Of a stretch of 64,000 nucleotides of DNA, positions 1-64,000 are shown in pieces (positions within the stretch are counted from its first letter, which is position 1; each line of letters opens with the position of its first letter). The notes under the pieces are model-generated. The model did no database searches, had not been told where the DNA came from, and worked only from the letters and a program-made list of their open reading frames with translations. The position numbers and the translations under genes were made by a program. The stretch spans positions 14,782,625 to 14,846,624 of the forward strand of contig OY811972.1 in NCBI GenBank assembly GCA_963681505.1. The letters run 5' to 3'. The stretch comes from Eunapius fragilis. Taxonomy: Eukaryota; Porifera; Demospongiae; Spongillida; Spongillidae.

Positions 1-660
1 AAGATGAAGCAGATTTCAACATGACTGTGTTCCCACTTCCCCCCCTGCCCCAAAAGTTCCTACTATTGGCCAATGAACTAGCAAGTCAAGCTTGGGGGGG
101 GGCACGTACAGAACCTTCCTAGTCTAGCTAGTTACAATAGTCTCATTGCAAACTAACAGCAATTGTTATCAGTAGCAATAGGAAATATGCATGTGCACTG
201 TTTCAACTTTGGTGGGTCTTTTATTCACCATTTACATGAGTGATAAATAGCAAACTCCGGCCTCCTCCCCTTCATGAATTGTTTATATTACTGCCCAGGC
301 CTGCTGTCATCAGTACTGCAAGCACAAAGGTAAAAAAAAAGGCTACTTCGTCAAAGTGTGGTTGAACGTTTTCTCTTATCTAATTGTGGTAAGTGAAAAA
401 AGGGTCTAATTTAGTCTGATTTTTACATTCAAACAGTTTGTCTAATTCTCGATCCAGACTACAATTTGAGATGCCCAGGCAATTTCTTATTTGCGTTATA
501 ATTGTCTGACCTTCAGTTATATAATTAAATTAAAAAACAATAACTGCTGCTAGTTAAGTTGATGCTAGATAACTATCCCACCACTAGACCATAAAACTGA
601 CTGAAGAACAATCGTATTTGTTCGTGACATATCATAAAACAGTGATTTGTATGGTGATAC
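1..660. other. No gene seen; diverged duplicated flank
   Basis: AT-rich DNA with no supported open frame. Parts of it resemble 19090-19270 (same order of short matching words), so it looks like the diverged upstream flank of the receptor duplication units. No RNA gene recognised. Confidence 0.4.
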
Positions 661-674
661 GATACACGTCTAGA

Positions 675-765
675 TTGGCTTCCAACACTTCACTTTGGCT
701 GCCATAAGAAGGTTCATACAATACATGTCGTTAGAATAAAGAGAACCAGGTGGTGTGAGGGATGA
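675..765 (-). repeat. Inverted copy of a 90-bp dispersed repeat
   Basis: The reverse complement of this stretch matches 2420-2510 closely, sharing a run around ACCTTCTTATGGCAGCCAA. The two copies face each other 1.7 kb apart. They could be arms of a decayed mobile element or two independent insertions. The short frames through them are not convincing genes. Confidence 0.55.
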
Positions 766-1694
766 AATGTTTTCACCATTCTTGGGTTGAATAGCAATGT
801 GAAATCCATTTATAAAATGACGACGACAGCACGTAGGAGAAGTGGCACAAGCTGTTTGTTTTTTCTCTTTCTGCGGTGTTATCACACGGACCCAACGTCA
901 CTAAAAAATTTTTACCTCTTGGTAGCTAAAAAAAATTGGAAGTGATCTGTCTTGGTACTGTACGAGTGCATTCTGTTAGTTGTAAGAAAGTGTCTATTTG
1001 CAGCTGAACTGTTAACAAATGTGCACACATTACTCCATAAAATTGTCATGATACTCATCCAGATCAGGTTATGGTTCACATGTAACATACCAAAGGCGGT
1101 CTTGATTTCTTAAACTTGAAACGTTTAAGTCCTTATCATGGTTTAACTGTTTCATGTAAGAACTGTTGTTGAAAAATTTCTACAAGGAAATAGGACCTAG
1201 CTGTCTTTGTATGTACTGGCCAGATGGAAAGTAGTTTAAAAGTTCAATAGAACATTTTGCATTACACCATCACTATACAATGTGAGTAGTATGTGGTTTT
1301 TGATTAACATGTTATTGTTGACAAACTTAACGAGGCTTAAGTAAAGTTTGAACATGTGTGTCATCGTTTACTGTTTTTTTCCTTCCAATGAAATTTTCCA
1401 TCAGGTGAACATGCATGATCTAAAATAGTGAATCACAATGCTGACAGTGGGCATCAAGGCCTATATACCTCATCTTTGGCTCATGTTAATTAGATGTTCA
1501 TAAGTGGAGCACTGATGCTTTATTGGACAGTATACACTGTAATGGTACATGTGTTATTCTTTGACATGTTATCATTGACTATGAGGTCAATGCTAATCTA
1601 GATAATATACAATTGTATCAGAGCTAAGTTCCCTTCCCTAAGTGATTTTGTGCCAAGGTAAAGCATGCATGACAAGTTCAGTGTTTTCAGCTGC

Positions 1695-2090
1695 ATGGAT
1701 TAAGAAAGTAAAGATGAGATGGTTGGGAACTACCCCCAAGCTAATGCGTGACCATGACAACCAGTGTGTTGTGAAGCATTTTGCCATATTTTACATTGTG
1801 AACAAACAAACACATACTTCAATGCATGCATCCTCCCTGTGCACCTCTTCAAGTTAATTTATCATCCTCATCTGAGTCTATAGGCAGCACTCACCTTTAC
1901 TGCTGGCTTCCATGAACAATGTGCTGGCTTTGTTGTGCTGTCCTACTATCTTTTGCCATTCTCACTCATTTGGTGGCATATCATCATGGTACAACTCCTT
2001 ATACAGTTACTATTTCTGTTGCTGCAATAGTTGAGTTAGTTCAGATTACCCGCCATCATTCATTTCCTGTACCTCCTTTGGTCTGTCCTT
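1695..2090 (+). repeat. Dispersed repeat upstream of receptor copy 1
   Basis: About 390 bp that recurs in direct orientation at 9525-9900. Both copies lie upstream of a receptor copy, so they are probably part of one duplicated block. Translations are short and interrupted; no protein is claimed. Confidence 0.65.
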
Positions 2091-2419
2091 GCAAGCCTGA
2101 CATGCATGTGGTGCCTGGCATGCTGCTTTTACACCACCTCTGCCTCATTTTGATTGCTTAAATAATTTTTAAAAGCATTTACAATGGCCAGTATGCAGGG
2201 GTATACGCCCACACTTGGACACGTAAACACATGAAGGGAGTTATTGGATAAAACATCTTTTCGCTGAAACACCATGCATTTTGTTGAAGCCTGCTGGAAA
2301 TCAGCTTGGAAAGTTTACCACTGAATGTCCTGAACTCTGAAGAAGATGACTCGAAGAGTCATCATACTTAAATCTAAGCCAGATGGTCCTGGCTCCTCCT
2401 GTAATGGTACAAAAGGGAC

Positions 2420-2510
2420 CTGCAGCTCTTTACTGGTTCTCTTTACTGATTCTAACGGCATGCATGGTATGAACCTTCTTATGGCAGCCAAGGTGAAGTA
2501 TTGCCGGGAA
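2420..2510 (+). repeat. Inverted partner of the 675-765 repeat
   Basis: Direct inspection shows a near match to the reverse complement of 675-765. Together they bracket 1.65 kb of non-coding DNA that includes the 1695-2090 repeat. Confidence 0.55.
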
Positions 2511-3098
2511 GCCACAGGAGGATGCAGAGTGATCCATGTGCGCGAACCTCTTCGTAATGGATGACGTAGCACAGGGCATGCATGTTAAAAATAAAAAATA
2601 AATAAAAAATCAGCCCGTGATTTTTTTTCACGGGTGCACGCTAGTTATGAATTTCATGACAATCAGGATAGCGTCACATTATAATATAATTATAATATTA
2701 TATTCATATAGAGAAAACCGCGGGTGACCTTCCTAATATTTCTATATCACTTCCTTTTAGTAAGGACCTAGTTCAGCCCCTAGAAGCATGTGGAGACTTG
2801 GTCATAATTATCCATTCAGTATCCGATAGTTTGAGTTTTATCACTATTTGAGGACTATAAAGCATGGCCAACCTATACAAATGCGCAGCGCATCCAGCTG
2901 TTAATTGTAAAAACTATGGAGTGGAGGTGTGACCAGTCAAATGAGCTGTTAAATTGTGTGGGGGTTGTATGCAATTTGCTCACTAAGCTGCCTGTCTTGC
3001 GGTGAATTTATTTACAGGGACAGCGAAGTGACGGTGATCGCATCTTTCAAGTACAAGTTACGTATTCAACGGCACAACGATTTGGTTCAGATTGCGGA

Positions 3099-3989
3099 AT
3101 GAATTCATCCTCCAATGACTACGAGCTTCCTAACGATCTAAACATCGCAATTAACAGTGTCTCTGTGATCGTGTGTCTACTGGCGGTTATCTTGGTGTTC
3201 GCTCTGAAGCTCCACACAAAGGTCGTCTATCGACTGGCCCTCTACCAGGTGTTGTCAGCGTTGGCGTTGTCTGTTATGTCGCTGATTCAGGTCACGCATT
3301 TCATTATTAATATTTTAAATAATGTCTACGATCCGGGTTGTGTTGCGATTGGATGGTTCAGCTTCTACACCAGATGGATGAAGTTACTCTTCACGATGTG
3401 GGTGGCCTTTCATCTCTTCTGTTTTGGTGTGTTCCACAAGAACCTGAAGAAGCTTGAAGTGATGTACGTAGCGACGTCACTGCTCGTACCAGTGGTAATA
3501 GCTAGCATACCTCTGACAACAAAAACGTATGCTTCGTCAGGATGGTGTTATTTGCAAGATAACACTACTGACATCATTGAAAAGGTTGTTCTATGGGATG
3601 CACCAGCAATTATTATACTGCTAGCAGCATCCACAGCCATGGTTGCCATGGCAATAAAACTGGCGCACAGAATACGTTGGAGAGCAATGGTGTACGAGCA
3701 GATTACGGAAGGTGACCAGTATTGGAAGGCATTTAAACAGCTCCTCCCACTAGTTGCATTTCCAATACTGTTCTTTGTTTTTATGATACCGCAGTTGGTA
3801 TTCGACATTTACTCCTTCTTTGTAAAAGAGGGCCCAACATTGATCACTGTTGTAAGTGTGTTTAATCCTCTGTGGAGTGTCTCTTCTGGTGTGGTTTTTC
3901 TGGTCCATATCTTCATGACAAGGCAGAAAAGGAGCAATTTCGTCATTAATTTTAGAAACAAGTTTCGGAATACCAGTGATATTGTGTAA
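3099..3989 (+). CDS. Seven-transmembrane receptor, cAMP-receptor-like (copy 1, intact)
   Basis: An intronless 296-residue frame with seven hydrophobic segments at about residues 16-38, 44-70, 85-111, 121-140, 164-188, 214-238 and 249-272. Cys81 at the top of TM3 and Cys150 in the second extracellular loop (GWCYL) are placed for the usual disulfide. Conserved blocks shared with the other copies are VYRLALYQVLSAL after TM1, KLLFTMW in TM3, KKLEV in the second intracellular loop and SSG in TM7. The tryptophan-rich ECL2 and TM7 pattern recall Dictyostelium cAMP receptors (class E) and family-B receptors; rhodopsin DRY and NPxxY motifs are absent. Role inferred: plasma-membrane G-protein-coupled receptor with unknown ligand. 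The ATG follows a TTTACAG at about 3010-3017, which could be a 5' UTR splice acceptor. N-terminal NSSS/NDY may carry N-glycans. Ligand and G protein cannot be inferred. Confidence 0.85.
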   Translation: MNSSSNDYELPNDLNIAINSVSVIVCLLAVILVFALKLHTKVVYRLALYQVLSALALSVMSLIQVTHFIINILNNVYDPGCVAIGWFSFYTRWMKLLFTMWVAFHLFCFGVFHKNLKKLEVMYVATSLLVPVVIASIPLTTKTYASSGWCYLQDNTTDIIEKVVLWDAPAIIILLAASTAMVAMAIKLAHRIRWRAMVYEQITEGDQYWKAFKQLLPLVAFPILFFVFMIPQLVFDIYSFFVKEGPTLITVVSVFNPLWSVSSGVVFLVHIFMTRQKRSNFVINFRNKFRNTSDIV

Positions 3990-4153
3990 AAATCAGCAAT
4001 TTTAAATCAAATATTGGCATACGTATTCCATAAGCATGCTGTCTATGATATTAGTTATGCATGTGCATATCTAGATATGCATGGAATACAATGTTTTGCA
4101 GTGTACAGAGTAACAGTATGTGCAATGATATAAGCCTATGAACGGTGAGTACT

Positions 4154-4558
4154 GATGAGAGGTGAACACCGGCCGCCATAATTCAACATTCTGTATCTTT
4201 TCTCGTGTACTATATATAATTACATGCGATCGTGGCAACGAAAAGGGACCTGGCGAATATTTTTTTCAAGTTTTCAAATTAATTCATTTTCTATGAGACA
4301 CCTATGTCCTCTACAACTACAACTTAATATGTTTATTTCATCATTTTTAAAATAGATGAGAGGTGAACACCGGCCGCCATAATTCAACATTCTGTATCTT
4401 TTCTCGTGTACTATATACAATTACATGCGACCGTGGCAACGAAAAGGGACCTGGCGAATATTTTTTTCAAGTTTTCAAATTAATTCATTTTCTATGAGAC
4501 ACCTATGTCCTCTACAACTACAACTTAATATGTTTATTTCATCATTTTTAAAATAGAT
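4154..4558 (+). repeat. Tandem duplication, two 201-bp units
   Basis: Two almost identical units (4154-4354 and 4355-4555) lie head to tail just after receptor copy 1. Part of the unit (CCTATGTCCTCTACAACT) also occurs at 6835 and 38690, so it derives from a dispersed repeat family. Non-coding. Confidence 0.85.
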
Positions 4559-4560
4559 TT

Positions 4561-4893
4561 TTAGACTGAGGATGGTATCTTACCCTCAACAGTGGCAAGG
4601 GTAAGGTCATGTTCGTAAATAGGGTGGCGATGTGATGGCCTGCTTCCACGAATGCACAGAACAGCAGCACGAAGGGAAGCATAAGAGAGTCGAGTGTGTA
4701 GCCAGCTAACTACAAGAGAATAGGGTTTGTCCTGCTTGATGGAAATCATGTCTGCCAAACGCCTGTATAATGTTTGTAGCAACTGTGATTGCATGAGACT
4801 ATGGCCTCGCACGCGCTGCAACAGAACTCCCGAGTTGGGAAGATTCTCAAACAGCCAAATCACAGCGGTACACACAAAACATAAAGCACACAC
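4561..4893 (-). pseudogene. Exon-like fragment, probably C-terminal end of a retroelement protein
   Basis: A minus-strand frame of about 110 codons without an ATG. Its best part reads like a folded helical domain (MISIKQDKPYS, LSYASLRAAVLCIRGSRP). From memory, a similar LRSA-x-LC-(I/L)RGSR ending occurs in uncharacterised retroelement proteins of sponges and cnidarians; this is not verified. A plausible acceptor (TTCTGTTGCAG) and donor (GG|GTAAGAT) flank about 4583-4825 on the minus strand, so a real host exon is the alternative. Confidence 0.3.
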
Positions 4894-4968
4894 TCAGCAT
4901 GCAACCATTGCTTGCCAAGTTCCCACAATGCTTCTGCCTCTGCCCGGTTGTCACAGCTTTTAATAGTG

Positions 4969-5974
4969 CCGGTGTCACAGGATTACGCGTCCCCCGGATA
5001 ATGCGTCCGGCCGGACTGCTGGTCCTAGAATTCTGCGTCCGCCGGACAGCCAGTCCTAGGAGCTACTGTCCCCCTGGACATCGTATCCTAGGATAGCATG
5101 TCCCCCTTAGGAGTAACCGTCCCCCCGGACAGTGTATCCTAGGAGTTGCTGTCTCCCCCCCCCCCGGACAGCGTATCGTATGTCTCCCTATGCGTGTGTA
5201 GTACAAAGGGGCGGATTTAGGGTGTGGGTGGGGTGTGGGGGTGGGTTGAGTAGGGTATACTCCCCCCTCCCCCCCCGCAAAACCTATCTTATAAAAATTC
5301 ACGACTTCTTATGCACGCTTTATACAAGGCGTAGGAAGCGGGGGGGGGGGGGGGGGGGGGGGGGTATGACGTGGAACGTGGATCTTGCTTCTCTGGTACA
5401 AATAGCTAGCGCGCTAGTTACGGGTAGGTTCTACGTGCATGTTATTGTTAGATCTTCGCGTGGTAATGGATAGATAGTCAGTGTCACCCAGTGCGGGAGG
5501 GGGCACATCCCCCTCCCGCACCACCTCTTTTGGTGACCCACGTACACTTAATCCATTTACCCTCCCCCGCCCCAAAATCCTACGTCCGCCACTGGTACAT
5601 GAATGCATCAATCCGCACCATGCAAGACTTAGTCGGCTATAATGGTTTTTACTTAAGTCGTAGGATTATCCCAGGAATCACCTATTTCCCTCCTCCTTTT
5701 GAAAACCGTGTATCAATTTTGGCATTCAAAACAAAGCCAACTTATAAAAAGACTTATACATGTATTATCATCATCGTGGTTGAGCTTATTGTCATGCACT
5801 GCATGATAGGCTCTAGGCTACCCTCTGTAAAACCATAGACTGATATTAAGTATAGTAGAGGATTGGAAACGGCACATGTGTGCCATAGACCCCTGTACTT
5901 AACGAAATTTCCATCCGCACACCCACTAATTGAGTGTTGATTGGGTCACTGGCTATCCTCTGAAAAGTGAAATT

Positions 5975-6005
<31 letters not shown>

Positions 6006-6408
6006 CCAAGTCAATCAGCTAGATATCGGAGTGGCAGTCATGTTTTCATTGAAGCAGGTTCAAAGATATCATGTGATACAACATACGTACTTTCAGTGTA
6101 GCATTTTGGTCTTCGACATCCGGTAAAACACAGCGTCGCAATCATCTGAAGTTCGGTGAGGCGGTCTCATCACGCATGATAAAGCATTCTCTCGGGCCTT
6201 ATCGAAGTCTAAAGTTTGCTTTATAAACTTTATTTGGCTTATATTAACTACCTCGAGTCGACGAGGGGCAATGTCCTAACGGGGGACCTCGTATCCTAGG
6301 ACCACGAGTCCGGCCGGACGCGTAATCCTAATGACGGACCTAGTATCCTAGGACCACGAGTCCGGCCGGACGCGTAATCCGGGGGGACGCGTACTCCTGT
6401 GACACCGG
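4969..6408. mobile_element. DNA element with GC-rich palindromic TIRs (no transposase seen)
   Basis: The left end begins CCGGTGTCACAGG and the right end (6396-6408) is its exact complement CCTGTGACACCGG. Matching continues inward through CGTCCGGCCGGACT. Both ends carry arrays of degenerate words built from GTCC, GGAC and TCCTAGGA, which would suit repeated protein-binding sites. The interior is G-rich low complexity with no transposase, so a non-autonomous element is likely. The left end reads TAGTGCCGG, which would fit a hAT-type start, but the right flank does not match, so the superfamily is open. No clear target duplication. Confidence 0.6.
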
Positions 6409-6834
6409 TCCATCACGTGCGAAGATGCTTCTAGAAGCTCCTATACAATCAGGGACATACAGTCTGGCTGCATTAAGTCCAGACATCTAAAAATTTACAC
6501 CCACACTTCTATTATACCTATAACAGCAATCACTACAATGTTGAACACTCCACGAGCCATTCCTCCTGTTGTACTAAAAACCAGTGGTGTAAAGACCCCA
6601 TCCTCAATCTCTTTCACCCGTTGACTATATCAGTTGTTGCTTTTTTTCCAATTCATGTCTGTGGTATATATATTGCTGGCAAGTCCATGGAACGGTAGTT
6701 TGGAGCATTAGGGTGCATGGAAAACCCTTACATCAAAGTAAGCATCTTGACCACGATTCCAACACTGAACCCCGGGCACGTATATCGAGACGTTAATTCT
6801 CATCAGTGTTAGCAGATTTGTGGTGAAAGCCTAA

Positions 6835-7260
6835 GTCCTCTACAACTTATTTCTTACGCACTGGAAATTAGCCTGTCCATCATGGGGTTACAGTGGCCTG
6901 AATTTTTTATTACGCGTACATTTTAATTGCACGCGTGGACATTGAAGTTAATATTTATAATATGCGCTAGGTCTCTTTTCGCTGCCACGATCCTATATTG
7001 TTTAATTACACAACAATTCAAAACAACAACATTATGTACGATACTATACCTAACTGAAAGCATGCAAGTAACTGTTCAGTTCTGTTTGTGTTATCATTCG
7101 ATAGTAACAAAGAAGGAAATGATCCGATTCACGGCAGACGCGAGTCATTCATTATACGATTTACATGTATGGAACCTCGGAAGCAGGTCCCGATATTCAA
7201 CCAGCTACATGAAGGTAACTACGCTTTGAAAGCCAACGTGAAATAATTACTGGTAACTAA
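6835..7260 (+). repeat. Dispersed repeat, about 430 bp
   Basis: Direct match to 38690-39180, including TTACGCACTGGAAATTAGCC and a common 3' stretch ending near TTACTGGTAACTA. The two copies differ by several indels, indicating an old non-coding repeat. Open frames through it are not conserved between copies. Confidence 0.7.
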
Positions 7261-8280
7261 GATTTGATTTGCTTTTTTAATAGGTTTGGAGAGCGATCTT
7301 GATGCACAAAACATCGGACGTAAAACGTTTAATAACAATTCGCGTATCTCAAATTAGATTGTCATTTGTCTGGTTCCAGGTATTGTATTGCTATACATAA
7401 ATTGGGTTCTTGGGAAGGCAAGCCAGCGCTACCTTGGTCCCAGACTTGGCCTGATGGGCACACCCTGTCATCAGGTTGCCGCCTGACCCTTTCGGGCAGT
7501 TATCATCAATTAAGACACATGACGGGGACCCAGATGGGAGAACGCATAAGCCAGATATACCTTTGACGCATAAGCACAAAAGAGCATTAAAGGGGGTCTA
7601 AGGAATATCGGGTTTTAAGCCTGCGCCTCCGTGATCACATGTTGTGCAAGGCTTTCGATAGCACTTCGGGCCTGCCATTGCCAAAACTATCAACACCTAC
7701 TGCTTCTGCACTGGATGGCTTCTCTGACAGTATTCGTGGCTAATGCGTCATTTTTTTCATGCAGATGAATGTATGTAGAATGAAAAAAGGCAAGTTGGAT
7801 TGTTGGAACTAGAGTGGATGAGCCCCAGTCACCCTCTTGTGCAGACGTTGCTGAAGAACACAGAGAAATCTGTGTTAGCAGTACGGCTTTAGATCCATCA
7901 AAAAGACCATCTGAACTGGAGCTGTTGGAATATTTCAATAAGCAAATATGAGGTCTATGTATGTATGTATGTGTGTGACATGTTAATGGTACTGAAAATA
8001 AATCATAAAAGCAATAAAGAATAATGCAAACAACAGCCTGATGGCAGTGTTATCTGCATGTTCCATGGCCATTTCACATACATAGAGAGACACCCTGTAT
8101 TTATGAAATATTGCATTTAATTGCAAATGATGTGAGTGTGTGTGAAAAGTGATAACAATGATTCTTAAACAAGGTTTATGATATGCATTGAGTACGTGGG
8201 AATGCTGCCACACACGCACACAAAAAACATGCAGCCTACAAAAAATACACATGCTAATGTGCCCATGAACACCTATATCG
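7261..8280. other. No supported gene
   Basis: No conserved domain recognised. A short plus-strand stretch near 7810-7950 translates smoothly to a stop (ending LEYFNKQI) and could be a relic terminal exon, but it has no recognised family and no convincing upstream partner. Confidence 0.3.
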
Positions 8281-8464
8281 TGTGCACAAATACAACACAT
8301 GTACACACATACAGCTAAAGAAACATATATTAAAGCATCAGAACCTTAACCCAACATGCAACATGTTGCCTAGCCTACAAAAATACGCATATGCTAATAT
8401 TCTCTGGTACACACACTGTGACACACAACACTCACACGTCGTACATTGTATGCACAGATACACA

Positions 8465-8645
<181 letters not shown>

Positions 8646-8798
8646 AGAACGTATGTCATACCCGACTGCAACGTGATGGACTGTGCGCAAGTACACCAAT
8701 ATAACCGAAAACGGCTGGGCTGTATTCTTGTGCTGTCTCCAGTACTTTAGGATAAGCTCTGCATGGACATCGGTTGTTTAGCGCCGGCCATATATGCA

Positions 8799-8945
8799 GT
8801 GCCGGTGTCACAGGAAAATCTGTCGCCCGAAATTGTGTCGCGTCGACAGTTTTTCCTTAGGAAATTATGTCGCTCACAATTAACGTAGCGACCGTATATC
8901 CCCTACGGAAATTCTGTCGCCAGGAAATACTGTCGCTCGCATGCT
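8799..8945 (+). repeat. Single terminus related to the 4969-6408 element
   Basis: Begins GCCGGTGTCACAGGA, the same word as the left end at 4967. It is followed by an array of degenerate words around GAAATTNTGTCGC instead of the GTCC/GGAC words, so the terminal motif is shared while the subterminal array differs. No partner end was found, so this may be a solo or truncated end. Confidence 0.5.
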
Positions 8946-9524
8946 CGTGATCGATAATTGATACTTTCGGCAAAGACGTGCGATCTGTGATGATGGGTGT
9001 GCTAACATGTTGAATATACCAATGCATGCAGCGCGTCAGTTCTTGAAGGATGTCATTGCGCTGAACTTGGTGGTGGTCACTTTGGACGAGATAAGACGCA
9101 TTCCATAATAGCGGAGAGGTTTTATTGGCGTGGAATGATAGATGACGTGAAAGTATTTTGCGAGACGTGTGGCAAGAGCTAAAGAGCAAACAGGTATATT
9201 TATGTACTGATGCTATTCTATGCATATCAGCATGGGCGCCACCACCCCCCCACCACCCCCCTCCCCCCTCCCCCCTCCCTTTGAGACTCAACGGCGCCCT
9301 ACCCACCTCCTTATAATTGGCGCCCCTCCCCCCCCCCCCTCTGCCCCCCCGCCCCCGCTTCTAGAAAAGCTGGGGGCGCCCATGCATGATTTGTTCTTTC
9401 ACTGTGTATAGAAAATTTGACAAGACTTCTGCTCCACCCAATTCCTGTCAAGGGAGAAGTATGGCACACCATAGGTGTAGATCTGATTGGTCCTTTACCA
9501 GAAACACCACGAATAAATAAGTTT

Positions 9525-9900
9525 ATAAAGTGAAGATGAGATGGTTGGGGACTAGCCACATGCAAGCTAATGTGTGACTACCAACCAGTGTAAGCTTTTT
9601 GCCATATTGTACATTGTAAACAAACAAACACATACTTCAATGCATGCATCCTCCCTGTGTACCTAATGCACCTCTCCAAGTTTATCATCCTCATCTGAGT
9701 CTGGGCAGCACTCACCTTTACTCTGGCTTCCATAAACAATGTGCTGGCTTTGCTGTGCTGTCCTACTAACTTTTGCCATTCTCACTCATTTGGTAGCACA
9801 TTGTCATGGCACAACTCCCTTATACAGTTACTATTTCTATTGCTGCAACAGTTGAGTTAGTTCAGATTATCCACCATCATTCATTTCCTGTACCTCCTTG
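9525..9900 (+). repeat. Dispersed repeat upstream of receptor copy 2
   Basis: Direct copy of 1695-2090 with small indels. It lies about 300 bp upstream of receptor copy 2, as its twin lies upstream of copy 1, supporting duplication of the block. Confidence 0.65.
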
Positions 9901-10191
9901 TATATTTTATCATTGTCCGCTGATCTAAATGTTTTTTTTTTTGCATAATATATAAAAACGTGGTGTAGCATTAAACATTAATACAGAGCTGCAAGGGAAC
10001 ACCCGTATACGCATGTGCAGTGTGCGCAGGTGGTGTTCACAGGGATACTAGGGAGTGGAGGTGTGAACATACGTACCAACAGTTTTAAATAAACTGTCTA
10101 ATTTTTCTGGGTGGTGTATTGAATGCGCTCATTTAGGTCTTACAGTGAGTGGCGGTGATCGAGTCTGTTGAGTACTAATTGCATTTGCGAA

Positions 10192-11001
10192 ATGAATTCA
10201 TCCTCCAATGACTACGAACTTCCCAAAGATCTAACTATCGCAATTAACAGTGTCTCTGTGATCGTGTGTCTACTGGCGGTCATCTTGGTGTTCGCTCTAA
10301 AGCTCCACACAAAGATCGTCTATCGACTGGCCCTCTACCAAGTGTTGTCAGCGATGGCGTTGACCGTTATGTCGTTGTGTCAGGTCGCGTAATTCATTAA
10401 GATTAATAATTCAGATAATGTCTACGTCTATGATCGGGGTTGTGTTGCGATTGGGTGGCTCAGCTTCTACACCAGATGGATGAAACTACTCTTCACGATG
10501 TGGGTGGCCTTTCATCTCTTCTGTTTTGGTGTGTTCCACAAGAACCTCAAGAAGCTCGAAGTGTTGTACGTTGTGACGTCACTACTTGTACCAGCGGTGA
10601 TAGCCTGCGTGCCTCTCACAACCAACACGTATGCTTTGTCAGGATGGTGTTATTTAAAACAAAACACTACTGTTGAAATTATTGAAAAGGTTGTTCTATG
10701 GGATGCCCCAGCGACGATTATACTACTAGCAGCATCCGCAGCCATGGTTGCCATGGCAATAAAGCTACGTCGGAGAGCAATGATGTACGAAGGTGATCAG
10801 TATCGGAAGGCACTTAAACAACTCCTCCCACTTGTTGCGTTTCCAATACTATTCTTTGTCTTCATGATACCGCAGATGGTACTTGACATATACACCTATT
10901 CACCAAGTAACTCATCATTTGAAATTGTTTTAGTAGTGTCTATAACTCTTTGGAGCATATCTTCCGGTGTGACATATATCTGTCGTAAGATGCTCGTCTA
11001 G
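10192..11001 (+). pseudogene. Seven-transmembrane receptor copy 2, in-frame stop
   Basis: Close paralogue of the 3099-3989 receptor. It is one frame from ATG 10192 to TAG 11001 except for a single TAA at 10390-10392, just after TM2. Compared with copy 1 the third intracellular loop has lost about eleven residues (the AHRIRW and EQITE portions). The end of TM7 and the native C-terminus are replaced: after SSG the frame runs into a sequence also found at 20404 and stops at VTYICRKMLV. Unless the stop is read through or is an assembly error, this is a pseudogene. The intact frame on both sides suggests recent loss. Confidence 0.8.
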
Positions 11002-11436
11002 TAAGAAGGGAAAAGATGTGGCTTCTGACATCCTTCTTGAGAATACATTAGAGCCAGAGGCCTCACCAATTCGTCACCCCGGTAGACCTTCAAGGAATAG
11101 TGTAACTCACTACACCCTGCCCCCGGCCAGCGTATGAAGTGTATTGTGTAATCAGTGTGCAGTAATGAACTATATGGACACATTGCATATTTAAATAACG
11201 TCTGTTTTACATTTTCCCACAACCTTTTAAAACATCTTTCCATGCCTTCAAATCCTATACTGATGCAAAAAAAATTCTCGTTAAACAATGTAATTGTTTT
11301 TTTGTTTTCTCTATTTCTATTCACATTTTCACTACAACTATTTTAGTTCCTATTTCAAAAATCAGAAAATGTACATTTTCTTCTTAATTAACTTGCAAAG
11401 TATGTGTTTGCTCACAATATGAAATATGGCTAGCAG

Positions 11437-11602
11437 CCATTGTGGGAGCAGTGCCATTTGTTGGTCCCTACTGGGCTGCCCTACCGGCCGTCCTGGAGCT
11501 GTGGCTGGTGGAGAAGCAGCTGGTCCTCTCTCTGTGTCTCCTGGGGCTCCTCCTGTTACCCTACTTCCTGTTGGATAACATCCTCTATGAAGAGGTTGAA
11601 GG
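11437..11602 (+). pseudogene. TMEM245: TMEM245-like exon C (displaced fragment)
   Basis: 166 bp bounded by CTAGCAG and GG|GTGGGT. It encodes AIVGAVPFVGPYWAALPAVL followed by a leucine-rich membrane span, resembling the conserved TMEM245 segment around GAVPFxGxYWAxxPAVLxLW. TMEM245 is a polytopic membrane protein. The exon is phase 1 at its start, compatible with exon B's end, but exon B lies downstream rather than upstream. A displaced gene fragment, not a working gene. Confidence 0.6.
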
Positions 11603-12056
11603 GTGGGTTGTAGCTGTCTGTAACCTAGCAGCCATATAGCACATTCATTTAACTGTTATTTTAAAAATATGCATGTTTTTTTTTACACAGAAAAATGATT
11701 GTTAGTGCATCAAGTGTGTGCACATCGTAGGGAATGGAATTATTGTATAACTAAGACCACCTGCATATGTACAGTGTGTTCAAATATAGCACTATATATA
11801 TATATTAGTGATGACTCAATGCTAAATATGAAAGGCAGACAATGCTGGCAAATGTAAAATTATTTATTTTTTGCAAAGGGAAGGGGTCATGGTTCTCTAT
11901 GATGTGGTGGTTCTTCTATGGGCATGGTCTTCCACCTGTGTAGTATGCTGGCCAAGAGACACATCTTCCCCATCATACACACTGCATAATACTCCACACA
12001 TACACACATACACTCACACATGCACACATGCATACACCCATCCATGCATACACATT

Positions 12057-12096
<40 letters not shown>

Positions 12097-12117
12097 ACAC
12101 ATGCCACTCACACGCAG

Positions 12118-12218
12118 GAGTGTTTTCCATGCGTCCCTCCAGAGGACTCTCTTCTACGGACTGTACATGTGGGTCGTCCATGCCATATTTGATCTTCCTG
12201 TATCCGTGTTGCCCGCAG
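12118..12218 (+). pseudogene. TMEM245: TMEM245-like exon B (displaced fragment)
   Basis: 101 bp between ACACGCAG and GCAG|GTAACA. It encodes SVFHASLQRTLFYGLYMWVV and on to SVLPA, matching the TMEM245 segment RGVFxASLKxxxFYGLYTW. The start accepts a phase 2 exon and the end is phase 1. It follows exon C instead of preceding it. The CA microsatellite 12057-12090 lies in the presumed former intron. Confidence 0.6.
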
Positions 12219-12544
12219 GTAACAGACCTTACATTGCACCCTGCATATTTTAAACTGTGAACTTATTTTATGTTTAATGAAAGAGCTTTCTTTTTCTGTT
12301 GGTATGTGACTAATTTTGAGTTGATTAGTTCAAGTGTGATACTTTTTTTTTTTAAATGCATTATCCGTTTTTGCATATATAGTCAAGCACATGGCTCCAC
12401 CACCTGCACATACATGCATCTGGAAGAGTTCTACAACCCCATTTGACTTTGGGTTGGAATTGATAAACAAATGACTGTTTATGGATAGCGCAGTGATATA
12501 ACTGTAAGTATATGATGTTGTGTTGGAAAAATAGATAGGGAGGA

Positions 12545-13275
12545 ATTTAATTAAGTGTTAACAAGTAAAGAAAAACATTCTCTAACGAGAAAGTTGGTGG
12601 GATATAGGAATTGGAGGCAAAGGTGGTGTAAAAAGGAAGGGAACAAGGTTTGGGAAAAGAAAAATGAGACAAAATCCTATAACATTCTATAACATGTAAA
12701 TGTAACAGAACCAAAAGAAGAACTAAATATAGGATTTTTGTCTCACCGCTTCAATTACCGTCACGAGCAGACGCCCGCTTTTGTTTGGGATCACTGTAAG
12801 GAACGCGGGAGAATTCTAACTCGTCGTCTCGTTGTGTAGCTCTCCTCTTTTGTTTGCACAATTCTAAATATACGTAAAGGTCGCTATGGGAACGCTTCTA
12901 TTTAACACTAGGCATTACGTAATGATTACGTATGTCCGTTTCATGCTTTATTCATATATCTGATACCTGAAGATGTCCTTCCAGGAGATTTTAAAGCGAT
13001 TGGTATAATTTGCGCTCTTTTAAACCTTTCCTATCCGGAGTTATACTCACCCGAGAAGACGACGACGACGACGACGGAGAAGATTTGGCCTGGGAACGTG
13101 GTAAAACACGAACTTTTTTGTTCTCTTAAAGCAAACAGTTTGAAAACTGGAATAAAACCGTCTTTGCTTTCTGGTTCGATAGCTACAAAGAACAGCACTA
13201 TCCGTTTCTCGGTAAGCGAGTTATACGCGGGTCGCGTTTTTTAAATGATTTCACGACCCGGGTCAATTCCTATGA
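12545..13275 (+). mobile_element. Repeat insertion related to 17979-18775
   Basis: Interrupts the composite unit: sequence before about 12530 and after 13276 is continuous in the copy near 21927. The inserted DNA begins ACAAGTAAAGAAAAACATTC and matches the left arm of the 17979-18275 hairpin and then, loosely, 18300-18775 (shared GAGTTAT, GACGACC and GTCGCG words). Non-coding; probably a non-autonomous element. Confidence 0.55.
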
Positions 13276-13369
13276 ATGAAAGGAAGCCTTACAATACCTT
13301 GCACATCTGCACCCCTAAGTGTTTGAAAGCATTCATCATATTAGAGCATAATTTGTGGTGCTGGGCTTG

Positions 13370-13609
13370 GGTGGGTAAGTTAGTGGGTTAGGGTAGCTAG
13401 GTGGGTAAGTTAGTTGGTTAGGGTAGCTAGGTGGGTAAGTTAGTGGGTTAGGGTAGCTAGGTGGGTAAGTTAGTGGGTTAGGGTAGCTAGGTGGGTACGT
13501 TAGTGGGTTAGGGTGGCTAGGTGGGTAAGTTAGTGGATCAGGGTAGCTAGGTGGGTACGTTAGTGGGTTGGGATAGCTAGGTGGGTTAGGGTAGCTAGGT
13601 GGGTAAGTT
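13370..13609 (+). repeat. 30-bp minisatellite containing TTAGGG, part 1
   Basis: About eight copies of a 30-bp unit containing GTGGGTTAGGGTAGCTAGGT then GGGTAAGTTA. Each unit holds one TTAGGG. The array is continuous with 17395-17892 once the LINE is removed, and a third array is at 22022-22318. Confidence 0.95.
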
Positions 13610-13616
13610 CTAAATA

Positions 13617-14471
13617 ATGCCGCGCGGCAAGCAGTGCTCAGTCTGCGACAAGAAAAACGTTGATACAACTGCTCCTCAAGGTTTGACTTGTACATACTGC
13701 GGTGCCGTATTCCATGCAGAGTGCTCTGCTACGTTTTCTAATGTGGGTCTGGATGCTTTAGCCATTGTCAAAGAGGTATGCACGCCATGCCCTGGTTGTG
13801 AGTTCGCGTTGCGTCAGCTTCCAGCCAAAGTAGCCAGTTTGGAAAAGCGACTTCAGGACTTCGTCGAAAAAACTGAGTCTGCCCTCACCAATGTTTTGTC
13901 TACCTCCGCTACCTCTGCTGTTCAGTCGCAGTGTACACCGATAAATAAAGATGTTGATAAAGCAGTGAAGGAGGCGTTGTCTCACCAAGAAAACAGAAGA
14001 AGCCTAGTTATTTCAGGTATAAAAGAGTCCATTTCACAGGATGAAGACGCCCGCTTTGTTAAAGATTTGTTTTCTTACCTTGGCGAAAAAGACGTGGTTG
14101 TTGTTGACTGTTTTAGACTGGGAAAACCCCCTATCACTAACTCCGCATCTAAACCACGCTTGCTCAAAGTCAGCCTTGCAAACTCAAACCAAAGGACATC
14201 TGTCTTAAAGAAAGCAAAGTTGCTAAAAGATTCTGACCACTTCAAACAGATATTTGTGCGTCCAAGCTACACCCTTGTTGAACGTATACACATCAAAAGT
14301 CTTTATAATACCCTTCAAAGTCAGCAAGAGGAAACTGGAGTTAACCACTTCATAGATCGCAGGGGACCTGTCAACAATTGGACTGTAAAAAGAAAAGATT
14401 TACCCAAGGTACCAAGTGTCAATGGTGGTTTTACTGCCTCTGCTTCTAATTGCCCGACTAAAGGTAATTAG
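13617..14471 (+). CDS. LINE ORF1, nucleic-acid-binding protein
   Basis: 284 residues. Residues about 8-60 form a PHD-like cysteine/histidine cluster (CSVC, CTYC, HAEC, CTPCPGC), followed by a short coiled-coil-like helix (VASLEKRLQDFVEKTES). An RRM-like block follows at about 125-215 (LVISGIKES, KPRLLKVSL, FVRPSYTLVER). Such proteins bind the element RNA in cytoplasmic particles. The stop is a single TAG, and the same frame continues open into ORF2. No promoter region of its own is visible upstream. Confidence 0.85.
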   Translation: MPRGKQCSVCDKKNVDTTAPQGLTCTYCGAVFHAECSATFSNVGLDALAIVKEVCTPCPGCEFALRQLPAKVASLEKRLQDFVEKTESALTNVLSTSATSAVQSQCTPINKDVDKAVKEALSHQENRRSLVISGIKESISQDEDARFVKDLFSYLGEKDVVVVDCFRLGKPPITNSASKPRLLKVSLANSNQRTSVLKKAKLLKDSDHFKQIFVRPSYTLVERIHIKSLYNTLQSQQEETGVNHFIDRRGPVNNWTVKRKDLPKVPSVNGGFTASASNCPTKGN

Positions 14472-17294
14472 GGACACGAGGCAAGTACTGGCATACTACG
14501 TTGTAAATTATTCAATGCACGATCTCTTAGAAATAAGCTTGATAACTTATCTTGTTTGTTACAATCTGCTGATTTTGACGTGATTTTTATAACTGAGTCA
14601 TGGTTGAGATATGATTTTCCTGATTCTCTTATCTTGTCCAAAACATCCTATAGTTTATTCAGAAAGGATCGACCTGATGGCTACGGTGGAGTTGCTGTTT
14701 TTGTAAGCAATTTGCTTAAAGTTGTAAGCATTGATATACCACCTATGTACAGTTCTTTAGAATGTGTGGCACTTGATTTAGTGCTTTCCAAGGCCTCTTG
14801 CTATCGATTTATTTGTGTCTACCATCCCCCAACTTGTGCTGCTAGTAGTGTCGACACTGCAAATCTGTGCTCGCTCATTGATTCCCTTTCCATGGCAACA
14901 TATCCTTTGTTTATTGTTGGTGACTTTAACCTACCCAATATTAATTGGTATGTGCCTATTAGTCTGGGTTCTTCTTCTCACGATTTATTTTTGACTTGCA
15001 TGATGCGAAATGGTCTTACTCAACTGGTATCACATCCTACGCATGGATCCAATTGCATTGATTTGGTTTTGGTATCCACTCCTGACTTGATCTGGGACAT
15101 TTCTGTTGTTGAACCATTCTCTTCCTCATGTGATCATTCAGCTATACATTTCTCAGTTTCTTACCCTGTTGTTATTAGTGATAGACAAAACCATTGTTTT
15201 CTTGACTTCCTCAATGCTGACTATTGTTCTATGATATCAATTGTGAAGGATATTGACTGGTCTTTCTTGTGTCAGAATAGTTTATCAGTTGAAATGTTCT
15301 GGTCTAAAATATCAAACGTCCTACATTCCTGTATAGCCCAATTTGTTCCTCGCCGTTATCAGTCCCGTAAACCGTTTTCTTATCCCATGCACATAAGGCG
15401 CTTGCTGGGATTGAAAAAGTTGTGGTATAGTAAAGACAAGGTTCGCTATAAACACTTTGCTAGAAAGTATGATACGGCTGTCAAAGAATTCATCTTGTCT
15501 CAGGAAAACAACGTTCTCAATAAGAAAAGCTTATCATCTTTCTATTCATATGTAAACTCCAAGCTTACTACCTCTCGGTGTATACCCCCTCTCATTGACT
15601 CCAATGACAATTTGGCTGTCTCAAATCATGATAAATGTACTGTGCTTAATGATTATTTTGCTTCTGTCTTTACTGCTGACGATGGTTTGCTCCCAGAATT
15701 TGTGCCTCGTCTCTCTGAAAATAAATCCCTAAACTCTGTTCTCTTCCCATTTGACAAGGTCCTTAAGACTTTAAAATCATTGCCATCAAAATGTTCTAAA
15801 AGTCCTGATGGGTTTCCCGCTTTTTTCTTAAAGTCTTTAGCCCCAGCTATTGCTTTCCCATTATCACTCCTTTTTGAGATGTCTATGAGTACAGGACATA
15901 TACCCTTAGTTTGGAGGACTGCATTTGTATGTCCTGTCTTTAAAAAGGGTTCACGAAAACAGCCCAGTAACTATAGACCTATCTCACAAACGTGTATCCT
16001 TTGTAAAGTTATGGAAAGTATTATATCATCTTCTATGATATCCTTCCTTCGTACTCATAATCTTATCTCACAGGATCAGTTTGGTTTCCTCGCTCGACGT
16101 TCTGCTTGTACACAGTTACTGATAACTCTGAACAATTGGACATTGAATGTTGACAATGGCATGAAGGTGGATGTTGTGTATACTGATATTGCTAAGGCCT
16201 TTGACACTGTCTCCCACTCGAAATTATTGCTAAAGGTTGAGGCTTATGGCTTTAAATCAAACTTGCTTCAGTGGATAAGAGCCTTTTTAAACGACCGCAC
16301 ACAATGTGTATATGTAGGACTTGATGTATCATCTCCTAAATCCATCACCAGTGGTGTACCACAGGGTTCTGTCCTTGGTCCTCTCTTGTTTCTGATGTAT
16401 GTCAATGACCTTCCTAACCATGTCCAATCTCCAGCTGGCATTAAAATCTTTGCTGATGACACAAAACTGTATCTTGGTTATACTGAAAATCAAAATACAC
16501 CACTTACACAATCCTTAAATCAATTTTGTTCATGGTCCAAGACATGGCAACTGACTGTTGCTTATTCCAAGTGCTCTGTCATTTCCTTTGGTTCTCGTGG
16601 TTATGAGCCTACTTCACCTTACTCACTTTCTGGTATTCCTTTGCAATTCGTATCATCTATAAGAGATCTTGGGGTGTGTTTGAATTCAGACCTTACGCCA
16701 AGTATGCACTGCTCAAACATTGCTTCCATGGCTTTCAATAGGAGCTGTCTTCTCTTAAAATGCTTTCATTCTAACGATGTGTCTCTCCTTGTGCGTCTTT
16801 ATAAGGTGTATGTTCGTCCCCTTCTGGAAAGTAATACCCAAGTTTGGAATCCCTGGTTCCATAAAGATATTCAATGTATTGAACGTGTTCAGAGATTTTT
16901 CACTCGTGCCATTATCAAACGTGCTGGTACACCATATATGGATTATGATGATCGCCTTGCAAACCTGGGTTTACAGTCCTTAGAGTACAGGAGAGTCTTC
17001 TACGACCTTGTCATGTGCTACAAGATCTATAATAACCTGGTTGATTTACCTTTTGAGAGTTTTTTCACCAAACCGGCTAGGCCGTATTCCATCCGAGGTC
17101 ATCCTTGTATCCTGCGATCCAAACATTTACCCCATCATGCATTCCGAGCGCATTTTTTCACAGAACGTGTGATACCTATATGGAACCACTTACTGCAAGA
17201 TGTTGTCACTTCATTGAACATTACAGTTTTTCGTACCCGACTTAGATCTGTGGACCTTTCACCCTATTGTATGTTATATCCCTCCCATGTATAG
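14472..17294 (+). CDS. LINE ORF2, APE endonuclease and reverse transcriptase
   Basis: Open from the codon after the ORF1 TAG to TAG at 17292-17294 (about 940 codons, same frame as ORF1). The endonuclease begins with FNARSLRNKLD (about residues 14-24) and has FITESW, GDFNLPNINW and the SCDHSAIHF catalytic histidine block. The RT shows motif A (YTDIAKAFDTVSH), motif B (SGVPQGSVLGPLLF) and motif C (FADDTKLY). The first ATG occurs only near 14754, inside the endonuclease, so a full enzyme needs stop-codon readthrough, reinitiation at a non-AUG codon or a fused precursor. Function: target-primed reverse transcription. No RNase H domain follows the RT. Confidence 0.88.
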   Translation, partial: GHEASTGILRCKLFNARSLRNKLDNLSCLLQSADFDVIFITESWLRYDFPDSLILSKTSYSLFRKDRPDGYGGVAVFVSNLLKVVSIDIPPMYSSLECVALDLVLSKASCYRFICVYHPPTCAASSVDTANLCSLIDSLSMATYPLFIVGDFNLPNINWYVPISLGSSSHDLFLTCMMRNGLTQLVSHPTHGSNCIDLVLVSTPDLIWDISVVEPFSSSCDHSAIHFSVSYPVVISDRQNHCFLDFLNADYCSMISIVKDIDWSFLCQNSLSVEMFWSKISNVLHSCIAQFVPRRYQSRKPFSYPMHIRRLLGLKKLWYSKDKVRYKHFARKYDTAVKEFILSQENNVLNKKSLSSFYSYVNSKLTTSRCIPPLIDSNDNLAVSNHDKCTVLNDYFASVFTADDGLLPEFVPRLSENKSLNSVLFPFDKVLKTLKSLPSKCSKSPDGFPAFFLKSLAPAIAFPLSLLFEMSMSTGHIPLVWRTAFVCPVFKKGSRKQPSNYRPISQTCILCKVMESIISSSMISFLRTHNLISQDQFGFLARRSACTQLLITLNNWTLNVDNGMKVDVVYTDIAKAFDTVSHSKLLLKVEAYGFKSNLLQWIRAFLNDRTQCVYVGLDVSSPKSITSGVPQGSVLGPLLFLMYVNDLPNHVQSPAGIKIFADDTKLYLGYTENQNTPLTQSLNQFCSWSKTWQLTVAYSKCSVISFGSRGYEPTSPYSLSGIPLQFVSSIRDLGVCLNSDLTPSMHCSNIASMAFNRSCLLLKCFHSNDVSLLVRLYKVYVRPLLESNTQVWNPWFHKDIQCIERVQRFFTRAIIKRAGTPYMDYDDRLANLGLQSLEYRRVFYDLVMCYKIYNNLVDLPFESFFTKPARPYSIRGHPCILRSKHLPHHAFRAHFFTERVIPIWNHLLQDVVTSLNITVFRTRLRSVDLSPYCMLYPSHV

Positions 17295-17394
17295 GCAGTT
17301 TGTAAGTGCACGTACACATCGTGCCACTACTTGCCTTTTTGCATATGTTTGTCTGTTTATATGTATGCAATCAATCAATCAATCAATCAATCAA

Positions 17395-17892
17395 AAGTTA
17401 GTGGGTTAGGGTACCTAGGTGGGTAAGTTAGTGGGTTAGGGTAGCTAGGTGGGTAAGTTAGTGGGTTAGGGTAGCTAGGTGGGTAAGTTAGTGGGTTAGG
17501 GTAGATAGGTGGTAACGTTAGTGGGTTAGGGTAGCTAGGTGGGTAAGTTAGTGGGTTAGGGTAGCTAGGTGGGTACATTAGTGGGTTAAGGTAGCTAGGT
17601 GGGTAAGTTAGTGGGTTAGGGTAGCTAGGTGGGTAAGTTAGTGGGTTAGGGTAGCTAGGTGGGTAAGTTAGTGGGTTAGGGTAGATAGGTGGGTACGTTA
17701 GTGGGTTAAGGTAGCTAGATGGGTAAGTTAGTGGGTTAGGGCAGCTAGGTGGGTAAGTTAGTGGGTTAGGGTGGCTAGGTGGGTAAGTTAGTGGGTTAGA
17801 GTACAGGGTACCTAGGTGGGTAGGTTAGTGGGTTAGGGTAGCTAGGTGGGTACGTTAGTGGGTTAGGGCAGCTAGGTGGGTGGGTTAGGCTA
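17395..17892 (+). repeat. 30-bp minisatellite containing TTAGGG, part 2
   Basis: About sixteen units of the same 30-bp repeat as 13370-13609, with scattered variants (GTAGATAGG, GGCAGCTAGG). Followed by a conserved 75-bp tail (17890-17966) also present after the third array. Confidence 0.95.
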
Positions 17893-17978
17893 GTGCAACC
17901 AATTCCAAACAAACCAGTAATGGATTGCATCCTTGTGAATTCTAAAAATTTAGGAATTTTCTAATGTTAATTATTTTT

Positions 17979-18275
17979 ACAAGTAAATAAAAACATTCTC
18001 TCTGAGAAAGTTGGTGGGGTATAGGTTTTGCAGGCAAATAGTATACTGGTGTAAAAAGCAAGGAAACAAGTTTTATCAGAAGGGAAAATGTAATAGTCCT
18101 ATATTTAGCACATTTCGACTAAGGCATATGCTGTTTCTGTGCTAAATTAAATATAGGACTATTACATTTTCCCTTCTGATAAAACTTGTTTCCTTGCTTT
18201 TTACACAGTATACTATTTGCCTGCAAAACCTATATCCCACCAACTTTCTCAGAGAGAATGTTTTTATTTACTTGT
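17979..18275. mobile_element. Foldback hairpin element, 297 bp
   Basis: Two arms of about 130 bp (17979-18115 and 18142-18275) are near-perfect reverse complements, starting ACAAGTAAATAAAAACATTC and ending with its complement, around a loop of about 27 nt. It resembles a palindromic MITE; a single-arm relative occurs at 12565-12740. Confidence 0.85.
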
Positions 18276-18775
18276 TTCCTTAATTTTTTTAACACCCAAA
18301 TCACTGCTGCATCGCAGGTTTCCCCCCTTTCATTTAACTGATTTAATTCAATCCAGACGTATTGTGAAAATTTTCTAGGTACTTTTGCTTAATTAGCTTG
18401 ATAAGACCGTATATAGGCTTTTAGGCTTTTGTGTATCAAAGCGAGTCCTCCAGCAAATTCTAAAGCTATTGGTGCAATTTTCATTGCTTAAAAGTGTTCC
18501 TGTCCCGAGTTATGAGTTCTCAAGAAGAAGCAGACGACCCGCCCATTATTTTTGGAAGGGGAACGAGGACAGCAGTATTTTTCGTTCTCGACAACCACGC
18601 GGTTCTACGACGTGAAAAGAAAAAAAAAAAAAAAAAAACGAAACTACTCAGTTTTGACTTCTAGATCGATTGCCGCAACAAGTTAGACGATCCGATCGTC
18701 GGGAGCGAAGCTACGGTAGGGTCGCGGGATTTTAATTAAATTCATCGTTGGGGTCAAAACTTATATGGAAGTCTC
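18276..18775 (+). repeat. Diverged repeat related to 12740-13275
   Basis: Follows the hairpin and shares ordered short matches with 12740-13275, suggesting hairpin plus this tract form one longer repeat family. No coding potential; includes an A-run near 18619-18637. Confidence 0.4.
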
Positions 18776-19489
18776 TAGCGAGACTTCCGATTAACAATAT
18801 AATATGTATTATGTATAACTAAATGTTAAATTGCCATTAATGATTGGTAACACTTCTGATACGTGTTAAAATTGGCTGTGGGATGGGTGCATCTTTGTGT
18901 CCATCATTAGATGAAATGAAATTAGGGACTCTCTGATATGGCTGGAATAAATACAACAAAGTTCTTAATGCTGAGAAACATTCTTTGTAAACAAACCTTG
19001 GAGAGATTTTCGTACAACAAAAGTAGGGACATTGCAGCCTCTTTGATCAAAGTTTGCCACAACATTGCCACTAAATCCCATTAGTTGGTAAGGACCGAGG
19101 ATGAATCATCAGGATGCATGTTTCAACATGAGCGAGTTTCCACTACCCCCCAAAAGCTCCTAGCTATTGGTCAATGAACCTATTGTTTTGCAGGTCTAGG
19201 ACAAACGCACATACTATACTGCAAGGTTAAAAAAAGAGACAGTTTAGCCAAAGATCATATCATTTTCATACCAATTACAGGTTCATTGTTCAACCTTCTA
19301 CTTTTAGCTAACGTAACCCGCCCGGTCAAGGAAATGTGCTATTAGACTGCATTACATACCAAAAATACACTTTAAATACTAATTTGGTCGGAATATTCCA
19401 GAGCTACACGTGATCCCTGTTACATTTGGAATGCAAATCAGTACTAATGCCCTAGCTCCCAGCTTCAATATGCTAGCACTGACACCTGC

Positions 19490-19876
19490 AAATTGGCTTG
19501 TTTGCACAAAAATGTCTCGAAGCTGATTATACCGAGACACAAATTTACGGTAAGGCGAGGGGATATTTTCATGCGCTAGCTCAGCAGACATAATTAGGCA
19601 GGTGTTGGAATTTGCACTTTTTACTCGCTGAGTCGCTTCAAAATCCACCGGCCAGAGACCTGGACGACCAGTGTTGCCAAGGCATAATCCCAACTTAAAT
19701 TGAGACTCCCAACGTGTTAGATCCAATTGTTCGAGAGGGGAGCCTCGCAAACCGGCCGACGGACAAACATGTAGGACGTATGTGGTTAGGTTACGAGGCA
19801 AAATTGTGCAATACATATATTAGCGCCTGATGTTTGTATTTATCGATCCTAGCCTCTCGCTAACATATATAGGTCA
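19490..19876. repeat. Duplicated upstream flank of receptor copy 3
   Basis: Matches 34925-35322 upstream of receptor copy 4 at high identity. A minus-strand frame of 145 codons crosses it, but the other copy has a 4-bp insertion that breaks that frame, and many differences change the residue. It is best read as conserved promoter/5' flank rather than a gene. Confidence 0.65.
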
Positions 19877-20565
19877 ATGAATTCTTCCAGTGGCAGCTTT
19901 GGAGAGGTCATCTTCATTACACTAAACAGTGTCTCTGTACTGCACTTACAGTCCGAGGGGCAACTGCAACATTGGCTCTGACGATCCAAACGTTAGTGCA
20001 TCCGTAATCATTATTGAGTACTGTGCTCTGGGATGGTCCAGCTCTGTTAGTATTACTGGCAGCTTCAACAGCCATGTTGATCATGGTGGTCAAGCTGTCA
20101 TATAGAGTATGCTGGAGGGCAAAGTACGAACAAATCACCCACGGCGACCGGTTTTGGATGGTGCTCAAACAGCTCCTTCCATTGGCTGCCTTTCCAATAA
20201 TATTCTTTATCTTCATAATACCAATGCTCGTATTCAATATCTTGGTGGGCAACAACCCTAGTGCACCCAATGAAGCAGCACTGAGGCTGGCTATTATAGT
20301 GTGCACTCCTATGTGGAGCATGCTCTCGGGAGTGGTTATGTTGATCCACGTATCCGTGGTCCACAGATGTCAGCCCAGATGTCCATTTAAGGGAAAGTGG
20401 TGTATATCTGTCGTAAGATGTTCGTCTAGTAAGAAGGGAAAAGATGTGGCTTCTGACATCCTTCTTGAGAATACATTAGAGCCAGAGATCTCACCAATTA
20501 GTCACCCTGGTAGACCTTCAAGGAATAGTGTAACTCACTGCACCCTGCCCCCGGCCAGCGTATGA
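19877..20565 (+). pseudogene. Seven-transmembrane receptor copy 3, deleted and chimeric
   Basis: Starts with the same ATG and residues (MNSSSGSFGEV) as the intact receptor at 35323, then has lost 368 bp. TM1 (…SVSVL) is joined directly to the second extracellular loop, with ACTG microhomology at the joint. A further 2-bp loss lies near 20020. Downstream, TM5-TM7 remain open. After CPFKGKW the native tail is replaced by the composite-unit tail (SSSKKGKDVASD to LPPASV, stop at 20563-20565). Non-functional as a seven-pass receptor. Confidence 0.88.
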
Positions 20566-20862
20566 AGTGTATTGTGTAATCAGTGTGCAGTAATGAACTA
20601 TATGGACACATTGCATATTTAAATAACGTCTGTTTTACATTTTCCCACAACCTTTTAAAACATCTTTCCATGCCTTCAAATCCTATACTGATGCAACAAA
20701 ATTTCTCGTTAAACAATGTAATTTTTTTTGTTTTCTCTATTTCTATTCACATTTTCACTACAACTATTTTAGTTCCTATTTCAAAAATCAGAAAATATAC
20801 ATTTTCTTCTTAATTAACTTGCAAAGTATGTGTTTGCTCACAATATGAAATATGGATAGCAG

Positions 20863-21457
20863 CCATTGTGGGAGCAGTGCCATTTGTTGGTCCCTACTGG
20901 GCTGCCCTACCGGCCGTCCTGGAGCTGTGGCTGGTGGAGAAGCAGCTGGTCCTCTCTCTGTGTCTCCTGGGGCTCCTCCTGTTACCCTACTTCCTGTTGG
21001 ATAACATCCTCTATGAAGAGGTTGAAGGGTGGGTTGTAGCTGTCTGTAACCTAGCAGCCATATAGCACATTCATTTAACTGTTATATAAAAATATGCATG
21101 TTTTATTATTAGAGCTACCTCCCAACCTCCTGGGTGATGGACTTCCTCCCCCTAGCCTACAGTGGGGGTGACCTTCTGTCCAGAGCTATCAGGTGTGTGG
21201 AAGGGAAGGGGTCGTGGTTTTCTATGATGTGGTGGTTCTTCTATGGGCATGGTCTTCCACCTGTGTAGTATGCTGGCCAAGAGACACATCTTCCCCATCA
21301 TACACACACAATGCATAATACTGCACACATACACACATACACTCACACACATGCACACATGCATACACCCATCCATGCATGCATACACACAACTCCACAC
21401 ACACATACACTAATTCACACACATTCATACACACATCCATGCATGCGTACACACACA

Positions 21458-21501
<44 letters not shown>

Positions 21502-21626
21502 GCACACACATCCACTCACACGCAGGAGTGTTTTCCATGCGTCCCTCCAGAGGGCTTTCTTCTACAGACTGTACACGTGGGTCGTCCATGCCATATTTGA
21601 TCTTCCTGTATCCGTGTTGCCCGCAG
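20863..21626 (+). pseudogene. TMEM245: TMEM245-like exons in order C-A-B
   Basis: Three exon fragments on one strand: C 20863-21028 (166 bp), A 21113-21192 (80 bp, SYLPTSWVMDFLPL to SRAI) and B 21526-21626 (101 bp, SVFHASLQ to SVLPA). In TMEM245 proteins the order is A-B-C. Splice phases fit that order exactly: A ends in phase 2 and B starts with one base, B ends in phase 1 and C starts with two bases. Exon C here lies upstream of A. All donors and acceptors are GT/AG. Assignment rests on recalled motifs around FYGLYxW and GAVPFxGxYWA. Confidence 0.62.
21305..21512. repeat. CA-rich microsatellite
   Basis: Imperfect CACA/CATA repeat inside the intron between exon A and exon B; homologous to 11990-12100 in the first unit. 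Confidence 0.9.
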
Positions 21627-22021
21627 GTAACAGACCTTACATTGCACCCTGCATATTTTAAACTGCGCACTTATTTTATGTTTATGAAAGAGTTTTTTTT
21701 TTTCTGTTGGTATGTGACAAATTAGTTCAAATGTGATACTTTTTTTGTGCATTAACCGTTTGCATGTATAGTCAAGCACATGGCTCCACCACCTGCGCAT
21801 ACATGCATCTGGAAGGCTTCTGCAAGTGACTGCTCCTATTTGACGTTGGGTTGGAATTGATGAACAAATGACTGTTTATAGATGGCACAGTGATATAACT
21901 GTAAGTATATGATGTTGGGTTGGAAGAATGTTAATGAAAGGAAGCCTTACAATACCTTACACATCTGCACCCCTAAGCGTTTGAAAGCATTCATCATATA
22001 AGTGCATAATTTTTGGTGCTT

Positions 22022-22318
22022 GGCTTAGGTGGTGGGTTAGGGTAGCTAGGTGGGTAAGTTAGTGGGTTAGGGTAGCTAGGTGGGTAAGTTAGTGGGTTAG
22101 GGTAGCTAGGTGGGTAAGTTAGTGGGTTAGGGTAGCTAGGTGGGTAAATTAGTGGGTTAGGGTAGCTAGGTGGGTAAGTTAGTGGGTTAGGGTAGCTAGG
22201 TGGGTAAGTTAGTGGGTTAGGGTAGCTGGGTGGGTAAGTTAGTGGGTTAGGGTAGCTGGGTGGGTAAGTTAGTGGGTTAGGGCAGCTAGGTAGGTACGTT
22301 AGTGGGGTTAGGGTAGTG
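22022..22318 (+). repeat. 30-bp minisatellite containing TTAGGG, third array
   Basis: About ten copies of the same 30-bp unit as at 13370 and 17395, preceded by the same 90-bp flank (AAAGGAAGCCTTACAATACC) and followed by the same tail (CCAATTCCAAACA). Confidence 0.95.
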
Positions 22319-22437
22319 TAACCAATTCCAAACACACCAGTAATGAATTGCGTCCTTGTAAATTCTATAAATATAGGAATTCTAATTTATTTTTATTATT
22401 AACATAATCTTGTCTCTAGGCAGGTACTCCTCTCTGA

Positions 22438-22960
22438 GTGTGTGTCTCATATCGAGAAATTGGCGGTCAAAAGGATTACGCGGTATTCGGTCATTGCGTA
22501 ATTCGGTGTCCATAGAAAATGTATTGACGCATTCATAAAACTGCAGCTTACTGCAGAACAAAACAAAATATTGACTAGGTGCTCTCGGATTTGTAATGTG
22601 GGGACTATTTGGCATATTTTGAGTAGTTTTTCGCACCTTAGGTACTTATATCCGCACTTCCACATTAATTATGCAAGGTTTCCAATGTCCATTCATTTTA
22701 TCTCATTTCGTTATTCAGTCATCAATAGTTTCCCAACCAAATGATAATCTCCTTAGGTGCTAACGGATTATATGAGAGCAGTCAGTGTACTTATTTATCA
22801 TCATTTTTTCAGAGCTTAGGGCCTTCAAATCGCACTTCCGTTGAATGGTTAGTGAGATACACCCCACATACAAGACGATCATCACGTGCCCCTTATCATC
22901 AATCGGCCGTGCCCAGACCTAGCTGTTTGTTAAATGACCAATAATTATTGCTATGTACTG
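22438..22960 (+). repeat. Duplicated downstream flank of receptor copy 3
   Basis: Matches 36497-37010 downstream of receptor copy 4, starting ATCGAGAAATTGGCGGTCAA. Together with the matching upstream flank this shows that receptors 3 and 4 arose by a segmental duplication. Non-coding. Confidence 0.75.
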
Positions 22961-23798
22961 ACTTAGCATCGTGACCACATGTAGGAGTGGCTAGGTGGCA
23001 CTAATTGGGAAAGACGGAGGTTGCGATTACACAAAGGAGTTTGCCACTCAGAGAATCGACACGGGCATACAACCAGACTTATTACGGAAGGATCTTGTAA
23101 GTCTCAGAGAACTAGTTAAGTAGCATGAATGCAAAACGTATATTGGATGGTAGTGACTGTTCGTAATACGGTAAAAGGTTATATACCGGAGCGTTAGTAC
23201 ATGTAAGAGCTTACACGTAGAGGTAACGTCTGGTACAAACGGCGGGAGCATCAAATATACAAGAGCTGCCATATTTCTATACGACTGACGGTACGCACTT
23301 AATTGACCTTTCCCATTGAAAATGAATGCATCATAAAAGATTGAATACTTCTAACTTTGCAAAAGCTAGTCCGACTTTAAGTTTAGGTGCATTAGATTTG
23401 TGCCAACTGCAGCATTTGAAAACTACCATGTTTTCTCGTACAATGTCCCATGTGTGAACATACATGTACATTTAATGTACATGTATGTATAGATGTATAT
23501 ATGTATGTGTGTGCGTTTATGACTATGTATGTGTGTGTGTGACAGTGTTTATGGCTATGTGTGTACATGTGTGTTTTATGTGCACGTATGTGTGCATGTG
23601 TTTTATTTGTATGTGTGTACGTATATGTATATGTATGTATATGTTCATGTATGTGTATATATGAATTAGTGTTATCTATGGCAACACCTCACCATATTAA
23701 AAAGTCTCCCGTGATCCTCCACTTCACTATACCAACTGCCTCATTCCAGGCGCCAGGTATGTGTAAAAGTCCGTACTTCCCTTCAGTACCTTATCGCT

Positions 23799-23854
<56 letters not shown>

Positions 23855-24220
23855 GTGTGTGTGTGTGTGCTAGTGTGCTACCCCTTATACCTACTTCACG
23901 AGCCTGAAATTGATTGTAGTGTAATTGGGGGAAGGAGGCTAGGGACACATTTTCCTGTCTAGCCACCCAGCTTTGCCATATTGGGTCTCCAAAATCAAAA
24001 TGCAGCTTTGTGTATGAAACATACAGTAGGTTTAACCTCACCTTGACTAGGTCTCTTGTAAGAGCAATTATGGCCCGGACTCTCGTAGCTTAAAATTTTT
24101 TTACTGTAGGTGTATAATCCATGTTCATGTATCTTAACTGTAGTAAGCCATATTACAGTACCTTAATTATGATTATGAAAGTACAAATTTATTTACATAT
24201 CTTGTGAAACCACAAGTTCA
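22961..24220. other. No supported gene; TG-rich
   Basis: No protein family recognised. 23460-23660 is imperfect TGTATG repeat and 23800-23870 a pure TG run. Confidence 0.5.
23800..23870. repeat. (TG)n microsatellite
   Basis: Pure TG dinucleotide run with one interruption. Confidence 0.95.
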
Positions 24221-24360
24221 TTTACCACACTGCTGTTTTTCCTCTCTTCTCCTCCACCTCTTTCTCCTTCCCTCCTCCCATCCTCCTCCTCCCTCCCCCT
24301 CCTCTCCTCCCACTTCTACTTATACCCATCCTCACACTTCTCCCTCTCCTGCCACGAAGA

Positions 24361-24472
24361 TGTGTGGTCTGTGAGCTCATCACTGTTGCCATGGCAGCTC
24401 TACAGGGGATGAGCCTGTCCTCTGCAGTACGGAGTTTATTAATTACTATCATTTGGAGGTATGTCTCCATTG
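24361..24472 (+). other. Exon-like open stretch of unknown gene
   Basis: Preceded by a 120-bp pyrimidine-rich tract (24236-24356) and CACGAAG, and followed by a good donor (TGGAG|GTATGT at 24471). Encodes a hydrophobic segment (CELITVAMAALQGMSLSSAV). Product not recognised; could be a membrane-protein exon or relic. Confidence 0.3.
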
Positions 24473-25139
24473 GCGCTACATGTATGTGTCCATTGGTCCT
24501 ACACATATCATGGGTGTACACAGGGGGGGGGTCATTGGGTTCGAACAACCCCCCCTCCTACCCCCAAAGCGAGATCGCCTTCATCATTGAGTCTAATCAG
24601 TTTTATTAAGAACAAAATATATTGTATGATGCGTGTATGTTATTGTAAGTTCACCTATTAACCAAATTCAACCCCCCCCCCCCCCCCCCTTCCTGAAGGC
24701 TGCGTATCCTACATGTATTGGTCTTCACTCATTGGTCCTCACTCATAGTGTTTTAAACTCTCCTCTAATCCCTGACCCTGTGGAGTCATTTTAGTTACAG
24801 GAAGTAGGAAGAGGTGTGGTTTTAGTTAAGGGAGATGAAATGTCCACCCCCTCCCCCCATTGGGAGCACACACATCTCCTACACTTTACCTGTATCCATA
24901 CACGGAGCATATGTTGGCACATTGTCACTGCAGTAAGAATGGTGGAGCCACCTATGTGCTCCTAGGTAATAACAATGTGGAGAACATTGCTCAAGAGATG
25001 GTCAGGCTTTTGTTTGTGCTGTACCGTTCCCCTCTTCCCCATCAGTCCCTCCTCCCCATCACTGTGAATTGATGGGGAGGAGGCAGCAGTGATGAGAAGA
25101 CATCCAGCCAGATTTTCTGGTAAGCTCTCTGAACTCCTC

Positions 25140-25171
<32 letters not shown>

Positions 25172-25181
25172 CCCATCAGAT

Positions 25182-25325
25182 TGGTCAGAAAAACTCCTGA
25201 TGATTGAGTGGAGGTATACCCAGGTGGTCTGCCAGCAGCTCTGGTTCCAGGCTCAGTGGGCTACCTACATGACTGCCTGGTATGGACCAGGGACTGAACC
25301 CATCATACCGAACAATGTGATGTAG
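25182..25325 (+). other. Exon-like open stretch of unknown gene
   Basis: Follows a C-rich tract ending CCCATCAG and encodes WSEKLLMIEWRYTQVV and on to a TAG at 25323-25325. Residue composition is protein-like (tryptophan and glutamine rich) but no family is recognised, and phase does not match the 24361 stretch. Confidence 0.25.
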
Positions 25326-25935
25326 CTCATGGACTGTGCCAGTCACCCTTCCAACCTCCACCAGGAGAACTACTACTCAAATGTAAAGCGTTGTGTTTTC
25401 ATCATATAATGCTTGCTAGCAGACTGTAAAGTTGTTCAGTGGTGTTTTGTATGGTGCTGACACAAGTTTGTATGTTTGTGTATCAAATGTATCAAATGTG
25501 GACAGTTGAAGAAGGGCTGGTAGTTGTATTAGCTGCTGTCTGAAACTCACAGGTCTTTGTGGTTTCATAAGTACTGCCTCTTTAATTAGGAGTGGTGACA
25601 TGTGGAAGAATTGTTACTGGTTGTGGGTTTTATGTAAACTTTTCAATTAAGAGGTCAGATAATTCGTTGTTTTTCTTGCTCCTGGCAGACTTATATGTAA
25701 GGCACTCACTCTGCAATGGCTGCAAAGTACATGTAGGTTCTGCATTATGACATACCTCACTAAGGTCAGATCTCGCACCTCATTGTGTCGAATTGAAGGA
25801 AAGCCTCCTGATGGGCAATTCATGGCATGCTCCACAGTATAGATGGAGCCACATATGCAATGTGATGGTAATAACGGAGGTTGCCAGCCATAGTGTAAGC
25901 AGATAGCATCTCTAAAAGCACTCTAGGTTCTCAGG

Positions 25936-26039
25936 GCCATACCCAGAGGGGGTTCTGTAACCAAGGAAACCAATAAAATTGCTAGTAAAATCTGAATTTT
26001 ATAGGTTTCCTTGGTTACGAACCCCCTCTGGGTACGGCC
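25936..26039. repeat. Hairpin repeat (MITE-like)
   Basis: Arms 25936-25971 and 26004-26039 are reverse complements with only a few mismatches (GGCCATACCCAGAGGGGGTT against its complement). The pairing extends inward through ATAAAATT/AATTTTAT, leaving a loop of about 14 nt. Confidence 0.85.
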
Positions 26040-26521
26040 GTGGTTCTTTTCCTCAAATTGTTGGATCCCACGCTCAGGAGGCAACGAAGTTGCACAAGTG
26101 ATGCATGGTATCCTCAAGAGGTATGAAGAGCTCACTACTGTGTGAGGTATAGTTAGAGCAAGGTATGTCCATTTACCAGATTGTAGTACATGTTTTTTAT
26201 TTTAAACACATACACCAGCATCTTTGCCATTGTGTATGTGAGTGATGAGTGCCAGCCTTCATGCCATCGATCACCATGGCATCCTGTTTTGTGTTACTGG
26301 CCATTGAACAGTGTTTAGTAAGAAACATGCAGGTACATGTATGTGAGCACTGTCCATGTGTGTGGGTGGTATGTATAGTATGCAAGCACTTATATTGTTT
26401 TTCCAGCTGTGGGTTGTGTGTATGTTTGCATGTGTATGTGATAGATAGCTAAACCACCCATTTGAGCGCAGCCATTCTAATTCTCAACAATAATCTTTAT
26501 GTATGGTTGGAATTAGCCCTG

Positions 26522-26533
26522 GATCCAGGATTT

Positions 26534-26564
<31 letters not shown>

Positions 26565-27190
26565 TTGATAATAATATATGTGAAGCCAGTGGCAGATCCA
26601 GAATTGAATTAAAGGGGGATTGGAGGGACAGAGACACCAAAGGGAGATGTGCTCGGGTTGCAGACCTAATTCCCCCCCCCCCCTCCCCTCTGTCCGCCAG
26701 TGTCTGCATAGGAATTAAGTAGTCTGCCATACACATGATTGTGCATGGGGGGGGCGGGGCAGCTTTGGGCTATTCCATTATTTAACCATACACACCTACA
26801 GATGACAATAATTGCAAACGTAACCCCCAGGACAATATATAAAACTACCTTTTGTTGTTAAGTTTTTTAATACCCCCAGACAAGCTTCTATTTGGTTACA
26901 TCTTCCCTGGACAAGCTTATGTTATACCTGCTAACCCCTACCACTCCCACCCCCCCCCCCCCCCCCAAGTACAAGCTTATGTTTTATCTGCTAGCACCCC
27001 GGGACAGGCATTTATACTACCCCCCTCAGGACATATTTGCAACCCTGGACAACGACATCGACATGTTTCTAAACACAACCCCCCACCATGGACACCATTG
27101 TTGTCATCTGTAGGAGTGTACAGTTAAATAATGGAATAATCCAATTGGTACCAGAGGGGCGGGATATGAATTTGGGGGGGGGGGGGGGCA
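26522..27190. repeat. Poly-G/poly-C rich low-complexity DNA
   Basis: Contains G-runs (26527-26560, 27173-27188) and C-runs (26672-26684, 26950-26966). No gene supported. Similar runs near 5341, 5983 and 24670 are also uninformative. Confidence 0.8.
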
Positions 27191-27637
27191 CATGCACATG
27201 GCTAGATCGCTGAAATCAACCTTAGCCTTAGTTTGGTAATGTAAAACTGATGGCCTTTCCTAACTCCCCAGTATTGCAACGTCCAATACCCCACCGGGTT
27301 CAAACCTACCATAACTTTCAGGTCCCTACATGCACATTTTCCCGCTTGATATAGCGGGACACAACTTGCCGTGATAGGTACAGGAACCTCTCTACCCACA
27401 AACCGAATTTTAAAAGTGATTTGATTATAGGAGAACCAAAAAGTATTTGGCGGGTTTGAACCTAGTGGGGTATCACACATTGCAATACCCCAAAATGTAT
27501 TTCACCATACAGAAATGGTGTACTATGAAGTGTTGAGAATAAGTCATTAGCCTTAACCGTTCGGAAGTTATAGTTATTCAAACGCAAGGGAATATTGAGG
27601 GGCAATTTTGTTGGAAACTATCCCATATATATAAATA

Positions 27638-27899
27638 TGTGTGCATACATGTATGTGTTTTTTGTACATGTATATATGTGAAAATGTATGTATCAGTGTG
27701 TGTTTTATGTGTATGTGTACATGTATGTGTGCATGTTTTATGTATGTGTGTACATGTATGTATTTGTGTATGTTTTCACATGTATGTGTATTATGTACAC
27801 ATGTGTACTTGTATGTATGTGTGTGTTTTATGTATGTCTGTACATGTACATGCATATGTGTATAAATACATATGTGTACATGTATGTATTATGTGTGTG
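27638..27899. repeat. TG/TATG microsatellite, target of the Ngaro-like element
   Basis: Imperfect TGTATG/TGTACATG repeat. The retrotransposon is inserted in it; the same repeat resumes at 33209. Confidence 0.85.
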
Positions 27900-28191
27900 T
27901 TAATGCTGTCTAAATGCTCTCGTATGCTGACGGTTGTACCTGCGCATGTAAACTATGAGTTGCCCTGTCCCCCTTTGCGAGTTTGACTGATAAGTATGTT
28001 GTTTGCCCATAAAGGGGGCAGGCAGCAGCCGGCCAGTCGGGTCTGCCAAGGGGTGCTGACCCCCCACCGCTGAGCCTAACTGGGACCAATGGGTAACGCT
28101 GGTTACCATTGGGTCGGTCAGTGCCACACCATGACGCTGGTCAAGGTTAAGTGGTTAGGTCAGGGTGTAGAAGCCCGAAGGGTGCCGCCCA
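27900..28191 (-). repeat. Split direct repeat B2
   Basis: 292 bp, identical by eye to 28572-28863 with a constant offset of 672. Forms the 3' end of the element. Begins (plus strand) TTAATGCTGTCTAAATGC. Confidence 0.95.
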
Positions 28192-28267
28192 CCATTGATA
28201 GTTGAGCAATAACACAGCAAAACATGTGTACAAGTACAATCAATGCACAGGTGGAGTGGTGGGTGGG

Positions 28268-28573
28268 TAAGCGATTCAGGCAGCAGTGCTTTACATGTAG
28301 CTGAATGTAAGACTGAGTGATGCCCACCAACCACCACTGTTTATATATGCATGGACCTGGAACCATATCAGTTTAGCAGTGTCATTGAGGGGGTAAAAAG
28401 GTGTGATGGTTTGAATAGAGGTGAGGGTTATGCTTTGCTAGACCTATAGGCTCCCTTATTAGACACATTTGATCTCAATAGAGGTGAGAGTGTCCTCAGA
28501 GATTTTCCAGACATATAGGCTCCGATCCCATTTACCAGACATTAAACCAAGTTTAGTACCTAAACAAATACTT
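28268..28573 (-). repeat. Split direct repeat A2
   Basis: 306 bp, matches 32903-33208 essentially base for base. It overlaps B1 by the dinucleotide TT at 28572-28573, the probable crossover core. Separated from B2 by a 76-bp spacer. Confidence 0.95.
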
Positions 28574-28863
28574 AATGCTGTCTAAATGCTCTCGTATGCT
28601 GACGGTTGTACCTGCGCATGTAAACTATGAGTTGCCCTGTCCCCCTTTGCGAGTTTGACTGATAAGTATGTTGTTTGCCCATAAAGGGGGCAGGCAGCAG
28701 CCGGCCAGTCGGGTCTGCCAAGGGGTGCTGACCCCCCACCGCTGAGCCTAACTGGGACCAATGGGTAACGCTGGTTACCATTGGGTCGGTCAGTGCCACA
28801 CCATGACGCTGGTCAAGGTTAAGTGGTTAGGTCAGGGTGTAGAAGCCCGAAGGGTGCCGCCCA
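28572..28863 (-). repeat. Split direct repeat B1
   Basis: 292-bp copy of B2, directly abutting A2. The B1-A2 junction (AAATACTTAATGCTG on the plus strand) equals what circularisation of the element ends would produce. Confidence 0.95.
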
Positions 28864-28965
28864 AGTGTAACCCCCCAAAATGGATTGATTTCGGACTGAT
28901 TGGTTCCAGGTATGTGTGTGTAATGCTGGTACAAATAAGTGTGTTCAAGTGTGCGCATAAAAGTG

Positions 28966-29877
28966 TCATTGTGCAGATGCAATAGTTGCTGTGTCTGAAG
29001 GATGTGTTAGTGGATGCCGGGTGTAGGTGGTGTACGTGTTGCTGCTCCATCTTCCCAGCTGCTGGATGGTGGATGTCGGGAGACCTGCTTGTGCTGCTGC
29101 TGTTGCTGCCCCAATGCGAAGACTGTGGGTGTTGTACCTGGAGGTGTCGTACCCACCTCTCAGGAGAAGGTTTCGCAGGGTAGCTCTCATAGCCCTCGCT
29201 GTGAGTGGGCCTCCAGTCTTAAAATGAAAGAGAGAGGAGTCTGGTGGTTCTTTGCACTGGTCAAAGTAGGCTTGCATCATGGTGACTGGACATGATCTAC
29301 GACCAGTGTAGCCTATGGATATTGTCGTGCCTCTCCCAACCTGGTCTGTCTTTGATTTCTTAATGAGAAAGTGCATCCCATCTTTGACCCAGGTGATGTT
29401 GCTCATTGTAGGGTGGAGCCTGGGGTCAAATCTGCTCCTGGTGGCGACAGTGTACTCGCTGACCCTCAGGAAACCAAAGAAACCGAAGGTCAGAGCTGCT
29501 TTCAGCATCAGTCGGTCATGTTTGCTGAAAAGGTCAGTCTCGAGTAGCTGCAGTAGTTCCTCCAGCATCCCGGTAGTGATAGGTAGTCTCTTGGGCCTGA
29601 GGTGTACCGGACCTTGAGATCTCTGTATGCCTCGGGTGGCTAGGTTGAGAGTTGGGTTGTTGCTTGTTGGGCTCTGAAACCCATGGGTGAGGTGGAGGTG
29701 ACTGACTGCAGCGAGGTACACCTGAATGGTGTTGGCCTGGAGTGTATGGCTGAGGTAGGCTGCAAACAAGTTGATGGCGTGCTTGGATCCTGGCAGGGGG
29801 GCGATGCCGAGTGTATTGCAGAAGGTGTAGTACTTCCGGATTCCAGCCCTGTAGGTGGTTGATGTTGAAGGGGCCAC
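28966..29877 (-). CDS. Tyrosine recombinase (integrase) of the Ngaro-like element
   Basis: About 303 codons. N-terminal core-binding helices (STTYRAGIRKYYTFC) are followed by the catalytic domain with box I arginine (FGFFGFLRVSEYT), HSLRIGAAT (H-x-x-R), GRW and the nucleophile tyrosine in TYTRH. It would integrate the circular cDNA by recombination at short identical sequences. The frame has no ATG at its start (GTG at 29877) and remains open upstream past the end of the RT frame in the -1 phase, so a frameshift, overlapping initiation or separate transcript is needed. Stop at 28966-28968, about 100 bp before repeat B1. Confidence 0.9.
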   Translation of the reverse strand: MAPSTSTTYRAGIRKYYTFCNTLGIAPLPGSKHAINLFAAYLSHTLQANTIQVYLAAVSHLHLTHGFQSPTSNNPTLNLATRGIQRSQGPVHLRPKRLPITTGMLEELLQLLETDLFSKHDRLMLKAALTFGFFGFLRVSEYTVATRSRFDPRLHPTMSNITWVKDGMHFLIKKSKTDQVGRGTTISIGYTGRRSCPVTMMQAYFDQCKEPPDSSLFHFKTGGPLTARAMRATLRNLLLRGGYDTSRYNTHSLRIGAATAAAQAGLPTSTIQQLGRWSSNTYTTYTRHPLTHPSDTATIASAQ

Positions 29878-29909
29878 GCCTCTGTGCAGGAGGTGCCTCA
29901 GGTGCCTTT

Positions 29910-31655
29910 CTAGAGCTCTTCCAGTATGTGGGACACTGGTGTTGGCTGCTGGTTGGCCTGGGGAGCAAGGGAAAAGAAACGTGAGATCTGGTTACGGGAT
30001 AGTGCATCTGCAATGCAGTTCAGTCTGCCCGGGAGATGTTTGAGGGCGACTGTAAAGCTGTGCTGTGCAGCAATAAAGAACAGTTTCCTCAGTAGTTCCA
30101 TTATACCAGGATGCTTAGAGGACTGGTTGCTCCATGCCTGCACTATGGGTAGATTGTCGCAGTTGAACCTGATTCGTCGACCCTCCAGGAGGTGGCCCCA
30201 CGTGAGAGCGGCTGCCACTATGGCGAAGAGCTCCTGCCACTGAATGGAACGTGTGGGGAGCTGCTGGTGTGGTTGCCAGTCGCCTCGGAACCAGGCTCCA
30301 TTGAAGTAGGCCCCATATCCCAGAGAACCAGATGCATCTGTGAACAACTGGAGGGAGTCGGCGTCACTCCACTCGGGTGAAATAAACATGGCAACGCCAT
30401 TCCATGATGGCAGGAAGCTGTTCCACCATCTTATATCTGCCCTGGCCTCGGAGTTGAGACGGATGTGGTGGTGGAGCCGTCTTGCTGTTGTGGATAGCTG
30501 GATGAGCCTACGAAGGAATAGGCGCCCTGCTGGAACTACCTTGGCTGCAAATGAAAGCTTTCCTATGAGAGAAAGCAGTTCTCTCTTGGTGACTTTGTGT
30601 AGCCCAAGCCATGACCTGGTCAGGGATGATATTTCCTGCAGCTTTTCTGGTGGCAATCTGAGCTGCTGCAGTGAGGAGTCCAGGACAATGCCGAGGAAGG
30701 TGATGCAGGTCGCTGGACCTTCACACTTTTCGGTGGCCACTGGAACTCCCAGTCTCTCGCAGAGTTGCATCATGGTGGTCATGGACTCCTGGCAGGTGGG
30801 CTGTCCTGGAGGTCCAACTAGGAGGAAGTCATCCAGGTAGTGGAGTAACGTTGCTCCGTAGTTGTTCTCCAAGATCCAGTGCAGAGCGCTGGCGTAGTTG
30901 TCAAAGAGACTTGGGGCTGAGCGAAGACCAAACGGGAGACATGTGTCGACATAGTACTGCCCTCTCCAGTACATGCCAAGAAGTTCCCAGTCTACGGCTT
31001 GGATTGGAACCATCCTGAATGCCGACTTCAGGTCCACCTTGGCCATCATGGACCCCTTCTTAAATCTGCTGAGCAGGGCTACAGCGTCGTCTAGCGTGGA
31101 GTAGTGCATTGAGAACTCATCCTTCGAAATGAAGTCGTTGATGCTGAGTCCTTCCGGTGCTGACAGGTGAAGGATCACTCTCCATTTTCCGTTTTTCTTT
31201 GGGACTGCCCCAAGCCCGGATGTGCGGAGGTTCTTGAGGGGGGGCTGGCAAAAGGGGCCCAGGATGCGTCCTGATTCCACCTCTTTCTGCAGTTCATCGT
31301 CCACAACTTCAGGGTGCTGTAGTGCAGAGGTAAGGTTGCGTGCTGTGTAGGAAAAATGTGGACCATTGTAGCCAGTGGAAACACCGTTGTCGATGCCATT
31401 GAGTAGCCAGGAGACCCAGGCCTTGTCCGGATGTGCCTTCAACTCGTGCTCAAAGGCTGAGCGTCGTAGTGGAGTGTGAGCTCTCTGGAGCTCACGTAGC
31501 TCCCGAAGTGACCCGGGTGCAGGCCTTGGCAGGGTGATCCCCACTACAGCCCGTGATCCAGCACTTGTGGGCGAAGGTACATTCTGCACCCTTTGTACAC
31601 TTGCCGAAGTTGAACCTCCGGCAGATCTCCTCCCCTGATGGTGTGTGGGTAGCAT
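29910..31655 (-). CDS. Reverse transcriptase / RNase H of the Ngaro-like element
   Basis: 581 codons from ATG 31655. RT motifs: MAKVDLKSAFRMVPI (motif A), LPFGLRSAPSLFDNY (motif B) and YLDDFLLVG (catalytic YxDD). RNase H follows: LFTDASGSLGYGAYF, WQELFAI, CDNLPIVQAW (D-E-D) and LPGRLNCIADALSR. The N-terminus overlaps the Gag-like frame by about 160 nt in another phase. The RT signature LPFGLRSAP is typical of the DIRS/Ngaro order rather than LINEs. Not truncated. Confidence 0.92.
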   Translation of the reverse strand: MLPTHHQGRRSAGGSTSASVQRVQNVPSPTSAGSRAVVGITLPRPAPGSLRELRELQRAHTPLRRSAFEHELKAHPDKAWVSWLLNGIDNGVSTGYNGPHFSYTARNLTSALQHPEVVDDELQKEVESGRILGPFCQPPLKNLRTSGLGAVPKKNGKWRVILHLSAPEGLSINDFISKDEFSMHYSTLDDAVALLSRFKKGSMMAKVDLKSAFRMVPIQAVDWELLGMYWRGQYYVDTCLPFGLRSAPSLFDNYASALHWILENNYGATLLHYLDDFLLVGPPGQPTCQESMTTMMQLCERLGVPVATEKCEGPATCITFLGIVLDSSLQQLRLPPEKLQEISSLTRSWLGLHKVTKRELLSLIGKLSFAAKVVPAGRLFLRRLIQLSTTARRLHHHIRLNSEARADIRWWNSFLPSWNGVAMFISPEWSDADSLQLFTDASGSLGYGAYFNGAWFRGDWQPHQQLPTRSIQWQELFAIVAAALTWGHLLEGRRIRFNCDNLPIVQAWSNQSSKHPGIMELLRKLFFIAAQHSFTVALKHLPGRLNCIADALSRNQISRFFSLAPQANQQPTPVSHILEEL

Positions 31656-32895
31656 GGTGAGAGCTGCCGGATGAGCCTCCTGGGTGTGTTGATGGTCCGA
31701 CGCCGGTAGATGTTGTCGTCCGTGGGTTGGTGGGGGGTAGTGGCCTGGAACGAAAGGGCGGATTGGTGACGCACCACACCAGTAGATCCTCCTTTAGCGC
31801 ATCCCATCGGAGGGACTGTTGCCTGTCCCTGGCTGCGGCCTGCCTGAAAAGCTTGTCATACTTTAGGGCAGCTGCAGCAGAATGTATGGCAAACAGCTGG
31901 CAAACGATGGATTGATATTTCACGAGCTCCAGGGCTGTTGCGGGGGCGAATTGGACCCGGAGTGCAATGAAAATGTTCCACGCTTCCAGCCAGCTCCCCA
32001 GGTCGCAAACCTGTCGCGTGTTCTTCGTTTTCTGCTGCTTCCCGCCAGTGACAGTGAGAAGGTCGTCTACAGGAGAGAGCAGTTTATCAAATCGCGCGTA
32101 CTTACCCTTCTTAATTTTGCGCACTTCGCGCCTCGAAGGAGTGGGAACCATCGCAGTGAAAGGGGCGTTGAGGAAACTGCTGACCCGCAATCGAGAACGC
32201 CTCCTGCGCTTCTTGTCCCGGGTTCGTCTCTTGTCCCGCTGGTCCCGCTTGTGGCGCCTCGACTTCCGCTTTCGTTTGTCCGATCGCGAATCAGAGTCGC
32301 TGGAGTCTGACTCGGACGAACTGCTGGAGTCGGAGCTGCTACTGGAACTGGAGCTGGAGCTGCTGCTACTGGGGCTGCTCTCCGGTGAAGGGGATCGCTG
32401 TCTATGACGTTTTTTCCCCACGATGCCACTCTTGGCCTTTTGGGAGCTGTGTTTGGTCGCTGTTATCCGCCTGCTGTGGAGACCTGGTAGCCCGACGCCC
32501 GTTGCGGCGTCGTCGGTAGTCCGTCTCGATCTCCGGCGCTGGGTGATCGTAGGCGTTTCTGACGTCTCCTCCGAACCGCTTGCCGATGTTCCGCTGGGAA
32601 CTTCGGGAACTGATGCGGCTGCACCCTCCGCTCCGGCGTCCGGTGTTTCGCTGGGAACATCGGATGGGTTCGCCGCATCCTCATCACCCTCGGACTCGGA
32701 GGAGGTCAGCTGGCAGTTAGCGTGACCTCGCGGCCTCGTGGTGCGGAGTCCGGACGAGCCCTGTACGTAGCTTGCCTCGTGCTGGAGAAGGCGTTCCACG
32801 AGGGCGACTTTGGTACCGGTCGTGTCGAGGTTGGCCTCCGTAAGCTTGGCGCGCAGTGCCTCGTTAGTGAGGCGCATTAATGCTTGACGTGCCAT
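31492..32895 (-). CDS. Gag-like protein with SAP domain and zinc fingers
   Basis: 467 codons from ATG 32895. Residues about 5-40 read as a SAP helix-extension-helix (LTNEALRAKLTEANLDTTGT, VALVERLL), a motif usually binding A/T-rich DNA. A long serine-rich then Arg/Lys-rich stretch follows (about 170-240, RS-like). The C-terminus (about 430-460) has a CCCH finger (C-x7-C-x5-C-x3-H) directly followed by C-x4-C-x3-H-x4-C. Position upstream of RT suggests the Gag role in packaging element RNA. A SAP plus CCCH build is unusual compared with the simple zinc knuckle of most Gag proteins. Confidence 0.8.
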   Translation of the reverse strand: MARQALMRLTNEALRAKLTEANLDTTGTKVALVERLLQHEASYVQGSSGLRTTRPRGHANCQLTSSESEGDEDAANPSDVPSETPDAGAEGAAASVPEVPSGTSASGSEETSETPTITQRRRSRRTTDDAATGVGLPGLHSRRITATKHSSQKAKSGIVGKKRHRQRSPSPESSPSSSSSSSSSSSSSDSSSSSESDSSDSDSRSDKRKRKSRRHKRDQRDKRRTRDKKRRRRSRLRVSSFLNAPFTAMVPTPSRREVRKIKKGKYARFDKLLSPVDDLLTVTGGKQQKTKNTRQVCDLGSWLEAWNIFIALRVQFAPATALELVKYQSIVCQLFAIHSAAAALKYDKLFRQAAARDRQQSLRWDALKEDLLVWCVTNPPFRSRPLPPTNPRTTTSTGVGPSTHPGGSSGSSHHATHTPSGEEICRRFNFGKCTKGAECTFAHKCWITGCSGDHPAKACTRVTSGAT

Positions 32896-32902
32896 GGCGA
32901 TT

Positions 32903-33208
32903 TAAGCGATTCAGGCAGCAGTGCTTTACATGTAGCTGAATGTAAGACTGAGTGATGCCCACCAACCACCACTGTTTATATATGCATGGACCTGGAACCA
33001 TATCAGTTTAGCAGTGTCATTGAGGGGGTAAAAAGGTGTGATGGTTTGAATAGAGGTGAGGGTTATGCTTTGCTAGACCTATAGGCTCCCTTATTAGACA
33101 CATTTGATCTCAATAGAGGTGAGAGTGTCCTCAGAGATTTTCCAGACATATAGGCTCCGATCCCATTTACCAGACATTAAACCAAGTTTAGTACCTAAAC
33201 AAATACTT
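32903..33208 (-). repeat. Split direct repeat A1 (5' end)
   Basis: 306 bp copy of A2, ending eight bases upstream of the Gag ATG. It would have to contain the promoter. The outer end on the plus strand is ACAAATACTT. Confidence 0.95.
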
Positions 33209-33239
33209 TTATGTATATGTGTGTGCATGTGTATACAAT

Positions 33240-33900
33240 TGATCGTTTGAAGTAATAATAGCACCATAAACAAACATGTACAAAATAAAATTCTATGTTC
33301 TTGACCTTCATGTTTTCTCAGCCTTGTAGAGACTCACTGATGAAGAACCACGTGTGTAGCTATGTTAGTGATTCAGTGTCAGTGCTCTATTTGACATGCT
33401 CTCGCCTGAAAGAGTGCTGCAAGATGTAAAATAGGTCACAGTCAAGTTGAACTTTAATTTAGGAGTATTGGAGTTAGTGATACATTACTGTGGGCCTATT
33501 GCTATCAGGCCACTTAATTATATGTAATCTTTTGTTTTAAGTAATGAATTGCTTCCGAACGTGATAAACAGATCTTGTTAGGACTGATATTTGTTTTATG
33601 GGACACAAATATAAGGCATAGTCTCCCTGTCTGAAGTAATCTCTGTGGATGCTATCACAGCCTCACTCGTCCACCAAAGGGTATACTGTCAAAGAAACTA
33701 GAGAACTCACCAGTTCTCATTGTTGTTGAAAGCATCATCACCTGCTGACAAGGCTCGGCTGCTCTCTGTGTCAGCACCTCATGCTGCATCCTGGCTACTG
33801 GTCACACCTCCTAGTCTTGACCTGAACTTTGAACCCAATGAACTGTAATTCTCCATCCAATGGTGGCTAGGGATGGAGATGGCTAGAGGCTCCTTATGTT
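33240..33900. other. No supported gene
   Basis: AT-rich DNA without convincing frames or repeats. Confidence 0.4.
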
Positions 33901-33927
33901 CTTTGTGCCCTGGCGCTACTACCTGTA

Positions 33928-34130
33928 AACAGGGTGGTGATGTTGTCACTGCATGGCCACAACCATCTGTGTAACGTGTATGTTGAGTTCTGCCATCATG
34001 TCCATCTTCCAGGAGTGAGAGTAGAGTCAGGCAGTACCATTACACCAGACCTAAGCCGTACCCAGCCAGCGGATGTACTTGTCCTCGATTGGGAGAGAGG
34101 GAATACATCCACTGGCCGGGCGGCTTAAGT
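33928..34130 (+). pseudogene. RLE-type retrotransposon fragment
   Basis: Two frames joined by one frameshift: GGDVVT, then HNHLCNVYVEFCHHVHLPG and TQPADVLVLDWERG. This resembles the zinc-finger to nuclease segment of the 39.4-40.4 kb fragment (GGDIIAQHNKLR, RPADVLVPNW). Only about 65 codons remain. A partial inverted duplication of its start lies at 34130-34165. Confidence 0.6.
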
Positions 34131-34845
34131 CTGGTGTACTGCCAAGATGGACATGGTGGCAGAACGCAGATGGTTGTACAACAATGGTTATACAATTTTA
34201 CAACGGTAGCAGAAGGAAGGAGGGTGAGTGTTAACTATGTAATTGCTGGTGTTAACAGCAAAGACAGTGTACAAATGAGCTGCAAACTCTTGGCAGGTAT
34301 ATGAGCTACTTGTTTTCTTTTCCCTAGCCTCCACCAAGAAGCGGCCACACACTCTGCAACGCTCTTTGACTTTCGTTATGTGGTGCTCCATCCAAAGCAA
34401 CACCTATTATTCATATGAAACAAATGTCCTAGTTCTGAACATTGTATATATGCTCTCCCACGTGTGTTGTTGAGTGTTTATAATCACGGATCCTGTTCTG
34501 TGGGTTAGTTCGATTGTACACCAAACTTGAAGTAGACCCACCGAAGTTACATGGGCGTAAATACTGGCTGCGTGTAACTATTAATCAAATCAACTGCTCT
34601 TGCGCGTTGATACTTTTTTTTTGACTAGACTGGTAGGGTGTGTGCGGGAGCTATTTATTTGAACGGAATTACTTAGAACATGTGGCTCGCCAAACAGACA
34701 TGTATAATGCAAGGTACGAACATTACAGCTTTTGGCTTACACAGTATCGTCACATCAGACAAGAGTGTAACCTACCAGGCCACCCATACCTACACACCAT
34801 CACATGTACACAGACCATCACCTACACACTATGATGACATTTTAT

Positions 34846-34898
34846 GTAAACTTTTCAATTAAGAGGTCAGATAATTCGTTGTTTTTCTTGCTCCTGAC
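34846..34898 (+). repeat. Short duplicated segment
   Basis: About 53 bp identical to 25633-25685 (TAAACTTTTCAATTAAGAGG and on to TTTTTCTTGCTCCTG). Directly precedes the receptor 4 duplication block and may mark its left breakpoint. Confidence 0.6.
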
Positions 34899-34924
34899 AC
34901 TTGCACTGACACCTGCACTGAAAC

Positions 34925-35322
34925 CTGCAAATTGGCTTGTTTGCACAAAAACGTCTCAAAGCTGATTATACCGAGACACAAATTTACGGTAAGGCGAGGG
35001 GATATATATTTTCATGCGCTAGCTCAGCAGACATAATTAGGCAGGTGTTGGAATTTGCACTTTTTACTCGCTGAGTCGCTTCAAAATCCACCGGCCAGAG
35101 ACCTGGACGACCACTGTTGCCAAGGCATAATCCCAACTTAAAGTGAGACTTCCAACGTGTTAGATCCAATTGTTCGAGAGGGGAGCCTCTCAAACCCGCC
35201 GACGGACAAACATATAGGATGTATGTGTTTAGTTTACGAGGCAAAATTGTGCAATACATATATTAGCACCTGATGTTTTGTATTTGTATCGATCCCAACC
35301 TCTCGCTAACATATATAGGTCA
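34925..35322. repeat. Duplicated upstream flank of receptor copy 4
   Basis: Matches 19490-19876 at high identity. Likely contains the promoter and 5' UTR of the receptor; ATATATAG lies just before the ATG. Not coding. Confidence 0.6.
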
Positions 35323-36270
35323 ATGAATTCTTCCAGTGGCAGCTTTGGAGAGGTCATCTTCATTACACTAAACAGTGTCTCTGTACTGGTATGCCTACTG
35401 GCTACCATCTTGGTGTTTGCCCTAAGGCTTCACAAGAAGATCGTCTACCGACTGGCCCTCTACCAGGTGTTATCAGCGTTACTCCTGGCAACGATGAACA
35501 TTCTAGCTACAATTGTTGCGAGAAACGGCTATTACATCGACAACCGTCACGCCGGACTGTATGGCTCACTATGTAGCGCTATCGGATGGTTCATCATGTT
35601 CTTCCAATGGATGAAACTTCTCTTTACCATGTGGATAACGTTGCATCTCGTCTGCTTTGCAGTGTGCTATAAAGACCTGAAGAAGCTCGAAGTGTTGTAC
35701 GTTGTAACCTCACTGCTCGTCCCCGCAGTTGTGGCCTGTGTACCTCTAACGACTGGCACTTACAGTCCGAGGGGCAACTGCAACATTGGTTCTGTCGATC
35801 CAAACGTTAGTGCATCCCTAATAATTATTGAGTACATAGTGCTCTGGGATGGTCCAGCTCTTTTAGCATTACTGGCAGCTTCAACAGCCATGCTCATCAT
35901 GGTGGCCAAGTTGTCATATAGAGTATGCTGGAGGGCAAAGTACGAACAAATCACCCACGGCGACCGGTTTTGGATGGTCCTCAAACAGCTCCTCCCATTG
36001 GCTGCCTTTCCAATAATATTCTTTATCTTCATAATACCAATGCTCGTATTCAATATCTTGGTGGGCAACAACCCTAGTGCACCCAATGCAGCAGCACTTA
36101 GGCTGGCTATTATAGTGTGCACTCCTATGTGGAGCATGCTCTCGGGAGTGGTTTTGTTGATCCACGTATCCGTGGTCCACAGATGTCGGCCCAGATGTCC
36201 ATTTAAGGAAAAGTGGCGACCCGCGAGCACAAAATTTGGAATCGTCACAATGCGCGACTTGAACACATAG
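35323..36270 (+). CDS. Seven-transmembrane receptor, cAMP-receptor-like (copy 4, intact)
   Basis: 315 residues, no intron. ATG 35323 (MNSSSGSFGEV) is chosen because the frame upstream starts only with TTG and aligns with the pseudogene start at 19877. Same plan as the 3099 receptor: VYRLALYQVLSAL, WMKLLFTMW, KKLEVLYVVTSLLVPAV, TM5 with VLWDGPALLAL, TM6 with LPLAAFPIIFFIF, and TM7 with MWSMLSG. The predicted disulfide pair is the Cys before AIGW and the Cys in RGNCNI of a longer second extracellular loop. The C-terminal tail is short, basic and cysteine-containing (HRCRPRCPFKEKW). Plasma-membrane G-protein-coupled receptor by inference; ligand unknown. Intact parent of pseudogene copy 3. Confidence 0.85.
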   Translation: MNSSSGSFGEVIFITLNSVSVLVCLLATILVFALRLHKKIVYRLALYQVLSALLLATMNILATIVARNGYYIDNRHAGLYGSLCSAIGWFIMFFQWMKLLFTMWITLHLVCFAVCYKDLKKLEVLYVVTSLLVPAVVACVPLTTGTYSPRGNCNIGSVDPNVSASLIIIEYIVLWDGPALLALLAASTAMLIMVAKLSYRVCWRAKYEQITHGDRFWMVLKQLLPLAAFPIIFFIFIIPMLVFNILVGNNPSAPNAAALRLAIIVCTPMWSMLSGVVLLIHVSVVHRCRPRCPFKEKWRPASTKFGIVTMRDLNT

Positions 36271-36496
36271 GAAAGCTATAAATTGTGAGAATTTGCGCAG
36301 GCTTGTGGGAATTGACCGTGTTAAGGTTAAAAGTGACGTTGTAACGGTGTTTGAACATGCTGATGCATTAATTTCATTCGCAATGTATTGCAATCGGTCA
36401 CGCGGTTGTTTTGAGTACACGGCTAAATATATTTATGGCGTCGGAGCGCATATCGGAGCAGGTATCGGCATATCACTAAACTAGAAAGATCGTATA

Positions 36497-37010
36497 TCGA
36501 GAAATTGGCGGTCAAAAGGATTACGCGGTATTCGGTCATTGCGTAATTCAATGTCCATAGAAAATGTATTGACGCATTCAGAAAACTGCAGCTAACTACA
36601 GAACAAAACCAAATATTGACTAGGTGCTCCCGGATTTGCAATGTGGGAACTATTTGGGATTGTTTGAGTAGTTTTTTAGGTACTTATATCCGCACTTCCA
36701 TGGACATTAATTATGCAAGGTTCCCAATGCCCATTCATTTCATCTCATTTCATTATTCGGTCATCAATACTCTCCCAACCAAATAATATTTTCCTTAGGT
36801 GCTCACGGATTATATGAGAGCAGTCAGTGTACCGCTTATTTATCATTATTTTCAGAGCTTAGGGCTTCAAATCGCACTCCGTTGAATGGTTAGTGAAATA
36901 ACACGATCATCACGTGCCACTTATCGTCAGTCAGCCGTAGCTGGTATTTGATGTTGTACTTAAATGACCAATAATTTACTGACTTATAGCATGCATGACC
37001 ACATGTAGGA
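36497..37010 (+). repeat. Duplicated downstream flank of receptor copy 4
   Basis: Counterpart of 22438-22960. Non-coding. Confidence 0.75.
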
Positions 37011-37724
37011 GTGCAAGGTTGCACTAATTGGAATTACATGTTACAAAGACGGAGGTGGCATATAGGAATTGCTTGCGTTGAAATGTAGAGTAATTTCATC
37101 ACTATCCTAGTCTATCCAGAAGACTGCATATCGCGCGGGGTATTGGGATAATACCACATCAATGGTCTAATGCATTCCACACTGGTGTATTGATCGCGAG
37201 GTATCGTTGCAGGTATTCAGCACTCTCAGCTAGTTACCGAGGCCAACCCCTTCACACCAATTCCAAGAAATAAAATCACATGGCCCAACACATACACATA
37301 GCGCGCGCAGAACCTAATCACGTGTCCAGTATAGTACATGTAGAACAAATTAGAGCTGTAAATAATGCATCCTTGCTTACATGTCTACTGTTCAGGCCCA
37401 AAAAAGCGCGACGCACGGTCATTGTGACCTTTAATAATGTAGCGTAACTGTTTTAAATGCGCGCGGCGTAATTCCCGCCAGACCGGCCGGCCTGCACGGT
37501 TTCGTCAAGCGATAAGCACAGCACCGCGCGCGTGTGGCACTGGGCCCAAGATACGTGGCCACTCAAACTGACATGCATACGAATGCATAATATTCACGAC
37601 CACTGGTATAGAACCGTATTGAAAAAAAGTGGCGAATGGCAGAAGCATGGTGAATTCATTCATTCGTATATATTTATAAATCTATTTATAATCTTTGGCA
37701 CACTTCGTTTTGTCACCATGACAG

Positions 37725-38250
37725 CCATAACTACAAGGAGTAAAGATTTACCCGCTCTCTGACCATCCCACTGAGGACCAAAATACATAGCAACTACCTC
37801 CCCACCAACACGGAATACTGCCTGGTGTTATCAGAGGTACACAGACCAGCACATCTTGTTGCAAATGCATACATACACGTACTAGGTGGGAAAAAAAAAT
37901 CTTATAACACACACACACACAAAAAAAAAAAAAGAAGAAGAAAACATTGTCACAGCTTCAAGAGTCAGTTGGCCATGATTGGTGGAGGGGGGGGGGGGGG
38001 TCATATCCTGGGTAATGTCTTCGAGAATGGTCACTAGTTCGTCCAAATCACAAACACCCTTCGAAGCATTATTGGCCTGGTACAGAAGAGTTTTTTTTAA
38101 AAAGTTCAGTCTGCTTATCCCCAACCATTCATGCACAGCTCCTAATTCCCAAATGGCATGTTTGTTAAGGAACAGACCTTCACTTGACACATCCCTCCTC
38201 CCCACTGTGTGCAGCTAGCTTGTCCCCAGGCCACCTCTACAACATTCGCC
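37725..38250. repeat. Duplicated block, copy 1 (possible exon inside)
   Basis: Matches 43460-44020 with substitutions and small indels. On the minus strand a stretch at about 37960-38190 translates well (LDELVTILEDITQDM, HEWLGISRLNFLKK), but in the other copy the frame is broken, so at most one copy could be coding. Family not recognised. Confidence 0.5.
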
Positions 38251-38280
38251 CTAGCTAGTCTGTGTGCTCGAAAAAAACTC

Positions 38281-38560
38281 CAAGGCATACTGACATATTT
38301 ATAGTACAGGCATACTGACATACTTATAGTACAGACATACTGACATACTTATAGTACAGGCATACTGACATGCTTGTAGTACAGACATACTGACATACTT
38401 ATGGTACAGGCATACTGACATGCTTGTAGTACAGACATACTGACATACTTATGGTACAGGCATACTGACATGCTTGTAGTACAGGCATACTGACATGCTT
38501 AAAGTACAGACATACTGACATGCTTATAGTACAGGCATACTGACGTACTTATAGACCTTC
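38281..38560 (+). repeat. 25-bp minisatellite
   Basis: About eleven copies of a unit like CATACTGACATGCTTATAGT plus ACAGG. The same unit follows the second duplicated block at 44040-44225. Confidence 0.92.
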
Positions 38561-38689
38561 CTCCTCCCCATTACCTACCTTCCTCTTCCCCGTATCTGTA
38601 CCTCCCTACACACACCCATCACTCCCACCTCCCACCTGACTCCACCGGGCCATGGAGATGTTGAGTCTGTAGGAGTCTGTGCAGGGCAC

Positions 38690-39180
38690 CTATGTCCTCT
38701 ACAACTTCTTTCTTACGCACTGGAAATTAGCCTGTCCATCATGGAGTTACAGGGTCTTGAATTTTTTATTACGCGTACATTTTAATTGCACGGGTTGACA
38801 TTGAAGTTAATTTTTATAATATGGGCTAGGTCCCTTTTCGCTGCCACGATCCCATATAGTTTAAACAAAATTAATTTACATAACATTCAAAACAACAACA
38901 TTATGTATGATACTATACCTAACTGAAAGCATGCAAGTAAATGTTCAGTCCTGTTTGTTTTTGTTATCGTTCGATAGTGACAAAGAGGGAAATGATCCTA
39001 TTCACGGTCGTCCCTCCAGACGCGAGTCACGTTTTTAATGACATTCATTATGCGACTATATGGAAACCTCGGAAGCAGGCCCCGATACTCATTTATTTTG
39101 TAGGCATCATAACCAGCTACATGAAGGTAACTACGTTTTGAAAGCCAGCATGAAACAATTACTGGTAACTAGGATTTGAC
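38690..39180 (+). repeat. Dispersed repeat, second copy of 6835-7260
   Basis: Direct copy with extra sequence in the 3' third (GGCATCATAACCAGC). Non-coding. Confidence 0.7.
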
Positions 39181-39399
39181 GTAAGTCGGTCAATCTATGA
39201 TTAATACTTTAACGATTTATACGCGTATGATCAGAAACAGCATTAATTGCGTCATAATTATTACTACATGATATGATCATGTTGCTTACTGTCTCTTATT
39301 AAATTTAGTAACGTTCTAGATGCTAAAAAAACAACCCGATATCGTATATCGGAATCTCTGCAGTAACTTGTACACCAATATGGCTCGTTTCATTCTATT

Positions 39400-40405
39400 A
39401 ATGTCTATTGTCCTGGGTGTCTCCAGCGGGGCACGCTTGTCCACCAAGGGGCACAGGAAGATGTCCTCCACTGTTTGGAAGAATGTGCAGCCTTCGAAAT
39501 TACACTTTCAGCCACCAAACAAGTTCAACTACCATTACGGCAGAGTGGTCTTGGATTGACATCAGTCTCTAACCACTCCTCCAGTGCATTCATTTCATCT
39601 TTGTCCAATACTATTGATGTCACCAGTGCTCCAAATGCTTCCCATCACCTCAAACAGGCAATAGCACTCTACAAAACAAAGATCAACTCTGCTGATGCAA
39701 TCACATTTGAATCAGTGCTGGCTCTCCTCCATAGCAGCACCATCTATAAAAGACAATTCCTTTCAGACTCTTCTTATTAACAGCACAGTCTGTACCAGAG
39801 CAAGACTCAGAGCAGTATCAGCCAGTAACGCTAATGCCTGGTTGAGAGCTATTCCTTGCATACATAATGACTTAGCTTTGGAACCTCAAGAGATGCATGT
39901 CCTATTGAAATGGTGGCTTAGGTCTACCTGTCTCCCCAGCTGACTATGAATGTCCCTTCTGCTCTAGTGCTCTTGATCCAGATTGCCACCGCGCTCTTAC
40001 ATGTCGTTCTGGAGGGGACATCATTGCACAGCACAATAAGCTGAGAGTCTGTTTTGCCAATCTGTGCTCCAAAGCCTGCTTATCTCCTCTACTGGAGAAA
40101 GGTCCAGGCATAGACTTTTCTAGGCCAGCTGATGTGCTGGTGCCAAACTGGTCCCTGTCCAACCCTGCAGCCTTTGACCTGAAAGTCATCCATCCGCTTA
40201 ATACAGACTTGATTCTGGAAGTGAGCTTGGCTTCAGGCAACTCTGCAGAGGTTGGTGAGATTGGAAAACATGCCAAGAATGATCAGATGTGTGCAAGGTT
40301 GGGCTGGACATGCATCCATTAGTGGTGGAGGTCTATGGGGGTTGGGGATGTGAAGCCCAAAAATGCTTCTCTAGATTGAGTAAGAGGCTAGCCATGTAAG
40401 TGGGA
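39400..40405 (+). pseudogene. RLE-type non-LTR retrotransposon remnant
   Basis: One ancient polyprotein spread over three frames. Frame 1 (to 39780) has LPLRQSGLGLTSV. Frame 2 (to 39943) is short. Frame 3 (39944 to about 40325) has a C-x2-C-x8-H-x4-C finger (CPFCSSALDPDCHRALTC), GGDIIAQHNKLR, then RPADVLVPNW and AAFDLKV. The tail VVEVYGGWGCEA is in another frame near 40325. The CCHC finger followed by a PD-(D/E)XK-like stretch is the layout of R2/NeSL-type elements with restriction-like endonuclease. No intact RT domain remains. Confidence 0.7.
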
Positions 40406-41059
40406 ATATGTGAAACTGAGGCACTGAGCCAATTAAATGTACTGCCTGCTGGCTGTCACACTGATGAGGCAGAATGCAAGAGCCATTCTCCTCAGATGTG
40501 CCCGTGCTCCCCTTCATGAGTATTAAAATTAATTGTTGTCCTTATTGTTATGTAACTTATGTAAAAAAAATATAAAGGAAACAAATTGTTTGGCGATTTG
40601 TCAATTCAGCTTTCCAGTGGCATTAATGATTTAATGCCCATTATGGTTTTGCCACGTTGTACAAGTCCTTATCTGTTTGGGCCATAGCTTTGAAGACCTA
40701 AACTATATTCGCTGCTTATATAAAAGCTTGTCAAATTGGAGATACCCAATACGTTTGACGTGAATATTTTAACTGGTCCGTAAATGGTGGCTATATATAG
40801 CTAGGCGGAAAAAGCGACTTGTTCCAAGCTCTCGCACCTTCAAAACCAAATCTTCTAAATAGCCAAAGTCCTTGCTCTAGGTAAATATATGATCTTCGGT
40901 CCTCGGTTATTAAGTTACGCGGCGCATTTTCAAACCGTACGAATAGACATTAAGTCAAACGCTCTCGCAGATGATTTACATCACGCGATGAAAGCAGCCA
41001 CATTATTATTGTTTAATATACGCTAATTTGGCTGGCAGTCTTACCGTTCAGCCTAGCTT

Positions 41060-41983
41060 ATGCCGTCGCACGCTATAAACGTCACTACCTACGAGGTCAT
41101 CTTCACGACGCTCAACGGAATCTCCTTACTCGTGTGCCTCCTAGCCACCATATTGGTTTGTACTCTCAAACTATATAAAGCGGTGGTCTACCGGTTGGCT
41201 CTCTATCAGGTGCTGTCGTCATTGTGCCTTGCGCTGGTGGAAGCTCTTCAAATCATTTTTGTCAACTATAACGACAACCCACACGTCTACGGTCGTGTAT
41301 GTACAGCGTTCGGATGGCTTTTCGTATACTCACAATGCATGAAGCTTCTGTTTACGATGTGGGTGACCTTACATCTCTTCTGTTTCGGTGTTCTCCATAA
41401 AGACCTGAAGAAACTTGAAGTGGTGTATGTTATGACGTCACTACTCGTACCTGCGATTATAGCCATTGTACCTCTGACGACACACTCGTATGGACATAAT
41501 CCAACTGGACCGTGCTACATATTCGTTGCAAATGACAGCAATCATTTTGCAGCCATTGAAAGGTTTGCTCTCTGGGACGGACCAGCTATCATAATCCTCC
41601 TAGCTGCGTCAGTGGCCATGGTTGTCATGGTAATCAAACTGGCTGGTGTCATTCGTTGGAGACAAAAGTATGAACAGCTCAGCGAAGGTGACCAGTATAT
41701 GAGGGCTCTGAAACAGCTGATCCCACTGGCTGCTTTTCCAATTTTGTTTTTTTTCTTTGAAATACCAGTATTTGTGTTCCACATCTACCTGGCTGATAAT
41801 TCAGCCCCTAATAGGGGAATAACATTCGCTGTTTTTGTGTTTCTTCCAATGTGGAGTGTAGCTTCTGGTATGACCCTCATGGTCCACATCTTTGTAGCAA
41901 AGTGTGTTCAAAAGTGGAGCAAGAGTAAGAAACATATTTCGACTCTTCAACCCAGTTTGAATGTTTCATATTCAACAGTTTAA
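41060..41983 (+). CDS. Seven-transmembrane receptor, cAMP-receptor-like (copy 5, intact)
   Basis: 307 residues, intronless. The most diverged copy (MPSHAINVTTYEV) but with all family blocks: VYRLALYQVLSSL, KLLFTMWVTLHLFCFGV, KDLKKLEVVYVMTSLLVPA, LWDGPAIIILLAAS, LIPLAAFPILFFFF and MWSVASGMTLMVHIF. The probable disulfide joins the Cys of RVCTAFGW and the Cys of GPCYI. N-terminal NVT and the ECL2 NDS could be glycosylated. The tail is basic and serine-rich (KWSKSKKHISTLQPSL), suitable for phosphorylation. No in-frame defects. Role inferred as G-protein-coupled receptor; ligand unknown. Confidence 0.85.
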   Translation: MPSHAINVTTYEVIFTTLNGISLLVCLLATILVCTLKLYKAVVYRLALYQVLSSLCLALVEALQIIFVNYNDNPHVYGRVCTAFGWLFVYSQCMKLLFTMWVTLHLFCFGVLHKDLKKLEVVYVMTSLLVPAIIAIVPLTTHSYGHNPTGPCYIFVANDSNHFAAIERFALWDGPAIIILLAASVAMVVMVIKLAGVIRWRQKYEQLSEGDQYMRALKQLIPLAAFPILFFFFEIPVFVFHIYLADNSAPNRGITFAVFVFLPMWSVASGMTLMVHIFVAKCVQKWSKSKKHISTLQPSLNVSYSTV

Positions 41984-42289
41984 ATGCTGTGGAATATGCT
42001 ACATTCCTTTTACTTAATGGTACATCATGCTTTCATACAAGTATACAATGAGTGACTGTGATTTACCAATGCGTCAGAAATTAGCATGGTGCAGAATGTA
42101 CTCCACTGATGTAATGTGACACTACACATTAATTTGGCACTTCAGTATATATGATGTATTTGGAAATCAGTGGATGTGATATGTACCTAAATTAACAAGA
42201 GGTAACAGAATATGCATGTGATGCACCATGAAGAATGGCAATTCATATTCATAACCACCTCTTAACAGAACAGTATGGTTAATCTTTTT

Positions 42290-42650
42290 TTTTAAATAGA
42301 TTTTTAGCAAACAATAAATATGCAGTGTGAAAATGATAGTTAAACAGTCTCTCCTCTCCCCATCGTCTTGGTGTTGTTAGTTGTCATTTGTTGCCGCTGT
42401 GACCTATATACAGTGCTGTTGCATGAGTGTTGTGGAGTTGTTTGCCCTACCTGCTGGTGACCCGACTGATGGTTGTACCATCGGTTGGGTCCACAGACTA
42501 CTGGTGACCTTGGTGGGTGCTTACCATATATGGGTGTTACGTTGACCTTGGATTTTCTGCATTTTCGAAAATGCTGTTGAAATGTGAACCACTGACCTTG
42601 CACTGTGATTACACCAGTGTAACCACTACGCCAATCTGAGTGACCATCCC
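42290..42650 (-). mobile_element. Probable tRNA-derived SINE
   Basis: On the minus strand a Pol III box A-like TTGGCGTAGTGG (42634-42623) is followed 32 nt later by a box B-like GGTTCACATTTC (42590-42579). An unrelated body of about 250 bp then ends in an A-rich tract near 42290. Box B is degenerate. A decayed tRNA gene is the alternative, but no cloverleaf was completed. Confidence 0.45.
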
Positions 42651-43157
42651 CTACCCCCTCCCATTTAGGGAAAGAGCCATGCTTTATGGGACATCACATG
42701 CCATAAAAAAGGGGTGCTAAATTGGAAGTAATCAAAAGGACAGTTGATATCACACACACAATTTTTTTTACAAACTTGGATCACTCTTTGCATACTCCTG
42801 TTACGTCCCGCCAAGAGCAGTTAAAAACATATATATGCCATGGTTACGTTAGTGTGATGTAGTTAATACAAAGGGTTCCCAGACCCTTACAATAAGTTAT
42901 AATTCTTTTTTTTTTAATAATCGCATATATAATCTACAACCTGTTCTAACCATACAGGTACTACACAACCTCTATAACATGCCAGCGCAATACAAATACT
43001 TCATGGAATTTTTATTGACAGATAGTAACTACATGTTCTCAGCCTGTTGAGAGTGAACCACAATTATAGCGTTGCTTTAATTGTTACTGCATGTGATGAC
43101 ATTTATATTACCTGTGTAGGTTTTGTGGCACGAAGCATAGTCGCTAAGTACAGAACA

Positions 43158-43398
43158 GTGTCCAGCAAAATCACCCTTGTGATACTTTTTCAAATTTTCC
43201 AGGGCAAGCAAAAGAAAAGTAACGCTAGCATTGAAATGTATGGCTAATTAGAAATTCAGTGCCTAATAACTTTATGATGGATAGTCCAATTTAGGATGCG
43301 TAAGGACCATTTGATAGAAAGCTCTTCGGAGTTTATGGAAAATCAAAAAATTTGAAAACTTGAAAAACTACTCAAAAAGGGTGATTTTGCCGGACACT
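43158..43398. mobile_element. MITE, 240 bp, family also at 47730
   Basis: Ends AGTGTCC and GGACACT with matching continuing (GCAAAATCACCCT against AGGGTGATTTTGC). The same sequence layout, more diverged, is at 47730-47959. No coding capacity. Confidence 0.75.
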
Positions 43399-43424
43399 TT
43401 TCCATTTAACTTATAATCTTTGAC

Positions 43425-43448
43425 CAGAGATAATATATATTATCTCTG
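43425..43448. repeat. 24-bp perfect palindrome
   Basis: CAGAGATAATAT followed by its exact complement. A close relative is at 53454-53477. Function unknown. Confidence 0.8.
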
Positions 43449-43459
43449 CTTTGACGCAC

Positions 43460-44225
43460 TTCGTTTTGTCACCATGACAGCCATAACTATAAGGGGTAAA
43501 GATTTACCGGCTCTCTGGCCATCCCACTGTGGACCAAAATACATAGCAACTACCTCCCCGCCAACACTGAATACTGCCTGGTGTTATCAGAGGTACGCAG
43601 ACCAGCACATCTTGTTGCAAATGCATATGTACACGTACTAGGGTGGAAAAAAAATCTTACAACATACACACACACACAAAAAAAACATATTGTCACAGCT
43701 TCAAGGGTCAGTTGGCCATGATTGGTGGAGGGGGTGTGGTCAAGTCCTGGGCAATGTCTTCGAGAATGGTCACTAGTTCGTCCAAATCACAAACACCCTT
43801 AGAATCCTTACTGGCCTGGTTACAGGAGAAAGATTTTTTTAAAGTTCAGTCTGCTTATCCCCAACCATTCATGCCAAATGGCATGTTTGTTAAGGAACAG
43901 ACCTTCACTCGACACATCCCTCCTCCCCACTGTGTGCAGCTAGCTCGTTCCCAGGCCACCTCTACAACATCTGCCCCCCCCCCCCCCCCCCTAGCTAGAC
44001 CTTTGTCACAATGTGTGCTTGAAAAAAAACTCCAAGGCACACTGACATGTATACTTAAAGTACAGGCATACTGACAGGCTTATAGTACAGGCATACTGAC
44101 ATGCTTATAGTACAGGCATACTGACAGGCTTAAATACAGGCATACTGACAGGCTTATAGTACAGGCATACTGACATGCTTATGGTACAGGCATACTGACA
44201 GGCTTAAATACAGGCATCTGACATG
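43460..44225. repeat. Duplicated block, copy 2, with 25-bp minisatellite
   Basis: Second copy of 37725-38560: the block (to about 44040) plus about seven units of the 25-bp repeat. The minus-strand open frame of the first copy is interrupted here. Confidence 0.75.
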
Positions 44226-44519
44226 CTTGTTCACATTAAACCAACAAAGCACTCACTTGAACCAGTTATGGCTACACTCCTACATGCATGACTTACCCCC
44301 TACAAGGTGTGCTGGCATGCACACATGATACAATCTATTCTCTGCACAAATTCCCCGCTGCTCAATACACATCAAGTGAGGGGCAACTCACGTTGTCAGA
44401 AGAAGAGACAGGAACTGATGGTGTGGTGTTAGGTGTGGTGGGAGAGTCGAAGGAGGTCGGGTTGACAGCCTGCTGGTTAGGTGTTTGAAAACAAGGGGAT
44501 GTGTGAGAGAGGGAAGAGG

Positions 44520-44632
44520 AGGAAGGAGGAGGTGTGGTGGTGGTGGTGGAGGAGGAGGAAGGAGGAGGTGTTAGGTGGTGGTGGTGGTGGAGGAGGAGGA
44601 GGAGGAGGAGGAGGAGGAGGAGGAGGAGGAGG
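44520..44632 (+). repeat. (GGA/GGT)n repeat
   Basis: Purine-rich trinucleotide repeat; pure GGA in 44591-44632. Confidence 0.95.
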
Positions 44633-44739
44633 AGAGTATGATTATCAAATTCGGAGCACTCATGGGTGGTATGCACACACCATAATAATTATTTTACTAA
44701 AAGGCCACCACTCAGACACATTCACCTCTCACATCATAC

Positions 44740-44740
44740 A

Positions 44741-44812
<72 letters not shown>
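44740..44812. repeat. (CA)n microsatellite
   Basis: Pure CA run; a second run lies at 45047-45100. Confidence 0.97.
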
Positions 44813-44813
<1 letters not shown>

Positions 44814-45042
44814 TCACACACGCACATTTAAGTATGCGGCCCAACTGGGTACGATGTCTCCCCATGACCATCCTCCTCCCCATGACCTCCCTCCTCCCCA
44901 TGACCCACCTTCCTCTTCCCCGTACCTGTACCTCCCTACACACACCCATCACTCCCACCTGACTCACATTAGCACCACCGGGCCATGGAGATGTTGGGTC
45001 CGTAGGAGTCTGTGCAGAGCATAGGGATAAGTACACCATACG

Positions 45043-45099
<57 letters not shown>

Positions 45100-45100
<1 letters not shown>

Positions 45101-46570
45101 ACCCACATCACACACCCCACACATCCACACACACCACACACATCCACACACCACACACACACTTACACCAACAGGCCAAGGAGACAATGGGCAAATAGAT
45201 GCCTGTGGGAAATGTCACTCAAGATAAGAACATACACGCACACACAAGGGCAAGTAAAAACTGGACCAGACAAGCACAAAACCAGTGTGTGAACACACAA
45301 GTATCTACATGTAATGTACCAAGAACCTAATGACTCTACCAGCTCTCCATAACCCGTCCATACTAACTCTTCCCCAGTCCTGCACAATACCTCTTCCCCA
45401 GCCCCCCAAAATAACCTCCTCTCTAATCTTCCGCACGGTTCCCCCCCCCCCCCCCCTCCGTTTTAACATGTACCTCCTCCCCAGTCCAAAATGGACACAC
45501 GCGATAAGCTTACGTGTGGGGGAATTTGTGGGGGCCAAGGTGAGGCGGGAACAGATGACGTCTAATGGTGGTGGTGGTGGGAGGAGACAGTTGTGAAAGA
45601 CCGTCGTGTGTGCACTTGTAACAACCGTTGGCACACAACAACGTGCACGTATACACACATGCACACATATATATGTGACACTACCATCCACACAATTATG
45701 CAAAGGTACATAAATGCCCCCCCCCCCCCCCCTTCTTCCCACAAGCCCCTAGCAGAGAAACGTGCATATCTCCATAAACGTCTTAGTGTCCACAAAATAT
45801 TTTTCAACATTTCAGGTACTCCTTAACAGAAGACGAAGCTGTACAGATTTAAACACAAGCCATTCTTCGATGATCAGCAAATAACTTGTATGTCATATGA
45901 CTGCATGCCAGCTCCCCCCCCCCCCCCCCCAACACACACACACACACTCCTTTCCCTTACAAGGCAGCACTGTAAAACTAATGAATAACTATTCATGCAT
46001 GGTGTATAATTAGAAAACCTGGTCTTTTGCCATATACTAGTTATACAATCAGCTTTAAGTTAAGGTGACATGTGGAGCATTCATATGAACCTAACATACA
46101 CACCCTCACCCTTGATCACTACTAGATATCGGTATCAGAGCTTTGCACAACTATAAGTGTATCATTGAAGTACACTACACAAGTCCCAATGGTACACCTC
46201 ACCAAGGACACACCCTCACCAAGGACACACCCTCATCAAGGACACACCCTCATCAAGGACACACCCCTTACCATGGACACACCCTCACCAAGCCAAGGAC
46301 ACACCCTCACCAAGGACACACCCCTTACCATGATAGTTGAGGCAGGACTTGTGGGATCAGTGTGGAATGAACTGATGCGTGTTTACATGCAAGAGAGAGG
46401 AGCAAACAAGTCAACACCCTCAAGGCATGCACCCCTTCCCCTTCCGCACTTTTCTTCCACACTCACTATCTTCCTACCCATCACCCTCCCTCCCTACCCT
46501 CTCCTTCCCTTCCCTTCTCCCCCCCCCCCCTCCCCCCTCCTTTCCCTCCTTCCCTCCACCTCCCTCTCTC
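45100..46570. other. No supported gene; low-complexity 3' flank of STAT
   Basis: Contains C-runs, CA-rich stretches and a short tandem of ACACCCTCACCAAGG at 46198-46330. No protein family recognised. Confidence 0.5.
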
Positions 46571-46573
46571 TCC

Positions 46574-49500
46574 CTACCTTGCACGATAGCTGTAAGGGGT
46601 ACCGGGCAAGCTGAACTCAAGTATCTCTGCAGGCACACTGGTCCTCAGCTCCGAGCCGTAGTACCCATCTGGGTTGGGTACAAAGTACCAAGGCAGTGCA
46701 GCCTGTAGCTCTGTGGGCACGTAGCCATCCCTCCCTCGCTCGGCAGCTGAGGGGAGTGTAGGTGGAAGGTGTGAGGGAGGGTGTTCAAAGAAAGGTGTAA
46801 GGAGGAGGAGGTGAAGGAGGGGAGGTGGAGGTAGTAGAGGGGAGGAGGGGTGAAAGAGGGGTGGAGGGGTGAAACAGGGGTGGAGGTAGAGGAGGGTGAA
46901 GGGAGAAGGGTGGGAGAGGTGGAGAAGGAGTGGAATAGGTGGAGGAGGAGGAGGAAGGGAGGAGGAGGTGGAGGAGGGGTGGAGGGGAGGAAGTTATTGG
47001 AATGATCAGGATGTTATAGATGAGGGGTGGAGCTACCTTATAGGTTGGGGGTGTGGCTTACTTATAGGTGGGGCATAATACTTCTTGAATAGCTCATCCT
47101 TTGGTATGTTGGGGTAGAGATAGACCAGATGTTTCAGGTCATGTATCCTGTACAGGGAGTGAAGTGTTTTAAGATGGGTGATGGGAGAGCAGGATTACTT
47201 AAGACGAGTGAAGGGAGGGAAGGGTTAAGATGGGTGAAAGGAGGGAAGGGTCTAGCGGGTGTTAGTAAATACAAATGTTAACAGAAGATGAAGCCCCGTC
47301 CCTCCCCCACCCCCTTCCTCCCCCCAGGTGAGGGCATACCGGTCTGGCAGTGGCCTTATTTCAAGGTCTCGTTTGTGCCAAGGCTTTAGGTCGATGACAG
47401 ACAAGTGCACACCTAGCACTGGGTCCACTTCCTCTGCAGTGGGATAGGAGGGGAAACACAATACCATATATGGTTGCACTGATATTTGTGCTTGACATGG
47501 TGAAACAATGACGTACATGTAACAGTAAAGTATCGCACATAAGCCCCACCCCCTCCGCCTCCATGAATTTTTTATTTTTAAAACACAGTTGTTTAACCCC
47601 TTAACCATGGACATTTCTGCGCTACCCTTTTTTTTTTTCAAAACCATCACTTTGAAGTGTTATTATGGAAACATAACTGTTGAAACAAAAGGATTTTTTA
47701 TGTGGTCTGGAGGGGCTTGTATATGGAATAGTGTCCTGCAAAAAATCACCCTTGTGATACTTTTTCAGGACAAACAAAAAAAAAAAACTAAAGAAAAGTA
47801 ACGCTCGCTATAAAATGAAGGGCTAATTATAAATCCAGTGTTTCATAGCTCTGTGATGGATGGTCCAGTGTTTGATAGATCTGCTCCTTGCAGTTCACGG
47901 AAAATTAAAAAATTTGAACAACTTGAAAAATGTCCCAGAAGGGTGATTTAGCTGAACACATGTATGCAGTTGTGATCGCACCCTCGGAAGTAAATTCTAA
48001 TAGAAGAGTTAATTAATTGACACTTGCCTTTCACCCATGACAGAGACACGCCCCCTGGTTCTCGCTCGCTGAACCTGATGATAAACGTGCCGGGCTGAGA
48101 TTGTAGGAGCATGTCGCGGGCATCAGCCCTGTCTACGAAGCCATGGATGGCCCTGAGGGAGGGACGAGGGTGTGAAGTGATGGTGGAGGTACAGGTGAGG
48201 GAGGGAGTGGGTGGAATGAGGGTGGTGGTGGAGGTACAGGTGAGGGAGGGAGTGGGTGGGATGAGGGTGATGGTGGAGGTACAGGTGATGGAGGTAGTGG
48301 GTGGGATGAGGGTAGTGGTGGAGGTACAGGTGAGGGAGGGAGTGGGTGGAATGAGGGTGGTGGTGGAGGCAAAGGTCAGAGGATGTAACTGAAGAGACAT
48401 TCGCTTTTAAAAACAAAAATTCAATATGTCGCTACAGACACACATGTACATGTACACACACACACAACATACACACACACATACACTATGGCTAGGTGAA
48501 CCTTTTGACTGTACATAAAGGATTCCAAAGATGTGGTGCACAACACTTATAGTACTTCTGCAATCCTTTGGCCTGCACACCTCATGTGGCCATATACAGA
48601 TGCTCCAAACACATACATGTACACTAGTTGACACACTAACATGCACATGACACTAGTTGACACACTAACATGCACACATAAACACTAGTTAACACACGAA
48701 CATGCACACATAAACACTAGTTAACACACTAACATGCACACATAAACACTAGTTGACACACTAACATGCACATATAGACACTAACACACATGGTCACTAA
48801 CACACATGGTCACTTACCCATCTCCCCACTCCTTGGCAAGGGTGGACTTCACAAAGTCCATATTTCTGAACAGCCACTCCCAAAAGGTCACCTTCTGACC
48901 GCGCTTCATCTCCTACATGGGTGTGTGGTGTTAAGGACAAGACAACAATATATCAAAGTGCTTAACAGTCAGGGGACTAAATAACCAAGGTGACCACATA
49001 GCTAGGTGACTTGACTACCTAACCTAACCAAGGTGACCATTTAAAAGTGACTACCTACCTAACCAAGGTGGCTACCTAACCAAGGTGTAAGTCCCCTTAC
49101 ATTATTATGGTGGGGGACATGATGAGTTGGGGGGGGGGGGGGGGGGGGGGGAGGGGAACTGAGGATGGGGAGGAGGGGATGATTCATAAATGGTTTTTAT
49201 GTGGTCATTTCAAAGCACATCAAAAGGTTCTACGTATTTCAGAGGAATGTGTCACGCCTCATACCTCAAATGTAAGGTATCAAATGGTGTTGGCGCGTGT
49301 GTGTGTGACAGCTGACCTTAGAAAGAATGTGCTTGCTCATCACGATGTCATCAATCTTCTCGTGGGATTCTTATCCAAATGAGGCGTATTAAGAATGAGG
49401 AGAGAGGTGTGATGGTGGAGTGGGGAAGTGTGATGGTGCAGTGGGAGGTGTGATGATGGAGTGGGGAGGAGGGGTGTGATGGTGCAGTGGGGAGGGTGTG

Positions 49501-50008
49501 ATGGTGCAGTGGGAAGGAGAGGTGTGATGGTGCAGTGGGGAGGATGGGTGTGACGGTGCAGTGGGAAGGGTGTGATGGTGCAGTGGGAATGAGAGGTGTG
49601 ATGGTGCAGTGGGAATGAGAGGTGTGATGGTGCAGTGGGGAGGAGGGGTGTGATGGAAGGTGTGATGGTGCAGTGGGAATGAGAGGTGTGATGGTGCAGT
49701 GGGAATGAGAGGTGTGATGGTGCAGTGGGGAGGAGGGGTGTGATGGTGCAGTGGGGAGGAGGGGTGTGGTGGTGGGGAGGGATGTGTGAAGGTGCAGTGG
49801 GGAGGGATGTGTGAAGGTGCAGTGTGATGGTGCATGATGAGGGTGAGAGGGAGGGAGAGAGGGTACCTTTCCCCAGGAGTTTTCTCCCCAGGTAATCCAG
49901 TTGCTGCTGGGTTAGACCACGCCCACAGTGGGCTAAAAAGAAGTCTGAAAACCCCTGAGCCAGTCGACTCCAGGGTACACTGTCTGGCACACTGAACAAA
50001 ATTCTGCC
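46574..50008 (-). CDS. STAT: STAT transcription factor, C-terminal half (linker, SH2, phosphotyrosine tail)
   Basis: Seven exons on the minus strand: 50008-49867, 49369-49317, 48912-48818, 48152-48028, 47433-47340, 47147-47062 and 46746-46574. All join in phase into one frame ending at TAG 46576-46574 (about 255 residues). The linker shows VPWSRLAQGF and RGLTQQQLDYLGRKLLG, then TFWEWLF and WGDGAIHGFV. The SH2 core is GTFIIRFSEREPGG with the phosphate-binding Arg, followed by KRDLEIRPLPDR and HLVYLYPNIPKDELFKKYY. DGYVPTEL supplies the likely phosphotyrosine at the position used in STAT5. It would dimerise on Janus-kinase-type phosphorylation and enter the nucleus. The intron after 48028 uses a GC donor (AAAG|GCAAGT); the frame supports it. 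The 5' exons (coiled coil, DNA binding) lie upstream, at least one probably in the N gap. Confidence 0.92.
47730..47959. mobile_element. MITE, second copy
   Basis: Relative of 43158-43398, starting TAGTGTCCTGCAAAA and ending in GGGTGATTTAGCTGAACAC. Lies in the STAT intron upstream (gene sense) of the 47433 exon. Confidence 0.7.
48178..48372. repeat. 45-bp VNTR in a STAT intron
   Basis: About four copies of a G-rich 45-bp unit containing GTGGAGGTACAGGTGAGG. It lies beside the acceptor of the SH2 exon and on the gene strand forms a pyrimidine-rich tract. Confidence 0.92.
48605..48800. repeat. Imperfect 30-35 bp tandem repeat
   Basis: Five or six units of ACACTAGTTGACACACTAAC followed by ATGCACACATAA, in a STAT intron. 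Confidence 0.85.
49395..49840. repeat. GGTGTGATGGTGCAGTGGG VNTR in a STAT intron
   Basis: Many variable units of about 20-27 bp built on GTGATGGTGCAGTGGG. Long proline/threonine frames on the minus strand are artefacts of this repeat. Confidence 0.93.
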
Positions 50009-50019
50009 CTGAAAGTAAT

Positions 50020-50302
50020 GGTGTATGATGGTGTACAGGTGATGGTGTACAAGTGATGGTGTATAGGTGATGGTGTACAAGTGATGGTGTATAGGTGATG
50101 GTATACAAGTGATGGTGTATAGGTGATGGTGTACAGGTGATGGTGTACAGGTGATGGTGTACAAGTGATGGTGTACAGGTGATGGTGTACAAGCGATGGT
50201 GTACAAGTGATGGTGTACAGGTGATGGTGTACAGGTGATGGTGTACAAGTGATGGTGTACAAGTGATGGTGTACAGGTGATGGTGTACAGGTGATGGTGT
50301 GC
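50020..50302. repeat. 14-bp VNTR (GATGGTGTACAAGT)
   Basis: About twenty units of GATGGTGTACA(A/G)GT immediately upstream (gene sense) of the 50008 exon, in a STAT intron. Confidence 0.95.
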
Positions 50303-50340
50303 AAGAGGTGAAAGTATGAACATGCAAAATATCCACTTAC

Positions 50341-50540
50341 NNNNNNNNNNNNNNNNNNNNNNNNNNNNNNNNNNNNNNNNNNNNNNNNNNNNNNNNNNNN
50401 NNNNNNNNNNNNNNNNNNNNNNNNNNNNNNNNNNNNNNNNNNNNNNNNNNNNNNNNNNNNNNNNNNNNNNNNNNNNNNNNNNNNNNNNNNNNNNNNNNNN
50501 NNNNNNNNNNNNNNNNNNNNNNNNNNNNNNNNNNNNNNNN
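50341..50540. other. Assembly gap of 200 N
   Basis: The gap begins right after a minus-strand GTAAGT at 50340-50335, a consensus donor. A STAT exon probably lies at the near edge of the gap or ends exactly there. The far side is GGAGG repeat, which likely caused the gap. Confidence 0.95.
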
Positions 50541-50828
50541 GAGGGGAGGAGGGGGATGAGGGTGAGAGGAGGGGGATGAGGTGGGGGAGGAGGGGGATGA
50601 GAAGGGGGAGGAGGAGGGGGAGGAGGAGGAGGGGGAGGAGGGGGAGGAGGAGGGGGAGGAGGGGGGAGGAGGGGGAGGAGGAGGGGAGGAGGAGGGGGAG
50701 GAGGAGGGGGAGGAGGGGATGGGGTGGGGAGGGGGGGATGAGGAGGGGAGGAGGGGGAGGAGGGATGGGGAGGGGAGGAGGGGGATGAGGAGGGGAGGAG
50801 GGGGATGAGGAGGGGGAGGAGGGGAATG
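50541..50828 (+). repeat. (GGA/GGGGA)n low-complexity tract
   Basis: Purine repeat with GGATGAG and GGAGGAG units. No gene. Confidence 0.97.
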
Positions 50829-51473
50829 AGGCAGACAGTCAATGAAGTAGCGATATAACTACTCACCCCTTAACCCTACGGAGGAGAAAGCCAGGCCACT
50901 CTCTGTATGTACTCAAAGTGGGCAATGTATCAGGGGAGGTTGTGGAACCTCCCACCATGATGTGTGACACACGACAGTGTGCCCCGGGGCCTGTACCACA
51001 ACGGAAGTCCCCCCTGGGCCTGTACTGCCCCCCTGGAGCATGTGCCACCATAGCAGTGCCCCCCTGAGGCCTCTACCTCACCTGGGGGAAGGTATAAAGG
51101 GAAGAAACAGAAGTACACAAGTGCAGGATTGTGTTGCTACACTGTAAAACTACAAACCCTCCCCCCTCTCTCCTCCTGCCCCTCCTCCCTCCCCCTCCCA
51201 CCTCTTGCCCCTCCCACCTCTCCTTAGCTGCAGTAAATGTGCTATTGCTGTCATCTCTTTTTTTCTGATGCCCCTCCCCTCCCCACCCCCACTCTCCCTT
51301 TCTTGTTTCTCTCCACCATGATTGTTACCATATCTCCTCTGTGTCCCACCTCCTCCCCTCTCCAACCCCTCCCCTCTTTCCAGGGATATGGCTTCTGCAC
51401 CAGTCCTGTACAAGTTTAAATTCTATATCACTTGAAAAGCATCATTTGCAACACCCATTACACCCATTAGTCT

Positions 51474-51602
51474 GCATTGACCTGGGTACTGGTCCTAGAG
51501 ACTGGTCCAAGAGTTTGCATTGACCTGGGTACTGGTCCTAGAGACTGGTCCAAGAGTTTGCATTGACCTGGGTACTGGTCCTAGAGACTGGTCCTAGCTC
51601 AG
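51474..51602 (+). repeat. 43-bp tandem repeat, three units
   Basis: Unit contains GCATTGACCTGGGTACTGGT and CCTAGAGACTGGTCCAAGAG. Non-coding. Confidence 0.92.
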
Positions 51603-51879
51603 GTTGTCAAATTTCATGTTTGGATGACATGCACCCAGCTTATGTAAAAAAGAGCATGCACAAATGGTTTCCAGCATTGTGCGACTGAGATGTACCGTGC
51701 TCTGAACCCACCACCATTCATCTTCTGTAAATAGTGCAATGGTCAAGTGCCATAGTTGTTATGATACCGCCTTTTGTTCTGTCATGTAGCTGCATGTGGG
51801 CAAATCAGTTCAGACGTATTGAACCAACACATGCACAATTAGAGATGGATACCACTCTGGTAGGGCAGATACAGACAAT

Positions 51880-52640
51880 CTGGGTGAGTTCCCTGTTCCC
51901 AAAGGGTAGGTGTGTACATGTGGACCCAATGCCACACATGGTTCCTCAATGCCGGATCAACTTGTGACCACTAAATTAAAATTAAATTATTCGTGTATCA
52001 TCTTCTCTGGAGAGGTTTGTCACCTCTGTAAGTTCTAAAGCAGATCCAGACATTATGATGACAGTTCCCTGTTCCCACAAGGTAGGTGTGTACATGTGAG
52101 GATGGGGGACCCAACACCATGCGTAGTTCCCTAATGCCTGGACCAACTTGTGAGTGACCTCCCCAAATCAAACTATTCCTGTATCATCTTCACTGGAGAT
52201 GTTTGCCACCTGTGTATGCTCTAAAGCTGATCCCATGTTCATATGTACACACCTGCCCTTAGAAACAGAGGTGGCATCCATCACCAGTGAAGATGATGCG
52301 TATGAGTAATTTCATTGGGGGGGGTCTGTCACAGGTAGGTCCAGCATTGGGAACTACACGTGGCGTTGGGTTCCCCCATCCTCACATGAGCTCCCCGTAT
52401 GGACTTACTCATTTGGGGGAGCCACTCACAAGTTGGTCCTGGCATTGGGGAACTACGGATGGCGTTGGGTCCCCCATCCTCACATGTACCCCGGCACGTG
52501 GAGCTGTTCTAACGAACCTGCTTCGTTTTCGCCCTCAAGAAATTGCCAATGCCAGCGGCAATACATAATTCCAGCGATTTGGAACACCATGTGGTGTTGG
52601 GTGTGCCATTCTTACATGTACACATGTGCCCTTTGGAAAT
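51880..52640. repeat. Cluster of inverted repeats
   Basis: Segments around 51890-51965 and 52070-52165 are reverse complements of 52322-52380 and 52430-52497 (shared GTTGGGTCCCCCATCCTCAC and ACAAGTTGGTCC). The arrangement looks like a decayed palindromic or foldback element. The short frames are not conserved. Confidence 0.7.
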
Positions 52641-53142
52641 AAGCTGGAACACTGTCACCAGATTGTCTGGATCTGCTTTGGAAGTTACATTGGTGGATCC
52701 ATCCCCAGTGAACAGCAAGCATGAATAAGTCCATACAGGGAGCTCAAGAATGGTCTGCTGAGACCAAGCCATTATTGACTGCTGCAGTTAATCTCAGAAC
52801 TGTATCAAATTTTTAATTTGCCAAACAATGCAATGGTACATTTATGGTGGTTAAAGTGTTTGTGTGTGTGACATGTGTTAAGTGAAAGTGTTGGTAGATG
52901 TAATCAGATGTATGCTTTTGTATTGATAGGGGAAACCTGAGGTGGAATATATAATTAGAATTATTGATCTGATTTAAGAGGCACAGAGAAGCAGTGGATA
53001 ATAACACATTCTAATATTGATGTTTGAAACGTTACAACTAGTGACAGTTACCATGCAAATACGTTGTTTTGGAAGACAAATTATCCTCTTTCTAATGAAA
53101 GTAAATACCAGTTTGAAAAAATTATTGCGTAGACGTGATATA

Positions 53143-53322
53143 GGGGCGTCTCCAAACTGTCATCTTGACGTTAGGAGGGGGGGGGTCAGGCACGTGATGT
53201 TTTCAGAAGTACTGAATTTTAAAAAGGCTTCACGACATTGGATATCACGGACGTAATGAGGGGGTGTTATAATGAAACGTCACAATGACGTTATCTTTCC
53301 AAAATAGTGTGGAGACGCCCCC
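53143..53322. mobile_element. Small MITE-like inverted repeat
   Basis: Ends GGGGCGTCTCC and GGAGACGCCCC are exact complements 180 bp apart, with further loosely complementary GACGTTA words inside. Located 260 bp beyond the H2B 3' end. Confidence 0.5.
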
Positions 53323-53453
53323 AAGACAGGCGACGTGCGATATCTATGGCGGTTGAAATTAAGCTTGAAATTACTCTGGCTTTTGTATGTACTTGCGACT
53401 GACTACGCTAGGCAGGATGATGCTCACGAAATCAAAGAAGCCATTGTGCATAA

Positions 53454-53477
53454 CCAGAGATAATATATTATCTCTGG
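53454..53477. repeat. 24-bp perfect palindrome
   Basis: CCAGAGATAATA followed by its exact complement; relative of 43425-43448. It lies 45 bp beyond the H2B stem-loop. Confidence 0.8.
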
Positions 53478-53520
53478 CATAACATGGCAGATTTGAGGTG
53501 AAAAGCTTCGTATAAATGGT

Positions 53521-53536
53521 GGCTTTAAAAAAAGCC
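53521..53536 (-). terminator. Histone 3' stem-loop of H2B
   Basis: On the minus strand GGCTTTTTTTAAAGCC followed by ACCA, the 16-nt stem-loop bound by SLBP that ends replication-dependent histone mRNAs. Located 46 nt after the H2B stop. Confidence 0.93.
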
Positions 53537-53581
53537 GTTAAAATAGTGCCAGCGACAGCCATGAAAGGAAGTAGAAGCAGT

Positions 53582-53950
53582 CTACTTGCTGCTGGTGTAC
53601 TTGGTCACAGCCTTGGTACCCTCGCTCACCGCGTGCTTAGACAGCTCACCAGGAAGGTGGAGTCTCACGGCAGTCTGGACCTCCCGGCTGGTGATGGTGT
53701 GCTTCTTGTTGTAGTGGGCCAGGCGGGACGCCTCGGTGGCTATCCTCTCGAAGATGTCGTTCACGAACGAGTTCATGATGCTCATGGCCTTGCTGGAGAT
53801 GCCGGTGTCTGGGTGGACCTGTTTCATCACCTTGTAGATGTAGATGGAGTAGCTCTCCTTGCGGAGCTTCTTCTTCTTGCTCTTCTCTCCGGGCACCTTT
53901 GGCTTGGCGGCTGCCTTCTCTCCCTTCTTGCTTGCGACCTTTCCTGGCAT
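53582..53950 (-). CDS. H2B: Histone H2B
   Basis: Complete 122-residue intronless H2B. A lysine-rich N-terminal tail ([18 protein letters not shown]) is followed by the histone fold starting [20 protein letters not shown], with [20 protein letters not shown] and the C-terminal helix [17 protein letters not shown] including the usual ubiquitinated lysine in AVTKYTS. It pairs with H2A in the nucleosome. It shares a 256-bp divergent promoter with H2A, and a TATA box lies about 56 bp upstream of the ATG. With its stem-loop it is a replication-dependent gene. No defects. Confidence 0.97.
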
Positions 53951-54206
53951 TTGTGTTCGCTTCGAATGAACTGAACTGATGATCGGAACTGCCGAGAGGC
54001 GTTTCTATTTATAATCATTTCAACTTCCGCTTGGCGCCGGATCACTTTTAAGCTAACCAATCGCATCGCCGATTTGAGCAAGTGATCCGCTTAATCTAAT
54101 TGGGCGAAATGTTTATCCACAAAGTTATCCTCGTCGCTTCTACAAAAAGGGCGGGAGGACACTTTTTTTACTTACTATTACTGTTTGTGACCACATCGCT
54201 TACACA
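53951..54206. promoter_or_regulatory. Divergent H2B-H2A promoter
   Basis: 256 bp between the two start codons. TATA box for H2B on the minus strand (TATAAATA, 54013-54006), a CCAAT box in each orientation (AACCAATCG near 54055-54063 and ATTGGGCG near 54098-54106), and a weaker TACAAAAA near 54141 toward H2A. The arrangement is typical for paired core histone genes. Confidence 0.75.
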
Positions 54207-54308
54207 ATGACTGGACGTGGAAAAGGAGGCAAGGCCCGCGCCAAGGCGAAAAGCCGCTCTGCCCGCGCTGGACTACAGTTCCCCGTTGGACGTGTTCACC
54301 GTCTTCTC
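54207..54308 (+). pseudogene. H2A: Histone H2A, 5' part (first 34 codons)
   Basis: ATG 54207 begins [20 protein letters not shown] and continues through the first helix to GRVHRLL, where the sequence changes into the left end of a TIR element. The next H2A residues ([10 protein letters not shown]) are found at 62870. The last six bases, CTTCTC, are repeated at 62864-62869 as target duplication. Read as it stands, the frame runs into the element and stops about 20 codons later, removing most of the histone fold. Without the insertion the gene would encode 134 residues. Confidence 0.95.
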
Positions 54309-54560
54309 TATGAAGCGCCGTTTGGGACAAAATTCACATTTTTCTGTCGATGCGATACTTTTTTTTAGCGATGTGTACTTTATCAATCGTAGCGACCGCT
54401 TTTCCTATCTCATCGATCGATCTTATCTATCGATCTGGTAATAATTTGTCGTAGTGGCTGATTTCCCTCGCATATTTTCTACATGTATTGCCTTATTAAT
54501 CCAGTACGCGGCTAAAACATTCGCCTTCGTCGAACAACCTACGGTATCGAGGGTACTGCG
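54309..54560 (+). repeat. Left terminal inverted repeat
   Basis: About 250 bp mirrored at 62863-62622, with a few small indels and substitutions. Rich in ATCGATCGAT words. Confidence 0.93.
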
Positions 54561-54686
54561 ATGCTATCGATTCAGTGGTAAATCATACATAGGCCTATTT
54601 CACGTTCAATAGAAGCCCTATATTTAAAACCCTTTATACAGGGTATTTTCAGGGTCCAGGCAGGAAGGGAGTGTGTATGTATGTGC

Positions 54687-54689
<3 letters not shown>

Positions 54690-54769
<80 letters not shown>

Positions 54770-54812
54770 GAGATGTGTGTGCAGTGTGCGTTCGCATGTG
54801 TGATCAAAGCAT

Positions 54813-54859
<47 letters not shown>

Positions 54860-54862
54860 TGT
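54690..54862. repeat. (TG)n microsatellite in the left arm
   Basis: Two TG runs separated by CGCGGAGATG. The mirrored CA run lies at 60520-60607 in the right arm. Confidence 0.95.
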
Positions 54863-55290
54863 AGGTGCCCCTCCCCTCCCCTTGGTAAAACTGATCCTTT
54901 GCTAGTCACTATGCCCCCTACATAGAAATTGATAATATAACGTTTACTCACCAAGCTAGGGAAGCTGTGCTAATTCTGCATTTAGATGGGGACATTCCAC
55001 AGGGGAAAGGACACTCTTTTTTTAAATAGTGTAGCCAGGATGCTTCCTGCTCAGAGAATACATGTATTTATCTAGTCAGTCAGTGGCACAAATTAATGAT
55101 TATTTGAGACTCCAGTGTTAACAATACCCATGTGCAAGATTACAGTTCAGCATCTATTACTTAAGGAGGTAGTTGGAATGCTGTGTGGTGAGTGTGTGTG
55201 TATGTGTGCTTATGTTTTATCATATCTAGGTGACTGTGGGAGGATAATCAACACAGCCAGGATCGTGCCAATTTTTCTAAGACACAGGCC

Positions 55291-55860
55291 TTAACCTATT
55301 GATATGGGATGATATGCCAAGTGATTGTACAAGTGAAGCCTTTATTTTTTCCTCTGGCTGTGTATGCAAGTTTTAAAATTAATACATCAGATTTATACAC
55401 ATCCTCAATGTTATTTGTACATTTTAATAGCTTTAAAAGAAAGATTTGCAAGTGTGCATGTCATTGATATATGTTTTCAAGTTTCAAATATTATAAGTGG
55501 TTTTTAATACATAACTCATTTAATTGAACACTTCTACACTCTTCACAAAATACTGGATTCGTTATCGGGCATTATTTAGAGGTAGATCTAAAGTGAGGTA
55601 GATAGGCATCCACCCAGCTGGTTAGACATCCATCTCATCACATGGCCTACAACATATTCACTGCATAAAATTTGTATTTACAAAGTATTTTCTATTAATT
55701 CAATGTGGTGCAAATGTGTTAGTAAATATGGTATACATGACATCAACACAATAGTAAATATAAAGGATTCATTTACTATAGCGGAAATGACACATGCAAT
55801 ATTTACATACATATTTGCACCATATTTGAATAAGAGTGGCTTAAGCTGCAGAAAGAGCGC
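55291..55860. other. Element interior, no gene seen
   Basis: AT-rich DNA in the unpaired middle of the foldback element. No motif recognised. Confidence 0.4.
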
Positions 55861-55867
55861 AGGATGG

Positions 55868-56340
55868 TACCATCGCCATTCAGCTGTCAATGGCATCATT
55901 ACACAGATCTTTGGCTGCGGCACATGTTCCATCACATTTGGAGCCTTCAGGTCTGTATCGCTCAGATGGGAAGCGACCTGATGGTGTCAGGCTCAATTGT
56001 CCCTTGGAAATGTGGCCAACTTCAAGCGTGGGATGCAACATGTCCAGATACGTTTGCATCATCTTACTCTACAATTGCTATACAGCAAGTTGGAGCACTT
56101 GCTCAACAGGCAGAAGATAAGAAGATGACTACCTTGACTCATGCCACTTTTTCACTCCAGTGACAATAGAGACAACTGGAGTGTTTGGACCAAGAACAAC
56201 TGAGTTCCTTAAACATTTGGGCCATCGGTTGAGGCAGGTGTCTGGTGAAGCTAACTCCTATGCTTGCCTTAATCAGTTGCCGTCCAACGGGGCAATGCAG
56301 CTTCCTTGTTGGGGCAATGAAGGTGGACAGTGAAGATGAA
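55868..56340 (+). pseudogene. RLE-type retrotransposon C-terminal fragment
   Basis: Three frames give one decayed product: PSGLYRSDGKRPDGVRL, then QAWDATCPDTFASSY, then PVTIETTGVFGPRT and LKHLGHRLRQVSGEA. The order RPDG, 15-20 residues, WDxTCPDT fits the PD-(D/E)XK nuclease core of restriction-like-endonuclease LINEs. Frameshifts show it is dead. Confidence 0.6.
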
Positions 56341-56499
56341 GTGTTTTTTGTATAAATTTATTATTTAGTGTATCTAGTTTAATGTAGTTGGACATTAGTG
56401 TTGTATCTTTTTTTTCATTACCACAAAAAAAAAAGAGTAAATACAATGCAAATCCAAATTATTATGCAGTGATTTAGGTTTCAAGTGTGATTGATATAC

Positions 56500-57060
56500 C
56501 ATTGGCTCGGAGGAAGACTGGTAATAGGCCAGGTGAGATGCCAGCATGGAGGGGTGTCCCAAGCCTCCTTGTCCCAATGGCTGTATGCCTCCATGCCAAT
56601 CAAATGCAGGACCAACCTAACTCCTGGTATTTGGGTCCATTGGCGTGGAGCTTACAGGCCTTTGCAGGAAGGGCTGCTAGCACCAGCCTTTTGTGACATG
56701 GCTCACCCAAGGTTGCAAGGCAAAGAGGTGATGCACGCAATCGTGATGTCCTGAACAGCTGGCTTGTCTTTGTGCCAACCAGTGATAAGCACTGCTCAGT
56801 ATGGCTATGCCCTTCTCCACACAGGAACTTATGATCAGATGAGCATGAATACATAGTTTGACAACCACATTACCAGGTGGTGGCATATGACAACATCTTC
56901 CCCATGCCTGCAGGTCACTGCATGGTGGCTGAGGGGATTGAGGGTATTGTGTCTTGGGCAGAATTGGTACACAGACGTGCCAGATGTTCCAAATCCAACC
57001 ACCACCTTGTACTCATTGGTCCAAGTGTAAGCCCAAGCCAATGCATAGGATCATTGGTCG
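56500..57060 (-). pseudogene. RLE-type retrotransposon fragment, opposite strand
   Basis: On the minus strand: CPRHNTLNPLSHHAVTCRHG, EDVV, then VVVKLCIHAHL in another frame, then LHANGPKYQELGWSCI. The HHAVTCRHGxDVV block and the ELGWSCI block match the order in the 39.4-40.4 kb fragment (HRALTCRSGGDII, RLGWTCIH), so it is the same broad family. Several frameshifts. Confidence 0.6.
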
Positions 57061-57089
57061 CATGAGGGAGAAGGCTGATAGAAGGCTCT

Positions 57090-58400
57090 ATTGGCAGACC
57101 AACATATTATTAAGTAATTGATAAATTGATAACAGTATTCTAATTTGTTGTACCACATAGTTTTTATGTAGCATCGGTTACAAATGAAAATTCTGTTCAG
57201 CATTCTTTAGTGCATCTACAATGACCTATCATCATTATTATTAGAAAGCCAATATTGAAGCTAACTGACGTTTCTTTAGTAGTGAGTGCATATTGACCCC
57301 TACACAACACGAATATTTGGGCCACTCGTATCAAGTTATTGTGCATTAACGTTTTCGTAAATTACACCCACCAAGAGTGCTCAATCATAAATCTTGACAT
57401 GCACACTTGCACTTACCAATCCAATTAATTACCTCCTAACAAAATGGAACCTGGGCTTCAGTCATATGGGACTAACAGAAGATCTTGCTATTCGATGTGT
57501 GACTGATAAACTGTACCATTATGGTTGATGAACATTTACATAAGGATGCATATGAAGCTAAGGGTCTGAACTAGCTGTCCAAAGTGACCAGAAGTTGGTA
57601 GATGTACTGAATACACCTCATAATCCATCATTGGTGAAAGATTTTATGGTCATGCAGAATAATAGGTGTGCATATATATAGCATGGTGTGCCTGCAATAA
57701 AGTTGTGTGCATCAGATAAAAGGGGTCAATAACTAGCTAGTAACACAAACCCATTCCTGCACCACATATTATTCATCACTAGGACCCAGTATGTGACAAT
57801 GGTATGTGGTGTCATTGTGATGTGAGAATGCATCTTAGGTGAATCCCTGTCACCAGGCCTAATTAGGTTAGTTTATACGTATTTATGTGATCATGATATG
57901 TGTTGGTGTGTATAGACGTTTGGTCTATCTATAGTGTGTGATGTCCCTACATTTTGATTCTTTAACACTTACATAAAACCAATGTTGTAGGCTATGTGAG
58001 AGATAGTCCCCTAACTAGCTCACTTTAGATCTAGCTCTATGAATAGTGGATCCAGCTTTTTGTAAAGAGGGTGGAAGGGTTCAATCAAAGGTACCACACC
58101 ATGCCCTCTTCAATCTTTGAAAACAGGAATTATATAGTTATACACGTTACATGTACATTGCTGATTATAAATGCAAACTAAATGTGTACACTTGTGAAAT
58201 TTCTGAAAAACCCAAATAACATTGAGTTGTTAAGCAGTACACGCACAAATCCAATGTGTTAATGCAAAACAGTAATTGTTTTAACTTGCATACACAACCA
58301 GCATAAAAAATAACATAAGGTTAAGCGCTACACTTGTGCCACATCATTTCGCAGTTCTTCCTATATAAAGCTGTGTGTCTGAAATTTCTAACAAGTTGGC
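57090..58400. other. No supported gene
   Basis: AT-rich middle part of the foldback element. No repeat partner or protein family recognised. Confidence 0.4.
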
Positions 58401-58742
58401 GCAATTCTGAGACATTTCCGGCTGTGTTGATTATCCTCACATTGTCACCTGGATGCTGGATAAAACTAAAGCACACACGCATACAGTACACATGCACACA
58501 CATGCACATAACACACACACACACTTGCACACACACACACACACCATTCCAAATACCTACTTAGTATTAGATGCTGAACTGTAATCTTGCACATGGGTAT
58601 TGTTAACACAGGGGTCTCAAATGATCATTAATTGGTGCCACTGACTGACTAGATAAATACATGTATTTTCTGAGCAGGAAGCATCCTAGCTAAACTATTA
58701 AAAAAGGGTGTCCTTTCCCCTGTGGAATATCCTCATCTAAAG

Positions 58743-59274
58743 GCAAAAACCAAGCCTAACTGGCACTTCCTTGCATTACACCTATAGAACATAAAAAAGT
58801 ACCCTTCCATCACTCACCACCAAATGCTAGCAAAAAGGGTCCACATTGTACAATCTAATATAAAATGAGAACACACACATGCTATGCAGACCTATTTACC
58901 CACGTGATGGCACCATGACTGGCCTCCTAGGGCTCTCCAAGTTCAACTATCATTCTTACCCTCCTTCCTATGGTCACCCTATTTTCAAGAAATCAAGTGA
59001 GTACTGCTCGCTGGACCTATACTTGGCCTTCCAGATGGCAGGCTTGGTTTGCATATCCTTCAGCAGGAATCTGTACAATATTGCATTTAGTCCTCTAAAT
59101 GCTACTTTAAACACGTGACATCAGCCACATGTGTCACATGATATAGCACAACTAGTATAGTACACACAGCTGTCTGAACCTACTCTCGTCCAAAGTCGTT
59201 CCAGAACACCACCGACACTGTATTGTTAAATAACACAGCTTTTAATGCTCACACACACACACACACACACACAC

Positions 59275-59326
<52 letters not shown>

Positions 59327-59916
59327 TACATGCACGCATACAGCTGGACCTTTCCAAGGTTACCTCTGCCTTACAAAGGCTGGTAGTGATAATTTTCTCT
59401 GAGACATGCTGACTGCTCCTGGAGCTTGTGCCTTAACTGGAGCAGGTGGACCAGGTGATGTGTTGAGCGAGCCTTGTATTATTGACAGATGGAGAACTGA
59501 TTACTATGGAGAATGTTGGTCCAGATAGAGGAATGAATGTGGGAAGGAGAAAGGGGTGATGGAGTTAAAGGTACATGACAAATGGTAGAGCAAGTGTAAA
59601 CTTGGGGAGGGTGAAACCTAAAAATGGCGTGTGAATTTGGAAATGCTGTGGACAAATTGCACAATGCAAAATACAGGAGTTGAATGGAAACAGGAGTGTA
59701 AAGGAAAAGTAAGGGGAAAGAATGATGGTAGAATTACCTAAAGACCTTAAAATTCTCCTTCGCAGCTGATTCCCAGTCTACTGCCTTTGTAATCTCCATG
59801 CTATCCTCAGAGATGTCATGCACACCTTTTTTGAACAAATGCCTGACAAGTGAACAGTTCAGAAAATTAAACCTACTGGCCACATTCAAAATATAAGCAC
59901 TTTACTGCTTCCCTGC

Positions 59917-59993
<77 letters not shown>

Positions 59994-60258
59994 TACAGTC
60001 ACACACACAGACAACAAAAACAACAGACATACAGATGCAATACACACCAGATACAATTATAATTGTATATTCTTACCAAAGAATGGACCAACAAAGTCAA
60101 TAACACTCCAGCCATGAAATGGCCGCCAAGCTAGCCACTGGTAGCGGGACAGGCTTATCAAGTGGGGTACAATACCATAAACCAAAAGCAGCTGCCTCAT
60201 TAATTCTATAATGGTGCAAAACTGAATAAATCTCTTATAAGTCTTAAGATTAAAACTG
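58743..60258. repeat. Insertion in the right arm of the foldback element
   Basis: Absent from the mirrored position in the left arm: CATCTAAA at 58742 and TGCACAATTAGC at 60259 are adjacent in the mirror near 54967-54985. Contains CA runs (59250-59320, 59920-59985). No transposon ends identified, so deletion from the left arm is the alternative. Confidence 0.5.
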
Positions 60259-60519
60259 CACAATTAGCAATGCTTCCCCTAGCTTGGTGAGTAACCCAAA
60301 CCAGCACCCCCCCTTCCCAAACATTACATTATATTTTCAACGTTGGGAGCAGTTTTATCTGTTGGAGGACAATACTGGGGCATAGTTTCTAGCAAAGGAT
60401 CAGTTTTACCAAGGGGTGGGGTAGGGGAGGGGCACACACACACACACGCACGCACACAAACTTAAACTCACGCATGAATTTTGATATCCTCAGATCACAC
60501 ATGCGAGCGCACACTGCAC

Positions 60520-60543
60520 ACACACACACACACACACACACAG

Positions 60544-60607
<64 letters not shown>
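60520..60607. repeat. (CA)n microsatellite in the right arm
   Basis: CA run interrupted once by GTCA. Mirror of the TG run at 54690. Confidence 0.95.
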
Positions 60608-60610
<3 letters not shown>

Positions 60611-60779
60611 AAGCGCGCGTACGCACGCACACACATACACACACAAATACACACACATGTACATACATAGAGACACGCACATGCACCATTTCTGCCTGGA
60701 TCCTGAACAATTATATACAAAAGAAACTTGTACGGGTAGGGCATTGAACGTGAAATGTATGCATGATTTACCACTATAT

Positions 60780-62575
60780 TAGGTACTGGGGAATCTATGA
60801 TTTTAGACCGTAAAATCCTAGACGTGAAATGAAAAAATTTCTGTTCGCAAATTTAAACTTTTCTGTTGACACCATTTGGTAAAAACGATCTGGTAGCTTC
60901 ATTCAGCTTGATTATGGCTTATCATGCATTCAGAACGACTGCTGAGTGCGTCAGCAATAGGCCAGACTAGTTTTTAAGCTTTAAAACACGCATCGTATTT
61001 CGTAAGTGTTGCTCAAATCGAATACAATTTTCTACCCACGATTTTCGACTCTTAAACGCTGTGTCCCCTCCAATGTAAGCATTCTCCCCTCTAGATACTT
61101 CATCCATCTATCCTTTTACGAAATTTTGTATAGATGAGTCCTAGCGCCGCGGTCCTTGTACGATGCGCCAGTTACTGAACATCATTGAACCAATACATCA
61201 AATGGTACTTTACACTAGGATCTTAAAAAACATCATGGTTAATATCTTAAACCATACCTTTTGAGTTATCATCACTAAAAATATCAGAATTCCAATTTGA
61301 GACAGAACTTTCAGGGTCAAAACATTAATGCATCATCAGGATTAGGTTTTTGGCTTACAACTCAACAAATAGTTCGACTTAAGAGCTCATTTTTTGATGC
61401 ATAGATAACTCATTATAAGAGCTATATATATGGAATGCTTGAACTCTTAAGTCCAGTTCATTGTGAAGATAGGCTTGTTTTTATAAGGATTTTGATATGA
61501 CCGCTGCTTAGCATCACTATGGCCGATTTAATTCGACTTAAGAGATGAAAATTATGTCACACTACTCAGAGGTCCCTAAAGTAGCCATATAATTTTTTAT
61601 AATTTATTGGACACTTGCTAACATTGATACAAATTGCAACGAAAGCAGAAAAGTGAAAAAAATTTAAGAATTGTACTCAATGTTTGGATTCTTCAGTAAA
61701 TGTATACGATACACGCGTGACGTCAGTGTTGGTGTGCGTGCTAGAGATAGCTATGTACGGCGAGTTTTTCGTTTCGAACGCCACGGGTTCTTTTCAGAAC
61801 CATTGCAGCGTGGCATCCCAAATGAACCCTTTCGCTGATGAACCAAGCTCTAGTGGAACAGGAGCCAAGAGACCGATCCGCAAGCGCGATATGACGGCTT
61901 TATTAGTAGAAGTTGCTTTGCCATCGCCAATGAACTCGAGATTTGAAATTCTCTGCTAGGTTTATACTTAAATCGCAGGTGGCATGAGAATTTCACCAAT
62001 GCATTATACAATGGGCATGTTGTAAAAATAAGCCATAAAGCAAAGTTACCAAAACTAACAATTGCATACTGGACTATAGATGAATCAGAAGAAGAAGGAA
62101 TTGATAACACAATTACAGTTATTGAAATGCTCGTGGACTATTTAAATGGTGATTTAGTGTTTGTTGAGGATGGAAATGATGTACCTCAATATTGAATAAT
62201 AACATTATTGTGCTTGATTTTGTGCGTGTTTCATTGTTTGTCAATTTTTATGTTAACAATTTGAAAAGATAAAAGTGAGGAAACTAAATGATGAGACTTT
62301 AAAAAGTCTTCCCTATATCAGAATCACTTATGTGCAATGCTTGAAATTAAAATCTCCAGGTTACGCCTCGTTATAACACAACCGTCACAGTTTTTATTGC
62401 GATTACGCATTAACCGCTGTGCTAAAAAAGTTGTCACTTTGAGGATATGTATCTCTGGTATCGAATATGCTATGGTGACGCAAGAAGTACTGTTAAACTC
62501 ACCTTGTTTTGCTCTTTCTAATGATGGTAATATTATTATCCTCTGAGCATTTTTAAAAAAATTCCCCAGTACCTA
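60780..62575. mobile_element. Nested 1.8 kb DNA element
   Basis: Ends TAGGTACTGGGGAAT and its complement (15 bp), flanked by ACTATAT at 60773-60779 and 62576-62582 as a 7-bp target duplication. Removing it joins the right arm exactly as in the left arm, which independently confirms the boundaries. Contains two short coding-like stretches. Superfamily not assigned. Confidence 0.82.
61684..62192 (+). pseudogene. Coding-like stretches in the nested element, product unknown
   Basis: A 91-codon frame (61684-61959; NPFADEPSSSGTG, KRPIRKRDMTALLVEVAL) begins with TTG-type context rather than a clear ATG. A second open stretch, about 61970-62192 in another phase (RRWHENFTNALYNGHVVKI, then DESEEEGIDNTITVIEMLVD, stop after VPQY), looks protein-like. 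They may be two exons or one broken gene. Not recognised as any transposase; the small size suggests a non-autonomous element carrying a gene remnant. Confidence 0.3.
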
Positions 62576-62621
62576 ACTATATCGATAGCTCCAGCTACAT
62601 ACATGTATCCGATCGATCGCC

Positions 62622-62863
62622 GTACCCTCGATAGCTTAGGTTGCTCGTTCGACGAAGGCGATGTTTTAGCCGCGTGGTGGATTAATAAGGCAATAGAAAA
62701 ATACGACAGAAGTCAGCCACTACGACAAATTATTACCAGATCAATAGATAAGATCGATCGATGAGATAGGACAAGCGGTCGCTACGATTGATAAAGTACA
62801 CATCGATAAAAAAGTATCGCATCGACAGAAAAACGTGAATTTTGTCCCAAACGGCGCTTCATA
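62622..62863 (-). repeat. Right terminal inverted repeat
   Basis: Mirror of 54309-54560. Ends GGCGCTTCATA immediately before the CTTCTC target duplication. Confidence 0.93.
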
Positions 62864-63172
62864 CTTCTCCGTCAGGGGAACTACGCCGAGCGTATCGGGG
62901 CGGGAGCTCCCGTGTACCTAGCCGCGGTGATGGAGTACCTTGCCGCCGAGATCTTGGAACTGGCGGGAAACGCGGCCCGTGACAACAAGAAGCAGAGGAT
63001 CAACCCCCGCCACCTTCAGCTGGCCATCAGGAATGACGAAGAGCTGAACAAGCTGCTGGCCGGAGTGACAATCGCTCAGGGTGGTGTGTTGCCCAACATC
63101 CAGGCCATCCTCCTCCCCAAGAAGGCGGCAGCTGGCTCCGCCCCTTCCAAGAAGTCTGGTGAAGACGCATAA
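62864..63172 (+). pseudogene. H2A: Histone H2A, 3' part
   Basis: Resumes the H2A frame at the duplicated CTTCTC (LL), then [20 protein letters not shown], the acidic-patch region ([20 protein letters not shown]), [20 protein letters not shown] and a tail ending KKSGEDA with TAA at 63170-63172. No substitution or indel disturbs it. It is intact apart from separation from its start, which suggests a recent insertion or a haplotype in which an uninterrupted allele exists. It has no start of its own. Confidence 0.95.
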
Positions 63173-63217
63173 ATACAGTTCTGTCTTTCCCCCTCTTGCG
63201 TCCTGTTGCTTTTAACT

Positions 63218-63233
63218 GGCTTTTTTCAAAGCC
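63218..63233 (+). terminator. Histone 3' stem-loop of H2A
   Basis: GGCTTTTTTCAAAGCC followed by ACCA, 45 nt after the H2A stop. Standard SLBP-binding stem-loop, undamaged. Confidence 0.95.
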
Positions 63234-63259
63234 ACCACTTCACATGAGAGTATTTTGAC

Positions 63260-64000
63260 CCTTGCGTCCTGCACTAGTGAATGACTCGTACCAGGAAAGT
63301 TGCTATGGCAAGTGGATGTAAGATGCCAAACTGCTTATCAAAAAAAAAAAAAAAAAGGCCTTTAAAATAGTATACCACTGCACAAAGTTAGCTTAGTCAT
63401 GTAGTAGAACCCCTTTCATGACTGGCTTTCTGTGAGTTGCAAAAGAGAGAACCACAGAGACCTGACCCATTAAACCCTTTCACCTCCCTGTATAGGCAGA
63501 CCCTAATGTACCCAACATGATGATACTTAATCAACATGATGTATGACATTACACACAAGTGTATTATCACTTTGTAAATTTGGGTCTGGGTACAAGACTA
63601 CCCCTCTTCCCCCCCCCCCCCCTCCCACCCACCCCCCATATGAACATCCATCGGGCAGATTTTGAATGACCATTTCTCATTGTGTTCTATATAAGACAGG
63701 TATGTATCTAAGGTAGCTTGGTCCTGCCACACTCTATATCAAGACCATATATCCCATATCTTATGGTTGTGCAGAGAGACAATTTAATTTATTGATGCAT
63801 TTCCCAAGCACATATACAAGTATCAGGGCTGTGATTGGATGGGGCACAGGCACACACAAACACACACCCACACAATGCACGTTGAACACCATCTCTTCAT
63901 TTCGGCATGCTATCCAACCTCATCACATTCTGCAGACCAAACTTACTTCGAGAATGAGATCTATATATTTATATATATAAGGCAGATAATGATGATCGAG
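63260..64000. other. No supported gene
   Basis: Contains an A-run (63341-63357), a C-run (63609-63622) and a short CA-rich stretch near 63850. No family recognised. Confidence 0.45.

Follow-up and report, generated by a model that had tools for sequence, protein, structure and literature searches.

The H2A gene examined here raises the question of what kind of DNA has divided it, how that DNA arrived, and what its arrival has meant for the gene. The gene lies in a window (the whole 64,000-nt stretch that was analysed, C2:14782625-14846624 of a 219-Mb, 24-contig genome) in which the H2A reading frame on the + strand breaks off after codon 34 (position 54308); codon 35 follows, in frame, at 62870. 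The sequence CTTCTC stands on both sides of the interruption (+ strand, 54303-54308 on the left and 62864-62869 on the right), and excising 54309-62863 together with one CTTCTC restores a continuous H2A frame of 134 aa. The insertion and its 6-bp target site duplication, as described in an initial annotation of this DNA, are thus directly visible.

Codons 1-34 of H2A (54207-54308) agree with the six paralogous units L030-L035 at 97-99 of 102 bases and with a further paralogue, L036, at 86 of 102; the segment from codon 35 to the stop (62870-63172, + strand) matches Pfam Histone_H2A_C in the part from 62930 (E 1.1e-19). The divergent partner of H2A is an intact open reading frame for an H2B of 122 aa (53582-53950, - strand; Pfam Histone, E 4.1e-22), identical to the H2B of L030-L035 at 362-364 of 369 bases. 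A histone 3' stem-loop lies at 63213-63256 on the + strand (Rfam RF00032, 29.8 bits, E 8e-07, below the gathering score of 34), and its loop letters recur after the stop in the H2A paralogues L030-L035; in an Rfam scan of the whole 64,000-nt window, no family was found at or above its gathering score. The initial description of the histone parts as intact holds for the H2A halves, which are undecayed, and for H2B; the stem-loop is recognisable but falls under the gathering score. The downstream flank occurs once at full length in the genome and in ten short partial matches, counts that come from one assembly and are silent on the second haplotype.

The inserted DNA (54309-62863, 8,555 bp) begins with TATGAAGCGCCG and ends with CGGCGCTTCATA. 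Its inverted ends, the 6-bp duplication and the many copies of its ends in the genome mark it as a transposable element, which is best read as a non-autonomous one of the IS3EU type. The left terminal inverted repeat (54309-54569, + strand, 261 bp) is 89.4% identical to the right end, and the right one (62610-62863, - strand, 254 bp) is about 89% identical to the left repeat. Inward of these repeats, the inverted homology is discontinuous, with broken pieces shared between both sides, and a nested element sits within the right arm; the earlier figure of about 1 kb for the arms was therefore an overstatement. The nested element (60780-62575, 1,796 bp, ends TAGGTACTGGGGAA), which interrupts the right arm of the outer one, is bordered by a 7-bp duplication, ACTATAT, at 60773-60779 and 62576-62582, and a sister copy on C17 (L026) presents the empty site, with a single ACTATAT and no nested insert. 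A further copy, C8:8.07M, matches the two end portions of the nested family at 98-100% but lacks its middle. Because tblastn with the 521-aa protein of a relative described below found no transposase remnant in the element within H2A, this element is taken to be non-autonomous; the same search gave no trace in 11 of the 12 other copies fetched and a match in the C4 copy only.

A genome search for the ends, which the initial annotation had suggested, revealed that they are multicopy. At least 45 matches were counted for the first 372 bases of the element, a minimum, as scoring covered 40 of 93 candidates. For the first 24 bases, with up to 3 mismatches allowed, the count is 154, including 53 given as exact; the reversed control of this 24-base end gave none in the same genome search. 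Among the 3-mismatch matches is a sister family with ends TATGGAACGCCG. The termini TATGAAG...CTTCATA are present in all five copies checked (window, C4, C15, C11 and C1b). Duplications were then listed for 18 inward-facing pairs of opposite ends lying no more than 28 kb apart, with sixteen further ends left unpaired. As first paired, seven of the 18 have a perfect 6-bp duplication: CTTCTC in the window, AAATTT on C15, TCTTCC on C11, ACCTCT on C1, GATGTT on C4, GACTCT on C16 and GATTAC on C19. In the sister family, six of seven pairs are perfect, and the remaining one agrees at 5 of 6 bases. Assuming equal base frequencies, the chance of either result is about 2e-21. Furthermore, none of the 13 tabulated perfect 6-bp pairs is fully matched at 5, 7 or 8 bp.

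The initial annotation had regarded copies lacking such duplications as evidence against its reading. Copies of this kind do exist (11 of the 18 pairs as first paired), but the seven perfect pairs are far above chance. C9 has three right ends; directly beyond the outermost of them stands ATGCAA, identical to the left flank at 6 of 6 bases; with this end, the count becomes eight perfect pairs and ten without. Partial duplications are seen at C21 (4 of 6) and C1:19.27M (3 of 6); C21 also has three right ends, and its alternative ends gave no perfect duplication. Several of the non-duplicated pairs have damaged or multiplied ends, and the left end is altered or missing in C17, C13, C8:8.07M and C15:6.44M. 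The spans without duplication on C13 (27.8 kb) and C19 (19.6 kb) may represent mismatched ends. Three copies, C15:3.72M, C1:10.90M and C15:6.44M, sit between inverted arms of other repeats. Inverted flanks are also present at C8:8.07M and C1:19.27M, where they are shorter, and in longer form at C15:1.97M and C4, both of which have duplications; consequently, inverted flanks alone do not account for the missing duplications. The idea that the non-duplicated copies might be insertions at hairpin tips was considered and set aside; at C15:6.44M, the flanking arms belong to the ends of a different multicopy repeat, which occurs elsewhere with an unrelated interior.

This set of target sites also bears on whether the element seeks out histone genes, a reading that is very unlikely. 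Besides the copy within H2A, a second one (C1:19269132-19277147) stops 804 bp short of a diverged H2A copy, but this C1 element has inverted flanks and no duplication, and the target sequences AAATTT, TCTTCC, ACCTCT, GATGTT, GACTCT and GATTAC have no obvious motif in common.

Information on the enzyme comes from the C4 copy (C4:995454-1019412, 23,959 bp, duplication GATGTT), which has the same ends as the element within H2A and is 87% identical to the left terminal inverted repeat of that element over 242 bp. Its inverted arms, 4,514 bp each, are identical, and each contains the same 521-codon open frame. The encoded protein matches Pfam rva_4 (E 3.5e-83) and, below the cut-off, rve (E 9.8e-06) and HTH_11 (E 0.029); its nearest NCBIfam models are those of IS481 (E 1e-15) and IS3 (E 1.5e-07), both under their curated cut-offs. 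In the sequence, the triad reads D264, D321 and E358 (DD36E), and no HHCC motif is present. Among PDB sequences, there were three weak matches, to mS47 (E 0.047) and to two HTLV-2-type integrase entries (E 0.19 and 0.2). Seven full-length frames at 100% identity were reported, on C4 (2), C5, C8 (2) and C20 (2), and, over 4,563 bases, the C5 stretch shows no difference from the single C8 stretch set against it. Since these near-identical, full-length frames are found in the same genome, activity of the enzyme is directly testable.

Upstream of the transposase in the C4, C5 and C8 copies lies a HECT-like C-terminal exon (PF00632, E 2.9e-08), common to the three at 100%; an upstream frame has a weak HECT match (E 0.11). 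The exon may be either cargo or a host gene that was captured. In the literature searched, which took in few subscription papers, nothing was found on IS3EU together with HECT, and a search for the HECT domain with transposase-encoding DNA transposons returned only work on apoptosis domains. A tentative proposal, which at present seems rather doubtful, is that the autonomous partner has a new IS3EU architecture: an element of 24 kb with identical 4.5-kb inverted arms, each with a complete transposase gene, and a HECT-type ubiquitin-ligase cargo, which would still be active and would mobilise large non-autonomous relatives that disrupt host genes, H2A among them. If true, the transposase in both arms and the HECT-like exon would widen the known structure and cargo of IS3EU.

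To which superfamily, then, does the element belong? In section 10 of PMC10045372, complete IS3EU families are described as always having TA..TA termini and usually 6-bp duplications, and GingerRoot as having 6-bp duplications and mostly TA..TA termini; the HHCC domain is given as absent from both, and the two form one lineage with 99% bootstrap. Similarly, the TET-bearing IS3EU of rust fungi have 6-bp duplications and the ends TAYGG..CCRTA (PMC12730594, available part). Of these traits, the TA..TA termini are present in the element within H2A, the 6-bp duplication in both the window and C4 copies, and the IS3/IS481-related DDD/E transposase lacking HHCC in the C4 copy, the window element being without a transposase. 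Because the published marks of IS3EU/GingerRoot comprise just such ends, such duplications and an IS3/IS481-like enzyme, the element agrees, as far as sequence comparison can place it, with a non-autonomous member of that group. The earlier statement that no transposase family fits the combination of features is thus not supported, given that the ends and duplication are those published marks and that C4 has a matching transposase.

The first rival to this assignment was a non-autonomous Polinton/Maverick. The two share long inverted repeats, an integrase-like enzyme and the 6-bp duplication, which is the length given for Polintons in the available part of PMC10045372, and some of the end pairs are spaced 20-28 kb apart. 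Nevertheless, the ends here are TA..TA, and the transposase that shares them is a rva_4 protein of the IS481/IS3-like kind. Polinton ends are AG... In addition, there was no match to polymerase B, ATPase or capsid in the seven frames scanned among the 11 other C4 frames of at least 110 aa. On its ends and transposase type, Polinton was set aside and is judged highly improbable. A misassembly or chimeric join that conceals an H2A intact in reality is equally improbable, since, even with a single assembly as the basis, the junctions have a 6-bp duplication and exact ends, identical ends with duplications are present at other loci, and the sole N run of the window (50341-50540) is not near the insertion junctions.

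The claim that the insertion is recent has gained from a near-identical sister copy on C21. Between the window copy and the one on C21, there are 20 mismatches (17+3) and 62+6 gap columns over 8,589 (6,529+2,060) aligned columns, the C21 copy having a 360-base extra stretch. Both contain the nested element, which is absent from C17. The few mismatches and the common nested insert suggest that these two copies parted recently; if the C21 copy derives from the one in H2A, the insertion into H2A could be older than that split. Given this sister copy and the undecayed H2A halves, the insertion is, judged from sequence, recent.

There are seven other matches to the H2A 5' part in the genome. Five of these paralogues have the full 134-aa H2A frame; of the other two, L034 has a frameshift, and L036 is a diverged H2A whose tail is different. 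When the split H2A is compared with the five full-length copies of its type, the differences amount to 8-20 synonymous codons and 1-2 replacement codons, and no residue is private to it. With replacement codons so few relative to synonymous ones and no private residue, the split H2A is not visibly decayed, a similarity that gene conversion could also maintain. Function of H2A would be lost at this locus, and the loss is probably tolerated because five other H2A copies of its type are full length.

Taken together, these results have led to an account that is considered very probable as a whole. In this account, a non-autonomous IS3EU/GingerRoot element, served in trans by a DD36E transposase from relatives such as the C4 copy, would have been cut and pasted into one H2A copy out of at least eight, after codon 34 and before codon 35. 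Filling-in of a staggered cut of 6 bp would have left CTTCTC on each side. Mobilisation in trans by a C4-type enzyme would presumably act through the ends, which are the part so alike in the two elements, and the route of insertion appears to be cut-and-paste. The recent insertion would have broken this H2A copy, while the remaining copies would probably keep the cell supplied. This is a clean and recent case of a gene disrupted by an insertion from a minor superfamily, and it suggests how a histone set with several copies can absorb the breaking of one. In the literature covered, with most subscription papers outside the search, no transposon insertion in histone H2A with a target site duplication was found. 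An insertion in H2A is in itself ordinary; IS3EU is a known but little studied superfamily, and the better-preserved relatives are of more interest.

A search by title, again with most subscription papers outside it, found nothing on an IS3EU element of this kind in a sponge. Among known systems, the IS3EU superfamily of Repbase, one lineage with GingerRoot, resembles the present family in its TA..TA ends, 6-bp duplications, inverted repeats and IS3/IS481-related DDE transposase without HHCC; the C4 copy differs from IS3EU in having a transposase frame in each of its identical 4,514-bp arms and a HECT-like exon nearby. The TET-bearing fungal IS3EU differ from the C4 copy in that, according to the available part of PMC12730594, they carry TET/JBP and alpha-kinase genes. 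Ginger1 and Ginger2 share an integrase-like transposase with the family here, but their duplications, as given in the available part of PMC10045372, are 4 bp (Ginger1, which has an HHCC domain) and 4 or 5 bp (Ginger2), and they were rejected, the tabulated pairs being matched at 6 bp and none fully at 5 bp. Finally, KolobokP was considered for its composite-like design, but its long repeats, in the part of PMC9587614 available, are direct, whereas those of the family described here are inverted.

The copy of the family at C4:995454-1019412 (L028, L041 and L042) is a 24-kb element whose inverted arms, each 4,514 bp in length, are identical to each other, and a full transposase frame is present in each arm. 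Upstream of the transposase lies an exon resembling the C-terminal part of a HECT protein (L041:8778-9107, plus strand), and such an exon is also carried by the copies on contigs C5 and C8.

The right ends of several copies are multiplied. The terminal sequence is present twice at the right end on contig C20 (L070) and three times on contigs C21 (L027; spacing of 26 bp) and C9 (L078; spacings of 66 and 26 bp); on C9, it is the outermost of these ends that has the duplication outside it. Three copies that lack a duplication (L087/L088, L083/L084 and L085/L086) are enclosed by inverted arms of other repeats, 52-68 bp long.

The element that splits H2A itself contains a nested element of 1,796 bp (window 60780-62575), with ends TAGGTACTGGGGAA and a 7-bp duplication. 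Another of the H2A copies (L034) shows a frameshift near codon 90, with a one-base deletion.

Elsewhere in the window, five membrane-receptor-like frames, paralogous in appearance, are spread over 3006-41983 (at 3006, 10393, 20008, 35233 and 41057); a Pfam scan of three of the five gave no match at an E value of 0.001. A run of 200 N bases at 50341-50540 is probably a scaffold gap. Positions 14472-17294 hold a LINE-like frame of 940 aa with endonuclease and reverse transcriptase, and the minus strand of 28969-31793 holds DIRS-like frames with Pfam matches to reverse transcriptase and tyrosine recombinase.
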